DNA from: Aeromicrobium sp. 9AM
GTDB taxonomy: Bacteria; Actinomycetota; Actinomycetes; Propionibacteriales; Nocardioidaceae
Direction of reading: 5' to 3'
Length of the DNA stretch: 64,000 nt
NCBI RefSeq assembly: GCF_902506105.1
Contig: NZ_LR733304.1
Location: 2,801,832-2,865,831, forward strand
A model generated the notes under the pieces. That model worked only from the letters and a program-made list of their open reading frames with translations. It was not told the origin of the DNA and did not search any database. This document shows, piece after piece, positions 1-64,000 of this stretch. Every line of letters starts with the position of its first letter. The stretch's first letter is position 1. Made by a program: the position numbers and the translations under genes.

Positions 1-451
1 GTCCTCGCAGGATCCGCGCCACGGCGGGTACCCCGGTGATGTCGGCGACCAGCAGCTGCCAGCCCACGCCGGCCGGAGCGGCGTACAGGCCATGGGGCTC
101 GATCAGCCCGACCCGGTCGCCCGGACGGCACGAGCGCGCCCAGTCGGACCCGAGGCCCTCGTCGTGCAGCGCGATGTCGAGGTCGATCACGATGTCACCG
201 TCGACGACCCGGTGGTCCGACACCGTGTAGACCCGTGGCTCCGGCGCGGCCGCACCCTCGGGATAGGTGATGTTCCAGTCGTCGTCGATCTCGGGGATCG
301 CGAGCTCCGCGCCGGCCGGCGGGATCAGCACGCGTACGTACTCGTCAGGGATGCCGGTCGACGCGAACCCGTCGAGCTCGCCGAGCGTCACCGTGACCAG
401 ATGGGCCGAGAGCCGGCGGCGTCCCAGCACCGTGGCGGCGTACGTCTTCAC
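1..451 (-). CDS. Siderophore-interacting FAD-binding protein (partial, C-terminus beyond window)
   Basis: About 150 N-terminal residues are visible, read from a GTG at 451 with a purine-rich GGGGAA upstream. The protein resembles the siderophore-interacting (SIP/ViuB) family, cytoplasmic flavoproteins that reduce ferric siderophores to release iron. The ferredoxin-reductase-like FAD domain shows an R-x-Y-T flavin motif (PRVYTV, about residue 74) and a segment around GLGSDWA followed by RPGDRVGL, both typical of the family. The NAD(P)H domain lies outside the window. A DtxR/IdeR-like iron box 29-47 bases upstream supports induction under iron limitation. It is divergent from femX. Confidence 0.85.
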   Translation of the reverse strand, partial: MKTYAATVLGRRRLSAHLVTVTLGELDGFASTGIPDEYVRVLIPPAGAELAIPEIDDDWNITYPEGAAAPEPRVYTVSDHRVVDGDIVIDLDIALHDEGLGSDWARSCRPGDRVGLIEPHGLYAAPAGVGWQLLVADITGVPAVARILRG

Positions 452-479
452 TGTCGGATTCCCCTCGATCGGCTACAAC

Positions 480-498
480 TTAGGTCAGCCTAACTTAC
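480..498. promoter_or_regulatory. DtxR/IdeR-type iron box
   Basis: The 19 bases TTAGGTCAGCCTAACTTAC match 16 of 19 positions of the known DtxR/IdeR consensus TTAGGTTAGCCTAACCTAA. The site sits between the divergent siderophore-interacting protein (start 451) and femX (start 521). It also lies just upstream of the predicted femX -10 element at 509-514, so metal-bound repressor could affect both directions. Confidence 0.8.
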
Positions 499-508
499 CC
501 CCGGTTGG

Positions 509-514
509 TAGCGT
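509..514 (+). promoter_or_regulatory. -10 element of a predicted leaderless femX promoter
   Basis: TAGCGT is followed by exactly six bases and then the GTG start of femX at 521. This places the expected transcription start on the start codon. No convincing -35 hexamer is visible; the iron box occupies that region. Confidence 0.45.
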
Positions 515-520
515 GGCCCG

Positions 521-1657
521 GTGACGTCACCTTCCCGCTCAGGGCCCCTCAGTGTCCGGCCCATCAGCGCTTCGGAGCACCTCGACTTCGTACGCAGCCG
601 GCCGTCGGTGAGTTTCCTGCAGACCCCGGCTTGGGCGACGGTCAAGAACGAGTGGCGGGGTGAGTCGGTCGGCTGGTTCGACGGCGCGACCCTGGTCGGC
701 GCTGCACTGGTGCTCTATCGCCAGCTCCCGCGGCTCAAGCGCTACCTCGCCTATCTGCCCGAGGGCCCGGACATCGACTGGACGGACCCGGACCTCGGCC
801 GTTGGCTGACGCCGCTCGCCGCCCACCTCAAGAGCCAGGGCGCGTTCGGCATCCGCATGGGCCCGCCGGTCGTCACCCGTCGCTGGCACGCCGCGACGAT
901 CAAGCAGGCCATCGCCGACCCGGTGCTCACGACACTGTCGGACGTACCCGCCGACGTACGCGACGACGATGCGCTCAAGGTCGCCACGACATTGACCCAG
1001 CTCGGCTGGAAGGAGATCCCCACCGAGAACGGGTTCTCCGCCGGGCAGCCGAAGTTCAACTTCCAGATCCCACTCGCCGGCCGGTCCGAGGCCGACATCC
1101 TCGCCGGCATGAACCAGCAGTGGCGCCGCAACATCAAGAAGGCCGCCAAGGCCGGCGTGGAGGTCGTCCGTGGAGAGCGCGGCGACCTGCCCGAGTTCCA
1201 CCGCGTGTACGCCGAGACCGCCGAGCGTGATCACTTCACCCCGCGACCGCTGTCGTACTTCGAGCGCATGTGGGACGCCCTGACCGCCGAGGAGCCCGAC
1301 CGCCTCGTGCTCTACCTGGCCCGGCACGAGGGTGACCTCGTCGCGTCGACCACGATGGTGCGCGTCGGCGAGCACGCCTGGTACTCCTACGGCGCCTCGA
1401 CCACGGCCAAGCGCGATGTGCGCGGCTCCAACGCGATCCAGTGGCAGATGATCCGCGACGCGATGACGGCCGGCGCCACGGCGTACGACATGCGCGGCAT
1501 CACCGAGACGCTCGACCCCGACGACTCGCACGTCGGCCTGATCCAGTTCAAGGTCGGCACCGGCGGCGAGGCCGTCGAGTACCTCGGCGAGTGGGACCTG
1601 CCGCTCAACCGCGCCCTGCACCTCGGCTTCACGCAATATATGAGGAGACGAGGATGA
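521..1657 (+). CDS. FemX/FemAB-family peptidyltransferase
   Basis: This 378-residue protein belongs to the FemABX family, which transfers amino acids from aminoacyl-tRNA to the lipid II stem peptide to build peptidoglycan cross-bridges. Near the N-terminus it has the family segment SFLQTPAWA. Two GNAT-like halves follow, including STTMVRVGEHAWYSYGAST and the G-SNAIQWQMIRDA stretch around residues 265-315 and a YDMRG motif. The GTG at 521 is preferred because a -10-like TAGCGT lies six bases upstream. The stop overlaps the ATG of a 48-residue ORF (ATGA at 1654), and an alanine-racemase-like gene follows, so the operon probably serves cell-wall amino acid metabolism. The added residue cannot be predicted. 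Confidence 0.88.
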   Translation: MTSPSRSGPLSVRPISASEHLDFVRSRPSVSFLQTPAWATVKNEWRGESVGWFDGATLVGAALVLYRQLPRLKRYLAYLPEGPDIDWTDPDLGRWLTPLAAHLKSQGAFGIRMGPPVVTRRWHAATIKQAIADPVLTTLSDVPADVRDDDALKVATTLTQLGWKEIPTENGFSAGQPKFNFQIPLAGRSEADILAGMNQQWRRNIKKAAKAGVEVVRGERGDLPEFHRVYAETAERDHFTPRPLSYFERMWDALTAEEPDRLVLYLARHEGDLVASTTMVRVGEHAWYSYGASTTAKRDVRGSNAIQWQMIRDAMTAGATAYDMRGITETLDPDDSHVGLIQFKVGTGGEAVEYLGEWDLPLNRALHLGFTQYMRRRG

Positions 1658-1800
1658 GCCGCGACAAGCGCCGACTCTCGAAACCGCATCTGACCGGCTC
1701 GACTGCGCTTGTCGCGGTGCATCCGAGCGACGAAAGCGGCGCCGAAGGTGCCCCCGCAACCGAGCCTGGAAGCACAGGCGCCGACATGAAGAGGCGATGA
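1654..1800 (+). CDS. Small hypothetical ORF (48 aa) between femX and the racemase-like gene
   Basis: The ATG overlaps the femX stop codon (ATGA), with AGGAGACGAGG immediately upstream as a plausible ribosome binding site. The product is hydrophilic, begins MSRDKRRLSKPHLTG and ends GADMKRR. The stop lies one base before the GTG of the next gene, so the three genes could be translationally coupled. No family is recognised. A perfect 13-bp inverted repeat (1659-1671 with 1705-1717) lies inside the ORF, so the stretch may be an RNA hairpin spacer instead of a gene. Confidence 0.4.
   Translation: MSRDKRRLSKPHLTGSTALVAVHPSDESGAEGAPATEPGSTGADMKRR
1659..1717. repeat. 13-bp perfect inverted repeat inside the femX-racemase junction
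   Basis: The left arm CCGCGACAAGCGC (1659-1671) is the exact reverse complement of GCGCTTGTCGCGG (1705-1717), with a 33-base loop. There is no T-run after it, so it does not look like an intrinsic terminator. Its position within an operon suggests an mRNA-level role such as differential stability. Confidence 0.6.
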
Positions 1801-1801
1801 C

Positions 1802-2836
1802 GTGAGCTTCGAGCTGGACATCGATGCCGACCGCTGGCGACGAGGCGTGCGCGCCGTCGTCGAGAGCACGCCCGGCATCGTCCCGGTCATCAAGGGCAAC
1901 GGGTACGGGCTCGGCCGCGACCTGCTCGCCGCCGAGGCCAAGGAGCTCGGCCTCGACGTGATCGCGGTCGGCACGTACGCCGAGGTGCCCGGCGCCCTCG
2001 CGGCGTTCGGCGGCGACGTCATGGTGTTGACGCCGTGGCGCCCGTTCTTCACCGACGTCATCCACGACGAGCGGGTCATCCACACGGTCGGACGGGTCGA
2101 CGACATCGCGGCGCTCGCCTCGGGCCCGGACCCCACCGCGCGCGTGCTCGTCGAGGGCGAGACGTCGATGGCCCGGCACGGGCTCGACCGGCATGAGCTC
2201 GCCGCCGCCGTCGCCGCTCTCGGTGACCTGCGTGTCGAGGGCTTCGCGATCCACCTGCCGATGGCCGGTGGCAACCTCCGCGAGGCCGAGAACTGGGCCG
2301 CCGCGCTCGAGGCCTCACAGGTCGAGACCACCACGTTCTATGCCTCCCACCTGACCCCGGCGGAGGTGACGATCCTGCGTGAGCGCCGCCCGCAGCTCGA
2401 CATCCGCCCCCGCATCGGCACCTCGCTGTGGCTCGGCGACCTCGGTGCCTTGTCCGTACGCGCGACGGTCCTCGACAGCCACCTCGTCGCGCGCGGCGAG
2501 CGGGTCGGCTACCGCCAGCGCCCCATGCCCCGCGACGGCTATCTGCTGATCGTCGCCGGCGGCACCAGCAACGGCATCGCTCTCGAGGCGCCCAAGGCGT
2601 CCGCCGGCGTGGTGCAACGCGGCAAGTCACTCGCCAAGGGCGGGCTCGAGGCCGCAGGCTTCTCGCTGTCGCCCTACACGATCGACGGCAAGCAGCGCTG
2701 GTTCGCCGAGCCGCCGCACATGCAGGCCAGCATGATCTTCCTGCCGTCCACGGCACAGGCACCGCAGGTCGGTGACCGCGTCGACGTGGCGGTGCGGTTC
2801 ACCACCGCCACGTTCGACGCCATCAACGTTGCCTGA
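1802..2836 (+). CDS. Alanine-racemase-like PLP enzyme
   Basis: The 344-residue protein has the fold-III PLP barrel of alanine racemases. The motif PVIKGNGYGLG contains the expected PLP lysine (K31), and HGLDRHEL, GFAIHLPM and RIGTSLWLG are barrel segments seen in the family. The C-terminal part is less like canonical Alr and the usual catalytic tyrosine region is not obvious. It may therefore be a specialised amino-acid racemase or a divergent paralogue and not the housekeeping enzyme. The GTG start lies two bases after the preceding small ORF. Co-occurrence with FemX suggests a role in peptidoglycan amino acids. Confidence 0.75.
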   Translation: MSFELDIDADRWRRGVRAVVESTPGIVPVIKGNGYGLGRDLLAAEAKELGLDVIAVGTYAEVPGALAAFGGDVMVLTPWRPFFTDVIHDERVIHTVGRVDDIAALASGPDPTARVLVEGETSMARHGLDRHELAAAVAALGDLRVEGFAIHLPMAGGNLREAENWAAALEASQVETTTFYASHLTPAEVTILRERRPQLDIRPRIGTSLWLGDLGALSVRATVLDSHLVARGERVGYRQRPMPRDGYLLIVAGGTSNGIALEAPKASAGVVQRGKSLAKGGLEAAGFSLSPYTIDGKQRWFAEPPHMQASMIFLPSTAQAPQVGDRVDVAVRFTTATFDAINVA

Positions 2837-2912
2837 GGTCGAGCGAGCTCTGCGAGCGAGCGCCGAGGGCAGGTTGAGCGATCACGCCGAAGGCGTCAGG
2901 TGACGAAACCCT

Positions 2913-5318
2913 CTAGCTTTCGTCCGACTCGTCTTCGTCTTCGGGTCGGCGCAGCCCGAGGATCCCGGCGAACGGAAGCATGAACACCCAGCCGCCGTTG
3001 TTGCCGCCGACTCCCGTGCAGTTGCCCGGCAGCGGGAGGTCGTGCCACGTGCCGCCCTGCGCCTCACACTCAGCTTGAGTCGTCGGCGGCGGCGGGTTCA
3101 CGCAGTTGGGCGGTGTACCCGTCTGCGGGGGCGGGCAGGTCTCCACGGGCTTGGGCTCGCAGCCGAGGTTGCCGTCGGGCTGCTGGTTGGGCCCACAGTT
3201 CTTCTGCGTCGGCTTGGGATCGTCGATGCACTTGGTCTTGCTGCCGTTGAGATGCTGGTCGCTGTCGCACTTGGGCGCGGGCTTCTTGTAGGTCGTGCCC
3301 TTCGTGCCCTTGATGTTCGCGGGCTTCGGGAACGTGCCGCACTCCGAGCCCTCGAGCGCGGCGTTCATGTACGTCTGGAACGTCTTCGCCGGGATCTGGC
3401 CGCCGAAGAACGGCACCATGTAGCCCTCGAGATCACCGTTGCCGAGCTTGCCGCGGTTGTACATCACAGCCGTCGCGAGCTTGGGTGAGTAGCCGGCGAA
3501 CCACGACGACGACACGTGCTGGTCGTTGTCGGGGCCGAACGTCGCCGTGCCGGTCTTGCCCGCGGTCGGGCAGATCGTCTTGGCGTTGGAACCGGTGCCG
3601 GCCGCGCCGGAGTTGACGACCTTCTGCATCGCCGCGATGGTGTCGGCGGCGACGTCCTTGGGGATCGACTGCTCACTCTTGACCTTGTGCTTGTACTGCG
3701 TCTTGCCGCGGAAGTCCTTGACCGACTGGACGACGTACCAGTCAGCGCGCTTGCCATCGGCCGCGAGCGTCGCATAGGCGTTGGCCATGTCGACCGGTGC
3801 CACCGGGAAGTAGCCGAGCGGAGTCACCAGAGGTGGTCCACCCGCCTGGTCCTGGATGGGCTTGATGATCGAGGTCGGGATACCGGCCTGCTCCGCTGCC
3901 TCGAGGGTCTTGGTCGGCCCGTCCTTCATCTGGTCCATCAGGTCGACGAAGGCGGTGTTGATCGACTTCTGTGCCGCGAACTCGAGCGGGACGTTGCCGA
4001 ACGACTCACCGCCGCTGTCGCCCTGGTTCTCGGTGACCGCCTTGCCGTCGATCATGAGTGGCGAGGCGCCGTTGAGCTTGGTCTTGAGGCTGTAGCCGTT
4101 CTCCAGCGCGGCGACCACGGCGAACGCCTTGAACGTCGAGCCCGGCTGCGTCCCCTCGGTCGCCCAGTTGAACTGGTTCTTGAGATAGTCCCGGCCGCCG
4201 TACATCGCCTGCACCGCACCTGTGCCGGGCTTGATCGAGACCAGCGCCTGGTGGAGCTCCTTGTGGCCTGAAGGACGGTGGGCCTTGATCGCCGCGATCG
4301 CGTCCTTCTGCTTCTTGTAGTTGAACGTCGTGACGATCCGCAGACCACCGCCGTCGATGTCCTGGTCCAGGAAGTCGAGCTTGTAGCGCATCTGCTTCTT
4401 GACGAGGTCGAGCAGATAGCCCTTCGAGCCGCTGAACCGGTTGATCTCGCGCTTGGGCTCGACCTTGGGGATGCGGTCGGAGAACTTCGCCGCCTGGTCG
4501 GCCGTGATCGCGCCGTCCTTGACCATGCCGTTGAGCACGTAGCGGAAGCGCGGTCCGATCCGGTCCGTGGCGCCCTCGGCGTACGGGTCGTAGTAGGTCG
4601 GGCTGTTGATGATCGTCGCGAGCATCGCCGACTGGGCGTAGTTGAGCTCGGCGGCCGGCTTGTCGAAGTATGTCTTGGAGGCGACCTCGATGCCGTAGGC
4701 GCCGTTGCCGAAGTAGATCGTGTTGAGGTAGCCCTCGAGGATCTGCTTCTTGCTCAGCTGGTTGTGGATCTTGATCGACAGGATCGCTTCCTTGACCTTG
4801 CGCTTGTAGGACTGCTCCTGCGTCAGGTAGAGGATCTTGACGTACTGCTGCGTGATCGTGGAGCCGCCGCCCTGGATCTGTCCGCTGGTCGCGTTGTTGC
4901 GCGCGGCGCGGATGATGCCCTTGATGTCGATGCCGCGGTTGGTGTAGAACGAGCGGTCCTCAGCGGCGATCGCTGCGGCCTGCATCGAGGCCGGGATCTT
5001 GTCGATCGAGATGCTCTCGCGGTCCTGCGTCGCGAACGTGCCGAGCTCGTGCTTGCCGTCGGAGTAGTAGACCTTGGTCGTCTGGGTCTTGAACGCCGCG
5101 TTCTCGCTCGGGATGCTGATGGACTGGTAGAGGATGAAGAACGTCCCGGCCGCGGCCAGCACGCCGAGCACACCGAGCAGGGCTCCCCAGCGGATCGTCT
5201 TGAGCCACCAAGGACCGCGGCCGCCGATCTTCCGGGTGATGGCTTTGAGCCGTCCGCCGTCTGCGTCAGGGCGCGGTGCTTTCTTTCGCTGTGCTGCCAA
5301 GGGTCCGTCTACCTCCAT
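2913..5318 (-). CDS. Bifunctional class A penicillin-binding protein
   Basis: This 801-residue glycosyltransferase/transpeptidase polymerises lipid II and cross-links peptidoglycan at the outer membrane face. After a short cytoplasmic tail there is one membrane anchor (about residues 43-66). The GT51 domain carries EDRSFYTNRG and GGGSTITQQYVK. The transpeptidase domain has the acylated serine in PGSTFK (S394), an SIN motif and AGKTGTA. The tail beyond the KTG domain is unusual: about 150 residues rich in Pro, Gly and Cys (nine Cys), ending in a short hydrophobic stretch with LPFAGILGL, then RR and an acidic end. The gene is divergent from the PadR regulator. Confidence 0.95.
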   Translation of the reverse strand: MEVDGPLAAQRKKAPRPDADGGRLKAITRKIGGRGPWWLKTIRWGALLGVLGVLAAAGTFFILYQSISIPSENAAFKTQTTKVYYSDGKHELGTFATQDRESISIDKIPASMQAAAIAAEDRSFYTNRGIDIKGIIRAARNNATSGQIQGGGSTITQQYVKILYLTQEQSYKRKVKEAILSIKIHNQLSKKQILEGYLNTIYFGNGAYGIEVASKTYFDKPAAELNYAQSAMLATIINSPTYYDPYAEGATDRIGPRFRYVLNGMVKDGAITADQAAKFSDRIPKVEPKREINRFSGSKGYLLDLVKKQMRYKLDFLDQDIDGGGLRIVTTFNYKKQKDAIAAIKAHRPSGHKELHQALVSIKPGTGAVQAMYGGRDYLKNQFNWATEGTQPGSTFKAFAVVAALENGYSLKTKLNGASPLMIDGKAVTENQGDSGGESFGNVPLEFAAQKSINTAFVDLMDQMKDGPTKTLEAAEQAGIPTSIIKPIQDQAGGPPLVTPLGYFPVAPVDMANAYATLAADGKRADWYVVQSVKDFRGKTQYKHKVKSEQSIPKDVAADTIAAMQKVVNSGAAGTGSNAKTICPTAGKTGTATFGPDNDQHVSSSWFAGYSPKLATAVMYNRGKLGNGDLEGYMVPFFGGQIPAKTFQTYMNAALEGSECGTFPKPANIKGTKGTTYKKPAPKCDSDQHLNGSKTKCIDDPKPTQKNCGPNQQPDGNLGCEPKPVETCPPPQTGTPPNCVNPPPPTTQAECEAQGGTWHDLPLPGNCTGVGGNNGGWVFMLPFAGILGLRRPEDEDESDES

Positions 5319-5427
5319 GGGGATCCGGATTCGGATCCGTCAACGACCAAGTGTGCCGAACCTACCTGAGGAATGGTTAATCGCCCGGGGCCCGCGTGTG
5401 CTGGGTCACGAACACCGGGGTGTTGCC

Positions 5428-5448
5428 GATACACCGAATAGATGTATC
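5428..5448. promoter_or_regulatory. Candidate PadR operator
   Basis: GATACA and TGTATC form an inverted repeat separated by nine bases, in the promoter gap between the penicillin-binding protein and padR. Immediately downstream, GTTC and GAAC flank an AT-rich centre (5449-5464). PadR proteins commonly bind ATAC/GTAT-type palindromes and often repress themselves, so this is a likely autoregulatory site. Confidence 0.5.
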
Positions 5449-5492
5449 GTTCCGATATACGAACAAATGACGGACTTTGTCAGGACGGGTAG

Positions 5493-6089
5493 ATGACACG
5501 ACGCGGCGCGGCACTCGAGGTGGCGGTCCTTGGACTGCTCCACGATGCCCCGATGCACGGCTATGAGCTGCGCAAGCAGGTCAACGCCCTGCTCGGCTGG
5601 GGTCGCATCCTGTCCTACGGCACGCTCTATCCCGCACTGAAGGCACTCACCAAGGACGGCTACATCGTGGCCGACGAAACCGTGGTGCCCGAGGCGCGGG
5701 GCCGGCGGGCCAAGATCGTCTACAAGCTCACGGCCGAGGGCAAGGAACACTTCGCCCAGGCGCTCGAGGACTCCGGTCCGTCGACGTGGGACGACGAGAC
5801 GTTCGGCGTACGGTTCGCGTTCTTCGCGCGCACCGACGCCGCCTCGAGGGTTCGCATCCTCGAGGGACGACGAAGCCGACTGGAGGAGCGCCTCGACAAC
5901 GTCCGCAAGGCAGGACAGCGGAAGCGGGACCGGGTCGACTCCTACACGTTGGAGCTGCAGAGGCATGGGCTGGAGTCGGTCGAGCGCGAGGTCAAGTGGT
6001 TGACCGAGCTGATCGACCGCGAACGCTCCGGCGGCTATCCCGATGCTGACAGCACGACCAGCACAGACCTCAACACGACCGAGAAGTGA
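5493..6089 (+). CDS. PadR-family transcriptional regulator
   Basis: The 198-residue protein has the N-terminal winged helix of PadR proteins: [17 protein letters not shown], then [18 protein letters not shown], then [15 protein letters not shown]. The C-terminal half ([14 protein letters not shown] onward) is a helical dimerisation arm as in the PadR/Vir family. It lies 20 bases upstream of ino1, the same pairing seen in mycobacteria (PadR next to ino1), so a role in inositol or mycothiol supply is plausible. An inverted repeat at 5428-5448 may be its operator. Confidence 0.9.
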
Positions 6090-6109
6090 ACAACAATGAA
6101 GGAGAACCC

Positions 6110-7189
6110 ATGGGTTCGGTACGCGTAGCAATTGTGGGTGTGGGCAACTGCGCCACGTCCCTGATCCAGGGCGTCGAGTACTACAAGGACGCTGACCCCG
6201 CCGGCAACGTCCCCGGGCTCATGCACGTCGAGTTCGGCCAGTACCACGTCAAGGACATCGAGTTCGTCGCCGCGTTCGACGTCGACGCCAAGAAGGTCGG
6301 CTTCGACCTCTCCGAGGCGACGCAGGCCAGCGAGAACAACACGATCAAGATCGCCGACGTGGCGCCGACCGGCGTCATCGTCCAGAAGGGCAACACGCTC
6401 GACGGACTCGGCAAGTACTACCGCGAGACGATCGAGGAGTCGGACGCTCCGGCCGTCGACGTCGTGCAGGTCCTCAAGGACACGCAGGCCGACGTCCTCG
6501 TCTCCTACCTCCCGGTGGGCTCCGAAGAGGCCGACAAGTTCTACGCGCAGTGCGCCATCGATGCCAAGGTCGCGTTCGTCAACGCGCTGCCGGTGTTCAT
6601 CGCCTCCGACCCCGAGTGGGCCAAGAAGTTCGAGGACGCCGGCGTCCCGATCATCGGCGACGACATCAAGAGCCAGGTCGGCGCGACCATCACGCACCGC
6701 GTCATGGCCAAGCTGTTCCAGGACCGCGGCGTCGTCCTCGACCGGACGTACCAGCTCAACGTCGGCGGCAACATGGACTTCAAGAACATGCTCGAGCGTG
6801 ACCGTCTCGAGTCCAAGAAGATCTCCAAGACGCAGGCCGTGACGTCCAACATCGACCACGACCTCGGCGCCAAGAACGTGCACATCGGCCCGTCGGACTA
6901 CGTCCAGTGGCTCGACGACCGCAAGTGGGCGTACGTACGCCTCGAGGGTCGCGCGTTCGGTGACGTTCCCCTCAACCTCGAGTACAAGCTCGAGGTCTGG
7001 GACTCGCCCAACTCGGCCGGCATCATCATCGACGCCATCCGTGCGGCGAAGATCGCCAAGGACCGCAACATCGGCGGCGCCCTGCTGTCGGCGTCGTCCT
7101 ACCTGATGAAGTCGCCCCCGGAGCAGCGTCCCGACGACCTCGGTCGCGAGATGCTCGAGAAGTACATTGCGGGTGAAGTAGAGCGCTAA
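6110..7189 (+). CDS. ino1: Inositol-3-phosphate synthase
   Basis: The 359-residue enzyme converts glucose 6-phosphate to 1L-myo-inositol 1-phosphate using bound NAD. In actinobacteria this feeds phosphatidylinositol and mycothiol synthesis. The N-terminal Rossmann motif [15 protein letters not shown] and the block [16 protein letters not shown] are diagnostic of the short archaeal/actinobacterial form. The start is taken as the ATG at 6110 because AAGGAG lies six bases upstream; an upstream GTG at 6086 overlapping the padR stop has no ribosome binding site. Mycothiol production fits the mycothiol-linked dehydrogenase found at 34 kb. Confidence 0.96.
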
Positions 7190-7208
7190 GCACCACCTGT
7201 ACGTCGAG

Positions 7209-7233
7209 GGGCCGGTCCCGTTGGGGCCGGCCC
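7209..7233. terminator. Possible bidirectional terminator between ino1 and the TetR gene
   Basis: GGGCCGG (7209-7215) pairs with CCGGCCC (7227-7233), followed by TTCGT. It lies in the 48-base gap between convergent genes. The stem is short and there is no clear T-tract, so the call is moderate. Confidence 0.45.
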
Positions 7234-7237
7234 TTCG

Positions 7238-7825
7238 TCATGCCCGGAGCAAGCGAGTGAACGTGTCGCGCATGATCGCCGCTGCCTCGTCGATGCCGAG
7301 GCCGAGATCGTCGCGCAGGCTGGACCAGGCAGGCCAGCTCGAGGCGGCGTAGAGCTCATTGGTGAGTGCCTGCCGATCATCGCCTGCGGCCGTGAGCTCC
7401 GGTCCGAAGGCCGCGGCGAGATCCTGCAGCGACCGCTCGACGTGCTCGTGACGGCTGCGCTGCAGGGCGACCGAGAACGGCTCACCCAGCGCCGACGAGC
7501 GGGCGGCGGGCGTGATGTGCTCGTGGCGGCGTACGCGCTGGGCGCAGTAGAGCTCGATCCGCTGCGGCAGCGGGAGTCCCGCGTCGATCGGCTGCCGCAG
7601 GGCGGAGTCCGCGTCGAGCCAGTAGGCCGTCGTGGCCTCGAGCAGCGTCTCGAGGTCCTTGAAGTTGAGCCACAACGTACGCAGCGAGACCCCGGCGCGC
7701 TCGGCGATGACTTTTGCGGTCGGCTTGAGCACACCCTCCCGCAGGAGCCCGGCGTGCGCCTCGACGATCGCATCGCGCGTACGCTCCCCGCGCGCGATCC
7801 GCCCGTCACTGTGCCGCTCGGTCAT
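7238..7825 (-). CDS. TetR-family transcriptional regulator
   Basis: The 195-residue protein has an N-terminal TetR helix-turn-helix (ERTRDAIVEAHAGLL, then KVIAERAGVSLRTLWLNFKD, about residues 13-58). A ligand-binding helical domain follows, with no residues that reveal its effector. Its ATG overlaps the stop of the upstream CCA-adding enzyme gene by one base (TGATG), so it is probably co-transcribed with it. The functional link is not evident. Confidence 0.88.
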   Translation of the reverse strand: MTERHSDGRIARGERTRDAIVEAHAGLLREGVLKPTAKVIAERAGVSLRTLWLNFKDLETLLEATTAYWLDADSALRQPIDAGLPLPQRIELYCAQRVRRHEHITPAARSSALGEPFSVALQRSRHEHVERSLQDLAAAFGPELTAAGDDRQALTNELYAASSWPAWSSLRDDLGLGIDEAAAIMRDTFTRLLRA

Positions 7826-9258
7826 CAGCTTCGGGCGGCCCAGAAGGCCTTGAGGGCCTCGGTCGCGTCAGCCTCGCTCAGCGGGCCGCGATCCATCCGC
7901 AGGTCGAGCAGGAACCGGTAGGCCTCGCCGACCTCGGGCCCGGGCGCGATGCCGAGGATCTCCATGATCTGCGCACCGTCGAGGTCGGGTCGGATCGAGC
8001 TGAGCTCCTCCTGCTCGGCCAGCACCGCGATCCGCTCCTCCAGCTCGTCGTATGTCCGCTGGAGGCGCAGGGCCTTCTTCTGGTTGCGGGTCGTCGAGTC
8101 CGCGCGGGTCAGGATGTGCAGGCGCTCGAGCTGCTCGCCGGCGTCGCGGACATAGCGGCGTACGGCGGAGTCGGTCCACTCACCGGAGCCGTAGCCGTGG
8201 AACCGCAGGTGCAGCTCGACGAGCTTGGCGACCTGGTCGATGAGGTCGTTGCTGTAGCGCAAGGCCCGCATGCGCTTGCGCACGAGCTTGGCGCCGACGA
8301 CGTCGTGGTGGTGGAACGTGACGGTGCCACCCTCGGCGAACCTGCGCGTCTTGGGCTTGCCGATGTCGTGCAGCAGCGCGGCGAGTCGGATCACGAGGTC
8401 GGGCTGGGTCTCGAGGCGGCCCTCGAGCTCGATCGCCTGCTCGAGGACCGTCAGCGAGTGCTCGTAGACGTCCTTGTGCCGGTGGTGCTCGTCGCGCTCG
8501 AGGATCAGGGCGGGCAGCTCAGGCAACATCTGCTCGGCCAGCCCCGTCTCGACCAGCAGCCTGAGGCCGGCGACGGGGTACGTGCCCGTGATCAGCTTGT
8601 TGAGCTCGTCGCGGATGCGCTCGGCCGACACGATCTCGAGCCGGCTCGCCATGTCGGTCATCGCGGCCACCACGTCCGGCGCCGCGGCGAAGCCCAGCTG
8701 CGAGACGAAGCGGGCAGCGCGCATCATCCGCAGGGGATCGTCGCTGAACGACTGCTCGGGCGTCACCGGTGTGCGCAGGAGGCGGTCGTCGAGATCGTCC
8801 TGACCTCCGAACAGGTCGACGAACTCCGCTGACGGCAGCCGGATCGCCATGGCGTTGACCGCGAAGTCGCGCCGCGACAGGTCGCCCTCGATCGTGTCGC
8901 CGAACTGCACCTCGGGCTTGCGAGAGCCGGCGTCGTACTCGTCGGCGCGGTATGTCGTGATCTCGAGGTCGTGCCGACCCTTGCGGAGCCCGATCGTGCC
9001 GAACTCGCGGCCGACGTCCCACATCGCGTCGGCCCAGGAGCCGGCGATGCGCTCGATGTCGGCGGGGCGCGCGGAGGTCGAGAAGTCCCAGTCGTTGCCC
9101 GGCCGGCCGAGGAGCGCGTCGCGCACGGGGCCGCCGACGATCGCCAGCTCGTGACCCGCCGCCTCGAACAGCGCACCGAGCTCGGCCAGGAACGGGTTGG
9201 CGGCGAGCGTGGCGTCGATCCTGGCCCGGCGATCCGGGTTCAGCGTGGACGTGGGCAC
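7825..9258 (-). CDS. CCA tRNA nucleotidyltransferase
   Basis: This enzyme of about 477 residues adds or repairs the 3' CCA of tRNAs without a template. The nucleotidyltransferase head has GGPVRDALLG and the metal-binding DWDF. The RNA-binding neck follows, and then an HD domain (LAALLHDIGKPKTR, later HHHDVVGAKL) typical of bacterial CCA enzymes. The tRNAs visible in this window carry no encoded CCA, so the enzyme is needed for them. GTG at 9258 is chosen because homologues begin shortly before this PTSTLNPD-type N-terminus; the reading frame stays open far upstream, but that part looks non-coding. Confidence 0.93.
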   Translation of the reverse strand: MPTSTLNPDRRARIDATLAANPFLAELGALFEAAGHELAIVGGPVRDALLGRPGNDWDFSTSARPADIERIAGSWADAMWDVGREFGTIGLRKGRHDLEITTYRADEYDAGSRKPEVQFGDTIEGDLSRRDFAVNAMAIRLPSAEFVDLFGGQDDLDDRLLRTPVTPEQSFSDDPLRMMRAARFVSQLGFAAAPDVVAAMTDMASRLEIVSAERIRDELNKLITGTYPVAGLRLLVETGLAEQMLPELPALILERDEHHRHKDVYEHSLTVLEQAIELEGRLETQPDLVIRLAALLHDIGKPKTRRFAEGGTVTFHHHDVVGAKLVRKRMRALRYSNDLIDQVAKLVELHLRFHGYGSGEWTDSAVRRYVRDAGEQLERLHILTRADSTTRNQKKALRLQRTYDELEERIAVLAEQEELSSIRPDLDGAQIMEILGIAPGPEVGEAYRFLLDLRMDRGPLSEADATEALKAFWAARS

Positions 9259-9348
9259 GAGGACATACTCTATCGGCGATCGTCGGCGCCCCTGGAGACT
9301 GTCGGGGCCACGTGCTTCCACGGACTCAGGAACCACAGGGCGTACGTC

Positions 9349-9354
9349 TAGCAT
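9349..9354 (+). promoter_or_regulatory. -10 element of a predicted leaderless promoter for the DUF6049 gene
   Basis: TAGCAT is followed by six bases and then the GTG start at 9361, so the expected transcript begins at the start codon. No ribosome binding site precedes this GTG. Confidence 0.45.
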
Positions 9355-9360
9355 GTTCGG

Positions 9361-11436
9361 GTGAGCAGCCGTCGTCCCGTCCTTGTCGCGCTGCTCGCGA
9401 CAATCGTCGCGGCGTTCCTCGTGCCTGCCCTCGTGGTTGGCACCCCGGCGCACGCGGCCGACAAGGATCCCGACCTCTCGGTCAGCATCCAGTCGCTCAA
9501 CCCCAGCCGCCTCGGTCCCGGTTCCACGGTCACGATGACCGGGCTCGTGACCAACCACGACGCCCATGCCTGGGCCAAGGTCCAGGCTTACCTCGTGATC
9601 CCTCCGGTCCCGTTCACGACCCGTTCGCAGGTCGAGGACGCCATCGACAACGGCGACGCGTACACCGGCGAGCGGGTCATCGAGACGGGCATGTTCGACG
9701 ACATGGGTGATCTCGCGCCCAAGCAGACCCGGCGCTTCTCGATCAAGGTCCCCTACGCGCAGCTCGGCATCAGCGGGGCCGAAGGCGTCTATCCGGTGGG
9801 CGTGCAGATCCTCGGCACCGACACCGACGGCAAGCGCAGTGGCGACGCGATCGCCCGGGCGACGACGTTCCTGCCGCTGGTGTCACCTGGTCACCCGCGG
9901 GTGCCGGCGACCGTCGTCTGGCCGTTCCTCATGCCGGACGATCGCGGGTACGGCGGCGACTACACGGATGCCGCGGGGCTGCTCAAGGCCATCTCCGCCG
10001 GCGGACGCCTCCGCAACCTGCTCGACCTCGCGTCGAGCACCGACCGCAACGCGTCCACCGCACTGATCGATCCGGCCCTGCTCGTCGGCGTCGACGACAT
10101 CGTCAACGATCGGCGCATGCCCGAGGACCTCGACCTCACCGACGCGCAGAAGGCCGACGCCCAGCTCTTCCTCGACGACCTGCTGACGTTCGCCCGCCAG
10201 CAGGGCTCCTGGGTGCTGGGCTTCGACCGTCCCGACGTGCTCGCGCTGTCGCAGAGCGGCGACCTCTCGGGCCCGCTGACGGCGGCCATCGACCGCGCGA
10301 CCGACGCGGCCCTCACGAAGTTCCAGCTCACCGGGCGCAAGGCCTCGTGGCCCAGCATGCACGGCGTGACGTCCCGGCTCCTCCGCGACCTGCGTGGCAC
10401 CGGCGACAGTCCCGCGATCGTCTCGTCGGCCTCGTTGCCGGGCTGGGACCGTCGCCAGGGCTCGGTCGTGCAGTACGCGACGCCGAACGGGCCGATGCCG
10501 CTGCTGGTCACCGATTCGCTGGATGCCGGGGTGCCCGGACAGGACTCGGTGGTGACGCTGCGCCAGCGCATCCTGAGCGAGGCGGCCCTCGCGACGCTGC
10601 AGCGTGAGATCGACCCCAAGTCCCGCGCCGATGCCATCACGATGGTCGACCCGCGGTGGAATCCCGGCACGCGTTGGTCGTCCGGCCGCCTCTCCGACGC
10701 GTTCGCGGCGCCATTCACGACCGGCACCAACCTCGAGTCGGTGCTGACCCGGCCCCTGACGACGTACGGCGGCAAGGTCGCCGCCGCCACGGATCGTCCG
10801 CTGAGCCGGGCACAGCTCAAGGCGGCCGCTCGGATCGTGGCCAGGGGCAGCGCGCTGAGCTCGGTGATCCCCCAGAGCGACTCGGTCGACGACGCGCTCG
10901 CGCAGGACGTGGCGAGCGTCCTCGGGATCCGCTGGCGTACGAACTCCAGCACCGGCACGGCGATCGCCAGGAAGCTCGCCCGCGAGGCCGGTGCCGAGCT
11001 CGGCAAGATCACGATCAAGGCCCCGCCCTCTGTCACGCTGTCGAGCTCCAAGGGCGGCTTCCCCATCACGATCCGCAACGACACGGACGAGGCGATCCGC
11101 GTCGGCGTCTCGCTCGACTCCAGCAACCCCGCGCTGAGTGTCCCCGACGTCAAGCCCGTCGACATCGGCGCCGGCGAGCGCCGCACGCTCACGGTCGACA
11201 TCGACCTGGGACGGCAGAACACCACGTCCCTCACGGCCCGCCTCAAGTCGACCGACGGCAAGGCGATCGGTCAGCCGGAGGAGTTCAACGTCCGGTCGTC
11301 CAAGATCGGCGTGGTGCTGTGGGTCGCGATGGGACTCGCCGCGTTGCTGGTGCTCGCCGCGCTCGTACGCCGGTTCAGCCGCCGACGCTCGCGTTCGCGG
11401 GTCGCGTCCGAGCGGCTGGCGGACGACGATGACTGA
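9361..11436 (+). CDS. DUF6049 family secreted/membrane protein
   Basis: This 691-residue protein has a Sec signal peptide (hydrophobic ALLATIVAAFLVPALVV, cleavage near AHA-AD, about residue 33), a long extracellular region, and one C-terminal membrane span (IGVVLWVAMGLAALLVLAAL) followed by a basic tail (RRFSRRRSRSR). Conserved actinobacterial proteins of this type lie between the CCA-adding enzyme and murJ, as here. The function is unknown. Synteny suggests involvement in envelope assembly together with MurJ and its pseudokinase. It overlaps murJ by eight bases. Confidence 0.85.
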   Translation: MSSRRPVLVALLATIVAAFLVPALVVGTPAHAADKDPDLSVSIQSLNPSRLGPGSTVTMTGLVTNHDAHAWAKVQAYLVIPPVPFTTRSQVEDAIDNGDAYTGERVIETGMFDDMGDLAPKQTRRFSIKVPYAQLGISGAEGVYPVGVQILGTDTDGKRSGDAIARATTFLPLVSPGHPRVPATVVWPFLMPDDRGYGGDYTDAAGLLKAISAGGRLRNLLDLASSTDRNASTALIDPALLVGVDDIVNDRRMPEDLDLTDAQKADAQLFLDDLLTFARQQGSWVLGFDRPDVLALSQSGDLSGPLTAAIDRATDAALTKFQLTGRKASWPSMHGVTSRLLRDLRGTGDSPAIVSSASLPGWDRRQGSVVQYATPNGPMPLLVTDSLDAGVPGQDSVVTLRQRILSEAALATLQREIDPKSRADAITMVDPRWNPGTRWSSGRLSDAFAAPFTTGTNLESVLTRPLTTYGGKVAAATDRPLSRAQLKAAARIVARGSALSSVIPQSDSVDDALAQDVASVLGIRWRTNSSTGTAIARKLAREAGAELGKITIKAPPSVTLSSSKGGFPITIRNDTDEAIRVGVSLDSSNPALSVPDVKPVDIGAGERRTLTVDIDLGRQNTTSLTARLKSTDGKAIGQPEEFNVRSSKIGVVLWVAMGLAALLVLAALVRRFSRRRSRSRVASERLADDDD

Positions 11437-13063
11437 CCAGACGATCGCCAGAGCCAGCGCCTGGATGGCGCTCGGCACGATCGTCTCCCGCGTCACCGGG
11501 CTCCTGCGGGCCGTCCTGCTCGCCGCCGCGATCGGCACCCAGGCCAATGCCGACCTGTTCGACATCGCCAACACGATCCCCAACTCGCTCTACATCCTGC
11601 TCGCGGGCGGCGTGTTCAACGTCGTGCTGGTCCCGCAGCTCGTCCGGGCCATGAAGAACGACGAGGACGGCGGCACGGCGTACGCCAACCGGGTCATCAC
11701 GCTCGGGCTCCTCGTCCTCGCCGCCGGCACCGCTGTGCTCCTCGTGCTCGTGCCCCAGCTGCTGCACGTCGTCTACGACTCGAGCCTGTTCGAGCCCGGC
11801 CTGGCGCAGCAGCGCGAGTCAGCGCGCCTGTTGATGCTGCTGTGCCTGCCGCAGGTGTTCTTCTACGGCGCGTTCGTGCTCACCGGCCAGGTGCTCAACG
11901 CGCGCGGCCGGTTCGGCCCCATGATGTGGGCGCCGATCGTCAACAACGTCGTCGCATGTGCCGTGATCATCGTGTACGTCTTCGTGTTCGGCGCCGGCGC
12001 AGGTGTCGGAGGCTTCTCGACCTCGCAGGCTCTCCTGCTCGGACTCGGCTCCACCTCAGCAATCGTCCTGCAGGCCCTCGTGCTGGTGCCCTACCTCCGC
12101 CGGGCGGGCTTCCGCTTCCGCCCGCGCTTCGACTTCCGCGGCGTCGGCCTCGGCAAGACGCTCAAGCTCGGCGCCTGGACCCTCGCGTTCATCATCGCCA
12201 ATCAGATCGCGTTCATCACGATCAACAAGATCGCCACGAAGGGCACGCTCGAAGGTGCCACCGACGGCAAGTCCGCCACCGGCTCCACCGTGTACGGCTT
12301 GGGGTTCCTCATCAGCCAGTTCCCACACGGAGTGATCACCGTGTCGCTGGCGACGGCGGTGATCCCGACGCTCGCCGGGCTGGCGGCCGACCGTCACTAC
12401 CGGCGGTTCCGGATCGAGCTGGGCCGCACCGTACGCATTGCCCTGTCGATCGTGGCGCCTATCGCCGTGGCGCTGCTCTGCCTGGGTCAGCCGGCCACCG
12501 CGGTCGCCGGTGGCATCGGCTCCCTCGGCGGACAGACGATCCCGATCGGCCACACGATCCAGGCGTTCTCGCTGGCCATGGTCACGTTCACGGTGCATTA
12601 CCTGATGCTGCGCGGCTTCTACGCGAACGAGGACAACCGCACGCCGTTCTTCATCCAGGTCGTGATCGCGACGGTCAACATCGGCGTCGCCTACAAGCTG
12701 GCGATCAGTGTCGAGCCGGACCGGGTCGCGATGATGCTCGCACTGTCGTACGGCATCGCCTACCTCGTCGGCTCGATCCTTTCCGCGTCCCTGCTGGCCT
12801 TCGCCGTCGGCAACGTCTTCGACTGGGAGATGCTCGTCTTCTTCCTCCGGCTGGTCGTCGCCTGCGCCCTGGCGGCCTTCGTCACGATGGGCTTCGCGCA
12901 CGGCCTCGACACCGTCGGCATCGAGCCCGCGCGGGCGGTCGGCGGCGCGATCACGACCGCGGTCGCCGGCCTCGCCGGCGCCGTCACGTACGTCATCTCG
13001 GCCCGCGCTCTCGGTATGGACCAGCTGACGTACGTCGTCGACACCCTGCGCCGGCGAGGCTGA
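11429..13063 (+). CDS. murJ: Lipid II flippase MurJ/MviN
   Basis: This 544-residue polytopic membrane protein of the MOP superfamily flips lipid II across the membrane for peptidoglycan synthesis. About 14 hydrophobic segments are visible, beginning with IARASAWMALGTIVSRVTG, followed by the conserved AANADLFDIANTIPN-like stretch. The ATG at 11429 lies inside the end of the DUF6049 gene, an eight-base overlap, and gives the standard MviN N-terminus. In mycobacteria MviN is fused to a C-terminal pseudokinase; here that part is a separate downstream gene. Confidence 0.95.
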   Translation: MTDQTIARASAWMALGTIVSRVTGLLRAVLLAAAIGTQANADLFDIANTIPNSLYILLAGGVFNVVLVPQLVRAMKNDEDGGTAYANRVITLGLLVLAAGTAVLLVLVPQLLHVVYDSSLFEPGLAQQRESARLLMLLCLPQVFFYGAFVLTGQVLNARGRFGPMMWAPIVNNVVACAVIIVYVFVFGAGAGVGGFSTSQALLLGLGSTSAIVLQALVLVPYLRRAGFRFRPRFDFRGVGLGKTLKLGAWTLAFIIANQIAFITINKIATKGTLEGATDGKSATGSTVYGLGFLISQFPHGVITVSLATAVIPTLAGLAADRHYRRFRIELGRTVRIALSIVAPIAVALLCLGQPATAVAGGIGSLGGQTIPIGHTIQAFSLAMVTFTVHYLMLRGFYANEDNRTPFFIQVVIATVNIGVAYKLAISVEPDRVAMMLALSYGIAYLVGSILSASLLAFAVGNVFDWEMLVFFLRLVVACALAAFVTMGFAHGLDTVGIEPARAVGGAITTAVAGLAGAVTYVISARALGMDQLTYVVDTLRRRG

Positions 13064-13123
13064 ATCGCCTGTCTCGAATCCACCCGCGGACTAGCATGGG
13101 AACCAGTCCGGGAAAGGGTGTTG

Positions 13124-14698
13124 ATGAGCGAGAGGCGGCTGCTGGCCTCCGGTGATGTGCTCGCGCACCGCTACGAACTCCAGGACCTCGTCAACGAGAA
13201 GCTCGGGTCCACGACGTGGCGGGCCCATGATCAGGTGCTCAACCGCAACGTCGGCATCGAGATGCTGTCGAGCTCAGACCCCCGTGCCGACCACTTCCTG
13301 CAGGCCGCTCGCGAGTCGACGTCGGTCACGGACCCCCGTTTCCTGCGCGTCCTCGACCTCATCGAGGACGAGCAGCACCATCACCTGGTGGTCCGCGAGT
13401 GGGCGCGGGCGTTCCCCCTCGACCAGCTCCTGGCCCAGTCGCCGCTGCCCAACCGCCGCGCCGCCACGGTCATCGCGGAGGTCGCCGAGGCGCTGTCGCA
13501 CGCGCACGAGCACGGCGTCTACCACCGCCGGCTGACCCCGCACCAGGTGCTGCTCAAGCAGTCGGGCGCCGTGCGGGTCGTCGGCCTCGGCGTCACGACC
13601 GCGCTGTCCCCGGTCGGCCGACAGGACTCGCTCGCCGACCTCCAGGCGTACGAGCAGCTCGACGTCCAGGCGATCGGCAAGCTGCTCTATGCCTGCCTCA
13701 CGAGCCGCTGGCCGGGTGCGCACGTCGACGGCCTCAATGCCGCGCCGACCGAGCACGGCCGGCTCCTGCGTCCGCGCCAGGTACGGGCCGGTGTGTCCCG
13801 CGACGTCGACACCACCTGCGACCGCATCCTCGGCACGCCGCCACGCAATCATGCGACGCCACTGCGCAAGGCCGCCGACATCGCTCGTACGCTCCGGCTG
13901 TCCGGCGAGGACGACGACCTGCACGACGACCAGCCGAGCCTCGCGAGCATGTCGTCGCCCGATCTCCTGCGCCTCGACCCGGTGATCGTGCCCGAGGGGC
14001 CTCCGCCCGGGCTCGAACCGCCGCGACGCCGCCCCAAGGCGTACGAACCGGCGCCTCCGACGACACTCGAGCGAGGCAAGCTCCGGGCCCGGCGCGCCGC
14101 CAAGGGTGATCGCGGCCTGGTGCTGCTCGGCATCGTGGGCGCGCTCGTGATCGCGTCGGTGCTCGCGTTCCTCGTCGGCCGCTCGACCAATGACGACAAG
14201 GGCGGTGACCCCATCGAGCAGACCAGCCCGCTCCGGGTGCTGCCGATCCAGCGCGCGGGCGACTTCGACCCGCAGGGCGACGACACCAGCGAGAACCCCG
14301 AAGAGGCCAGGCTCGCCATCGACGACAAGCTCTCGACCGGCTGGCAGACGTCGAAGTATCTCGGCTCGCCGGAGATGGGCGGCCTCAAGGACGGCGTCGG
14401 CATCGTGCTCGACCTCGGCGGTCCGCGCGAGGTCGACTCCTTGCGCGTACGCCTGGCCGGCGAACCGACGAGCTTCTCGATCTACGCCTCGTCCTCGACA
14501 GCGGCCAATGCCCCGACGACGCTGCGCGGCCTGCGTCGCGTCGCCGTGCTCAACGACGCAGGCACCGACGCCACCGTGTCGCTGGAGTCGGGCATCCTGA
14601 CGCGGTACGTGGTCGTGTGGCTGCGATCACTGCCCGAGGTCGACGACGACGGCTTCCGTGGCGAGATCCGCGAGGTCGTCATCCGCGGGCGGTCCTGA
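13124..14698 (+). CDS. MurJ-associated pseudokinase with extracellular sugar-binding-like domain
   Basis: The 524-residue protein has an N-terminal kinase-like domain (about residues 15-270), one membrane span ([22 protein letters not shown], about residue 330) and an extracellular beta-rich domain similar to galactose-binding/discoidin folds. Catalytic residues are missing. The VAIK lysine position reads VGIE, the HRD motif reads HRR (in [13 protein letters not shown]), and DFG reads GLG, so it is almost certainly a pseudokinase. It corresponds to the C-terminal half of mycobacterial MviN, which recruits the FHA protein FhaA after phosphorylation. An FhaA homologue lies at 58.3-59.1 kb. ATG at 13124 is preferred, with AAAGGG five bases upstream. 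Confidence 0.88.
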
Positions 14699-14778
14699 CG
14701 TGCCGGGACGGTGTGCCGCGCGGGAATGCACAACACCTACTATTCGTTGATACCCGTACCACGATCAGAAGGCTTTTC

Positions 14779-15753
14779 ATGAGCGACTCAGTCCGCAATC
14801 TCATCATCATCGGTTCGGGACCCTCCGGCTACACCGCGGCCGTCTATGCCGCGCGCGCCAACCTCGAGCCCCTGGTCTTCGAGGGCTCGGTGACCGCCGG
14901 CGGTGCGTTGATGAACACGACCGACGTCGAGAACTTCCCGGGCTTCCCCGACGGCATCATGGGCCCCGACCTGATGGACAAGCTGCGTGCACAGTCCGAG
15001 CGGTTCGGTGCCGAGCTCATCAGTGACGACGTCACGGCTGTCGACCTCACGGGCGACATCAAGACCGTCTCGCTCGCCGACGGTACGACCTACCGTGCTC
15101 GCGCCGTCGTGCTGGCGATGGGCTCGGGCTACCGCAAGCTCGAGGTGGAGGGCGAGGACCGGCTCTCGGGCCACGGTGTGTCCTGGTGCGCGACGTGCGA
15201 CGGCTTCTTCTTCCGCGAGCAGAACATCGTCGTGGTCGGCGGTGGCGACTCCGCCCTCGAGGAGGCCACGTTCCTGACGCGTTTCGCGTCCAAGGTCACG
15301 ATGGTCCACCGCCGCGACCAGCTGCGTGGCTCCAAGATCATGCAGGACCGTGCGTTCGCCAACGACAAGATCGCGTTCGAGTGGAACGCCGAGGTCGCGG
15401 AGCTGCACGGTGAGGACAAGCTCGAGGGCATCACGCTGCGCGACACCGTCACCGGTGAGCTGCGCCGGATCGACGCCACCGGATTGTTCATCGCGATCGG
15501 CCACGACCCCCGCTCGGAGCTGCTCAAGGGCCAGGTCGAGCTCGACGACGAGGGCTACGTCCTGGTCCAGCCCGGCTCCACCGCGACCAACCTGCCCGGC
15601 GTCTTCGCCTCCGGCGACCTCGTCGACCACACTTACCGCCAGGCCGTCACCGCGGCCGGCACCGGCTGCGCCGCGTCTCTCGATGCCGAGCGCTACCTCG
15701 CCGATCTGGAGCACGCCGGCGCCCCGGCTCCGGCCGCCGCCCTGGTGGAATAA
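14779..15753 (+). CDS. trxB: Thioredoxin-disulfide reductase
   Basis: This 324-residue flavoenzyme reduces thioredoxin with NADPH. It has an FAD motif ([18 protein letters not shown]), the redox-active pair C137-A-T-C140 in [10 protein letters not shown], an NADPH motif ([13 protein letters not shown]) and the C-terminal FAD motif [14 protein letters not shown]. The ATG at 14779 gives the standard length. It lies 47 bases upstream of trxA, forming the usual trxB-trxA unit. Confidence 0.97.
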
Positions 15754-15800
15754 CCACCGCCCCACGACGTTGAACCCAGCACAGACCTGAAGGAGAACCC

Positions 15801-16127
15801 ATGGCAGACATCACCGCCGTCACCGACGCCGACTTCGACGAGAAGGTGCTCAAGGCCGACGGCCCCGTGCTCGTCGACTTCTGGGCCAGCTGGTGCGGCC
15901 CGTGCCGCCAGCTCGCTCCGATCCTCGAGGAGATCGCCAAGGAGAAGGGCGAGAAGCTGACCATCGTCAAGATGGACGCCGACGCGAACCCCGTCACTCC
16001 GGCGCAGTACCGCGTCACCGGCCTCCCGACGATGAACCTCTATTACAAGGGCGAAGTCGTGCGGTCGATCGTGGGCGTACGCCCCAAGAGCGCGATCCTC
16101 AGCGAGCTCGAGGAGCACGCGAGCTAA
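15801..16127 (+). CDS. trxA: Thioredoxin
   Basis: This 108-residue cytosolic disulfide reductant has the active site W-C32-G-P-C35 in [15 protein letters not shown], the cis-proline region [11 protein letters not shown], and canonical length. AAGGAG lies six bases before the ATG. It is encoded directly after trxB, and a strong terminator follows at 16146-16179. Confidence 0.97.
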
Positions 16128-16145
16128 GCGTCAACAGCCTCAGAC

Positions 16146-16179
16146 AAGAAGCCCCGGTGATCACTCACCGGGGCTTCTT
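16146..16179. terminator. Strong bidirectional terminator between trxA and parB
   Basis: Perfect 15-bp arms (AAGAAGCCCCGGTGA with its complement) surround a four-base TCAC loop. The A-rich left flank and T-rich right flank let it work on both strands, which suits the convergent trxA and parB. Confidence 0.9.
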
Positions 16180-16209
16180 ATTGCTTTATAGATTTGTCGA
16201 CTTGTTGCT

Positions 16210-17100
16210 TTAGCTCTTCTTGGGGTCCATCAGATCGACGATCCGTTCGAGGTCGTCGAGGGTCGCGAACTCCACCGTGACCTTGCCCTTGGAGCGGCCG
16301 AGGTCCACCTTGACCCTGGTGTCGTAGCGCTCGGAGAGCCGGGCCGCGAGGTCGGCCAGGCGGGGCGCCGAGACCTTGGGCGACTGCCGGACGGAGGGCC
16401 GCTTGGTCGACTCCGGGCCGACCGTGACGATCTCCTCGAGGGCTCGCACCGACAGGCCCTCGGCGACCACGCGGGTCGCGAGCCGGTCCTGGATCTCCGG
16501 GTTGGCGACACTGACCAGGGCACGGGCATGACCGGCCGAGAGCACCCCGGCGGCGACCCGTCGCTGGACGGCCGGCGACAGCTTGAGGAGCCGCAGCGTG
16601 TTGCTGATCTGCGGACGCGACCGGCCGATGCGATCGGCCAGCTCCTCGTGCGTGCAGCCGAAGTCCTCCAGCAGCTGCTGGTAGGCCGACGCCTCTTCCA
16701 ACGGGTTGAGGTTGGATCGGTGGAGGTTCTCCAGGAGGGCGTCGCGCAGCAGGTCCTCGTCCGAGGTGTCCCGCACGATCGCACCGATCGTGTCGAGCCC
16801 GGCCTTGCCACTGGCCCGCCAGCGCCGCTCCCCCATGATGAGCTCGTAGCGGTCCTTGGCGACCTCACGCACCACGATGGGCTGGAGCAGTCCGACCTCC
16901 TTGATGGAGTGGACCAGCTCGGCCATGTGGTCCTCGTCGAACACATGGCGGGGCTGCCGCGGGTTCGCGACGATCTGGTCGAGGGGGATCTCGGCGAACC
17001 GCGCGCCCTCGATCTCCTGCAGCCCGGCGGCCTTGGCCTCGGCCGGGCCCGACGGGATGAGCGACTCCAGCCCTCGTCCCAGTCCGCGTCTCTGGCTCAT
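16210..17100 (-). CDS. parB: Chromosome partitioning protein ParB
   Basis: This 296-residue CTP-dependent DNA clamp loads at parS and spreads to organise the origin. The N-terminal CTPase fold includes [21 protein letters not shown] and GERRWRAS, a helix-turn-helix domain includes [20 protein letters not shown], and a C-terminal dimerisation domain ends LMDPKKS. Its ATG overlaps the parA stop (ATGA). Two parS sites lie just upstream, at 18103-18118 and 18741-18756. Confidence 0.96.
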
Positions 17101-18059
17101 GCCGTTGCCCCCTGCCGACCGGCCACGGCAATCTCCCGCGCGGCCTCGAGATAGGACAGCGCGCCGGATGACGCGCCGTCGTACGTGATGACGGACTGCT
17201 GATAGCTCGGTGCCTCGGAAATGCGGACGGACCGGGGTATCGCGGTCTTGAGCACCTTGTCGTCGAAGTGGCTGCGGACCTCCTCGGCGACACCGGCCGA
17301 GAGCCGGGTGCGCGCGTCGTACATCGTCAGTAGGATCGTCGAGATCTCGAGCTTCGGGTTGAGGTGTGACCGGATCAGCTCGATGTTGCGGACCAGCTGG
17401 CCGAGTCCTTCCAGCGCGTAGTACTCGCACTGGATCGGGATCAGGACCTCACGGCCGGCGACCATCGCATTGACGGTCAGCAGGCCGAGCGACGGTGGGC
17501 AGTCGATGAGCACGTAGTCGATGCGGTCGCCCGCGTCGGCACAGTCCGTCAGGTAGGTCTGCAGGGCGCGGTCCAGGCGCGACTCACGCGCGACCAGCGA
17601 CACCAGCTCGATCTCGGCGCCGGCCAGGTCGATCGACGCCGGCAGGACCGTGAGTCCCTCGATGTCGGGGCACGGCTTGATCAGCTCATCGAGGTCGGTG
17701 CCGTCGACGATCGCCTCGTAGACCCCCGGCGTCCCCTCGGCGTGCGGGACGTTGAGCGCGGTCGAGGCGTTGCCCTGCGGGTCGAGGTCGATCACCAGGA
17801 CGCGCAGACCCTTCATCGCCAGGGCAGCGGCGATGTTGACTGTTGTCGTGGTCTTGCCGACGCCGCCCTTCTGGTTGGCGACGACGAACACCCGGGTCTC
17901 GGCCGGCGGGTCGAACCGCGGCGTGGCGGTGGCCCGCTGCACCAGCGCGATGTGCTGCTCGACCTCCGAGGCCAACGGCGTCGAGTCGTCGTGTGACGGC
18001 ACCGGGACGCGATAGTTGGATGCTGTGCTCGGACCCGGTGGGGGTGAGGTGCTGCTCAT
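17097..18059 (-). CDS. parA: Chromosome partitioning ATPase ParA
   Basis: This 320-residue Walker-type ATPase positions ParB-parS complexes. It has the deviant Walker [15 protein letters not shown], the switch segment [14 protein letters not shown] and a Walker B region [14 protein letters not shown]. The start is taken as ATG 18059 (MSSTSPPP). A 20-residue upstream extension beginning MFHVKP is only the parS sequence read in frame and is not considered coding. It overlaps parB by four bases. Confidence 0.95.
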
Positions 18060-18102
18060 GCGGTCCACCTCGACTCGCGCTCGCTCATGAATTCCCCTCG
18101 TT

Positions 18103-18118
18103 GGTTTCACGTGAAACA
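18103..18118. other. parS site 1 (centromere-like)
   Basis: GGTTTCACGTGAAACA matches the known consensus TGTTTCACGTGAAACA at 15 of 16 positions, with the perfect palindromic core GTTTCACGTGAAAC. It lies in the gap between rsmG and parA. Confidence 0.95.
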
Positions 18119-18143
18119 TGCAGATGGCGGGGCGTCGGGGTGC

Positions 18144-18800
18144 TCACTTGCTGACCTCCACGACCGTCGTCGGAACGTCGCCGTTCTCGTACGTCGTCAC
18201 CACGATAGTCGTCGCGCCGAGCCTGTGAAGGGTCGCGGTTGCCGCGGTGACCTCCTCCTGCGCCGTACGACCCTTGAGCGCGAGCAGCACGCCACCCTTC
18301 GTCACCAGAGGGAGGCACCAGCGACCCAGCTTGTCGAGCGCCGCCACGGCGCGAGCGGTCACCACCTCGTACGTCTCGTCAACCTCCTCGGCCCGGGCGC
18401 GCAGCACTGTCACGTTGTCGAGGCCGAGGTTGGCCACGGCCTCGTCGAGGAACCTGGTGCGGCGCAGCAGCGGCTCGACCAACGTCACGTGGAGATCGGG
18501 GCGGGCGATGGCCCAGACGAGCCCCGGCAGCCCGGCGCCCGTCCCGATGTCGGCGACGGACGCGCCCTGGGGAACCCGAGGCGCCACGACCGCCGAGTTC
18601 ATGATGTGCCGGTCCCAGAGGCGCGGGACCTCCCGCGGCCCGATCAAGCCCTTGACCACGCCATCGGTCGCCAGGATCTGGGCGTACTCCTCAGCCAGCG
18701 GCAGGCGGGAAGCGAACACCCCCGCCGCGTGCGACGGGGGTGTTTCACGTGAAACATCCGGGCGGCTCGCGCCGCCGGGATCTGATTCAGGCCCTGTCAT
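18144..18800 (-). CDS. rsmG: 16S rRNA (guanine527-N7)-methyltransferase RsmG/GidB
   Basis: This 218-residue enzyme methylates G527 of 16S rRNA using S-adenosylmethionine. The binding motif ADIGTGAGLPGLVWA is clear, and WDRHIMNSAVVAP and RARAEEVDETYEVVTARAVA are family blocks. The N-terminus (residues 16-21, VSRETP) is encoded by the second parS site. ATG at 18800 lies seven bases after the khpB stop. Loss of this methylation is known to give low-level streptomycin resistance in other bacteria. Confidence 0.95.
   Translation of the reverse strand: MTGPESDPGGASRPDVSRETPPSHAAGVFASRLPLAEEYAQILATDGVVKGLIGPREVPRLWDRHIMNSAVVAPRVPQGASVADIGTGAGLPGLVWAIARPDLHVTLVEPLLRRTRFLDEAVANLGLDNVTVLRARAEEVDETYEVVTARAVAALDKLGRWCLPLVTKGGVLLALKGRTAQEEVTAATATLHRLGATTIVVTTYENGDVPTTVVEVSK
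18741..18756. other. parS site 2, inside rsmG
   Basis: TGTTTCACGTGAAACA is a perfect 16/16 match to the bacterial parS consensus. It lies within the coding sequence of rsmG and is translated as VSRET. Confidence 0.97.
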
Positions 18801-18807
18801 CGAGGCA

Positions 18808-19281
18808 CTACTCGGCCGCCGTGTGCACGACGACGTAGCGGTGCGGCTCGGTGCCCTCGGACGAGCTCACCAGGCCGTTGTCAGCGACCGCGTCATGGAC
18901 GACCTTGCGCTCGAACGGCGTCATCGGGTCGAGCGACACCGACGGCTCGCCGGCCTTGACCTTGTCGATCGCACCCTGGGCGATGGTGACGAGTTCCGCG
19001 CGACGCGCGGCGCGGAAGCCGGCCACGTCGAGCATCAGACGGCTGCGCTCGCCGGTCTCGCGATAGACGGCCAGACGAGTGAGCTCCTGCAGCGCATCGA
19101 GCACCTCACCGTCGCGACCGACGATGTGGTCGAGGTTGCCCCCGACGATCTCCACGGCGGCGCGGTCGCCGTCGACGTCCATGTCGATGTCGCCATCGAG
19201 GTCCGCGATGTCCAGCAGCCCCTCGAGGAAGTCTGCGGCGATGTCGCCTTCCTTCTCCAACTTCTTCGCCAGGTCACTCAC
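18808..19281 (-). CDS. khpB: KhpB/Jag RNA-binding protein
   Basis: The 157-residue protein has the KH and R3H domains of the Jag/KhpB family. The KH part includes VEIVGGNLDHIVGRDGEVLDALQ, and the R3H signature is ERKVVHDAV (R-x3-H). Such proteins bind RNA and influence cell elongation and division. It is encoded between yidC and rsmG, the usual place, and its ATG overlaps the yidC stop (ATGA). Confidence 0.93.
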   Translation of the reverse strand: MSDLAKKLEKEGDIAADFLEGLLDIADLDGDIDMDVDGDRAAVEIVGGNLDHIVGRDGEVLDALQELTRLAVYRETGERSRLMLDVAGFRAARRAELVTIAQGAIDKVKAGEPSVSLDPMTPFERKVVHDAVADNGLVSSSEGTEPHRYVVVHTAAE

Positions 19282-20300
19282 TTGGTGCCGTCCTTCTCGT
19301 CGTCGTTCTTGCTCGTGATGTCAGGCTTGCGCTTCGGCGGCGCCGGCGGCTTCTTCTTGCGCTGGCTACGAGCCTGGTTCTTGGGCTGCTGCCTCGGCGG
19401 CGGCTTGGGCGCCTCCTCCTCGACAGGCTTCAAGGGATCCTCGGTGACGGTCTTGCCGTGCTTGGCGTCGCGCTCCTGCTTCGCCTTGAATGCCGGAGTG
19501 CCGGGCGCCGGGTTGTTGCGGATGACGTAGAACTGCTGACCCATGGTCCAGAAGTTCGACGTGGTCCAGTAGAAGAGGACACCGAGGGGGAACGCCACAC
19601 CGCCGACCGCGAACACGATCGGGAGGATGTAGAGGAGCAGCTTCTGCTGCTGCGCGTACTGACCCGTCATCGCATCGGCCGGCATGTTCTTGGACATCAG
19701 CTGACGCTGCGTCGTGAACTGCGTGATGCACATGATGACGACGAGCGACATCGTGATGATCTTGGTCTCGGTCGCCGTCGAGTTCACGAACGTGTCAGCG
19801 ATGCGCGCACCGAGGAGCACGGCGTTGTGGAGCGACGTGGCGTTCTCGGAATTCATGAACCCCTTGTGGAACTCACCGTCCTTGGCGACGCCCTCGTACT
19901 TGGACGCGTGATCGATCACGCGGAACAGCGCGAAGAAGATCGGCATCTGCAGGATCAGCGGCAGGCACGAGGCGAACGGGTTGGTGCCCGTCTCCTTCCA
20001 CAGCTTCATCTGCTCCTGCGTCAGGCGCTCACGGTCGTGCTTGTACTTCTGCTGGAGCGCCTTGATCTGCGGTTGCAGGAGCTGCATGTTGCGGCTCGAC
20101 TTGATCTGCTTGACGAACAACGGGATGAGGAGTGTACGGATCGTGACCGTCAGACCGACGATCGACAGCGCCCACGTCCAGCCATTGTTCTCGGGCAGCA
20201 CTGTCGCGAAGATCTTGTGCCAGACCAGCAGGATCCCCGACACCGCGTAGTAGAGCGGCGTCATGATCGCCGATCCGATGTCGCCTAGGAAGCCGAACAT
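19278..20300 (-). CDS. yidC: Membrane protein insertase YidC
   Basis: This 340-residue Oxa1/YidC insertase helps integrate proteins into the cytoplasmic membrane. It has an N-terminal span ([18 protein letters not shown]), the conserved [20 protein letters not shown] with the functionally important arginine, a coiled cytoplasmic hairpin ([13 protein letters not shown]) and further spans. A basic C-terminal tail rich in K/P ([20 protein letters not shown]) fits ribosome binding. The length is that of the Gram-positive form without the large periplasmic domain. It overlaps yidD by 16 bases. Confidence 0.95.
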
Positions 20301-20527
20301 TGTTCTCCTCTATGTGACTGTGGCACCGGGTCGTAGCCTCCGGCGCTCCAGGGGTGGCAGCGCAGGACACGACGTCCGGCGAGCCAGGTTCCGCGCACCG
20401 CACCATGAGTCTCCACGGCCTGCAAAGCGTAGGCGGAGCAGGTGGGGTGATAGCGGCAGACCTGACCATAAAGCGGGCTGATGGCGAACCGGTACGCCTT
20501 CAGCAACCAGATCAAGGGGTGTTTCAT
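20285..20527 (-). CDS. yidD: Membrane protein insertion efficiency factor YidD
   Basis: The 80-residue protein has the family core [18 protein letters not shown], then [19 protein letters not shown] and [18 protein letters not shown], including three conserved cysteines. YidD assists YidC-dependent membrane insertion. It sits between rnpA (ATGA overlap at 20524-20527) and yidC, the normal order. Confidence 0.95.
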
Positions 20528-20859
20528 CGAGCACCGGCTCGCGCCAGTGCCGCATCGAGATGCTCCGCGAGCGTCGTGGCGCGCACGCCGTGAGCCGCGG
20601 GAAGTGCCCGCACCACGACACGGCTGCCCTCTGGCAGCGCGCCGACGCGATCGCGCATCAAGTGCCGGAGCTGCCGCTTGACCCGGTTGCGGTCGACGGC
20701 AGAACCCACGGCCTTGCTCACGACGAAACCGACGGACGTGGGTCCGCCGGTTCCCGGAACGACATGTGTGACGAGGGTTGGTTGTACGCCTTTGGCCCCA
20801 CGACGAATCGTGTGCCGGAAGTCATCCCCGCTGCGCATGCGTTGACTGCGCGCGAGCAA
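20524..20859 (-). CDS. rnpA: Ribonuclease P protein component
   Basis: This 111-residue protein subunit of RNase P aids tRNA 5' maturation. The signature [27 protein letters not shown] (RNR motif) is clear. The TTG at 20859 is chosen because it gives the typical N-terminus [14 protein letters not shown] four bases after the rpmH stop; an internal ATG at 20838 would remove the conserved arginine-rich start. This makes it a rare TTG start with probable translational coupling to rpmH. Confidence 0.92.
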
Positions 20860-20863
20860 GGGC

Positions 20864-21001
20864 TCAGGCAGACAGCTTGGCGCGGCCCTTGCGGCGACGG
20901 TCCGCGAGGATCGCGCGGCCGGCGCGGGTGCGCATGCGGAGGCGGAAGCCGTGCTTCTTGGCACGACGACGGTTGTTCGGCTGGAAAGTACGCTTGCTCA
21001 C
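20864..21001 (-). CDS. rpmH: 50S ribosomal protein L34
   Basis: The 45-residue basic protein begins [20 protein letters not shown] and ends GRAKLSA, the invariant L34 pattern. The start codon is GTG at 21001. It is the first gene of the rpmH-rnpA-yidD-yidC-khpB-rsmG-parA-parB run reading away from dnaA. Confidence 0.97.
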
Positions 21002-21346
21002 GATGTGTTCCTCACGGATCTCAGTCTGGGCCGGTCGACGGCCACCGCTCGCCCACGACCGAGAACTGCAGTTGTCGTGGGCATGCGGCGGAAGTCGTTC
21101 TAGGACGACTAGACAACGGTACGGGCGCCCCGGACCCCGGTCAAACTGATCCCCATACGCGTCCAGCCCGCTCTCGTCCACACGACACGCCGATTGCTGG
21201 GGACGGGCTGGGGAATTCCGCTTGTACGCGTCCCCCATGGCTGCTAGCGTCACCGCGGTATCGACCTTTTCCACAAGGACGCCTCAACTCTCGAGTTCGC
21301 ATTCACACCATGTGGAAAACCATGTGGACGTGTCGGGAGGCATTGG
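21002..21346. promoter_or_regulatory. rpmH-dnaA divergent promoter region with DnaA boxes
   Basis: This 345-base gap has no convincing gene. Two perfect TTNTCCACA-type DnaA boxes occur: TTTTCCACA at 21267-21275 and its reverse complement TGTGGAAAA at 21311-21319. A weaker TGTGGACGT lies at about 21324. The boxes are 28-80 bases upstream of dnaA and probably mediate DnaA autoregulation as well as origin function. Candidate -10 sequences such as TAGCGT (21245-21250) are present, but promoters cannot be assigned firmly. Confidence 0.75.
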
Positions 21347-22810
21347 ATGAATGACGGCCAGGAAACCAGCCCGGAAGAGCATCTCAACCGAGTCTGGCAA
21401 GGAGCCGTCGACACGCTTTCCCCCGGCGCCAAGGTGTGGGTCTACTCCGCCAAGCCGCTGACGCTGCACAACAACATCCTCATCGTCGCCGTCCAGGACG
21501 ACCTCACCCGCGCGCAGCTCGAGTCGCGCGTCAGACCGGCGCTGGAGCACGCGATCAGCACGACGCTGCAGCAGGAGACTCGCCTCGTCGTGACGATCGA
21601 GCCTTCCTTGATCGAGACACACCAAAGTCGACAAGACGACATGTCGACAAACACCCACAACGCGTACGGGCAGGACAACGACCTCGATGACGAGGACGAT
21701 GACGACCAGGACGAGTTCGTGCCGACCTGGGCCGAGCGCAAGACCACGCCGCCGCGCATCGGCAGCGTCGCCGAGGCCAGGCTCAATCCGCGCTACCTCT
21801 TCGAGAACTTCGTCATCGGCTCGTCCAACCGCTTCGCACACGCCGCCGCAGTCGCTGTGGCGGAGGCACCGGGCAAGGCCTACAACCCGCTCGTGATCCA
21901 CGGTGAGTCCGGACTCGGCAAGACGCACCTCCTGCACGCAATCGGCCACTACGTCCTCAACCTCTATCCCTCGTCCCGCGTGCGCTACGTCAACAGCGAA
22001 GAGTTCACCAACGACGTCATCAACGCGATCCGCGAGAACCGCACCGCCGCCCTCAAGCGCAAGTACCGCGAGATCGACGTGCTCCTCGTCGACGACATCC
22101 AGTTCTTGGAGGGCAAGGAGTCGACCCAGACCGAGTTCTTCCACACGTTCAACGCGCTGCACAACGAGAACAAGCAGATCGTGATGACGTCGGACCGGCC
22201 GCCCAAGAACCTCACGACGCTGGAGGACCGGCTGCGCAACAGGTTCGAGTGGGGACTAACGACCGACGTCCAGCCGCCCGACCTCGAGACGCGCATCGCG
22301 ATCCTCCGCAAGAAGGCCGCCAACGAGAAGCTCACGGCGCCGGCCGATGTGCTCGAGTTCATCGCGAGCAAGGTGCAGACCAACATCCGCGAGCTCGAAG
22401 GGGCGCTCATCCGCGCCACCGCGTTCGCCAACCTCAACGGCACGACAGTCGACCTGCAGCTCGCACAGATCGTGCTCAAGGACCTCATCGCCGAAGGTGA
22501 GGAGCCCGACATCACCGTCGGCATGATCATGGCGCAGACCGCCGCCTACTCAGAGTTCTCGATCGACGACCTCTGCAGCACCAACCGGAGCCGCAACCTC
22601 GTGCTCGCCCGGCAGATCGCGATGTACCTGTGCCGTGAGCTCACCGAGATGTCGCTGCCCAAGATCGGCCAGGAGTTCGGCAACCGCGACCACACCACGG
22701 TGATGCACGCCGACCGCAAGATCCGCAAGCTGATGGCCGAGAAGCACGCGGTCTACAACCAGGTCACGGAGCTCACGGCGCGCATCAAGCAGCAGGCCCG
22801 CCAGTCATGA
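21347..22810 (+). CDS. dnaA: Chromosomal replication initiator DnaA
   Basis: This 487-residue AAA+ initiator binds DnaA boxes and melts oriC. Domain I covers roughly residues 1-85. An acidic linker (DNDLDDEDDDDQDEF) follows. The AAA+ domain has Walker A GESGLGKTH (from residue 186), Walker B VLLVDDIQFLEGKE and sensor regions. Domain IV ends with the DNA-binding signature GNRDHTTVMHADRKI. ATG at 21347 follows GGGAGG by six bases. It lies between two box-containing regions. Confidence 0.98.
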   Translation: MNDGQETSPEEHLNRVWQGAVDTLSPGAKVWVYSAKPLTLHNNILIVAVQDDLTRAQLESRVRPALEHAISTTLQQETRLVVTIEPSLIETHQSRQDDMSTNTHNAYGQDNDLDDEDDDDQDEFVPTWAERKTTPPRIGSVAEARLNPRYLFENFVIGSSNRFAHAAAVAVAEAPGKAYNPLVIHGESGLGKTHLLHAIGHYVLNLYPSSRVRYVNSEEFTNDVINAIRENRTAALKRKYREIDVLLVDDIQFLEGKESTQTEFFHTFNALHNENKQIVMTSDRPPKNLTTLEDRLRNRFEWGLTTDVQPPDLETRIAILRKKAANEKLTAPADVLEFIASKVQTNIRELEGALIRATAFANLNGTTVDLQLAQIVLKDLIAEGEEPDITVGMIMAQTAAYSEFSIDDLCSTNRSRNLVLARQIAMYLCRELTEMSLPKIGQEFGNRDHTTVMHADRKIRKLMAEKHAVYNQVTELTARIKQQARQS

Positions 22811-23210
22811 CCCGTGAATGGCCCGACGGGACCATTCGCACCTGGGACATACACAGCTGGGGATGGCGCTGTGGGAAAACCCACGAGTCACGTGGACATC
22901 ATCGGTCGCTGTGTGAACACCGTGTGAACGCAGAACCGACATCCACAGAAACGTGTAGTTTCGTCGTCCGGCCGGACACAGGTTGTCCACCGGCCCTCGC
23001 GCTCTCTCGCCAGCGCAAATGCGGGTTGTCCACCGAATCCACAGACGCTACTACGACTACTACTCTTCTTTACTTCGGCAACCCCCGCGGAAGTCACGTC
23101 ACGAGCTGTGTGTGGATGACATCTTCCGCACTTCCCCTGAGTACCCCCGGTCACGGATACCGTGGCAGGATTCATCCCGACGGCTCCCGTCCTCGGAAAG
23201 GCCCCATCAC
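22811..23210. other. Chromosomal origin of replication (oriC)
   Basis: This 400-base dnaA-dnaN gap holds several DnaA-box-like 9-mers and no plausible gene. The boxes are TGTGGGAAA (22870-22878), ACATCCACA (22939-22947), TTGTCCACC (22983-22991 and 23026-23034), GAATCCACA (23035-23043) and TGTGGATGA (23111-23119), each within one or two bases of TTNTCCACA. Directly after the 23026-23043 box pair is a pyrimidine-strand CTA repeat (23048-23075) that resembles a DnaA-trio and then a relatively AT-rich stretch, the likely unwinding site. Confidence 0.88.
23048..23075. other. Putative DnaA-trio / unwinding element
   Basis: CTACTACGACTACTACTC continues into TTCTTTACTT. On the complementary strand this reads as repeated 3'-GAT-5' trinucleotides, the known DnaA-trio pattern. 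It starts four bases after the GAATCCACA box, the same order (box, short GC spacer, trios) as described in Bacillus subtilis. Confidence 0.6.
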
Positions 23211-24353
23211 GTGAAATTCCGCATCGACCGCGACACGCTCGCCGACGCCGTCGCCTGGACAGCCCGCAGCCTGCCCAACCGCCCGAGCGTTCCTGTGCTC
23301 GCCGGCCTGCTCATCGAGACCGCCGCGGACGGGCTCACCCTCTCGGGGTTCGACTACGAGACCTCGACGCGCGCCACCCTGCCGGCCGAGGTCAGCGCCG
23401 ACGGTCGCGCCCTCGTGTCAGGTCGCCTGCTCGCCGAGATCGTCAAGGCGTTGCCGGCCAAGCCCGTCGACATCGCGCTCGACGGCACCAAGGTCCAGGT
23501 CAACTGCGGCAATGCCCGGTTCAGCCTCCAGACCATGCCGGTCGAGGAATACCCGCAGCTGCCCGAGATGCCGACGGCTTCGGGCACCATCAAGGCCGAC
23601 GACTTCGCCACCGCCGTGTCCCAGGCCAGCGCGGCGGCCGGTCGTGACGAGATGCTCCCGCTGCTGACCGGCGTGCGCCTCGAGCTCGAGGGCTCGACGA
23701 TCTCACTGATGGCGACCGACCGCTTCCGGGCCAGCCTCCGCGATCTCGAGTGGTACCCCGAGGCCAGCGACCTCTCCGCCCAGGCACTCGTGCCGGCGCG
23801 GGTCCTCAACGAGACCGCCCGCTCGCTCACCAACGGTGGCGACGTCACGATCGCGGTGTCGTCGGGCGAGTCCGGTGACGGGCTGATCGGCTTCGAGGGC
23901 GTCGTCGGCAAGGGCACCCGCCGCACCACGACCCGCCTGCTCGAGGGCGACTTCCCGCGCGTACGCCAGCTGTTCCAGGCGCAGGCCGAGACTGTCGCCT
24001 ACGTCGAGACCCAGGCGTTCGTCGACTCGGTCAAGCGCGTGGCGCTCGTCGCCGAGCGCAACACCCCCGTACGCCTGTCGTTCTCCGAGGGCCAGCTGCT
24101 CCTCGAGGCCGGCAGCGGTGACGAGGCCCAGGCTTCTGAGTCGATCGAGGCCACGGTCAACGGAGCGGACATCTCGATCGGGTTCAACCCGACCTACCTG
24201 CTCGAGGGGCTCGCCGTCATGTCAGACCCCGTCGTGCACCTCTCGTTCACGCAGCACACCAAGCCCGCGGCAATCTCGGGTGTCCAGGAGATCGGGGCCG
24301 ACCCAGACGTCGCGTTCCGCTACCTGATCATGCCCGTACGCCTGCAGAACTGA
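23211..24353 (+). CDS. dnaN: DNA polymerase III beta sliding clamp
   Basis: This 380-residue clamp tethers DNA polymerase and other proteins to DNA. It shows three clamp repeats, beginning MKFRIDRDTLADAVAWTARS, with LPLLTGVRLE-type and RFRASLRDLEW blocks and the C-terminal end YLIMPVRLQN. The GTG at 23211 follows GGAAAGG by about nine bases and gives the standard N-terminus. Longer in-frame versions would run through oriC. Confidence 0.97.
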   Translation: MKFRIDRDTLADAVAWTARSLPNRPSVPVLAGLLIETAADGLTLSGFDYETSTRATLPAEVSADGRALVSGRLLAEIVKALPAKPVDIALDGTKVQVNCGNARFSLQTMPVEEYPQLPEMPTASGTIKADDFATAVSQASAAAGRDEMLPLLTGVRLELEGSTISLMATDRFRASLRDLEWYPEASDLSAQALVPARVLNETARSLTNGGDVTIAVSSGESGDGLIGFEGVVGKGTRRTTTRLLEGDFPRVRQLFQAQAETVAYVETQAFVDSVKRVALVAERNTPVRLSFSEGQLLLEAGSGDEAQASESIEATVNGADISIGFNPTYLLEGLAVMSDPVVHLSFTQHTKPAAISGVQEIGADPDVAFRYLIMPVRLQN

Positions 24354-24373
24354 CTCTCGGAGGGATCTCGCAC

Positions 24374-25297
24374 ATGGACATCGGACTCGTCGGACTCGGC
24401 AAGATGGGTGGCAACATGCGCACCCGTATGCGTAACGGCGGCGTCACCGTCGTCGGCTACGACCGCAATCCCGATGTCTCGGACGTGTCCGGTCTTGAGG
24501 AGCTCGTGAGCAAGCTCCCCTCGCCCAAGGTCGTGTGGGTCATGGTGCCGGCCGGCGACATCACCCGGTCGACCGTCGAGGAGCTCATCGGGCTGCTCGG
24601 TGAAGGCGATGTCATCGTCGACGGCGGCAACTCCCGATGGACCGACGACGAGAAGCACGCAGCCCTGGCTGCCGAGAAGGGCATCGGCTACGTCGACTGC
24701 GGCGTCAGCGGCGGCGTCTGGGGCCTCGACAACGGCTACGCGCTGATGGCCGGCGGCACCGCAGAGGACATCGCCAAGGTGCAGCCCGCGTTCGACGCGC
24801 TCAAGCCCGAGGGCGAGTCCGGGTTCGTCCACGCCGGCCGCGTCGGCGCCGGCCACTTCTCCAAGATGGTCCACAACGGCATCGAGTACGCCATGATGCA
24901 GGCCTACGCCGAGGGCTTCGAGCTGCTCGAGAAGGTCGACATGGTCGACAACGTCACCGAGGTGTTCGACTCGTGGCGCGAGGGCACGGTCGTACGTTCG
25001 TGGCTCCTCGACCTCCTGGTCAAGGCGCTCGAGGAGGACCCGGGTCTGTCCAAGGTCCGCGGCTACGCCGAGGACTCCGGCGAGGGCCGGTGGACCGTCG
25101 AGGCCGCGATCGACAACGCCGTCCCGATGCACACGATCGCGGCGTCGCTGTTCGCGCGATTCACCTCCCGCCAGGACGAGTCCCCGGCGATGCAGGCCGT
25201 TGCCGCGATGCGTCAGCAGTTCGGTGGCCACGCGGTCAAGGCTGCCGAGGAAAAGGGTCTCGACCCCGCGGCACCGGACCACTCCGATCCCGTTTAG
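24374..25297 (+). CDS. 6-phosphogluconate dehydrogenase (decarboxylating), short form
   Basis: This 307-residue enzyme converts 6-phosphogluconate to ribulose 5-phosphate. The Rossmann motif GLVGLGKMGGNM, the catalytic block IVDGGNSRWTDD, GYVDCGVSGGVWGLDNGYALM and VGAGHFSKMVHNGIEY are all typical. The length is that of the short bacterial type, not the 470-residue Gnd. GGAGGG lies nine bases before the ATG. The gene lies between dnaN and recF, as in several actinobacteria. Confidence 0.94.
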   Translation: MDIGLVGLGKMGGNMRTRMRNGGVTVVGYDRNPDVSDVSGLEELVSKLPSPKVVWVMVPAGDITRSTVEELIGLLGEGDVIVDGGNSRWTDDEKHAALAAEKGIGYVDCGVSGGVWGLDNGYALMAGGTAEDIAKVQPAFDALKPEGESGFVHAGRVGAGHFSKMVHNGIEYAMMQAYAEGFELLEKVDMVDNVTEVFDSWREGTVVRSWLLDLLVKALEEDPGLSKVRGYAEDSGEGRWTVEAAIDNAVPMHTIAASLFARFTSRQDESPAMQAVAAMRQQFGGHAVKAAEEKGLDPAAPDHSDPV

Positions 25298-25300
25298 TCA

Positions 25301-26425
25301 GTGCACGTCAGTCGCCTGACCCTGCACGACTTCCGGTCGTACGACACCGTCGAGATCGACCTGGAGCCCGGAGCGACCGCGTTCATCGGGTCCAACGGGC
25401 AGGGCAAGACCAATCTGGTCGAGGCGATCGACTACCTGTCGCGGCTCGACTCGCACCGGGTGTCAGGCGACGCACCCCTGGTGCGATCCGGTGCGGAGCG
25501 GGCGGTCGTACGCGCTGACGTCGTCCGCGGCGACCGGAGCGCCCTGCTCGAGCTGGAGATCACGCCGGGCAAGTCCAACCGGGCCCGCATCAATCGCGGG
25601 GCCCTCCCGCGGACCCGCGACCTCATCGGCGTGCTGCGCACCGTGATGTTCTCGCCCGAGGACCTCGCTCTCGTCAAGGGCGACCCGTCCGATCGCCGCA
25701 GGTTCCTCGACTCGCTCCTGGTGCTCCGCACTCCGCGGCTCGCCGGAGTGCGCGCCGACTACGACCGGGTGCTCAAGCAGCGCAACACGCTCCTCAAGTC
25801 GGCGCGCGGCCGGCGCAACGTCGAGATCGCCACCCTCGACATCTGGGACGAGAACCTCGCGCGTACGGGTGCCGAGCTCGTGTCGACGCGGCTGCTCCTC
25901 CTCGACGCGCTCGCGCCGCACCTCGCCGAGGCGTACGTCCGGGTCGCCGCTGCGGCCGCGCCCGATCGCCGCGTCGTCACCGCGACCTACAAGCCGTCGC
26001 TGGATCTCGACGCCGACCAACGCGACCAGGAGGCGATCCGGCAGGCCCTGCTCGACGAGATCGCGCGGCGCCGCAACGACGAGATGGACCGGGGCATCAG
26101 CCTGGTGGGTCCGCACCGCGACGACGTGACCCTGATGATCGGCGAGCTGCCGGCCAAGGGATACGCCAGCCACGGCGAGGCCTGGTCGCTGGCGCTCGCG
26201 CTGAGGCTGGCCTCGTTCGAGCTGCTGCGCGAGGATGAGGACGATCCCGTGCTGATCCTCGACGACGTGTTCGCCGAGCTCGACCAGGGCCGCCGCCAGC
26301 AGCTCGCCGAGCTCGTCGGCGACGCCGAGCAGGTGCTGGTCACTGCCGCGGTCGCCGATGACGTGCCCGAGGCACTCAAGGGTCACCGCTTCAACGTCGC
26401 CGGAGGTGAGGTCGTCCGTGACTGA
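25301..26425 (+). CDS. recF: DNA replication and repair protein RecF
   Basis: This 374-residue SMC-like ATPase acts in gap repair with RecO and RecR. It has Walker [10 protein letters not shown] (residues 30-38), a signature region ([18 protein letters not shown]) and Walker [16 protein letters not shown]. It uses a GTG start three bases after the preceding stop. The end overlaps dciA by eight bases. Confidence 0.96.
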
Positions 26426-26918
26426 GCCCACCGAGCCCACACCCGACGACGGACTCGGGCTGGCCCGCGACATCGCCAAGTCCTACCGCGGCAAGGGCTC
26501 ACCCGTCCCTCCGTCGGCGAAGCGCCGCGTGCGACCGGCCAAGCCGGCGCGCGCTGGCCGCGACGAGCCGAGCCTGCTCGCCGACCTGCTGGGCGAGGTC
26601 GTCAACGACCAGGGGTGGGACGAGAGGTTGGCCGCGCAGCGCGTCTTCACCGACTGGGCCGGGATCGTCGGGCCCGAGGTCGCGCAGCACTCCGAGGTCA
26701 TCTCCTTCGACGACGGCGAGGTCGAGGTGCGTACGGACTCGACGGCGTGGGCCACCCAGCTGCGGTTGCTGGCACCGCGCATCGTCGCCAAGCTCAACGA
26801 GCTGATGGGCGACGGCTCGGTGCTCCGCATCGTCGTACGTGGACCGCAGGCACCGTCATGGAAGAAGGGTCCCCGCTCGATCCGGGGCGCCAGGGGCCCG
26901 AGGGACACCTACGGATAA
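26418..26918 (+). CDS. dciA: DciA-type helicase loader (DUF721)
   Basis: The 166-residue protein belongs to the DciA/DUF721 family, which acts in place of DnaC-type loaders to operate the replicative helicase in many bacteria. The basic N-terminus (residues about 20-55) precedes the conserved domain with [27 protein letters not shown] and LTVRTDS-like [21 protein letters not shown]. The GTG start lies inside the end of recF. This recF-dciA-gyrB arrangement is usual for actinobacteria. Confidence 0.93.
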
Positions 26919-26926
26919 GCCGTCGG

Positions 26927-27718
26927 CTACTCAGCGGGTGAGACTGCGGCGGCGGCCACGACGAAGGCCGCTGTCACGGCGGTGACTGCTCCGAGCACGA
27001 GAGACGCCTGGGTGAACCCGACCCAGCCGTACGCCGGGCGCACCCCGATCGCGACGAGGAACGCCAGCGCGGCGCCGCACCCCAGCAGAGCGCTGACGAA
27101 CGTACCGGTCACCGGTGTGCGAGGGCCGTGCATGCACCACGCGACGAGTCCGGTCCAGAGCAGGCTGACCGCGAGCGCCGCGACCACGTCGGCGGGCCGG
27201 TGCCAGCCGGCGACGACGGTCGACGCGCCGGTGAGCGTCGTCGCGAACCCGCCGGCAGCTGCGACCAGTGGACGTATGCCACCGGGTGCCACGAGGAGCG
27301 CTGCGCCGACAGCGCTCGCGACGACGGTGGTGTGACCGCTCGGGAGGCTGTTGAGCACGCCCAGGCCGAAGTCGGGCCGGTCGAACACGCGCTTGAGCAC
27401 CTGCGTCGTGATGTCCGCACCGCCGATGATGACGGCTGCGCCGATCGCGAGCCGGGCCTTGCCCCGCAACAGGGCGACCGCACCACAGGCGATCGCGACC
27501 AGGACGATCGCACCGATCGAGACATAGCCGAGTCCGCTCAGCAGGGTGAGCTGGGTGTCGCGACCCGCGACGACGGTGCCCATCGCGTCGTCGTCCCACT
27601 GCTGACCTTGCGACGACTGCACGGCGATCCGCACCATGAGGAACAGCGTCACCGCCGCCACGACAGCAACCGACAACGCCGGCAGGGCGGTGTCTCGGCG
27701 GGTGGCTGTCGTGGTCAT
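26927..27718 (-). CDS. PAP2-superfamily membrane phosphatase
   Basis: The 263-residue integral membrane protein has about six spans and the PAP2 motifs: KRVFDRPD, SLPSGHTT and a GWHRPADV block with the catalytic histidine. Such enzymes dephosphorylate lipid phosphates, for example undecaprenyl pyrophosphate or phosphatidic acid; the substrate cannot be told here. ATG at 27718 is chosen, with GAGGG immediately upstream. It is convergent with dciA (an eight-base gap) and divergent from gyrB. Confidence 0.88.
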   Translation of the reverse strand: MTTTATRRDTALPALSVAVVAAVTLFLMVRIAVQSSQGQQWDDDAMGTVVAGRDTQLTLLSGLGYVSIGAIVLVAIACGAVALLRGKARLAIGAAVIIGGADITTQVLKRVFDRPDFGLGVLNSLPSGHTTVVASAVGAALLVAPGGIRPLVAAAGGFATTLTGASTVVAGWHRPADVVAALAVSLLWTGLVAWCMHGPRTPVTGTFVSALLGCGAALAFLVAIGVRPAYGWVGFTQASLVLGAVTAVTAAFVVAAAAVSPAE

Positions 27719-27933
27719 CCCTCTACGATGCCCGATGGGACCCAAGCCCCGCTCGGCGCGTTCACACGGCACGGCCGCATGGGCGACTCGGCGGCCCTTC
27801 AGACATACCGGTGATCGGTGGAGGGTCTCCGCCGTCGTCACAGCCGCCGTTTTGTCGCTCTCAGGGGCAACTGACGGTCGCGACGCGCCACCCGGGAACT
27901 GTGGGTAAGCGCTGAGACGCACAGAACGGCCCG

Positions 27934-27939
27934 TATACT
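27934..27939 (+). promoter_or_regulatory. -10 element of gyrB (predicted leaderless)
   Basis: TATACT is a near-consensus -10 hexamer. Six bases separate it from the GTG start codon at 27946, so transcription should begin at or next to that codon. No clear -35 hexamer is seen. The rest of the 227-base gap (27719-27945) shows nothing else that can be named. Confidence 0.6.
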
Positions 27940-27945
27940 GGATAG

Positions 27946-29943
<1,998 letters not shown>

Positions 29944-29960
29944 CCTGACAGGACACTTCA

Positions 29961-32512
<2,552 letters not shown>

Positions 32513-32516
<4 letters not shown>

Positions 32517-33331
32517 CCGAAGACGACAAGCAGGACTCGACCTCAGCGCCGGGCTCCAGTGCGGGAGACGCGGCGCCGACCCAGCAGATCCCCCGCATCC
32601 CCAAACCGGTGACCTCACCCGCCAAGAGCTCGACGGGCACCAAGGGTGCGGCGGGCGGCCCCACCAAGAAGGCCGCGGCTGGCAAGTCGGCATCCTCCGG
32701 CGGGCCGCAGACCGACAAGGGCCGGCCCCGTCCGGCGCAGCCGGCGAAGGCTGAGCCCGAGGCAGAGGACAAGAAGTCGTCCGAAGGCGACGACACGTCG
32801 TCCGACAGCCGCCCCCTCACCGCGGCCGACTACGCGCGTACGACCAAGCCCTCGCCGTCGACCACCGCGGTGATCCCGGCGGTCAAGGACAAGGTCGGCA
32901 ACGACCGCGAACAGGTCAAGACCAAGTCTGGCGCGACCCTCACGCGCTCGCCCGAGCCGGAGTCGACACGGCGCGCCAGCCTGCGCCTGACCCACATCGA
33001 GCCCTGGTCGGTCACCCGCCTGGCCTTCGCGATCTCGGTCGCGATGATGATCGTGGCAGTGGTCGCGGTCTCGATCTTCTGGGTCGTGATGGAGGCGACC
33101 GGGGTCTGGGACCAGATCAACGGCAGTGTCACCTCCGTGCTCAGCGATGACTCCTCGAGCTTCAACATCACGGACTACCTCGGCTTCGGCCGCATGGTCG
33201 GACTGACCCTCGTGCTGTCGGCGATCAACGTCATCCTGACCACGGCGCTGGCCACGATCGGTGCGCATCTCTACAACTTGGCGGCGCAACTGCTCGGTGG
33301 TGTGGACGTCACGTTCGCCGAAGAAAAGTAG
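32513..33331 (+). CDS. DUF3566 domain membrane protein
   Basis: The 272-residue protein has a long low-complexity hydrophilic N-terminus (about 155 residues rich in P, A, S and K). The DUF3566 domain follows, with two membrane spans: [23 protein letters not shown] and [21 protein letters not shown]. It is regularly found directly downstream of gyrA in actinobacteria. The function is unknown; the four-base overlap indicates coupling to gyrA. Confidence 0.88.
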
Positions 33332-33357
33332 GGCGCGCGGCTCGTTCCTCGCCGCCT

Positions 33358-33415
33358 CAGCGACTTCGTCGCTGCCGGGCTGCGCCCGGGCGCCTGGCCT
33401 CGCTGGCGCTCGGCC
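33358..33415. terminator. Three consecutive hairpins downstream of the gyrase operon
   Basis: CAGCGAC/GTCGCTG (33358-33374) is followed by CCGGGC/GCCCGG (33375-33389) and an imperfect palindrome bounded by GGCC (33396-33415). There is no T-tract, but the stacked stems probably stop or stabilise the gyrB-gyrA-DUF3566 transcript before tRNA-Ile. Confidence 0.5.
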
Positions 33416-33477
33416 CTATGGTCGGGGTCCCGATTGGTACTTGGAGAAGTGGTTGAGGTAAAGTTCACCGCTGTTGC

Positions 33478-33552
33478 GGGCGTATAGCTCAGCTTGGTTA
33501 GAGCGCATCCCTGATAAGGATGAGGTCCGAGGTTCAAGTCCTCGTACGCCCA
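33478..33552 (+). tRNA. tRNA-Ile (GAT anticodon)
   Basis: A full cloverleaf is visible: acceptor GGGCGTA/TACGCCC, D-arm AGCTCAGCTTGGTTAGAGC, anticodon arm with CTGATAA (anticodon GAT), T-arm with GGTTCAAGTCC, and discriminator A. CCA is not encoded. It lies downstream of gyrA, a common actinobacterial position. Confidence 0.98.
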
Positions 33553-33569
33553 CTCGCACAGGAGGTTCC

Positions 33570-33683
33570 ATGAAGAAGATCATCGCCCTCGGGCTCGCTG
33601 CGGCCGGTGTCTTCTGGGCCGTGTCGAAGTCCAAGCAGGGCAAGCCCGCCGACACGTGGGCCGCCGCCAGCGACAAGGTCTGA
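33570..33683 (+). CDS. DLW-39-like micro-protein (37 aa)
   Basis: A 37-residue ORF with a strong GGAGG ribosome binding site five bases before its ATG lies between tRNA-Ile and tRNA-Ala. It begins MKKIIALGLAAAGVFWAV, a single membrane-spanning helix, and ends in a short soluble tail DTWAAASDKV. Both the size and the D-x-W-x-A-x-D-x-V tail resemble the DLW-39 family micro-proteins of actinobacteria, which occupy this position near gyrA. The function is unknown. Confidence 0.8.
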   Translation: MKKIIALGLAAAGVFWAVSKSKQGKPADTWAAASDKV

Positions 33684-33703
33684 CCCGGGACCAGCACGAT
33701 CAC

Positions 33704-33776
33704 GGGGCCGTGGCGCAATTGGTAGCGCACCTGCTTTGCAAGCAGGGGGTTAGGGGTTCGAGTCCCCTCGGCTCCA
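33704..33776 (+). tRNA. tRNA-Ala (TGC anticodon)
   Basis: The cloverleaf has acceptor GGGGCCG paired with CGGCTCC, anticodon loop in CTGCTTTGCAAGCAG (anticodon TGC), T-arm AGGGGTTCGAGTCCCCT and discriminator A. CCA is not encoded. Confidence 0.98.
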
Positions 33777-33863
33777 CTGAATGAGAGACGCCCTCCCACT
33801 TGAGTCCAAGTGGGAGGGCGCCTTTTCATGCGGGCCGGGTGGGAGGGCGTCTCTCATTCAGTG
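33775..33863. repeat. Perfect 25-bp inverted repeat beginning at the tRNA-Ala 3' end
   Basis: Bases 33775-33799 are the exact reverse complement of 33839-33863. The left arm starts with the last two bases of tRNA-Ala. The arms enclose, and compete with, the intrinsic terminator at 33789-33820, because both use the sequence GCCCTCCCAC. Confidence 0.85.
33789..33820 (+). terminator. Intrinsic terminator after tRNA-Ala
   Basis: A 13-bp stem (CGCCCTCCCACTT with its complement) with a six-base loop is followed by CCTTTT, a classical rho-independent terminator for the tRNA transcript. Confidence 0.9.
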
Positions 33864-34038
33864 AATCCAAGCGAGTGACTCGAGTCGGGCCCCATCAACG
33901 CGGACGCCCTTCCGCGCCGAAGGCGCCACCGGTGTTCGCCCGACAAGGGATCCCCGAGGCCCCGAGTCGACCGCTCGCGCGGGTACGTCGCCCTCACCGG
34001 CTACCGTGACGTGAACCACGCCATATGAGGGAGCCCGC

Positions 34039-35124
34039 ATGCCGCAGACCGTACGAGGGGTGATCGCCCGCGCCAAAGGTGCGCCGGTCACCGTCGAGAA
34101 CATCGTGATCCCTGACCCGGGCCCTGGCGAGGCCGTGGTCGACATCGCTGCGTGCGGGGTCTGCCACACCGATCTGCACTACCGCGAGGGCGGCATCAAC
34201 GACGAGTTCCCGTTCCTGCTGGGCCACGAGGCCGCTGGTGTGGTCGAGTCGGTCGGCGAGGGCGTCACGGACGTGGCGCCGGGCGACTTCGTGGTGCTCA
34301 ACTGGCGTGCGGTGTGCGGCCAGTGCCGGGCCTGTCTGCGGGGACGGCCCTGGTACTGCTTCAACACGCACAACGCCACGCAGAAGATGACACTGGAGGA
34401 CGGCACTGAGCTCTCCCCGGCACTGGGCATAGGGGCGTTCGCCGACAAGACGCTGGTCGCGGCCGGCCAGTGCACCAAGGTTGACCCGTCGGCCTCGCCG
34501 GCAGCCGTCGGCCTGCTGGGCTGCGGTGTCATGGCCGGACTCGGAGCGGCCATCAACACCGGCAACGTGCAGCGCGGCGACTCCGTCGCCGTCATCGGCT
34601 GCGGTGGGGTCGGCAGTGCCGCGATCGCGGGCGCACGCCTGGCCAACGCGGGCACGATCATCGCGATCGACGTCGACGACCGCAAGCTGGAGTGGGCGCG
34701 CGGCATGGGCGCGACGCACACGATCAACGCCACCGAGGGCGACGTGGTCGAGGCGGTGCAGGCGTTGACGGGCGGCTTCGGGGCCGATGTCGTGATCGAC
34801 GCGGTCGGCCGACCGGAGACGTGGAAGCAGGCGTTCTACGCCCGCGACCTGGCCGGGACCGTCGTGCTGGTCGGCGTGCCGACGCCCGACATGCATCTGG
34901 AGATCCCCTTGCTCGACGTCTTCGGCCGCGGCGGCTCGCTCAAGTCGTCCTGGTACGGCGACTGTCTGCCGAGCCGCGACTTTCCGATGCTGGTCGACCT
35001 CTACCTGCAGGGCCGCCTGGATCTGGACGCGTTCGTGACCGAGACGATCGGCATCGACGACGTCGAGGCGGCCTTCACCAAGATGCACGAGGGCGGCGTC
35101 CTGCGATCGGTGGTCGAACTGTGA
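34039..35124 (+). CDS. S-(hydroxymethyl)mycothiol dehydrogenase
   Basis: This 361-residue zinc alcohol dehydrogenase is of the class III-like type that oxidises the formaldehyde-mycothiol adduct. The catalytic zinc ligands are in [11 protein letters not shown] and GHEAAG. The structural zinc cysteines are in [15 protein letters not shown], and the coenzyme motif is [22 protein letters not shown] lies seven bases before the ATG. It overlaps the next gene (a beta-lactamase-fold hydrolase) by four bases, a pairing typical of mycothiol-dependent formaldehyde detoxification. The ino1 gene at 6.1 kb supplies the first mycothiol precursor. Confidence 0.93.
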
Positions 35125-35749
35125 CCTCGGCGCGCATCGACAAGGTCGTGACGTCCGGCCAGTTCGCGCTCGACGGTGCAGCTGGGACGTCGACAACAAC
35201 GTGTGGCTGATCGGCGACGATGCCGAGGTCATCGTGATCGACGCCGCGCATGACGCCGACGCGATCCTGGACGCCATCGACGGCCGTACGGTGCTGGCGA
35301 TCGTCCTGACACACGGGCACAACGACCACATCAACGCCGCCGTGGAGCTCGGCCGCGAGTCCGGCGCGCAGGTATGGTTCCCGGCGGCCGATCGCATGCT
35401 GTGGGACGCGGAGCACGACACAGCGCCGGACCGGGCGCTGCAGCCCGACGCGACGTTCGAGGTCGCCGGAACCACGCTGCGGGCCATCCCCACGCCCGGC
35501 CACTCCCCGGGCAGCACGTCCCTGTACGCCGAGGAGCTCGGCGCGATCTTCACCGGCGACACGCTCTTTGCGGGTGGCCCCGGCGCCACGGGCCGCTCCT
35601 ACTCGGATTTCGACACGATCATCGCGTCGATCCGAGACCGTCTGCTGACGTTGCCGGGCGAGACTGTCGTGCATACGGGGCACGGTGACGACACCACGAT
35701 CGGCGCCGAAGCACCCCACCTCGACGAGTGGATCACCCGGGGCAGCTGA
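35121..35749 (+). pseudogene. Metallo-beta-lactamase-fold hydrolase, frameshifted
   Basis: The gene starts at the GTG overlapping the dehydrogenase stop (35121) and reads [19 protein letters not shown]. After about 35178 the homologous reading continues in another frame as WDVDNNVWLIGDDAEVIVIDA to the stop at 35749. One missing base near GGTGCAGC (35175-35182) accounts for this; restoring a G would give LDG-GS-WDVDNN. Downstream the domain is intact, with the zinc motif THGHNDHIN and FTGDTLFAGGPG. As read, translation in the first frame stops at a TGA at about 35208. It may be a sequencing error or a real mutation. The likely role is a glyoxalase-II-like step in the mycothiol/formaldehyde pathway. 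Confidence 0.8.
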
Positions 35750-35759
35750 ACCGGTCACC

Positions 35760-35924
35760 TCAGCCGAAGCGACGCCAGAGCACGAAGGCGGCCACCGCAG
35801 CGACGCCGACCAGAGCCACGATGCCGGCGCGGTGCTTGCCGGTCTCGGCCTTGGCCGCCAGCGCATCAACGGTCTGACCGAGGTGCTCGCGGGTCTGCTC
35901 GATGTCGCGCTCGATCGTGCTCAT
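35760..35924 (-). CDS. DUF3618-type small membrane protein
   Basis: The 54-residue protein begins MSTIERDIEQTREHLGQTVD, the DUF3618 signature helix, and ends with a membrane helix IVALVGVAAVAAFVLWRRFG. Its ATG overlaps the stop of the phage-holin-like gene (ATGA), so it is the last gene of a three-gene run. The function is unknown; such proteins accompany holin-like and YtxH-like proteins in actinobacterial stress loci. Confidence 0.85.
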   Translation of the reverse strand: MSTIERDIEQTREHLGQTVDALAAKAETGKHRAGIVALVGVAAVAAFVLWRRFG

Positions 35925-36325
35925 GACGTTGCTCCGTGTCGGGCCGCGGCAACATCGGCCTTGACGCTCTCGACCCGTTCGCGCGGGGCCTCCGCGACCT
36001 TGCTGACGCGCATCTTGCCGATGAGAGCGGCCAGGCCGGCGAGGACGAACAGTCCGCCGCCGACGATCAGCGCGGCGAGCCAGGCGTCGAGCGCCTCCGC
36101 GATGCCGAGGATCCCAGCCGCGACGAGGGCGCCCAAGCCGTACAGCGCCAGGGTGCCGGCGACGCCGAACAGACCGGCCCCGACGCCGAGCCGCTTGCCG
36201 CTCGCGGCCAGGTCCTTCTTGGCCAGCTGGATCTCGTTGCGGATCAGCGTGGAGACGTCCTCGGTGGCCTGGGCGATCAGCTGTCCGGTCGAGGCCTGGG
36301 ACGTCTGGACGTCGGGACCCGTCAT
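35921..36325 (-). CDS. Phage holin-family/Act-holin membrane protein
   Basis: The 134-residue protein has an amphipathic N-terminus with STLIRNEIQLAKKDLAASGKRLG, then two membrane spans (AGTLALYGLGALVAAGILGIAEAL and LAALIVGGGLFVLAGLAALI) and a charged tail. This is the pattern of the actinobacterial phage holin III-like family. There is no sign of a prophage nearby, so it is a chromosomal envelope protein. It overlaps both neighbours by four bases. Confidence 0.82.
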   Translation of the reverse strand: MTGPDVQTSQASTGQLIAQATEDVSTLIRNEIQLAKKDLAASGKRLGVGAGLFGVAGTLALYGLGALVAAGILGIAEALDAWLAALIVGGGLFVLAGLAALIGKMRVSKVAEAPRERVESVKADVAAARHGATS

Positions 36326-36687
36326 GACATGCCCTGTCGGTGGGCATCCGCAATGGGAGACTCACCCGGGACCGGTGGTGGGCCGATGACCTCGTCGCCC
36401 GGACGGTAGTTGTCTGAGGCGGGATCGGTGTCGTGACCCTTGACCTTGTCGGCGATCTTGGACTTGGCTTCGCCGGCAACATCGGCGACCTTGGCGCCGA
36501 CCTTCGACCCGACCTCGGAGCCGGTGTGCTTGGCCTGGGTCTGGACGTCGTCGACGGCGCTCTGCACCTTGGGATTGTTCCAGACCTTGTCGGCCTGGCG
36601 CTTGATCTGCTCGTACCGTTCGCGTCCGGCGCGGGCACCGAGGACGTACCCGGCTGCACCGATCGCGAGCACTGACAACTTCTTCAC
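36322..36687 (-). CDS. YtxH-like small membrane protein
   Basis: The 121-residue protein starts MKKLSVLAIGAAGYVLGARAG, a glycine-rich membrane helix followed by the motif GRERYEQI, and then a helical tail with repeated K-V-A-D segments and a Pro-rich end. This resembles YtxH-domain general-stress proteins. GTG at 36687 is preferred because AAGGAG lies eight bases upstream; a GTG at 36696 abuts that site. It is the first gene of the three-gene run reading towards 35760. Confidence 0.75.
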   Translation of the reverse strand: MKKLSVLAIGAAGYVLGARAGRERYEQIKRQADKVWNNPKVQSAVDDVQTQAKHTGSEVGSKVGAKVADVAGEAKSKIADKVKGHDTDPASDNYRPGDEVIGPPPVPGESPIADAHRQGMS

Positions 36688-36785
36688 ATTGACCACTCCT
36701 TCGAGGCGGGCTTACCCCGTTGAGCAGTGGTCACACATGACGGTGCGCCGGGCCGGGGAGACCTGGCCTCCCCGGCCCGCGGGGG

Positions 36786-37442
36786 TCAGGCTGCCGAACG
36801 GAGCTTGATCGTGACCGACCGGCCGCTCTGGCGCGCCGACTCGTGCGACTCGGCGAGCTGCTCGCGCGCGAGGTCGCGCAGCTCGGCCATCTGCGGCGTG
36901 ACCTCCGCCAGCGTCAGCTCGGTCTCGATGACGTCGAGGTCGAGACCCCAGACGTCCTCGAGGATGCGGCGCATCCACGCCGTGGCGTGGTCCCAGCCCT
37001 CCCGCGGAGTGCCGGCTCCGTATCCGCCTCCACGCGCGGTCACGAGGAAGGCGGGCTTGCCGGTGACCTGGCTCTGGCCGACCGCCAGCCGAGGATCCGT
37101 CGCGACGACGTCGTACCAGGTCTTGAAGTGCTGGGACACCCCGAAGTTGTACATCGGCACGGCGAAGATCAGCACATCAGCGGCGACCACCTCGTCGGCG
37201 AGTGCAGCCGCGGTCCGCTGCGCGTCCAGCTGAACAGGCGTCCGCTGCTCCTCCGGCGTGAAGCCGGCGAACGCTGCCGCTCCCCAGACGGCGGGATCCA
37301 CCGGGTCGAGCCCGAGATCACGACGTACGACGGCGGGACTGCCGAGCTCCTCGGCGATCGCGGACTGCAGGGTGTCGGCGACGGCGCGGGTCACCGAGCC
37401 CTGCTGGCGGATGCTGGCGTCCAATCGGAAGATCGTGCTCAT
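36786..37442 (-). CDS. FMN-dependent NADH-azoreductase (AzoR family)
   Basis: The 218-residue flavodoxin-fold enzyme starts MSTIFRLDASIRQQGSVTR, the azoreductase phosphate-binding loop. AADVLIFAVPMYNFGVSQHFKTWYD forms the FMN site and FLVTARGGGYGAG follows. Such NAD(P)H quinone/azo reductases detoxify electrophiles. The gene is divergent from a MarR regulator with an inverted repeat between them, the usual arrangement of a MarR-controlled reductase. Confidence 0.92.
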   Translation of the reverse strand: MSTIFRLDASIRQQGSVTRAVADTLQSAIAEELGSPAVVRRDLGLDPVDPAVWGAAAFAGFTPEEQRTPVQLDAQRTAAALADEVVAADVLIFAVPMYNFGVSQHFKTWYDVVATDPRLAVGQSQVTGKPAFLVTARGGGYGAGTPREGWDHATAWMRRILEDVWGLDLDVIETELTLAEVTPQMAELRDLAREQLAESHESARQSGRSVTIKLRSAA

Positions 37443-37456
37443 GCGTGCTCCTTGAA

Positions 37457-37501
37457 CTAGATGGTCTGTCAAAAAGATCATATGCTACCCAGACGATCTA
37501 G
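37457..37501. promoter_or_regulatory. Candidate MarR operator between azoR-like gene and marR
   Basis: CTAGATGGTCTG (37457-37468) and CAGACGATCTAG (37490-37501) form an inverted repeat matching at 10 of 12 positions with a 21-base centre. It lies in the 103-base divergent promoter gap, so one repressor could control both genes. Confidence 0.6.
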
Positions 37502-37533
37502 AAACGTGACGATCGGCACAACGTACGACTGGC

Positions 37534-37539
37534 TACACT
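37534..37539 (+). promoter_or_regulatory. -10 element of a predicted leaderless marR promoter
   Basis: TACACT is followed by six bases and then the ATG at 37546, which predicts a transcript starting at the start codon. Confidence 0.45.
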
Positions 37540-37545
37540 TGCGGC

Positions 37546-38031
37546 ATGACCGAGACAGCTGCGACGCCGACGGAGCAGGCCTCCATCGACTTCGGCCAAG
37601 CCCTCGGGAGCATCCTCCGGAGCTATCTCGACAACGCGCGCGACGCCGTCAGTGACCTCCCTGGCGGCCCGCGTGCCTATCAGGTCATGTCGGTCGCCAA
37701 CGGCGACGAGTGCAGCAACCAGGTCACGATCGCCACACGCCTTGGCATCGATCGCACCGTCATGACATATCTCGTGGACGACCTCGAGAAGGCCGGCCTC
37801 GTCACCCGCCGTCCGGACCCGGCGGACCGGCGATCGCGCCAGGTGGTGCTGACCGCCAAGGGCACCAAGACGTTCGCCGCCGCATCCAAGCGGATCGCCG
37901 ACGTCGAGCGGGCCGTGCTCGGGAACCTGCCCGACGAGGATGCCGACACGTTCCGCCAGCTGCTCCTGCGCGTCGCCGCTGCCGGACCCGTCGTCGAAGC
38001 GTGCGACGTGCCCGGCGTCGCCGACTGCTAG
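37546..38031 (+). CDS. MarR-family transcriptional regulator
   Basis: The 161-residue protein has the MarR winged helix (NQVTIATRLGIDRTVMTYLVDDLEKAGLVTRRPDPADRRSRQVVLTAKG), with the conserved wing D-RR-R. It is divergent from the azoreductase and probably represses it and itself through the repeat at 37457-37501. The 3' end overlaps the convergent DUF2236 gene by four bases. Confidence 0.93.
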   Translation: MTETAATPTEQASIDFGQALGSILRSYLDNARDAVSDLPGGPRAYQVMSVANGDECSNQVTIATRLGIDRTVMTYLVDDLEKAGLVTRRPDPADRRSRQVVLTAKGTKTFAAASKRIADVERAVLGNLPDEDADTFRQLLLRVAAAGPVVEACDVPGVADC

Positions 38032-38891
38032 TCGCGCTGCGGAGGGCCTGAGCCCATCGCCCAGCGGATCGCCTCGGTGATCACCACTCCGCTCGTACGC
38101 ACGGCAGTCGCCTCCACGAGCGGCAGGTAGGGCAGCCGCAGCGGCCACCGCGTCCAACGCGGCATCATGCCGACGGCGGCCGCCGACAGCAAACCGTACG
38201 GAGCGCGCAGGGTCAGGGGCACCGGTGGGTGCACGAGGATGAACCGGGCTGCGCGTCGCGCCGCCGGGGTCCCGTCGAGCTCAGGGCGATAGTCCGCGAG
38301 GACCCGGTCGAGCTCGGCGACGGTCTCCGGCACGTTGACCGCCCCCAGGGCGCGCGCGACGTGCGCGGTCTGTGCGACGTACGCATCACACCCATCGGCG
38401 TCGAGCGGCTGCGAGCCGTAGCGGTCATGGGCCTTCAGGAAGCTGTCGATCTCCGCAACATGCACCCACCGCACCAGATGTGGGTCCGAGGCCGCGTACG
38501 CCCGCCCGTCCGGCGCCGTCCCCCGCACCCGGTCGTGCACCGCGCGGACGACGGCCACGGCCCGGTCGGCATCCTCGATCGTGCCGAACGTGGTCTCGGC
38601 GAGGAAGGTGCTGGTGCGCTGCAGCCGTCCCCACGGATCGCCCCGGAAGCCGGAGTGCGCATCGACGGCGGCCATCGCGAGCGGGTGCATCGACTGCAGC
38701 AGCAGCGCTCTGATCCCGCCGACGAACATCGATGCGTCCGAGTGCACGCGGTGGATCGCCGAGCCCGGTTCGAACCGCCGCGGTCCCTCGCTGAAGTGGA
38801 TGCGGTCGCGGCGGGCCGGTCCCTCTTCACCGGCGACGCGCGAGAAGATCGTCTCGCCCACGCGCCGGCGTACGAGCTCGAGGGGATTCAT
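38028..38891 (-). CDS. Oxygenase-MpaB/latex-clearing-like (DUF2236) protein
   Basis: The 287-residue protein fits the DUF2236/MpaB family: RRFEPGSAIHRVHSDASMFVGGIRALLLQSMHPLAMAAVDAHSGFRGDPWGRLQRTSTF is the conserved helical heme-binding core, and HLVRWVHVAEIDSF follows with candidate histidine ligands. Family members include rubber oxygenases, but most bacterial ones have no known substrate. A TACGTT -10-like element (38898-38903) lies six bases before the ATG. Confidence 0.85.
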   Translation of the reverse strand: MNPLELVRRRVGETIFSRVAGEEGPARRDRIHFSEGPRRFEPGSAIHRVHSDASMFVGGIRALLLQSMHPLAMAAVDAHSGFRGDPWGRLQRTSTFLAETTFGTIEDADRAVAVVRAVHDRVRGTAPDGRAYAASDPHLVRWVHVAEIDSFLKAHDRYGSQPLDADGCDAYVAQTAHVARALGAVNVPETVAELDRVLADYRPELDGTPAARRAARFILVHPPVPLTLRAPYGLLSAAAVGMMPRWTRWPLRLPYLPLVEATAVRTSGVVITEAIRWAMGSGPPQRD

Positions 38892-38928
38892 ACCTCGAAC
38901 GTACGCCGGGCGGCGTGGGTCCGCTTGG

Positions 38929-41595
38929 TCAGGAGATGTCGGTCAGCAGGTGCCCGCGTGCCTCGCGGCGGCGACGCTGCTCGTCGGGGTCCGGCACCGG
39001 CACGGCCGCGATGAGCCGCTTGGTGTAGTCCTCCTGCGGGTTGCCGAGGACCTGGTCGCGCGGGCCGATCTCGACGAGCTTGCCGTGCTGCATCACCGCG
39101 ACCCGGTTGGCCAGGGTGTCGACGACCGCGAGGTCGTGGCTGATGAACAGGCATGCGAACTGCAGTCGCTGCTGCAGCTCGGTGAACAGCTCGAGCACCC
39201 GCGCCTGCACCGACACGTCGAGCGCCGAGGTCGGCTCGTCCGCGATCAGCAGGTCGGGATCGAGGGCCAGGGCGCGGGCCAGGCTGACGCGCTGGCGCTG
39301 GCCACCCGACAGCTCGTGCGGGAACCGTTCGACGTACGAGCCGCCGAGCTCGACGCTGTCGAGGAGCGACCGCACCTTGGCGTCGATCTCCGACTGCTTG
39401 AGGTCGGTCTGGACGTGCAGCGGCTCGGCGACGCACTGCCCGATCGACATACGTGGGTTGAGTGATGACGCCGGGTCCTGGAACACGAACCCGAATCGCG
39501 AGCGGAACGGCCGCAGCTGCCGGTCGGAGAGTCCGGAGATCGTGTTGCCGGAGACGTGGATCGTGCCGCTCGTCGGCTGCTGGAGCCCCACGGTCGTACG
39601 CCCGACAGTCGACTTGCCCGAGCCGGACTCGCCGACGAGGCCGAGGACCTCGCCCTTGCGGATCTCCAGCGTCACGTGGTCGACCGCGCGGAAGGCCGGC
39701 TGGCCCAGGCCGCCGGGGAACTCGACGACCAGGTCCTCGACCTTGAGCACGAGGTCGTTCTCGTCGACCAGGCCCGGGCCGTTCTCGCGGCCGAGGTGCG
39801 GGACGGCGTCGAGGAGCGCGCGGGTGTAGGGGTGCTTCGGCTCGGCGAAGAGCTCGCCCGCCGGTGCCTGCTCGACGATGTTGCCGCGATACATCACGAC
39901 GACTCGGTCGGCCATGTCGGCGACGACGCCCATGTTGTGGGTGATCAGCACGATCGCCGTGCCGAGCCGGTCACGCAGTGACAGCAGCAGCTCGAGGATC
40001 GCGGCCTGGACCGTGACGTCGAGGGCGGTCGTGGGCTCGTCCGCGATGATGACGTCGGGATCGCAGGCGATCGCCATCGCGATGACGACGCGCTGCTTCT
40101 GCCCGCCCGAGAGCTGGTGCGGGTAGTAGTCGACGCGGTGCTCGGGATCGGGCATGCCGACCAGCTCGAGCAGCTCGATCGCACGCTTGCGGGCGTCCTT
40201 CTTGGACACGTCCTTGTGCGCCTGGATGCCCTCGATGATCTGCCAGCCGACGGTGTAGACCGGGTTGAGGGCCGTCGACGGCTCCTGGAACACCATGGAG
40301 ACCTGGTCGCCGCGGATCGGCCGGATGTCGTTGTTGGACATGCCGAGCAGCTCGCGGTCGCCGAGTCGGGCCGATCCGGTGACCGCGGCGGTCGACGGCA
40401 GCAGGCCCAGGACCGCGCGGGAGCTGACCGACTTGCCGGAGCCGGACTCGCCGACGACGGCGACGACCTCACCGGGCGCGACGTCGAAGCTGATGCCGTT
40501 GACGGCATGGATCTGCCCTGCGTCGGTCCGGAACGTCACCGCTAGATCCGTGAGGGCCAACGCGGCGACGCGCTTCTCGGCGTTCGCGGCCTCGTTGCGG
40601 ACCTCGACGGACGGTTCAATGTCGCCGGTGAGCTCTTCGAACTCGTGGGTGATCTCGGCCTCGTCGGCCGACGTCGTGTCGGCGCCGCGGGTGCGCAGGA
40701 GGGGGTTGAGGATGTCGTTGAGGCTCTCGCCGACCAGCGTCACGCCCAGCACGATCAGGACGATCGCGGTGCCGGGGAAGACGCTGGTCCACCAGATGCC
40801 GTTGGACGCGTCCGGCAGTGCCTTGTTGAGGTCGAAGCCCCACTCGGCGGCCGCGGACGGCTCGATGCCGAAGCCGAGGAAGCCCAGGCCGGCCAGGGTG
40901 AGGATCGCCTCGGACGCGTTGAGCGTGCCGATGACCGGCAGGTTCTGCGCGACGTTGGAGAAGATGTGGCGGCCGAGGATGCGCGGCGTGCGCACGCCGA
41001 CGACGCGGGCCGAGTCGACGTACGGCTCGACCTTGACGGCGAGCGTCGCGCTGCGGATCACGCGGTAGTACTGCGGCACGAACACCACGGTGATCGATAT
41101 GGCCGCGGCGAGGATGCCACCGACCGCCCCGCTGGACCCGCCGGTGAGGACGATCGAGACGACGATCGCGAGCAGCAGCGACGGGAAGGCGTACAGGGCG
41201 TCCATGACCAGCACGAGGACGCGATCGAGCCAACCGCCGAGGAAGCCGGACAGCAGGCCCAGCGGCACGCCGACCAGGCTCGACAGCACGACCGCGAGGA
41301 TGATGACCTCGATCGCGGTCCGGGTGCCGTAGACGACGCGGGACAGCACGTCGGTGCCACCGACCGTCGTGCCGAACCAGTGATCGGCCGACGGCGCCTG
41401 CTGGGTGCCGAAGAGGACACCGCCCGAACGGTCGTCGTTGAATCCGTAGGGCGCGATCCACGGCGCGAAGATCGCGATGATCAAGAAGGCGGCGATGATC
41501 GCGAAGCCCAGGAGCAGCATGAAGCGCTGCAGGCCGTGGGACTGGCGGACGACGGCGGGTACGGCTTTCGACAAGCTCAAGCGGCGGGTAGGCAT
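38929..41595 (-). CDS. Fused peptide ABC transporter: permease plus two ATPase domains (DppC-DppD-DppF)
   Basis: This 888-residue protein joins three subunits that are usually separate. Residues about 20-310 are a BPD-type permease with six spans and the EAA-like segment SARVVGVRTPRILGRHI. Residues about 350-600 are the first ATPase (Walker A VGESGSGKS, signature LSGGQKQR, Walker B VIIADEPTTALD). Residues about 620-870 are the second ATPase (GLVGESGSGKST, LSGGQRQR, LLIADEPTSALD). It would form the inner-membrane complex of an oligopeptide importer with the DppB-like permease, whose stop overlaps its ATG by one base (TGATG). Confidence 0.93.
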   Translation of the reverse strand: MPTRRLSLSKAVPAVVRQSHGLQRFMLLLGFAIIAAFLIIAIFAPWIAPYGFNDDRSGGVLFGTQQAPSADHWFGTTVGGTDVLSRVVYGTRTAIEVIILAVVLSSLVGVPLGLLSGFLGGWLDRVLVLVMDALYAFPSLLLAIVVSIVLTGGSSGAVGGILAAAISITVVFVPQYYRVIRSATLAVKVEPYVDSARVVGVRTPRILGRHIFSNVAQNLPVIGTLNASEAILTLAGLGFLGFGIEPSAAAEWGFDLNKALPDASNGIWWTSVFPGTAIVLIVLGVTLVGESLNDILNPLLRTRGADTTSADEAEITHEFEELTGDIEPSVEVRNEAANAEKRVAALALTDLAVTFRTDAGQIHAVNGISFDVAPGEVVAVVGESGSGKSVSSRAVLGLLPSTAAVTGSARLGDRELLGMSNNDIRPIRGDQVSMVFQEPSTALNPVYTVGWQIIEGIQAHKDVSKKDARKRAIELLELVGMPDPEHRVDYYPHQLSGGQKQRVVIAMAIACDPDVIIADEPTTALDVTVQAAILELLLSLRDRLGTAIVLITHNMGVVADMADRVVVMYRGNIVEQAPAGELFAEPKHPYTRALLDAVPHLGRENGPGLVDENDLVLKVEDLVVEFPGGLGQPAFRAVDHVTLEIRKGEVLGLVGESGSGKSTVGRTTVGLQQPTSGTIHVSGNTISGLSDRQLRPFRSRFGFVFQDPASSLNPRMSIGQCVAEPLHVQTDLKQSEIDAKVRSLLDSVELGGSYVERFPHELSGGQRQRVSLARALALDPDLLIADEPTSALDVSVQARVLELFTELQQRLQFACLFISHDLAVVDTLANRVAVMQHGKLVEIGPRDQVLGNPQEDYTKRLIAAVPVPDPDEQRRRREARGHLLTDIS

Positions 41596-42680
41596 CAGAA
41601 CCTCACTCGGGGGTCGACGAGGGCGACGATGGCATCGATCAGGAGACTCGCGACGCAGACGATGACGGCGATCGCGGTGACGATGCCCTGCACGGCGAGG
41701 AAGTCGCGGGCCTTGAGGTACTGCGTCAGCTCGTAGCCGATGCCCTTCCACTCGAACGTCGTCTCGGTCAGGACGGCGCCGGCCAGGAGCAGCGCGATCT
41801 GCATGCCCATGACCGTGACCACCGGGACGAGCGCGTTGCGGAACGCATGCTTGCGCACGACCCTCCGCTCGGACACTCCGCGAGCTCTCGCCGCGGTGAC
41901 GTAGTCCATGCGCAGGGTCTGCAGGAGGTTGATGCGTACGAGGCGCAGGAAGACGCCACCAGTCAGCAGGCCCAGCGCGACCGCGGGCAGCAGGGCGTAC
42001 TGGAGGACCTCGAGGATGATCTTGGGGTCTCCCCACAGGAGCGCGTCCACGATCATGATGTTGGTGTGCGGGTGGACGTTGTCGAGGGTCAGCTCGGTCT
42101 GGGTCGAGGAGCGACCTGACGACGGCCAGCCGAACGGCGTGAAGGCCAGCTTGAGGAGCAGGCCGACGAAGAAGACGGGCGCGGCGTAGATGAGGATCGC
42201 GAACAGCCGCAGCACGACGTCGGGCAGCCGGTCGCGGTAGCGGGCGGCGAGCCGGCCCAGCGGGATGCCGACGGCGAACGCCACGAGGAGCGCCCAGAAC
42301 GACAGCTCGAGCGTGGCCGCGCCGTAGTGGGTCAGGATCCCGGAGATCTCACGGTGATCCGTCAGGGTCGTGCCGAAGTCGCCGTGGAGCAGCCCGGTGA
42401 TGTACTCCCAGTACTGCGTCAGCATCGGCCGGTCGAGCCCGGCTGCGTGCTTGCGCTCGGCGATCTGCTCGGCGTTGAGGCGGCCGCCCTGGGCCGCGGT
42501 CACGGGATCGCCGATGACGCGCATCAGCAGGAACACCATCGTGACGAGCACCCAGAGCATCGGGATGATCAGCGCGACACGTACGAGCATGTAGCGGGCG
42601 AGTGGGCTGAGGGGGCCACGCCTCTTGCGGGACGGCTGGGCGGGCGTCGGTTCGAGCGGCGCGAGGACTTCGGCGGTCAT
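41595..42680 (-). CDS. Peptide ABC transporter permease (DppB type)
   Basis: The 361-residue protein has six membrane spans, starting MLVRVALIIPMLWVLVTMVFLLMRVIGDP. The BPD-transport coupling segment LRMDYVTAARARGVSERRVVRKHAFRNAL contacts the ATPase. It pairs with the fused permease/ATPase encoded immediately downstream and with the lipoprotein encoded upstream (42792-44408) to form one peptide importer. Confidence 0.94.
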   Translation of the reverse strand: MTAEVLAPLEPTPAQPSRKRRGPLSPLARYMLVRVALIIPMLWVLVTMVFLLMRVIGDPVTAAQGGRLNAEQIAERKHAAGLDRPMLTQYWEYITGLLHGDFGTTLTDHREISGILTHYGAATLELSFWALLVAFAVGIPLGRLAARYRDRLPDVVLRLFAILIYAAPVFFVGLLLKLAFTPFGWPSSGRSSTQTELTLDNVHPHTNIMIVDALLWGDPKIILEVLQYALLPAVALGLLTGGVFLRLVRINLLQTLRMDYVTAARARGVSERRVVRKHAFRNALVPVVTVMGMQIALLLAGAVLTETTFEWKGIGYELTQYLKARDFLAVQGIVTAIAVIVCVASLLIDAIVALVDPRVRF

Positions 42681-42711
42681 GAGTTCCTCAATTTCGGTTC
42701 TTGAGAGGGTC

Positions 42712-42738
42712 GGGTCCCTTCGACAGGCTCAAGGACCC
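42712..42738. repeat. REP-like inverted repeat with a CTTCGACAGGCTCAAGG core
   Basis: GGGTCC (42712-42717) and GGACCC (42733-42738) flank CTTCGACAGGCTCAA. This core is a dispersed short repeat in many high-GC actinobacteria (known pattern; copies elsewhere in this genome not tested). A related CTTTCGACAAGCTCAA occurs at 41565-41580 inside the fused transporter gene. Confidence 0.55.
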
Positions 42739-42755
42739 TGGAAACAACATACGGA

Positions 42756-42782
42756 AGGGGCGGGTCCAGTGGACCCGCCCCT
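42756..42782 (-). terminator. Attenuating terminator after the peptide-binding lipoprotein gene
   Basis: A 12-bp perfect stem AGGGGCGGGTCC with its complement and a three-base loop lies ten bases beyond the stop of the binding protein gene (minus strand). It probably lowers expression of the downstream permease genes relative to the binding protein. Confidence 0.75.
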
Positions 42783-42791
42783 CCTTCGTGA

Positions 42792-44408
42792 TTACTTCGA
42801 CAGTGACGTGAAGCGGAACTTGAACGCGGGGTCGAGAGTCTCCTCGACGCCCTTGACGTCCGTGCCCGCCACCGCGACCTGTGCGCCGGTGAGCAGCGGC
42901 AGGATCGGCACCTGGTCAGCGACCAGGTCCTGGATCTTGCCGAGCGTCGCGACACGCGAGGTCTTGTCGGCGTCCGTGGCTTCCGACTTCAGCAGCTTCG
43001 TCATCTCCGGCACCGGGTTGTCCTTGGCCGAGAAGTTGTAGTGCGACTGCAGGAAGTTGTTCTCACCGAAGAACGGCGTGACGTAGTTGTCAGCGTCCGG
43101 GAAGTCCGGGAACCAGCCGAGCTGGAACATCGGGTAGGCATCCTTGACGCGCTCCTCGGAGTACGTGACGTACTCCGTGGACTGCAGGTCGACCTTGAAC
43201 AGGCCGGTGTCCTCGAGCTGACGCTTGACCATGTTGTACTCCTCGGTCGACGAGGAACCGTAGTGGTCGGTGTTGTACTGCAGCTTCAGCGTGACCGGGG
43301 TCTTGACTCCGGCGTCGTCGAGGAACTTCTTGGCCTCGTCCTTGTTGGGCTTGTCGCCATACTTGTCCTTGAACGGCTCCGTGGCGCCGACCTGGCCCTG
43401 CGGGACGGCCGAGTACGCCGGCGTGTAGGTGCCCTTGTAGACCTGCGTCGAGAGCTCGTCGCGGTCCAGCGAGGACGCCATCGCCTGGCGGATCGCCAGC
43501 TTCTGGTCGTCGTCGTCGCCGGGCATCGTCTTCATGTTGAAGACGATGTAGCGCAGCTCGCCACCGGCACCCTTGTGGACCTTGACCTTGTCGTCCTTGC
43601 TGAGGCTGGCGATGTCGGTCGGGGTCAGCGAGCGCCACGCGACGTCGATCTTGCCGTTCTGGACGTCGAGTTTCAGGTTGTTGGCGTCGGCGTACGTCGA
43701 CAGCGTGATCGTCTTGGTCTTCGGCTTGTTGTAGGCACCGTCGTAGGTGTCGTTGGCCTTGAACTCGGCGATCTGGCCCTTGGTGTACTTGCCGATCGTG
43801 TAGGGACCGGAGAAGCCCTGCGCCTTGACCGCGGCGTCATCGTCCAGGACCTTGTCGGCCGGGTAGGTCTCCTCGTCGACGATCGGTCCGGCGGAGGTGA
43901 CGAGCACCTGGCCGAACGTCTGGTCGTTGGGCGAGTTGAGGGTGAACGTGACCGTCTTGTCGTCCGTGGCCTTGACCGACTTCATGTTGCCGAGCAGCGA
44001 AGCCGGGCCGTTGGGGTCGTTGATCTTGACGATGCGGTTGAAGGAGAACGCGACGTCGGACGCCGTCAGGGCGTGGCCGTTGGCGAACTTCAGCCCGTCC
44101 TTGATCGTGCAGACGTACTCGGTCGGCTGCGCGAAGTCACACTTCGACGCGGCGTCGGGCGTGAGCGTCGTGCTGCCGGCCGGGAAGTTGAGGAGGTACT
44201 GGTAGACCTGCGTCTGCACCGTCAGCGAGCCGTTGTCGTACGAGCCGGCCGGGTCGATCGAGACGACCTTGTCGGTCGTGCCGACGACGAGGTTCGAGCC
44301 ACCCGCGTCCTTGTTGTCGTCGTCCTTGCTTTGTCCACACGCGGCCAGCGCAAGGCCGGCGAGCGCAGACACCGCGATGATCGCGGTACCACGACGGAAG
44401 TTCTTCAT
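42792..44408 (-). CDS. Peptide ABC transporter substrate-binding lipoprotein (DppA/OppA family)
   Basis: The 538-residue SBP_bac_5 protein starts with a lipoprotein signal peptide (IIAVSALAGLALAACGQ; lipobox LAAC, cysteine at about residue 24), then an acidic linker (SKDDDNKDAGG). The family blocks VVSIDPAGSYDNGSLTVQ, YVCTIKDGLKFANGHALTASDV and QLGWFPDFPDADNYVTPFF follow. It would capture peptides or similar solutes at the outer membrane face and deliver them to the DppB/fused DppCDF complex. ATG 44408 follows a GGAGAGC sequence. Confidence 0.94.
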   Translation of the reverse strand: MKNFRRGTAIIAVSALAGLALAACGQSKDDDNKDAGGSNLVVGTTDKVVSIDPAGSYDNGSLTVQTQVYQYLLNFPAGSTTLTPDAASKCDFAQPTEYVCTIKDGLKFANGHALTASDVAFSFNRIVKINDPNGPASLLGNMKSVKATDDKTVTFTLNSPNDQTFGQVLVTSAGPIVDEETYPADKVLDDDAAVKAQGFSGPYTIGKYTKGQIAEFKANDTYDGAYNKPKTKTITLSTYADANNLKLDVQNGKIDVAWRSLTPTDIASLSKDDKVKVHKGAGGELRYIVFNMKTMPGDDDDQKLAIRQAMASSLDRDELSTQVYKGTYTPAYSAVPQGQVGATEPFKDKYGDKPNKDEAKKFLDDAGVKTPVTLKLQYNTDHYGSSSTEEYNMVKRQLEDTGLFKVDLQSTEYVTYSEERVKDAYPMFQLGWFPDFPDADNYVTPFFGENNFLQSHYNFSAKDNPVPEMTKLLKSEATDADKTSRVATLGKIQDLVADQVPILPLLTGAQVAVAGTDVKGVEETLDPAFKFRFTSLSK

Positions 44409-44932
44409 TGCTCTCCTACGAGTCGAGCCGCAACGCGTGGTTGCGGCGGGATTGTCCACATGATGGGACTGAGCCTTCCCGCACGCTACACGCGCCCGTG
44501 GTGGCTGAACCGACCTGCCAGATTGCATTTTGGTTACTGATTCGCAGGCCGCGACGGCGGCGCGGGGCGAAAGGAAGAGGCAGGGCGGGCCCTGTGCGGC
44601 GGTCGGTGCGACGGCAGCTCAGTCGACGCCCGAGGATGTTGAGAACTTGGGAGTTCCTCGGAGCGAGTACGCGGGAGGGAGATCCCACGGCTGCAGGGCC
44701 CTGCCCTGACCCTGCAATCCTTCCGTACGGATCGGCGGATGGGTGAGGGACCTAAGTCCCGAATGCTGTCGGCGTACGGCCCCGCACGCCATCGAAAGGA
44801 CTAGACCGGACTAGTCATTCCGACGGAATTCGCAGGATCGCCTGGCCCGAACGAGTGGATTCTGCGAGCCGGCGCCCGAATTCGTGACGTTGCCTTCACG
44901 CAGGTCGTTAATCTGCGCATCGGAAGGATCCC
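44409..44932. other. Long intergenic region between dppA and the DosR-like gene
   Basis: This 524-base gap contains no convincing protein gene. It holds the promoter of the peptide-binding lipoprotein on one side, a 12-bp palindrome GCAGGGCCCTGC (44693-44704), a DosR-box-like palindrome (44744-44763) and an inverted GACTAGTC (about 44810-44817) closer to the regulator. Confidence 0.6.
44744..44763. promoter_or_regulatory. DosR/DevR-box-like palindrome
   Basis: TGAGGGACCTAAGTCCCGAA matches 17 of 20 positions of the known mycobacterial DosR motif TTSGGGACTWWAGTCCCSAA, with the GGGAC/GTCCC half-sites intact. It lies 259 bases upstream of a DosR-like regulator gene. Confidence 0.65.
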
Positions 44933-45025
44933 ATGCACGTCACTCCCACGATCGTGGTCGTTGAACCATCGGGTCCGCTTCCGTACGCCCCTCGCCATGC
45001 GCTGATGCCCAGGGGCACGCCGTGA
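44933..45025 (+). CDS. 30-residue ORF overlapping the response regulator start
   Basis: ATG 44933 is preceded by GGAAGGA at five bases, a good ribosome binding site. The ORF reads MHVTPTIVVVEPSGPLPYAP and ends in MPRGTP; its stop TGA overlaps the GTG of the next gene (GTGA at 45022). The start looks like a receiver-domain beta strand (TIVVVEPSG), so it may be a degenerate remnant or a leader peptide that couples translation to the regulator. No family is recognised. Confidence 0.4.
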   Translation: MHVTPTIVVVEPSGPLPYAPRHALMPRGTP

Positions 45026-45654
45026 TCAGGGTCTTCGTGCTCGACGACCACGAGGTCGTGCGTCGCGGCCTGCGGGACCTCCTCGAGGAGGACGGTGACG
45101 TCGAGATCGTCGGCGAGGCCGCTCTGGCTGCCGACGCCCTGCTCCGCATCCCGGTCGTCAACCCCGACGTCGCGGTGCTGGAGGCCCGTCTCCCCGACGG
45201 GTCGGGCATCGACGTGTGCCGTGCGGTTCGCGCCGCCCACCCCGACATCGCGGTCCTGATCCTGACGGCGTACGACGATGACGAGGCGCTGTTCGCGGCG
45301 ATCATGGCCGGCGCCGCGGGCTACCTGCTCAAGCAGGCGCGTGCGCCAGAGCTCGTCGCGGCAGTACGTCAGGTGGCGAGCGGCAAGTCGTTGCTGGACC
45401 CTGGCGTGACCCAGAAGGTCCTGGCCAGGATTCGCGACGGTGAACCACCCGCCGACCCCCTCGACCTGCTGACTCCGCAGGAGAGCCGCATCCTCGAGCT
45501 GATCGGTGAGGGCATGACCAACCGGCAGATCGCCGACGAGATGTTCCTGGCGGAGAAGACGGTCAAGAACTACGTCACGCACCTCCTCGCCAAGCTCGGA
45601 CTCAAGCGCCGCACCCAGGCCGCCGTGCTCGCAGCGAAGCGGCGCCGGTCCTAG
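45022..45654 (+). CDS. DosR/DevR-like NarL-family response regulator with Glu at the phospho-acceptor site
   Basis: The 210-residue protein has a receiver domain (residues about 1-120) and a LuxR/NarL helix-turn-helix (about 145-205). The recognition segment [11 protein letters not shown] and [15 protein letters not shown] closely resemble mycobacterial DosR. Acidic D8 and D9 and the conserved K of YLLKQ are present, but the phospho-acceptor position reads VLEARLPDG with E54 instead of Asp (codon GAG at 45181). Glutamate often mimics phospho-aspartate, so activity may be constitutive. No histidine kinase is encoded nearby. The GTG start overlaps a 30-codon ORF. Confidence 0.88.
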
Positions 45655-45688
45655 GCCGGCGGCACGGGCGGCCCGATACCCTTGGGTC

Positions 45689-46966
45689 ATGAGCCACAAC
45701 CAGCATCTCTCCGAGTTCGACCCTGACATCGCCGCGCTCCTCGACGCCGAGCTGCACCGTCAGCAGTCGACGCTCGAGATGATCGCGTCGGAGAACTTCG
45801 CGCCCGTCGCCTCGCTCGAGGCACAGGGCAGCGTCCTGACCAACAAGTACGCCGAGGGCTACCCCGGCAAGCGCTACTACGGTGGTTGCGAGTTCGTCGA
45901 CCAGGTCGAGACCATCGCGATCGACCGGCTCAAGGAGCTGTTCGACGCGGGCTACGCCAACGTGCAGCCGCACTCGGGCGCCACCGCCAACGCCGCAGCG
46001 CTGCACGCGATCGCCACTGCCGGCGACACGATCCTGGGCCTCGACCTCGCCAACGGCGGTCACCTGACCCACGGCATGAAGCTCAACTTCTCCGGCAAGC
46101 TCTACAAGCCCGTCGCCTATCACGTCGTGCCGGAGACCGGCCTCGTCGACATGGACGAGGTGCGCACCCTCGCGCACGAGCACCAGCCGACCGTCATCAT
46201 CGCCGGCTGGTCGGCGTACCCCCGCCAGCTCGACTTCGCGCTGTTCCGCGAGATCGCCGACGAGGTCGGTGCCAAGCTGTGGGTCGACATGGCGCACTTC
46301 GCCGGACTGGTCGCCGCCGGCCTGCACCCGAGCCCGCTGCCGCACGCGCACATCGTCACGACCACGACGCACAAGACACTCGGCGGACCCCGTGGCGGTG
46401 CGATCCTGACCAACGACGAGGACATCGCCAAGAAGATGCGCTCCGCGGTGTTCCCCGGCCAGCAGGGTGGTCCGCTCGAGCACGTCATCGCCGCCAAGGC
46501 CGTGGCGTTCAAGATGGCCCTCGAGCCGGAGTTCAAGGAGCGCCAGGAGCGGACGATCGAGGGCGCCAAGATCCTCGCCGAGCGCCTGGTCGCTGCCGAC
46601 ACGCGCGCCGCGGGCGTCAACGTGCTGACCGGCGGCACCGACGTGCACCTCGTGCTGGTCGACCTCCGCGAGTCCGAGCTCGACGGTCAGCAGGCCGAGG
46701 ACCGGCTCCACGAGGTGGGCATCACGGTCAACCGCAACGCCGTGCCCAACGACCCCCGCCCGCCGATGGTGACCTCGGGTCTCCGCATCGGCACGCCGGC
46801 ACTCGCCACGCGCGGGTTCGGCGCCGAGGAGTTCACCGAGGTCGCCGAGATCATCGCCGCTGCACTGCTGCCCGGCGACGTCGACATCGAGGGACTGCGC
46901 AAGCGGGTGACCGTGCTGGCCGAGCGCTTCCCGCTCTACCCGGACGTCGCGCCCTTCATCAAGTGA
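45689..46966 (+). CDS. glyA: Serine hydroxymethyltransferase
   Basis: This 425-residue PLP enzyme interconverts serine and glycine with transfer of a one-carbon unit to tetrahydrofolate. Blocks include [32 protein letters not shown], the PLP lysine K229 in [14 protein letters not shown], and [28 protein letters not shown] element eight bases before the ATG may give a near-leaderless transcript. No riboswitch-like structure is seen in the 34-base gap upstream. Confidence 0.97.
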
Positions 46967-47042
46967 GCGAGCGCTAGCGAGTGAACCATCAGGCACTCGC
47001 GACGACGCCTTTGTATCGTTGGTCTTCTTCGAAGGCGTCGGA

Positions 47043-47789
47043 GTGAATCGAGGCACGGCGAGGCTCTGGCTCCGGCCGGGCCTCGTCGGTCTGCACGTCT
47101 TCGCCGTCGTCGCTGTGGCGTTCTGCGTGTTCATGGGGCTGTGGCAGCTCGGGGTCTACGACTCCCGCCAGGAGCACGAGCGCGCCGACAAGCAGCACGT
47201 GCCCCGTGTCGCGCTGGCCGGGCTGTGGGGTCCGGACCAACCGTTCGAGGCGACACTCAACTACCGCCCGGTGACGGCGACGGGCACGTTCGCGCCGGCG
47301 GCGCAGCAGGTGTGGGTGACCGACAAGCAGCAGGACGGCCGCACCGGTGCATGGCTGCTCGCCCCACTGCTCGTCGACGGTGACGACCACGCACTGCTCG
47401 TCGTACGCGGGTGGGCACCGTCGGCGACCGATGACCGGCCGCCCGTGCCAGCCGGCGAGGTCACGATCAACGCCGTGCTCCAGCCCGGCGAGGCGGGCGG
47501 TGCCGCGTACGACCCGGACCGTCGCGAGATCGGCTCGGTCCGCATCCCGGCGCTGACCAACGAGCTGCCGTACGACCTCTACTCCGGGTTCGCGATCAGC
47601 ACCAGCAAGGCAGCCGCCGGCGGCCTGGCACTCGTGCCGCCACCCAAGCCGGGTGACGTGTCGTGGACCGTCGGTCTGCGCAACCTTGCGTACGCCTTCC
47701 AGTGGTGGATCTTCGGCGCCTTCGCGGTGTTCATGTGGTGGCGGATGGCGACCGAGAGCGTGGCGGCTTCGCGGCCGAAGGTAGCCTGA
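47043..47789 (+). CDS. SURF1-family cytochrome oxidase biogenesis protein
   Basis: The 248-residue protein has an N-terminal span (GLHVFAVVAVAFCVFMGLWQLGVYD) with the SURF1 W-Q motif, a periplasmic domain with YRPVTATGTF and LLVVRGW, and a C-terminal span (AYAFQWWIFGAFAVFMWW). SURF1 proteins assist heme a insertion into cytochrome aa3 oxidase. GTG 47043 is preferred, after GAAGG; a longer TTG-initiated form from 47019 is possible. Confidence 0.88.
   Translation: MNRGTARLWLRPGLVGLHVFAVVAVAFCVFMGLWQLGVYDSRQEHERADKQHVPRVALAGLWGPDQPFEATLNYRPVTATGTFAPAAQQVWVTDKQQDGRTGAWLLAPLLVDGDDHALLVVRGWAPSATDDRPPVPAGEVTINAVLQPGEAGGAAYDPDRREIGSVRIPALTNELPYDLYSGFAISTSKAAAGGLALVPPPKPGDVSWTVGLRNLAYAFQWWIFGAFAVFMWWRMATESVAASRPKVA
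47782..47787 (+). promoter_or_regulatory. -10 element of a predicted leaderless promoter for the DUF3817 gene
   Basis: TAGCCT ends six bases before the GTG at 47794. It overlaps the end of the SURF1 gene. Confidence 0.4.
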
Positions 47790-47793
47790 CGAG

Positions 47794-48123
47794 GTGAGTG
47801 GAGTAGCCAAGGCATACCGTGTCGTCGCCTACATCGTGGGCATCAACCTGATCTTCGTGATCGGCGCGTGGCTCGCGCAGCTGAGCACGGACGACTCGTC
47901 GTGGTGGAACCGCAACTCAGGCGCGATCGGGATCGTCGACATGATCCACGGTTACCTCTTCATGGCGTTGCTCGTGTTGATCGCCGTGCTTGCCCGTCGG
48001 CACCGCTGGAAGCCGGCGTTCATCGTCACCACGATGTTGTTCGCGACGATTCCCTTCGTCAGCTTCTGGGCGGAGCACCGCGCGACCAAAGCAGTACGCG
48101 AGGCAGAGTCCGCCACAGTGTGA
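47794..48123 (+). CDS. DUF3817 family membrane protein
   Basis: The 109-residue protein has three membrane spans: YRVVAYIVGINLIFVIGAW, IGIVDMIHGYLFMALLVLIAVLA and WKPAFIVTTMLFATIPFVSFWAEHR. The DMIHGYLF and FVSFWAEHR motifs characterise DUF3817, a family also seen as a domain in SURF1-neighbouring proteins of actinobacteria. The function is unknown. It is encoded four bases after the SURF1 gene. Confidence 0.87.
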   Translation: MSGVAKAYRVVAYIVGINLIFVIGAWLAQLSTDDSSWWNRNSGAIGIVDMIHGYLFMALLVLIAVLARRHRWKPAFIVTTMLFATIPFVSFWAEHRATKAVREAESATV

Positions 48124-48135
48124 GTGGGGCCGACT

Positions 48136-48912
48136 TCAGCGACCCGTGAAGGTGGCCTTGCCGGGGCCGTCGCGCAGGAACGACTCCATGCCGTGCTGCA
48201 GGTCCTGGGTGTCGAACAGCCCGGCGGCGATAGCCGTCACATGAGCGTTGGCCTCGGGCACTCCCCCGGCCTCGAAGTGCCGCAGGATGTCCTTGGCAGC
48301 GCCGAAGGCCTTGGTCGGCCCGGTAGCGATCTGGTCGACGAACGCCAGCACCGCGGCGTCGAACCCCTCGACCGGCAGGACGCGGTTGACGACGTTCCAC
48401 CGCTCGAGCGTCGCGGCGCCGTAGAGGTCACCGGTGAACACGAACTCCTTGGCGCGACCCACGCCCGCGCGAGCGGCGAGCCGCTGCGTGCCACCCATCG
48501 TCGGGGTGAGCCCGATGACGCGCTCGACCAGGCCGAACTTCGCCTTCTCGGACGCCAGGATGAGGTCGCAGGCGACGGCGACCTCGAACGCCCAGGTCAG
48601 GGTCAGCGCATGCGCGGCGAACACCGTCGGGAACGGCAGTGCGTCGATGCGGTTCGGGAGCTCGATCATCCGGTCGTACAGCTGCTGGGTGTCGGCTTGG
48701 GTCGTGCGGGCGTGGAACTGCGCGACGTCGACGCCGCCAGAGACGATCTTGCCCTCGGCGCGGATGACGAGTGCGCGCGGCGCGGCCGCCTCGATCTCGT
48801 CGAGTGCGCCGTCGAGCTCGTCGTGCAGCTCGAGGGAGTAGAGGTTGACCGGTGGTGCGCTGAACGTGAGGATCGCGACGTCTGAGTCGGTACGTTCGAC
48901 AGTGACCGGCAT
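48136..48912 (-). CDS. Enoyl-CoA hydratase/isomerase family protein
   Basis: The 258-residue crotonase-fold protein shows PPVNLYSLELHDELDGAL, ALVIRAEGKIVSGGVDVAQF (oxyanion-hole region), AAHALTLTWAFEVAVACDLILASEKAKFG and GLTPTMGGTQRLAARAG. The glutamates used for hydration are not clearly both present, so the exact reaction (hydratase, isomerase or other) is uncertain. The ATG overlaps the stop of a 45-residue ORF by one base. Confidence 0.87.
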   Translation of the reverse strand: MPVTVERTDSDVAILTFSAPPVNLYSLELHDELDGALDEIEAAAPRALVIRAEGKIVSGGVDVAQFHARTTQADTQQLYDRMIELPNRIDALPFPTVFAAHALTLTWAFEVAVACDLILASEKAKFGLVERVIGLTPTMGGTQRLAARAGVGRAKEFVFTGDLYGAATLERWNVVNRVLPVEGFDAAVLAFVDQIATGPTKAFGAAKDILRHFEAGGVPEANAHVTAIAAGLFDTQDLQHGMESFLRDGPGKATFTGR

Positions 48913-49049
48913 CAGCGCTCGTTCGCCTCGTTGGGGTCGTACGAGCCGCCCTTGTCGGAGACCGCGTTGCGGACCGCGACGACTGCGCCGGCGATCAGGG
49001 CGAACAGGAAGAACTTACGGACGGGATGTCTGCTTTCCGACTTCGACAT
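48912..49049 (-). CDS. Small membrane protein (45 aa), hypothetical
   Basis: The 45-residue ORF MSKSESRHPVRKFFLFALI... has one membrane helix (FFLFALIAGAVVAVRNAV) and an acidic C-terminus (YDPNEANER). The -10-like TATCGT (49057-49062) lies seven bases upstream, so it may be leaderless. Its stop overlaps the enoyl-CoA hydratase start (TGATG), implying co-transcription. The N-terminal helix after a basic segment resembles other actinobacterial micro-proteins. No function is known. Confidence 0.65.
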   Translation of the reverse strand: MSKSESRHPVRKFFLFALIAGAVVAVRNAVSDKGGSYDPNEANER

Positions 49050-49156
49050 GCGGGTCACGATAGCCCTCGAACCCGGCCGTCCCGCGCCCGACCGCCGTCC
49101 CTGATCTCTTGGCGTCTCATGAAAAGATGGGCGCAGCAACCGAAAGGAATCCCCCT

Positions 49157-49687
49157 GTGGCCTCGCAGCTCATCGCGACCTTCACGACCAACCACGGCGC
49201 CATCGTCGTGGAGCTCTTCCCCAACCACGCCCCCAAGACCGTCGACAACTTCGTCGGCCTGGCTGAGGGCACCAAGGACTGGATCGACCCGGCCACCGGC
49301 CAGATCTCGAACAAGCCGTTCTATGACGGCATCGGGTTCCACCGCATCATCCCCAACTTCATGCTGCAGGGCGGCGACCCGCTCGGCACCGGCACCGGCG
49401 GACCGGGCTACGAGTTCGAGGACGAGTTCCACCCCGACCTCCGCTTCGACAAGCCCTACCTGCTCGCGATGGCCAACGCCGGACCCGGCACCAACGGCTC
49501 GCAGTTCTTCATCACGCTCGTGCCGACCGACTGGCTCAACCGCAAGCACACGATCTTCGGTGAGGTCGTCGATGCCGACAGCAAGGCCGTGGTCGACGCC
49601 ATCGGCGCGACGGCGACGGACGGCTTCGACCGCCCGATCGAGCCGGTCGTCATCGAGAAGCTGACGATCGAGCGACGCGAGGCGTGA
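49157..49687 (+). CDS. Cyclophilin-type peptidyl-prolyl cis-trans isomerase
   Basis: The 176-residue cytoplasmic cyclophilin has the blocks FYDGIGFHRIIPNFMLQGGDPLGTGTGGPGYEFEDEF and LLAMANAGPGTNGSQFFITL, covering the catalytic arginine and the substrate pocket. GTG at 49157 is chosen with AAAGGAAT upstream. The next gene (rhomboid) overlaps by four bases. A cyclophilin-rhomboid-crgA order is common in actinobacteria. Confidence 0.95.
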   Translation: MASQLIATFTTNHGAIVVELFPNHAPKTVDNFVGLAEGTKDWIDPATGQISNKPFYDGIGFHRIIPNFMLQGGDPLGTGTGGPGYEFEDEFHPDLRFDKPYLLAMANAGPGTNGSQFFITLVPTDWLNRKHTIFGEVVDADSKAVVDAIGATATDGFDRPIEPVVIEKLTIERREA

Positions 49688-50514
49688 ACCTCCCGGCTTC
49701 GGACTATCGCTGCTACCGGCACCCTGACCGCGAGGCGTACATCTCGTGTCAGCGGTGTGAGCGGCTGATCTGTCCGGAGTGCATGAACGACGCGTCGGTC
49801 GGGTTCCAGTGCCCGTCGTGCATCGCCGAGGGTGCCAAGTCCGTCAGGGCTCCCCGGACGATGGCCGGCGGCCTGGTCTCGGCCAACACGGCCGTCGTGT
49901 CGATGACGCTCATCGGCATCAACGTCGTCGCCTTCGTGCTGCAGCTGGCGTCCGACGACCGGTCGGGCGACATCTACCAGCAGGGCGCGATGCAGGGCTA
50001 CGCCGTCGCCGACGGCGACTACTGGCGCCTGCTGACCGCCGCGTTCCTGCACGCCAGCATCCCGCACCTCTTCTTCAACATGCTGACGTTGTACTTCTTC
50101 GGCCCGTTCGTCGAGCAGGTCCTCGGCGTGTGGCGCTATGTCGTCGCCTACCTGACGATGGCGGTGTTCTCGTCGGTGTTCGTCTACGTCATCAACGACC
50201 CGTTGACGGTTACCGTCGGCGCCTCAGGTGCGATCTTCGGCCTCATGGGCATTGCGCTGGTCGTCCTGCTGAAGGCGAAGCAGGACGTGCGGACGCTGCT
50301 GGTGCTGCTCGCGATCAACGCCGTGATCAGCACGCAGGGCAACATCAGCTGGGAGGGTCACCTGGGCGGGTTCATCGGCGGCCTGATCCTGGGTGCCGCG
50401 TTCGCGTTCGCCCCGCGCGACCGCAAGCTCATCACGCAGGTCGCCGTCATCGCGGCCATGTGGATCGGCATCGCCGTCGCGGTCGTCGTACGGACCGGAC
50501 AACTCACCGGTTAG
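49684..50514 (+). CDS. Rhomboid-family intramembrane serine protease
   Basis: The 276-residue protein has an N-terminal zinc ribbon-like domain (CYRHPDREAYISCQRCERLICPECM and CPSC), then six or more spans. The catalytic serine is S181 in GASGAIFG and the catalytic histidine H226 in GHLGGFIGG; HASIPHLFFNM carries the usual loop motif. Rhomboids cleave membrane-anchored proteins; the substrate is unknown. Confidence 0.94.
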   Translation: MNLPASDYRCYRHPDREAYISCQRCERLICPECMNDASVGFQCPSCIAEGAKSVRAPRTMAGGLVSANTAVVSMTLIGINVVAFVLQLASDDRSGDIYQQGAMQGYAVADGDYWRLLTAAFLHASIPHLFFNMLTLYFFGPFVEQVLGVWRYVVAYLTMAVFSSVFVYVINDPLTVTVGASGAIFGLMGIALVVLLKAKQDVRTLLVLLAINAVISTQGNISWEGHLGGFIGGLILGAAFAFAPRDRKLITQVAVIAAMWIGIAVAVVVRTGQLTG

Positions 50515-50574
50515 TCCACAGATGTGAATGACACGGGTGTGATTATCAACAGCTGTGCACACAGGTGTGGATAA
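50512..50574. promoter_or_regulatory. Cluster of DnaA boxes upstream of crgA
   Basis: Three 9-mers lie within 63 bases: TAGTCCACA (50512-50520, one mismatch to TTNTCCACA), TTATCAACA (50543-50551, one mismatch) and TGTGGATAA (50566-50574, a perfect reverse TTATCCACA). They occupy the gap between rhomboid and crgA, about 28 kb from oriC. The rest of the gap to 50756 shows no gene. Confidence 0.75.
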
Positions 50575-50756
50575 CTACAAGGGTGTAACTAGAGGTGTTG
50601 TCGGCACGGGCGCCGATGAAGCGAGCGGACCGAAGGTGCCGTCACGGCAAGGCAGAGGAGGGAGACGCACCGGGGTTGTGCGGCGACCGACGATAACGCC
50701 GCCGGGGCGGTGCATGCGGTCCGCGAGTCAGGCGACATCCGTGCCGACGAGACCTC

Positions 50757-51002
50757 TTACTCCCACTTCATGGCGAAGCCGAAGGCCGCCACGATGAAGC
50801 CCATGCCGACCACGAGGTTCCAGCTGCCGAGGTCGTCGTACCACTTGAGGAACGACGGATAGTCGATCGTCTGGTTGCTCAGCGTGTAGAACACGACGAT
50901 CCACACCAGCCCGATGATGCCCGAGGTGACCATCGCCGGACCTGCCCAGCGGTTGCCGATCTTCTGGGTCTTCGGGCCCTTGGGGGCCTTGTCTTTCGCC
51001 AC
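50757..51002 (-). CDS. crgA: Cell division protein CrgA
   Basis: This 81-residue membrane protein has two spans (MVTSGIIGLVWIVVFYTLS and WNLVVGMGFIVAAFGFAMKWE), with the invariant C-terminal KWE and the basic N-terminus KAPKGPKTQK. CrgA coordinates septum assembly with FtsZ and peptidoglycan synthases in actinobacteria. GTG 51002, with CCGGAGA upstream. It faces the DnaA-box cluster and lies next to the pknB/pbpA cluster, as is usual. Confidence 0.95.
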   Translation of the reverse strand: MAKDKAPKGPKTQKIGNRWAGPAMVTSGIIGLVWIVVFYTLSNQTIDYPSFLKWYDDLGSWNLVVGMGFIVAAFGFAMKWE

Positions 51003-51087
51003 GACGTCTCCGGATGGTTGCTGCGGCGGGGCCGCATCGATAGGTGCTCTCGGATAGCCTAGGCCATCGATCTACAAGGAGTTCGGC

Positions 51088-51825
51088 GTGGCAAAGGCGG
51101 GGTCGCACGTACGTCAGCGGTGGCCGCTTGCCGTGCTCGTGATCTTCGCCGTCGCCGGGTTCCTCTTCGTCGCCGCATCGGTCAGTGCGGACGGGGGTGA
51201 TCTCCGCCCGGCCGGTGGAGATCCCAGCTCGTTGGCCAAGGAACGGGCCGACCGGATCAAGGACCGCCGGGCGGACGCCCGCCAGCTCCGCGACGACATC
51301 GACGAGCTGACCGCGAGTGTCTCCAACGCGAAGCTCAAGAAGCTGCGCGCCGAGGCCAAGGACCTCGAGGAGCCGACCGGGCTCACCCCGCTCGAGGGAC
51401 CGGGCGTCCGGGTGACGCTCAACGATGCCCCGCCGACGGTCAAGCTGCCCGACGGCGAGAATCCCAACCTGCTGTTCGTGCACCAGCAGGACATCCAGGC
51501 GTACGTCAACGCGCTGTGGGCCGGCGGGGCCGAAGCCGTCACGCTGCAGGGGCAGCGGCTCATCTCGACAACCGGCATCAAGTGCGTCGGACCGACCGTG
51601 GTGCTCGACGGCGTGCCCTACTCACCGCCGTACGTCATCGAGGCGATCGGAGATGTCGGCGCCATGAACACCTCGCTCGCGACGTCGCCGACCACTGTGA
51701 CGTTCGCCAGCTACGCCGCTGACCCCGAGTTCCAGCTCGGCCTCAAGATCGAGAACGTCGACAACGTCAAGGCACCGGCCTACACCGCTGCCGTCAGCCT
51801 CAGCTACGCCAAGGCCACGAGCTAG
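51088..51825 (+). CDS. DUF881 family protein
   Basis: The 245-residue protein has an N-terminal span (WPLAVLVIFAVAGFLFVAASVSA), a helical coiled region (RLRDDIDELTASVSNAKLKKLRAEAKDLEE), and a globular domain with PLEGPGVRVTLNDAPP and LFVHQQDIQAYVNALWAGGAEAVTLQGQRL, the DUF881 signature. It is regularly encoded near crgA and pknB and has no known biochemical function. AAGGAG precedes the GTG. Confidence 0.9.
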   Translation: MAKAGSHVRQRWPLAVLVIFAVAGFLFVAASVSADGGDLRPAGGDPSSLAKERADRIKDRRADARQLRDDIDELTASVSNAKLKKLRAEAKDLEEPTGLTPLEGPGVRVTLNDAPPTVKLPDGENPNLLFVHQQDIQAYVNALWAGGAEAVTLQGQRLISTTGIKCVGPTVVLDGVPYSPPYVIEAIGDVGAMNTSLATSPTTVTFASYAADPEFQLGLKIENVDNVKAPAYTAAVSLSYAKATS

Positions 51826-51833
51826 CCGTACGC

Positions 51834-53615
<1,782 letters not shown>

Positions 53616-53711
53616 GGTGTCAGTCTCCCAGACTCATTGGTGCAGTAGTTTTGCCACCCGCGCATAGGCATATCGTCGCCAAGCTCGCTCGTGGACTCAC
53701 GAAGTTCGTAC

Positions 53712-55184
53712 TCACTTTCCGAGCACCGCTTCCATGACGGACCTCGCGATGGGTCCGGCCAGGCGGCCGCCGGCGATCTCGTCGCGCGCGGTGTCGCTCG
53801 ACTCGACCAGCACCGCGACCGCGACCTTGGGGTCCTTGGCGGGGGCGAACGACACGAACCAGGCGTACGGCGGACGGTCAGCGGTCGACTGGGCGGTGCC
53901 GGTCTTGGCACCGACCTCGACTCCGGCGATCTTCGCCGACGTCGCGGTGCCGACGTTGACCGTGCTGATCATCATCTCGCGGAGCTTTGCGGCGTTGGAG
54001 CTGCTCATGGCCTGGCTGAGTCGCTCGGGGTTGCCCCGCTCGAGGACGCGGAGGTTGGGCGACCGGACGGTCTTGACGACGTACGGCTTCATGACGTCGC
54101 CCCCGTTGGCGATGCCGGCTGCCACCATCGCCATCTGCAGGGGCGTCGCGGCGACCTCGTACTGGCCGATGCCGGACTGGGCGAGCTGCGGCGCCTCGAG
54201 CTTGTTGTCGCCGACGGTGAACCGGCTGGCGTTGGCGGCCAGGCCGTCGAGCGGGTCGGTGCCGAAGCCGAACTTGGCGGCCTGCTCGGCGAGCCTCTTC
54301 TGACCGATCTTGCCGGCGAGCGCGCCGAAGGCGACGTTGCACGAGACGTTGAGCGCGCGCTCGAACGTGATGCGGTCACCGCCGCAGTTGCCACCGTTCT
54401 CGTTGGGCAGCGTGTACTGGATGCCCGGGAACGTCAGCCGGGAGCCGGCCTTGATCTGGTCGTCGATGTTGTCGACGACGCCGTCCTCGAGGGCCGCTGC
54501 GGCCGTGACGAGCTTGAACGTCGAACCGGGGGGCAGCGTCTGCTGGGTCCCGCGGTTGATCATCGGCTGGTTCTTGTCCTTGGTCAGCGCGTCCCACGAC
54601 TTCTGGACGGCGCTGAAGTCGTGGCTGGCCAGACGGTTGGGGTTGTACGACGGCTGGTTGACCATCGCGAGGATCGCGCCGGTCTGCGGGTCGAGCGCCA
54701 CGACGGAGCCCTTGGTGTTCTTGCCGAGCCGTTCGAGTCCCTCGGCGGCGGCCTTCTGCGCGAGGGGGTCGATCGTGAGCTCGACGCTGCCGCCCTTGGG
54801 CTGCTTGTTGGACACGAGGTCGACGACGCGGTTGACGAAGAGCCGGTTGTCGCTGCCCGACAGGACGCTGTTCTGCGAGTTCTCGAGACCGCCACGCCCA
54901 TAGACGTACGAGAAGAAGCCGGTGAGGGGCGCGTAGAGGCCGCCGTCGGGGTAGCGCCGCTGGAACTTGTAGTCGTCCTTGGACTTGACGCTCTCGGCGA
55001 CAGGCTGGCCGTCGACGAGGATCGCGCCGCGGTCGCGGGAGAACTCCTCGTTGATGACGCGCTTGTTGCCGTTCTTGGCGTTGAGGCTGTCGGCCTCGAC
55101 GAACTGCACGTAGTTGATGTTGACCAGCAGCGCGACGAACAGCACGAGGCAGGCGATGGCGATGTTGCGGATCGGGCGGTTCAC
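53712..55184 (-). CDS. pbpA: Class B penicillin-binding protein PbpA
   Basis: This 490-residue transpeptidase has a short N-terminal anchor (NIAIACLVLFVALLVNINYVQ). A dimerisation domain follows, then the catalytic domain with PPGSTFK (S221), SCN (about residue 274) and VGAKTGTA. It partners with the FtsW/RodA-family glycosyltransferase encoded next to it (ATGA overlap) in cell-wall synthesis, and its activity is set by PknB signalling in actinobacteria. Confidence 0.95.
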   Translation of the reverse strand: MNRPIRNIAIACLVLFVALLVNINYVQFVEADSLNAKNGNKRVINEEFSRDRGAILVDGQPVAESVKSKDDYKFQRRYPDGGLYAPLTGFFSYVYGRGGLENSQNSVLSGSDNRLFVNRVVDLVSNKQPKGGSVELTIDPLAQKAAAEGLERLGKNTKGSVVALDPQTGAILAMVNQPSYNPNRLASHDFSAVQKSWDALTKDKNQPMINRGTQQTLPPGSTFKLVTAAAALEDGVVDNIDDQIKAGSRLTFPGIQYTLPNENGGNCGGDRITFERALNVSCNVAFGALAGKIGQKRLAEQAAKFGFGTDPLDGLAANASRFTVGDNKLEAPQLAQSGIGQYEVAATPLQMAMVAAGIANGGDVMKPYVVKTVRSPNLRVLERGNPERLSQAMSSSNAAKLREMMISTVNVGTATSAKIAGVEVGAKTGTAQSTADRPPYAWFVSFAPAKDPKVAVAVLVESSDTARDEIAGGRLAGPIARSVMEAVLGK

Positions 55185-56554
55185 GACAGCTTCACCACCT
55201 GTGTCTCCTCGTCACTGTCGAACGTGGAGATCTCGGGAGCGGGGCGACGCGTCTGGTCGCTGATGCGCAGGAGCAGGCCGATGATCGCCCAGTTCATCAC
55301 GACGGACGACCCCCCTTGGGCCATGAACGGGGTGGTCAGGCCCGTCAGCGGAATGAGCCGGGTGACGCCGCCGACCACGACGAAGACCTGCAGCGCGAAC
55401 GAGAACGCGAGGCCGGCGGCGAGCAGCTTGCCGAACGCGTCGCGGCAGGTCAGCGAGATGCGCAGGCCGCGCTCGACGATAAGGCCGTAGATCACGATGA
55501 TCGCCATGAGGCCGGTGAGCCCGAGCTCCTCGCCCATCGACGCGGCGATGAAGTCGGAGTAGGAGAACGGGGTGAGCTGCGGACTGCCCTGACCGAGGCC
55601 CTGCCCGAGGACACCGCCGTGCGCCATGCCGAACAGGCCGGTCACGAGCTGATAGCCCTTGGGCTGGTTGAACGGGTCCTGCCACGTGTCGAAGCGTTCC
55701 TGCACGTGGCCGAACGCGAGGTAGCCGAACCAGGTGCCGGCGGCGAACAGCAGCGAGCCGACGACGAGCCAGCCGGGACGCTCCGTGGCGACGTAGAGCA
55801 TCACGACGAACAGGCCGAAGAACAGCAGGGACGAGCCGAGGTCGCGCTGGAACACGAGGATGCCGACGCTGATCAACCAGCCGGCCAAGATGGGTCCGAG
55901 GTCGCGGCCGCGCGGCAGGTCGATGCCGATGATGCGCCGGCCGGCCAGCGCCAGGGCATCACGCTTGACGACGAGATAGCCCGCGAAGAAGATCGCCAGG
56001 CAGATCTTGGCCGCCTCACCCGGCTGGAAGTTGAACGGGCCGATCGCGATCCAGATGCGGGCGCCGTAGAAGTTGCGGCCGATGACCGGCATGAGCGGGA
56101 GCACCAGCAGGGCGATCGCGGCGAACCCGAACGTGTAGGTGAACGCCTGGAGCCGGCGGTGATCGCGGATCAGGACCAGGATGCCGGTGAAGGCGACGAT
56201 GCCGAGCCCGGTCCACATCAGCTGGGCGTTGGCGTGGGGCGAATAGGTGCCGCACCCGCCCTCTTCGCAACCCAGGTCGATCCGGTAGATCATCGCCAGG
56301 CCGAGGCCGTTGAGCGCGATGACCAGCGGCAGCAGCACCGGATCGGCGTACGGGGCGACCCGGCGCACGATGAGGTGTGTCGCGATGGCCACGACGATCA
56401 GCGCGCCGCCGAGCTTGTAGGTGTCGGCCGGGATCGTGCCCTCAGCGCCGAGGCCCACTGCTGCGTACGCCGCGATGCCGATGAAGACCGCGAGCACGGT
56501 CAGGAAGAACTCGGCTCCCCGCCGTTTGCGAGGAACCCATGCGGGTGTGGTCAT
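55181..56554 (-). CDS. rodA: FtsW/RodA/SpoVE-family peptidoglycan glycosyltransferase
   Basis: This 457-residue SEDS-family polymerase has about 12 membrane spans. The family blocks include GIQLMWTGLG-like QLMWTGLGIVAF, NFQPGEAAKICLAIFFAGYLV, DLGSSLLFFGLFVVMLYVAT and PLTGLTTPFMAQGGSSVVMNW. It polymerises lipid II with PbpA. The start is ATG 56554, chosen for its four-base overlap with the pstP stop; an ATG at 56563 is possible. The C-terminus is short and acidic. Confidence 0.94.
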   Translation of the reverse strand: MTTPAWVPRKRRGAEFFLTVLAVFIGIAAYAAVGLGAEGTIPADTYKLGGALIVVAIATHLIVRRVAPYADPVLLPLVIALNGLGLAMIYRIDLGCEEGGCGTYSPHANAQLMWTGLGIVAFTGILVLIRDHRRLQAFTYTFGFAAIALLVLPLMPVIGRNFYGARIWIAIGPFNFQPGEAAKICLAIFFAGYLVVKRDALALAGRRIIGIDLPRGRDLGPILAGWLISVGILVFQRDLGSSLLFFGLFVVMLYVATERPGWLVVGSLLFAAGTWFGYLAFGHVQERFDTWQDPFNQPKGYQLVTGLFGMAHGGVLGQGLGQGSPQLTPFSYSDFIAASMGEELGLTGLMAIIVIYGLIVERGLRISLTCRDAFGKLLAAGLAFSFALQVFVVVGGVTRLIPLTGLTTPFMAQGGSSVVMNWAIIGLLLRISDQTRRPAPEISTFDSDEETQVVKLS

Positions 56555-57849
56555 CGCTGCCATACCGTGTTGGACGCCGTCGACTTGGTGGACTTGGTCG
56601 GCGTCTTCTTGGTGGGCGTCTTGCTGGGTGTCGGCGTCGGCTCGACGGCCAGGTCGTCGAGCTCGGCAACGGTCTTCTCGGCGTCGGCCTTGCTGGACGC
56701 CTCGATGCCGGCCTCGACCTGCTGGCGCCGGAATGTCGGGAGGCTCGTGAGCTCGACGTCGGTCACCTGCTCGACGTGCTGCAGCGTGATGCCCGGGATG
56801 TCGGCCTGCACGCCCTTGAAGATCGCCACCTTGCCGTCCTCGGCGGCGACGAAGTACTGCGTCTGCGACCACTTGTAGGCCCAGGTGCCACCCGCGGCGA
56901 GGATCAGGGCGAGCACGACGGCCACGGCGGCCCAGCGCAGCCAGCGCATGCGGCTCGGCGGGCGGGGGGCGTATCGGAGCTCTTCGGGGTCGTACGCGGA
57001 CGGGGTCGTGGTGGCGGAGTCGCTGCCGCTGGTGCCCTCACCCGTACGCGGGCGGGCCTGTCCTGCAGCAGCGCCGACGAGCTGGGGCTGGCCGTCGGAC
57101 GACGACAGCCGCTCGTCGGGCTCGGTGCCGGCCTCGACGAACTCGCCGATGACGACCGTGACGTTGTCGTAGCCGCCGGCCTCCAGCGCCAGGCGTACGA
57201 GCTCGGTCGCGGCCATGTCGATCGTCTCGGCGAGCAGGGCGCCGCGGATCACCTCGTCGGTGACCATGTCGGTGAGACCGTCGCTGCACAGCAGGTAGCG
57301 ATCGCCGAGCATGGGCTGGACCCAGCTGAGGTCGGCGCCGTTGTCGTCGCGGCCCAGCATGGCTCGCAGGATCAGGGAGCGGTGCGGGTGGACGCGTGCC
57401 TCGGCCGGGGTGAGCCGGCCCTCGTCGATGAGGCTCTGGACGAACGTGTGGTCCTTGCTGATCTGGGTGAGCTCCCCGCCGCGCAGGCGGTAGACGCGCG
57501 AGTCGCCGATGTGCGCGAACGCGAACTTCTCACCGTCCCACAGCAGGGCGTCGAGGGTCGTGCCCATGCCCTCGACCGCAGGGTCGTCGGCGATGAGCTG
57601 GCCCAGCCGGGTGTTGGCCTTGGTGACGGCCTGCTCCAACGCGGCGACGGCGTCGGCATCGACCGTGTCGGTGTCGAGCTCGCGGATGATGTGCATGACC
57701 TCGGACGACGCCAGGTCACCCGCTGCCGCTCCGCCCATGCCGTCGGCGATCACCAGTAGGCGCGGGCTCGCATAGCCGGAGTCCTGGTTGGCGGATCGGC
57801 GCAGACCGGTGTCGGTGTGCGCGACGTAGCGAAAGGTCAGAGCGGTCAT
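56551..57849 (-). CDS. pstP: PP2C-type serine/threonine phosphatase PstP
   Basis: This 432-residue protein has the PP2C catalytic domain (residues about 5-240) with DGMGGAAAGDLAS, AHIGDSRVYRL and GYDNVTVVIGEF, a membrane span (WLRWAAVAVVLALILAAGGTWAYKW) and an extracellular tail ending in a Thr/Lys-rich stretch. It reverses PknB phosphorylation in the same cluster. Both ends sit close to or overlap neighbours, fhaB upstream (three bases) and rodA downstream (ATGA). Confidence 0.96.
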   Translation of the reverse strand: MTALTFRYVAHTDTGLRRSANQDSGYASPRLLVIADGMGGAAAGDLASSEVMHIIRELDTDTVDADAVAALEQAVTKANTRLGQLIADDPAVEGMGTTLDALLWDGEKFAFAHIGDSRVYRLRGGELTQISKDHTFVQSLIDEGRLTPAEARVHPHRSLILRAMLGRDDNGADLSWVQPMLGDRYLLCSDGLTDMVTDEVIRGALLAETIDMAATELVRLALEAGGYDNVTVVIGEFVEAGTEPDERLSSSDGQPQLVGAAAGQARPRTGEGTSGSDSATTTPSAYDPEELRYAPRPPSRMRWLRWAAVAVVLALILAAGGTWAYKWSQTQYFVAAEDGKVAIFKGVQADIPGITLQHVEQVTDVELTSLPTFRRQQVEAGIEASSKADAEKTVAELDDLAVEPTPTPSKTPTKKTPTKSTKSTASNTVWQR

Positions 57850-57852
57850 GGA

Positions 57853-58335
57853 CTACTTCTGCAGCTCGACGATGGTCTTGCCGAGTCGGACGGCGATGCC
57901 GAGGCCGATCGGGACGGGTGAGGTGATGCGCTGGCTGCCGAGGTAGGTGCCGTTGGTCGAGCCGAGATCCTCGACGAACCACTGCTCGCCGTTGGTCGCG
58001 AAGCGGGCGTGCCGCGTCGAGACGTAGTCGTCGTCGAGCCGGATGGCGGCGTCGGTGCCGCGGCCCAGCAGGATCGGCTTGTCGCCGAGCGGCACGCTCT
58101 GCCCGGCGTTGGGACCCGACACGACCTGGAGCTTGGTGGGTACGCCGCGGGGTGCCTTGCGGCTCTTGGCCTTGGACTTCGCGGGGGCCTTCTGCTTGTT
58201 CTTGGCCGGGCGCGGTGCGGCCGGTGCCTTGGTGCCGAAGATGTCGGACCGGATGACCGACACCGCCGACAGCACGAACAGCCACAGCACGGCCAGGAAG
58301 CCGAGCTTGATCAGCGTGAGAGTGAGCTCAGACAT
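57853..58335 (-). CDS. fhaB: FHA domain protein FhaB/FipA
   Basis: The 160-residue protein has an N-terminal membrane helix (LGFLAVLWLFVLSAVSVI), a basic Lys/Ala/Pro linker (about residues 42-66) and a C-terminal FHA domain (ILLGRGTDAAIRLDDDYVSTRHARF, then LGSTNGTYL). It binds phosphothreonine on kinase or cell-division partners. It is encoded directly after fhaA and before pstP. Confidence 0.94.
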   Translation of the reverse strand: MSELTLTLIKLGFLAVLWLFVLSAVSVIRSDIFGTKAPAAPRPAKNKQKAPAKSKAKSRKAPRGVPTKLQVVSGPNAGQSVPLGDKPILLGRGTDAAIRLDDDYVSTRHARFATNGEQWFVEDLGSTNGTYLGSQRITSPVPIGLGIAVRLGKTIVELQK

Positions 58336-59058
58336 CTAGACGCCGGCCTCGGTCATGCGGATCACGATGACGGTGTTGCCCAGGCGGATCTCGGATCCGT
58401 CGGTGACGACCCCCGTCGCGACCTTGTGACCGTTGAGCACGACGCCGTTGGTCGAGTTGAGGTCGACGACCGTCACGGTCGTCTCGGCCCCGCTCTGGTG
58501 GATCTTGATCTCGGCGTGGCGCCGAGAGATGCCCGGATCGTCGATCTTGAGGTCTGCCTCGTTGCCACGCCCGATCACGACGCCGGGAGCGTCGATCGGG
58601 TGCTTCATGCCGTTGACCTCGAGCAGCACGTTGGAGCTGCGGATCGCCGTCTCGGTCATCCGCTGCCCGGCCACCGGCGTGACGGAGGCGTTGGTCTTGC
58701 TGCGTACGCGGAAGCGGCCCGTGCTGAGCTCACCGGTCTTGGTGAACGCGATCTCGAGCGGGCCGGCCATCGTGTAGCGCTGCTCGGACACGTGCTCCTT
58801 TACGAGCGTCGCGAGCTCGTCGGCCAGCGTCGTGCTGAACGGGTTGAGCCGGTCGAAGTCGGGCGGCGACAGCTCAACGGTGAAGACGTTCGGCACCAGC
58901 ATGCGCTCGCGGGACAGGATGTGGGCCGAGTTGTCGACCTCGCGCTGCAGGGCAGCGGCGATCTCGACTGGCTGCACGGCGCTGCGGAACGCCCGCGCGA
59001 ACGCGCTCGTCACGGCGCCCTCGAGGCGTTGTTCGAATCGCTGGAGCACCCCCGCCAT
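58336..59058 (-). CDS. fhaA: FHA domain protein FhaA (DUF3662)
   Basis: The 240-residue protein has an N-terminal DUF3662 domain (FEQRLEGAVTSAFARAFRSAVQPVEIAAALQREVD) and a C-terminal FHA domain (GVVIGRGNEADLKIDDPGISRRHAEI, then DLNSTNGVVLNG). In mycobacteria FhaA binds the phosphorylated MviN pseudokinase; a homologous pseudokinase gene lies at 13.1-14.7 kb. ATG 59058 is preceded by GGAAAGGTGGAGG. It is the first gene of the six-gene group. Confidence 0.95.
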   Translation of the reverse strand: MAGVLQRFEQRLEGAVTSAFARAFRSAVQPVEIAAALQREVDNSAHILSRERMLVPNVFTVELSPPDFDRLNPFSTTLADELATLVKEHVSEQRYTMAGPLEIAFTKTGELSTGRFRVRSKTNASVTPVAGQRMTETAIRSSNVLLEVNGMKHPIDAPGVVIGRGNEADLKIDDPGISRRHAEIKIHQSGAETTVTVVDLNSTNGVVLNGHKVATGVVTDGSEIRLGNTVIVIRMTEAGV

Positions 59059-59201
59059 CAGCCTCCACCTTTCCTGTCATCGTGGTTCTACCCTGCGATC
59101 GTATCGGGAGTGCCCATCCTCGCTACTTCGCGCAGGGGCGGGCGTGAGGAATAGCACCTGAATCCGCCTGTTAGACTTGCGAACCGGTCCTGCGGGACCA
59201 C

Positions 59202-59284
59202 GCGCGGGTGGCGGAATGGTAGACGCGCTGGCTTCAGGTGCCAGTGTCCGCAAGGGCGTGGGGGTTCAAATCCCCCCTCGCGCA
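59202..59284 (+). tRNA. tRNA-Leu (CAG anticodon)
   Basis: The class II tRNA has acceptor GCGCGGG paired with CTCGCGC, anticodon loop CTTCAGG (anticodon CAG), a long variable arm around TGTCCGCAAGGGCGT, T-arm GGGGGTTCAAATCCCCC and discriminator A. CCA is not encoded. Confidence 0.97.
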
Positions 59285-59288
59285 CAGA

Positions 59289-59335
59289 ATGACAACGGGG
59301 CTCCGACATGGTTTTCGTCGGAGCCCCGTTGTCAT
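59289..59335 (+). terminator. Terminator of tRNA-Leu
   Basis: A perfect 19-bp stem beginning ATGACAACGGGGCTCCGAC with loop ATGGTTTTC, starting five bases after the tRNA. Confidence 0.85.
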
Positions 59336-59453
59336 CTGTAATTGATTGGTGGATTTGGGAGGAGCCGAGAGCGGAGCGGCTGCTCGTTCCTCCAGCCGGT
59401 TGGTTGAGTGTGCCGCGTAGCGAAGGCGACGGCTCCCCCCTCGCGCACAGAAC

Positions 59454-59496
59454 GACAGCAGGGCCTCGACATGGTTTTCGTCGAGGCCCTGCTGTC
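59454..59496. terminator. Second, duplicated terminator hairpin
   Basis: A perfect 17-bp stem GACAGCAGGGCCTCGAC with the same loop ATGGTTTTC as the tRNA-Leu terminator. It follows the duplicated tRNA 3' end. The stem sequence has diverged by compensated changes, so the pairing has been maintained. Confidence 0.8.
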
Positions 59497-59527
59497 ATTC
59501 TGTGTCTGATTGGTGACGGGCGAAGCA

Positions 59528-59695
59528 CTATCGGCGCTTGAGGCGGTTCAGCAGGCGGCGCAACCGGCCGACGTGCGGCTGGAACTGGGAGTCCCGTTCG
59601 AGCGCGTCCTGCCGGTGCGCGGTGGTCTCACCGACCTGGACCGGGTCGTACGGGTTGTCCGTGCGTCGCGGGTCGGAGTAGCCGAACTCTGACAT
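59528..59695 (-). CDS. Hypothetical basic protein (55 aa)
   Basis: A 55-residue ORF with GAGGGGGCACC before its ATG. It reads MSEFGYSDPRRTDNPYDPVQ and ends VGRLRRLLNRLKRR, hydrophilic with a strongly basic C-terminal helix. There is no recognisable domain. It sits between tRNA-Leu and pckG. Codon use is in keeping with neighbouring genes and the ribosome binding site is good, so it is probably a real gene of unknown function. Confidence 0.55.
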   Translation of the reverse strand: MSEFGYSDPRRTDNPYDPVQVGETTAHRQDALERDSQFQPHVGRLRRLLNRLKRR

Positions 59696-59776
59696 GGTGC
59701 CCCCTCGAGTCGTCGTCCCATCATGCACTGGTTGGAAGCGACCAAGCCGTCTCGAGATGACCCACACAGAAGACAC

Positions 59777-59805
59777 GACCCCCGGACCGCAAGGGTCCGG
59801 GGGTC
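59777..59805 (-). terminator. Terminator after pckG
   Basis: The 12-bp stem GACCCCCGGACC/GGTCCGGGGGTC with a GCAAG loop lies 16 bases beyond the pckG stop on the minus strand, before the 55-residue ORF. Confidence 0.85.
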
Positions 59806-59820
59806 TGTCGTTCCTCGTGG

Positions 59821-61662
59821 CTACGCCTGATCGGCGTCCAGGGCGGCGGACACGCGACGGTGCGCCTCCCAGATCTCTTCGGGCATGTTGTCGAACTGCT
59901 TGAGGTGCTCCTCGCGGAACCCCATCTCCTGGCGCCAGCGCTCGTTGTCGATCGACAGGATCGTCTCGAGGTCCTCGGGCGTGATGTCGACGCCGTCGAG
60001 GTTGAGCTCCTCGGCGGTCGGGATGATGCCGACCGGTGTCTGGCGACCGGTGACTTCGCCGGCCTTGAGCTGCAGGAGCCACAGGAGCGGCCGCAGGTTG
60101 TCGCGGTAGCCGGGCCACAGGTAGTGACCGTCCCCCGGATCCTTCTGGAACCAGTTGACGTGCGCGAAGATCGGCAGGTCCTTGGCGGCCCCGACGATGT
60201 TGAGGTAGTGCTGGGCGTAGTCACCCTCGCCGTACGCCATGAACGGGCGGTTGGACATCGGGTCGTAGCGCAGCATGCCCTCCTTGCCCTCGGCCGCAGA
60301 CGTGGCCTCGGCACCCAGCGTCAGGCCGTCGTAGACGCCCTCGGCCAGGTCGGTGATGGCGCGGATCAGCGGCTCACGGTCGCGCGTACGGCCACCGAAG
60401 ATGATCGCGTCGATCGGCACCCCGGCCGCTGCGTTGTAGTCGTCGGCGATGTTGGGCACGTTGTCGAGCTGCGTCGTGAAGCGGCTGTTGGGGTGCGCCC
60501 ACGGGCTCTCGTCGCCGTACTCGCGATCGGCGATCGGTGAGCCGGTCCAGTCGAGCCAGCCGTGCTTCTCAGCCGGCGGGTGCGGCGTACGTCCCTCCCA
60601 CCACACCTCGTGCGTCTCGACGTTGTAGGCGATGTTGGTGAAGATCGCGTGCGTGCCCTCGGCGATCGACGCGAGCGCCGTCGGGTTGGTGCCCTCGTTG
60701 GTGTCCTTGGCGACGCCGAAGACCCCGTACTCGGGGTTCATGCCGTAGAGCTTGCCGCTCTCCTCGTCGACCCACAGCCACGCGATGTCGTCGCCATAGA
60801 ACGACACGTGATAGCGGTCGCCGAGCACGTCGGGCGCCAGCATCATGGCCAGGTTGGTCTTGCCCGAGGCACTCGGGAAGCCGCCGCAGATGTGGTAAGT
60901 CTTGCCGGTCTGCTTGTCCTTGATGCCGATCAACATGTACTGCTCGGCGAGGAACTTGCGCGACGCCCAGCCGTCGTACGCACCCTGGCGAAGGCCATGG
61001 GCGATCTTGCCGAGCAGGGCGTTGCCGCCGTAGGACGAGCCGAAGTGCAGGATCGTACGTTCGTCGGCGACCGTCACGAAGTAGCGCTGGTCGTTGGGTG
61101 TGCCTTGGCCAAGGTTCTCCAGGTCGCCGGTCACGTGCACGGCGCGCACGAACTGCTCGGGGTCCTCCAGGGCCTCGAGGAACTCGGCGCCGACGCGGGC
61201 CATACGGATCATATGAAGCACAACCGTGCGGGTGTCGGTCACCTGCACGCCGGCCGCCCACGGTGCGAGAGCGTTGCCGGGAGGCGACATCAGGTAGGGG
61301 ATGACGTACATCGTCTTGCCCGCGGACGCGCCGCGCATGCGGTCCTCGAGCATGGGCCGCATCTCCGACGCCGGGCGCCAGTTGTTGTAGACGCCCTTGT
61401 CCTTGGGGTCGTTGGTGGCGACGATCGTGCGCTCCTCGGAGCGCGCGGTGTCCTTCACATAGCTGCGGGAGTAGTAGAGCCCTTCGCCCGCGGGCTCCAG
61501 CTCACCCGCCTCCAGAGCCTCGGCGATGAGCCGGGCGTCATCGGCGGCGCTGACCACCTCGACCCGCTCCGCTCCGGTCAGTTCGGCCCAGTGATGCACG
61601 TACTCGCGCACGTGTGGGTTCTTGATTCCTGCTTCGTCCAGTGCTGCGTCGACATCAACCAT
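59821..61662 (-). CDS. pckG: Phosphoenolpyruvate carboxykinase (GTP)
   Basis: This 613-residue enzyme converts oxaloacetate to PEP using GTP, the first committed step of gluconeogenesis. The blocks GGFPSASGKTNLAMM (P-loop), RVLEHMIRMARVG-like VVLHMIRMARVG, GDDIAWLWVDEESGKLYGMNPEYGVFGVAKDTN and FGGRTRDREPLIRA match the GTP-dependent family, as does the length. A CATGAT sequence lies six bases before the ATG, suggesting a leaderless transcript. Confidence 0.97.
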   Translation of the reverse strand: MVDVDAALDEAGIKNPHVREYVHHWAELTGAERVEVVSAADDARLIAEALEAGELEPAGEGLYYSRSYVKDTARSEERTIVATNDPKDKGVYNNWRPASEMRPMLEDRMRGASAGKTMYVIPYLMSPPGNALAPWAAGVQVTDTRTVVLHMIRMARVGAEFLEALEDPEQFVRAVHVTGDLENLGQGTPNDQRYFVTVADERTILHFGSSYGGNALLGKIAHGLRQGAYDGWASRKFLAEQYMLIGIKDKQTGKTYHICGGFPSASGKTNLAMMLAPDVLGDRYHVSFYGDDIAWLWVDEESGKLYGMNPEYGVFGVAKDTNEGTNPTALASIAEGTHAIFTNIAYNVETHEVWWEGRTPHPPAEKHGWLDWTGSPIADREYGDESPWAHPNSRFTTQLDNVPNIADDYNAAAGVPIDAIIFGGRTRDREPLIRAITDLAEGVYDGLTLGAEATSAAEGKEGMLRYDPMSNRPFMAYGEGDYAQHYLNIVGAAKDLPIFAHVNWFQKDPGDGHYLWPGYRDNLRPLLWLLQLKAGEVTGRQTPVGIIPTAEELNLDGVDITPEDLETILSIDNERWRQEMGFREEHLKQFDNMPEEIWEAHRRVSAALDADQA

Positions 61663-61757
61663 CGCTCGATCATGCCCTCTCGAGCGGCGGAACGCACGGG
61701 TCTATTTCACACGTGGCATATGTCTCGTAATTTGTCTTTGCGGACTGCAAATTCGGG

Positions 61758-62258
61758 TCAGAGCAGACCGCGTACGTACTCGGCCTGGCCGAGGTGTTTC
61801 AGGTCGTCTCCGATGACGCTGACGAGGCGAACGGCGAGGGTCACCGGCGGGTCCCACGAGTCGTCGACGACGCGATCGAGGTCGGCGTCGGTGAGGCCCT
61901 CGACGTACCGGAGCGTCACGTCGGTGACGGCTTGCGCGTATCCGACGAGCAGCTCGGCCTGGACGTGCACCGTGTCGACGTCGTCCCGGCTGTGGCCGTA
62001 GCCGGTCGCCCGCTCGCTGAAGGGCAGGCCGAAGCGCTTGTACCAACCGGCCGAGCTCCAGACCTCGTCCGAGCCGGCGGCGTCGGCGATGTGGTTGTCC
62101 TGCACCCGCATGAGGTGCCAGACGAGCCAGCCGATCGTGTTGGCGCCGGGCGCCACGCGCTGGCTGAGCTCAGCGGGTGAGAGGCCGTCGACGACCAGCG
62201 CCGAGCCCTCGTTGATGCGACCGAACGCATCGACCATCAGGTCGGCTGGCGACGTCAT
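61758..62258 (-). CDS. DinB-like (DUF664-type) four-helix protein
   Basis: The 166-residue protein has the DinB/YfiT four-helix pattern with candidate metal histidines: TIGWLVWHLMRVQDNHIADAAG and the later SVIGDDLKHLGQAEYVRGLL, which gives the family's two H-containing helices. In actinobacteria such proteins are often mycothiol-dependent transferases or stress proteins; the reaction is unknown. ATG 62258 overlaps the stop of the DUF4235 gene (ATGA). Confidence 0.78.
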   Translation of the reverse strand: MTSPADLMVDAFGRINEGSALVVDGLSPAELSQRVAPGANTIGWLVWHLMRVQDNHIADAAGSDEVWSSAGWYKRFGLPFSERATGYGHSRDDVDTVHVQAELLVGYAQAVTDVTLRYVEGLTDADLDRVVDDSWDPPVTLAVRLVSVIGDDLKHLGQAEYVRGLL

Positions 62259-62557
62259 GAGCCCGGCCACTCACCGGTGGCGCGTTGGAACCCGCGCGCG
62301 CCCTGTCGCTGGATGATCGCCTTGACGCCCGAGAAGATCGCGCCCTGCAGGAGCGCCGCGATCAGGATCTCCTTGAACGCGTACTCCGACTGCAACGGCG
62401 TGGGCGGGTCAGAGTTGTCGCCGCGGCTCACGCGCTTCCAGATCTGCTTGAACAGCAGCGAGGCGATCAGGCCGCCGACGATCGAGCTGACGATGCCGAC
62501 CGGGCGGTAGAGCAGCTTGGCGGACGTGCTGGGCTGTTGTGCGGCTGGCATACGCAT
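62255..62557 (-). CDS. DUF4235 membrane protein
   Basis: The 100-residue protein has two membrane segments (LLYRPVGIVSSIVGGLIASLLFKQIWKRV and EILIAALLQGAIFSGVKAIIQR), with the DUF4235 feature GFQRATGEWPG at the C-terminus. The function is unknown. It is encoded directly before the DinB-like gene, overlapping by four bases, so the two probably form an operon. Confidence 0.87.
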   Translation of the reverse strand: MRMPAAQQPSTSAKLLYRPVGIVSSIVGGLIASLLFKQIWKRVSRGDNSDPPTPLQSEYAFKEILIAALLQGAIFSGVKAIIQRQGARGFQRATGEWPGS

Positions 62558-62650
62558 CAGACCTTCGCGAAGACGTGTCGGGATGTCGGTGTGGTCGTGT
62601 CATTCCTTTGTACACCGGGCGCGGCAACCCGGCGGGTGCGTCCGGAGTCG

Positions 62651-62935
62651 TCAGCTGGCGACCTTGTGACCCGTCAGGGCCGCGCGTTCGCCCTCGGTCA
62701 TGCCTCCCCAGACGCCGTACGGCTCCTGCACCGTCAGTGCGTGCTCGCGGCAGCGATCGATGACGGGGCACGTGAAGCACACCTTCTTGGCGTTCTGCTC
62801 CCGGCGCTCGCGCTTGGCGCCGCGCTCGGCCTCAGGCGAGAAGAACACCTCGCTGTCGGCTCCCATGCAGGCACCTTGGTACTGCCACTCGTACGTCTCC
62901 ATGAGCGGGAGGGGGAGTCTCTTGACGTTGACCAT
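62651..62935 (-). CDS. WhiB-family iron-sulfur regulator, WhiB3/WhiD-like
   Basis: The 94-residue protein has the four iron-sulfur cysteines of WhiB proteins (GACMGAD, CFTCPVIDRC), the GVWGG turn (EPYGVWGGMTEGER), and a basic tail. The pattern FFSPEAERGAKRERREQNAK and CREHALTVQEPYGVWGG is most like the WhiB3/WhiD subgroup, which controls redox homeostasis and differentiation. ATG 62935 is chosen because it gives the shortest N-terminus compatible with the family; a longer form from 62971 would add 12 residues. It is divergent from the enoyl-CoA hydratase gene. Confidence 0.92.
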   Translation of the reverse strand: MVNVKRLPLPLMETYEWQYQGACMGADSEVFFSPEAERGAKRERREQNAKKVCFTCPVIDRCREHALTVQEPYGVWGGMTEGERAALTGHKVAS

Positions 62936-63026
62936 GCGGGGGTATTGCCCCCAGGTTGCATTTTCAAACATCTGTGGGTGAGGTCTTTCTGCGCTGGTCA
63001 GACCGTTGCCGGGCGTACGGGCCGGA

Positions 63027-63032
63027 TAGCCT
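63027..63032 (+). promoter_or_regulatory. -10 element of a predicted leaderless promoter for the enoyl-CoA hydratase gene
   Basis: TAGCCT ends seven bases before the ATG at 63040. No ribosome binding site precedes this start. Confidence 0.4.
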
Positions 63033-63039
63033 GACCGGC

Positions 63040-63843
63040 ATGACAGAACCCCGTGTCCTCACTGAGATCGACGGCCCGATCGCGTACGTCTGGCTCAACC
63101 GCCCGGACAAGCTCAACGGCGTCGACCTCGAGCTCATCACCGAGCTGATCGCCGCCGCGGAGGCGCTCAGGGGCAACCGCGACATTCGCGCCGTGGTGCT
63201 GCAGGGCAAGGGTCGCTCGTTCTGCGCCGGCCTCGACTTCGCCGCGGCGTTCAAGGACAAGCGGCGGGTCGCCAGGTTCTTCTTCGCCGGGCCACGGACC
63301 GTCAACCAGTTCCAGAAGGTCACCCAGATCTGGCGGACCCTTCCGGTGCCGGTCATCGCGGTCGTCCAGGGGCATTGCTACGGGGCCGGCCTGCAGCTCG
63401 CGGCGGGCGCGGACTTCCGGTTCACGACGCCGGACGCCACGTGGTCGATCCTCGAGGCGAAGTGGGGCCTCGTGCCTGACATGGCGGGCACCGTCCCGTT
63501 CGGCGAGCTGCTCCCGGCCGACGTCGCGATGCGGCTGTCGATGACCGGCGAGTCCTTCACGGGCGAACGGGCCGCCGAGCTCGGCCTGGCGACGGAGGTC
63601 AGCGACGAGCCCCTGAAGGCAGCCCTCGCCCTCGTCGACCAGATCATCGAACGTTCGCCGGACTCGGTCGCGGCGACCAAGCAGCTGATCTACGGCAACC
63701 GTCATCGCGGCCTCCGCGGGGCGTACCGGCTCGAGCGCAAGCTGCAGGCGGCGATGTTCAAGTCGAAGAACACCACGATCGCCCGCAAGGCCGGCACGGC
63801 CAAGGAGACCCCGGTCTTCGGGCCCCGTACTTTCGGTTCCTAG
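63040..63843 (+). CDS. Enoyl-CoA hydratase/isomerase family protein
   Basis: This 267-residue crotonase-fold protein begins MTEPRVLTEIDGPIAYVWLNRPDKLNGVD. VVLQGKGRSFCAGLDFAAAF is the oxyanion-hole region and VIAVVQGHCYGAGLQLAAGADFRF the second block; the downstream TWSILEAKWGLVPDMAGTVPF replaces the usual E-rich segment. Without the typical catalytic glutamates it may be an isomerase-type or other crotonase enzyme and not a standard hydratase. It is a separate paralogue from the gene at 48.1 kb. Confidence 0.9.
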   Translation: MTEPRVLTEIDGPIAYVWLNRPDKLNGVDLELITELIAAAEALRGNRDIRAVVLQGKGRSFCAGLDFAAAFKDKRRVARFFFAGPRTVNQFQKVTQIWRTLPVPVIAVVQGHCYGAGLQLAAGADFRFTTPDATWSILEAKWGLVPDMAGTVPFGELLPADVAMRLSMTGESFTGERAAELGLATEVSDEPLKAALALVDQIIERSPDSVAATKQLIYGNRHRGLRGAYRLERKLQAAMFKSKNTTIARKAGTAKETPVFGPRTFGS

Positions 63844-63887
63844 CGACGATTTATAGGAGTGCGTGGGTCGTTGTTACTGTGGTCGGC

Positions 63888-64000
63888 GTGAGTGAAAAAG
63901 AGCCTTCCAAGAAGGTCGCCAACCAGTACGAGCGCAACTACGACTACACCAAGTACTGGGACAACCGCGACTACGAGAACGCCGCCGAGCACATCGCGAT
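63888..64000 (+). CDS. Probable SAM-dependent methyltransferase (N-terminal part only)
   Basis: The GTG at 63888 opens a frame that runs off the window. The visible 37 residues include KKVANQYERNYDYTKYWDNRDYENAAEHIAI; the YDYTKYWDNRDYE stretch resembles the lead-in of class I methyltransferases in actinobacteria. The motif that would prove this is not visible, so the assignment is tentative. Confidence 0.45.
   Translation, partial: MSEKEPSKKVANQYERNYDYTKYWDNRDYENAAEHIA

Follow-up and report, generated by a model that had tools for sequence, protein, structure and literature searches.

Regulator gene and its phospho-acceptor position

What becomes of a DosR-type response regulator when the aspartate that should receive the phosphate is replaced by glutamate? 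The question is raised by a gene of Aeromicrobium sp. 9AM (genome G000), located in a stretch of 64,000 nucleotides that was analysed as a whole and is called the window here. An earlier note on this DNA had described an orphan DosR-like regulator and proposed that it is kinase-independent and possibly constitutively active. The gene and the codon concerned are as follows.

45022..45654, + strand: DosR-type response regulator RR1, with a receiver (4-116), a LuxR/GerE domain (149-204) and Glu at position 54
45181..45183, + strand: Glu54 codon GAG, replacing the phospho-acceptor Asp; D54 is present in the best 80 relatives and in 57 other regulators of the genus

The open reading frame has a GTG start and encodes 210 amino acids. 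Pfam assigned Response_reg (PF00072, residues 4-116) and GerE (PF00196, residues 149-204) domains, and the top PDB match was Mycobacterium tuberculosis DevR/DosR (3c3w, E 2e-68), a full-length match aligned over residues 2-210 in which VLEARLPDG of the regulator lies opposite VLDVRLPDG of DevR. The identification of a DosR-like protein with Glu at the phospho-acceptor was thus confirmed. Among the catalytic residues Asp54 alone is altered; D8, D9, T82 and K104 are retained, in agreement with the earlier reading of the flanking acidic residues and the conserved lysine, and Y101 is kept as well. The recognition helix carries K179, K182 and N183, which we take to be the DNA-contact residues of DosR-type proteins. 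K182 is also named as such in PMC5999986.

In its domains, DevR match, recognition helix and switch residues T82, K104, D8 and D9, the protein is of the DosR/DevR type. It departs from that type at Asp54 and in having no GAF-type DosS/DosT kinase beside it, and both of its sister species lack T82. As a receiver domain without a phosphorylatable Asp it also belongs among the aspartate-less receivers, or pseudo-receivers. Membership of the MadR family (NCBIfam NF047785) was rejected, the score being 165.9 bits against a curated cut-off of 300 bits.

In a scan of GTDB contigs, D54 was found in all of the best 80 of 581 confirmed relatives. The genus set comprised 49 Aeromicrobium genomes, with 58 regulator matches at E<=1e-60 in 44 of them, and all 58 were read. 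Asp54 is present in 57, the sole exception being the G000 regulator. Among the sequences searched, Glu54 is present in this one genome only and is not shared by orthologues in relatives, a point that the earlier note had proposed to check. A degenerate DNA pattern for [VL]LE[AG]RLPDG, covering that spelling of the motif, gave two matches in 341 genomes of the family, namely the G000 regulator gene and a site in G041. The latter was rejected as a second case, as receiver-like sequence was absent from the three forward frames around the match. The corresponding D pattern, searched in the genus, gave 29 matches in 27 of the 49 genomes. On these counts, Glu54 is not ordinary variation in the DosR-type family.

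Kinase gene at the locus

The position of the regulator gene was compared with that of its relatives, using the following features.

42792..44408, - strand: divergent solute-binding protein (SBP) gene (SBP_bac_5), synteny anchor; the mechanical open reading frame reaches 44528
44409..45021, no strand: stretch separating the SBP gene from the regulator gene, in which relatives have a GAF-type HisKA_3 kinase gene (from synteny and kinase domains)
45689..46966, + strand: glyA (serine hydroxymethyltransferase), synteny anchor

The SBP gene start at 44408 was our choice, based on a lipoprotein-like start. In relatives, the order is the divergent SBP gene, a GAF-type histidine kinase gene, the regulator gene and glyA. 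This is the arrangement in A. stalagmiti, whose kinase gene lies directly 5′ of the regulator gene, between the SBP gene and glyA; the GlyA and SBP of G044 are 100% identical to those of A. stalagmiti (L013). The kinase gene was found between the SBP and regulator genes in nine of the 12 fetched loci and was missing in exactly three, those of G000, G010 and G020. The loci of G030 and G039 lie at contig ends and were assigned no kinase state.

The kinase of G023 has GAF, HisKA_3 and HATPase_c domains. Its sole match in the G000 genome at E<=1e-15 was a 35% identical kinase that is the partner of a second DosR (DosR2), so a move of the kinase gene to another place in G000 was rejected. The genome-wide search for DosS/DosT-like kinases proposed in the earlier note thus found one, and the absence of a sensor kinase held for the locus, where the gene has been lost, but not for the genome. 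In G020, neither a match to the G023 kinase at E<=1e-40 nor a second DosR at E<=1e-60 was detected.

The regulator tree unites the three species without the kinase gene (100/99) and places G023, which has it, next to them (98/92); this tree carries a warning of long branches meeting. The GlyA tree agrees on the kinase-less clade and its sister (99/81 and 100/99). Since both trees give a single kinase-less clade, one loss is enough, and the kinase gene was lost in the ancestor of these three Aeromicrobium species.

Control region and upstream open reading frame

The interval left upstream of the regulator gene contains four elements.

44747..44760, no strand: DosR-type palindrome GGGACCTAAGTCCC, a word unmatched elsewhere in the genome at 0-1 mismatch
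44799..44816, no strand: second inverted repeat, GACTA-N8-TAGTC, with conserved arms and a variable centre among the three kinase-less species
44922..44928, + strand: Shine-Dalgarno-like GGAAGGA before the upstream open reading frame, recognized by eye
44933..45025, + strand: 30-codon upstream open reading frame, putative kinase-gene remnant and translational coupler; its TGA overlaps the GTG of the regulator gene (GTGA)

The DosR box of M. tuberculosis has the form GGGAC..GTCCC. Both sisters carry the counterpart GGGACCTAAGTCCT of the palindrome, and GGGACTTAAGTCCC is found upstream of the G023 kinase gene. The palindrome is kept in all three kinase-less species, including G020, which has no DosR2 match, and its retention there favours self-regulation. 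Judged from its place and sequence, 44747-44760 looks like a local DosR-type operator.

Perfect GGGACN4GTCCC dyads numbered nine against two in the reversed control in both G000 and G023, and were hardly above the control in G010 (3 vs 1) and G020 (3 vs 2). Gene assignments cover four of the nine G000 dyads: one is the site upstream of RR1, and three are at the DosR2 cluster, before the cytochrome bd subunit I gene, between the universal stress protein (USP) gene and the partner kinase gene DosS2, and near the zinc alcohol dehydrogenase gene.

The genome search that covered the palindrome word also revealed a dispersed G000 element, in which the arms GCGGTGACTTAGGGCCCA and TGGGCCCTAAGTCACCGC flank a central segment of about 15 bases (for example C6:398480-398524, C6:796010-796054 and C7:1008821-1008865; L138, L143, L155). 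The arm GGGCCCTAAGTCAC accounts for 16 of the 33 rows of that search and has no match in the window. The element could be a repeat family or terminator-like.

The upstream open reading frame of the sisters has 29 codons and a three-base gap, with the same stop/start overlap. In G023, the stop of the kinase gene forms this GTGA overlap too, and the kinase tail VPRSRP resembles the MPRGTP of the G000 frame. The frame is plausibly a kinase-gene remnant that keeps translation coupled to the regulator, a descent suggested by the position of its start and stop and by the short tail similarity, which is seen in G000 only; its codons are poorly conserved between species.

Changes in the receiver and conservation of the DNA-binding part

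Both sisters, the nearest orthologues of the G000 regulator at 83% identity, keep D54. The earlier note had held that Asp in all close orthologues would speak for a strain-specific error, and this is literally what was found; yet both have lost T82, R56 and A89. T82 is present in 56 of the 58 genus regulators, the exceptions being G010 (T82S) and G020 (T82A), and D54 and T82 are both kept in all 55 regulators outside the clade. Hence one of these two residues is altered in 3/3 members of the kinase-less clade, by D54E in G000, and in 0/55 others. S83A and L6V are common to the three clade regulators; position 83 is Ser or Thr in all 55 others.

We compared the clade with positions that are invariant elsewhere in the genus. 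Two partial G030 rows (L117, L215), counted among the 55, were left out of this test and of the regulator tree. Sixty-one positions are invariant in the 53 remaining complete rows (37 in the receiver, nine in the linker, 15 in the DNA-binding part). The clade altered six of the 37 receiver sites (L6, V13, D54, R56, T82, A89) and none of the 24 in the linker and DNA-binding part, a contrast of few sites with shared ancestry. Individual clade proteins are altered at two, four and five invariant sites. When each of the 53 others was compared with the remaining 52, no site was altered in 45 rows, one in seven and two in one. Against a narrower background of 18 kinase-paired rows with 115 invariant sites, the clade members are altered at six, nine and nine sites; of these 24 changes, 21 affect the receiver, while the linker accounts for two (V129A, once in each sister) and the DNA-binding part for one (Q187H, in G000).

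The clade regulators also diverged rapidly. At GlyA distances of 0.009-0.019 they differ by 0.067-0.171 (three pairs), and kinase-bearing regulator pairs by 0.009-0.079 (six pairs). Their distance to the G023 regulator is 0.224-0.248 (three pairs). The G023 regulator, which has its kinase, is also fast (branch 0.27; pN/pS against G048 and G044 0.26-0.35), which speaks against a clean reading, and the acceleration may predate the kinase loss. Between G010 and G020, the receiver pN/pS is 0.19, and the DNA-binding part has no nonsynonymous change at a dS of 0.22. Selection thus still acts on the clade regulators. The overall pattern, with T82 lost in both sisters, is breakdown of the switch across a clade without the kinase and not a lone anomaly.

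Second DosR/DosS pair and regulators separated from a kinase

The DosS-like kinase of G000 lies beside DosR2 at C7:1695055-1697316, away from the regulator locus. DosR2 (C7:1696699) is 65% identical to RR1 and adjoins its own kinase, DosS2, and a USP gene. G010 likewise has a DosR2, together with a DosS2-like kinase. The surrounding G000 cluster (C7:1681910-1715197; L158, L159, L160, L163) holds USP, cytochrome bd and zinc alcohol dehydrogenase genes, and with palindromes near three genes it resembles a compact hypoxia-type regulon.

Six genomes (G011, G018, G031, G032, G041, G042) have the regulator gene beside glyA with no adjacent kinase. All six regulators keep D54 and T82, with 0/61 invariant sites altered in each, and each of the six genomes contains a DosS2-like kinase with 45-54% identity to DosS2. 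No DosR-like regulator was found within about 3 kb on either side of these kinases (the G032 contig is 4.1 kb). The regulator and kinase of these species (L164-L169, L195-L200) may therefore work in trans, with the phospho-switch intact. In G013, about 9.5 kb separate the kinase from a DosR2-type regulator, which likewise keeps D54 and T82. The rule that every kinase-separated regulator loses its Asp was therefore rejected. Loss of the neighbouring kinase alone is insufficient, because the six kinase-separated regulators show no such changes; these comparisons suggest that the absence of any free kinase in the genome fits better than separation alone. G011 stands apart from the other five in the GlyA tree, so separation may have happened twice in this group, although the regulator tree joins all six.

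A further observation concerns the kinases of nine genomes (G016, G024, G009, G004, G014, G003, G005, G017, G045; L218-L226), which match the G023 kinase only partly, over residues ~12-187 in the listed match. This hints at a different kinase architecture. The adjoining regulator in these genomes has F101 instead of Y101.

Proposed explanation and alternatives

We interpret RR1, with moderate confidence, as an orphaned DosR-type regulator caught after the loss of its DosS-like kinase, whose output would be set by its level and autoregulated. In sequence terms, the kinase gene between the SBP and regulator genes was lost in the ancestor of the three species, and the switch residues of the receiver are now altered differently in each line, with the DNA-binding part and the palindrome retained. 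The G000 regulator would take up no phosphate at position 54, and would still dimerise and bind its own palindrome without phosphorylation. The amount of regulator rather than a kinase would determine output, through its own promoter and autoregulation at 44747-44760, with translation coupled to the 30-codon kinase-gene remnant. Glu54 may add partial activation through contacts with T82 and K104, both of which are kept in G000. Independence of the G000 regulator from Asp phosphorylation, proposed in the earlier note and strengthened by the loss of the kinase gene at the locus, is well supported at the level of sequence comparison and is the likeliest reading. The sisters, which keep D54, could still receive phosphate from small molecules or from a different kinase.

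The proposal that the protein is a constitutively active phosphomimic, in which Glu54 alone locks the receiver in its active state at native level, partly overlaps with the orphan reading. Glu is the commonest substitution in aspartate-less receivers (26%, PMC4395418), and T82 and K104, the presumed contacts of a Glu mimic (PMC12632262), are kept in G000. For DevR, D54E is cited as binding DNA in vitro like the phosphorylated form (PMC5999986), and when overexpressed it gave more hspX transcript than the wild type (PMC4973870). However, earlier work retold in PMC4973870 found no hspX induction by D54E at native level in BCG, and according to PMC4395418 and PMC12632262 Glu is a phosphomimic in some receivers only, often failing to activate by itself (PMC4395418). 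The sisters, moreover, altered T82 with D54 kept, which would be no phosphate mimicry; what the three lines share is loss of the switch. The proposal is thus unsupported as it had been stated, and we regard permanent activity through phosphate mimicry as possible, although unlikely and not the safest reading. It is less probable still that the altered protein is non-activating and acts as a brake, occupying DosR-type operators or forming mixed dimers with DosR2. The DosR2/DosS2 pair of G000, the corresponding genes of G010 and the recognition-helix residues KTVKN, present in all three clade regulators, are compatible with such a role, but G020 keeps the gene and the palindrome with neither a second DosR nor a DosS-like kinase at the thresholds given above.

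Replacement of the kinase by a different input, such as Ser/Thr phosphorylation at the C-terminal helix, acetylation or a ligand, seems improbable to us. In M. tuberculosis, PknH phosphorylates T198 and T205 of DosR (PMC12919924), and a PknB-like PASTA Ser/Thr kinase gene is located at 51834-53615 in the window. All three clade regulators retain T198, but 45 of the 55 others do too, so its presence does not set the orphans apart, and T205 is Ala in G000. Early decay under relaxed selection on a gene heading for loss is given similarly little weight. It would agree with the altered receiver sites that are otherwise invariant and with the receiver pN/pS of 0.25 between G000 and the sisters, above most kinase-paired comparisons without G023 (0.05-0.18); against it, the frame is intact in three species, the DNA-binding protein sequence is identical between G010 and G020, and the palindrome and coupled start are kept. 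A one-base sequencing or assembly error (GAG for GAC/GAT), or a meaningless strain-private change, is very improbable. E54 occurs in a single genome and the codons for Glu and Asp differ by one base at the third position, but the gene belongs to a clade in which both sisters altered T82, it shares S83A and L6V with them, and the genome is 99.99% complete in nine contigs.

Returning to the orphaned regulator, the clade might further be viewed as a natural series from a two-component system to a one-component, concentration-gated switch, with the kinase gene shrunk to a translation-coupling leader of 30 codons, the operator kept for self-drive and the phospho-switch abolished by D54E, T82S and T82A. 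We offer this extended view tentatively and have some doubt about it. Two of its three routes, D54E and T82A, match known DosR laboratory mutants.

The genus contains three states: kinase adjacent; kinase elsewhere, with the switch intact (6/6); and kinase lost where the genome has no DosS-like kinase left free, with the switch altered (3/3). Because these states occur in one genus, the idea of kinase loss followed by erosion of the switch and retention of DNA binding is directly testable in environmental bacteria. The clade supplies natural D54E and T82A/S variants of a regulator type studied in dormancy, and is a small natural test case for a signal-controlled switch becoming signal-independent.

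Comparison with known systems

We found no work on this regulator in the Aeromicrobium two-component literature, among the papers listed and judged by title or abstract start, and none on a DosR-type regulator among the listed titles on kinase loss with orphan regulators. Nor did we meet, in the literature consulted, a within-genus series of such states with different lesions at the two DosR-mutant residues.

RR1 resembles DevR/DosR of M. tuberculosis (3c3w) in domain order along the full length and in its recognition helix. It also resembles OsdR of Streptomyces coelicolor, whose operator is a 16-nt palindrome of related form and whose two-component genes lie near USP genes (PMC5069765). Unlike both, the G000 regulator has Glu54, S83A and L6V and no kinase at its locus. 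The ordinary DosR of G000 is the paralogue DosR2, with its perfect GGGACN4GTCCC palindromes.

Aspartate-less receivers are already known, the Glu replacement included. RR1 is like ChxR, RitR, BldM, WhiI and others in lacking the phospho-Asp and in being encoded by an orphan gene, and its Glu is the commonest replacement in this class (PMC4395418, PMC12632262). A 2025 review counts 18 of 20 bacterial pseudo-receiver cases as orphans, describes many independent origins and calls the activation mechanisms a mystery (PMC12632262). In contrast to those proteins, RR1 has changed only Asp54 among its catalytic residues, the arrangement with the kinase can still be seen in the sister species G023, and Asp54 is retained in the two kinase-less sisters, whose lesions are different ones.

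The closest parallel at the residue level is with DevR mutants made in the laboratory. D54E, D54V and T82A all activate when overexpressed, D54E and T82A without phosphorylation, T82A fails to activate from the native promoter, and DevR is positively autoregulated (PMC4973870). The same two residues, 54 and 82, are affected in Aeromicrobium; unlike the laboratory mutations, these changes are natural and are spread over different species of a single clade without the kinase.
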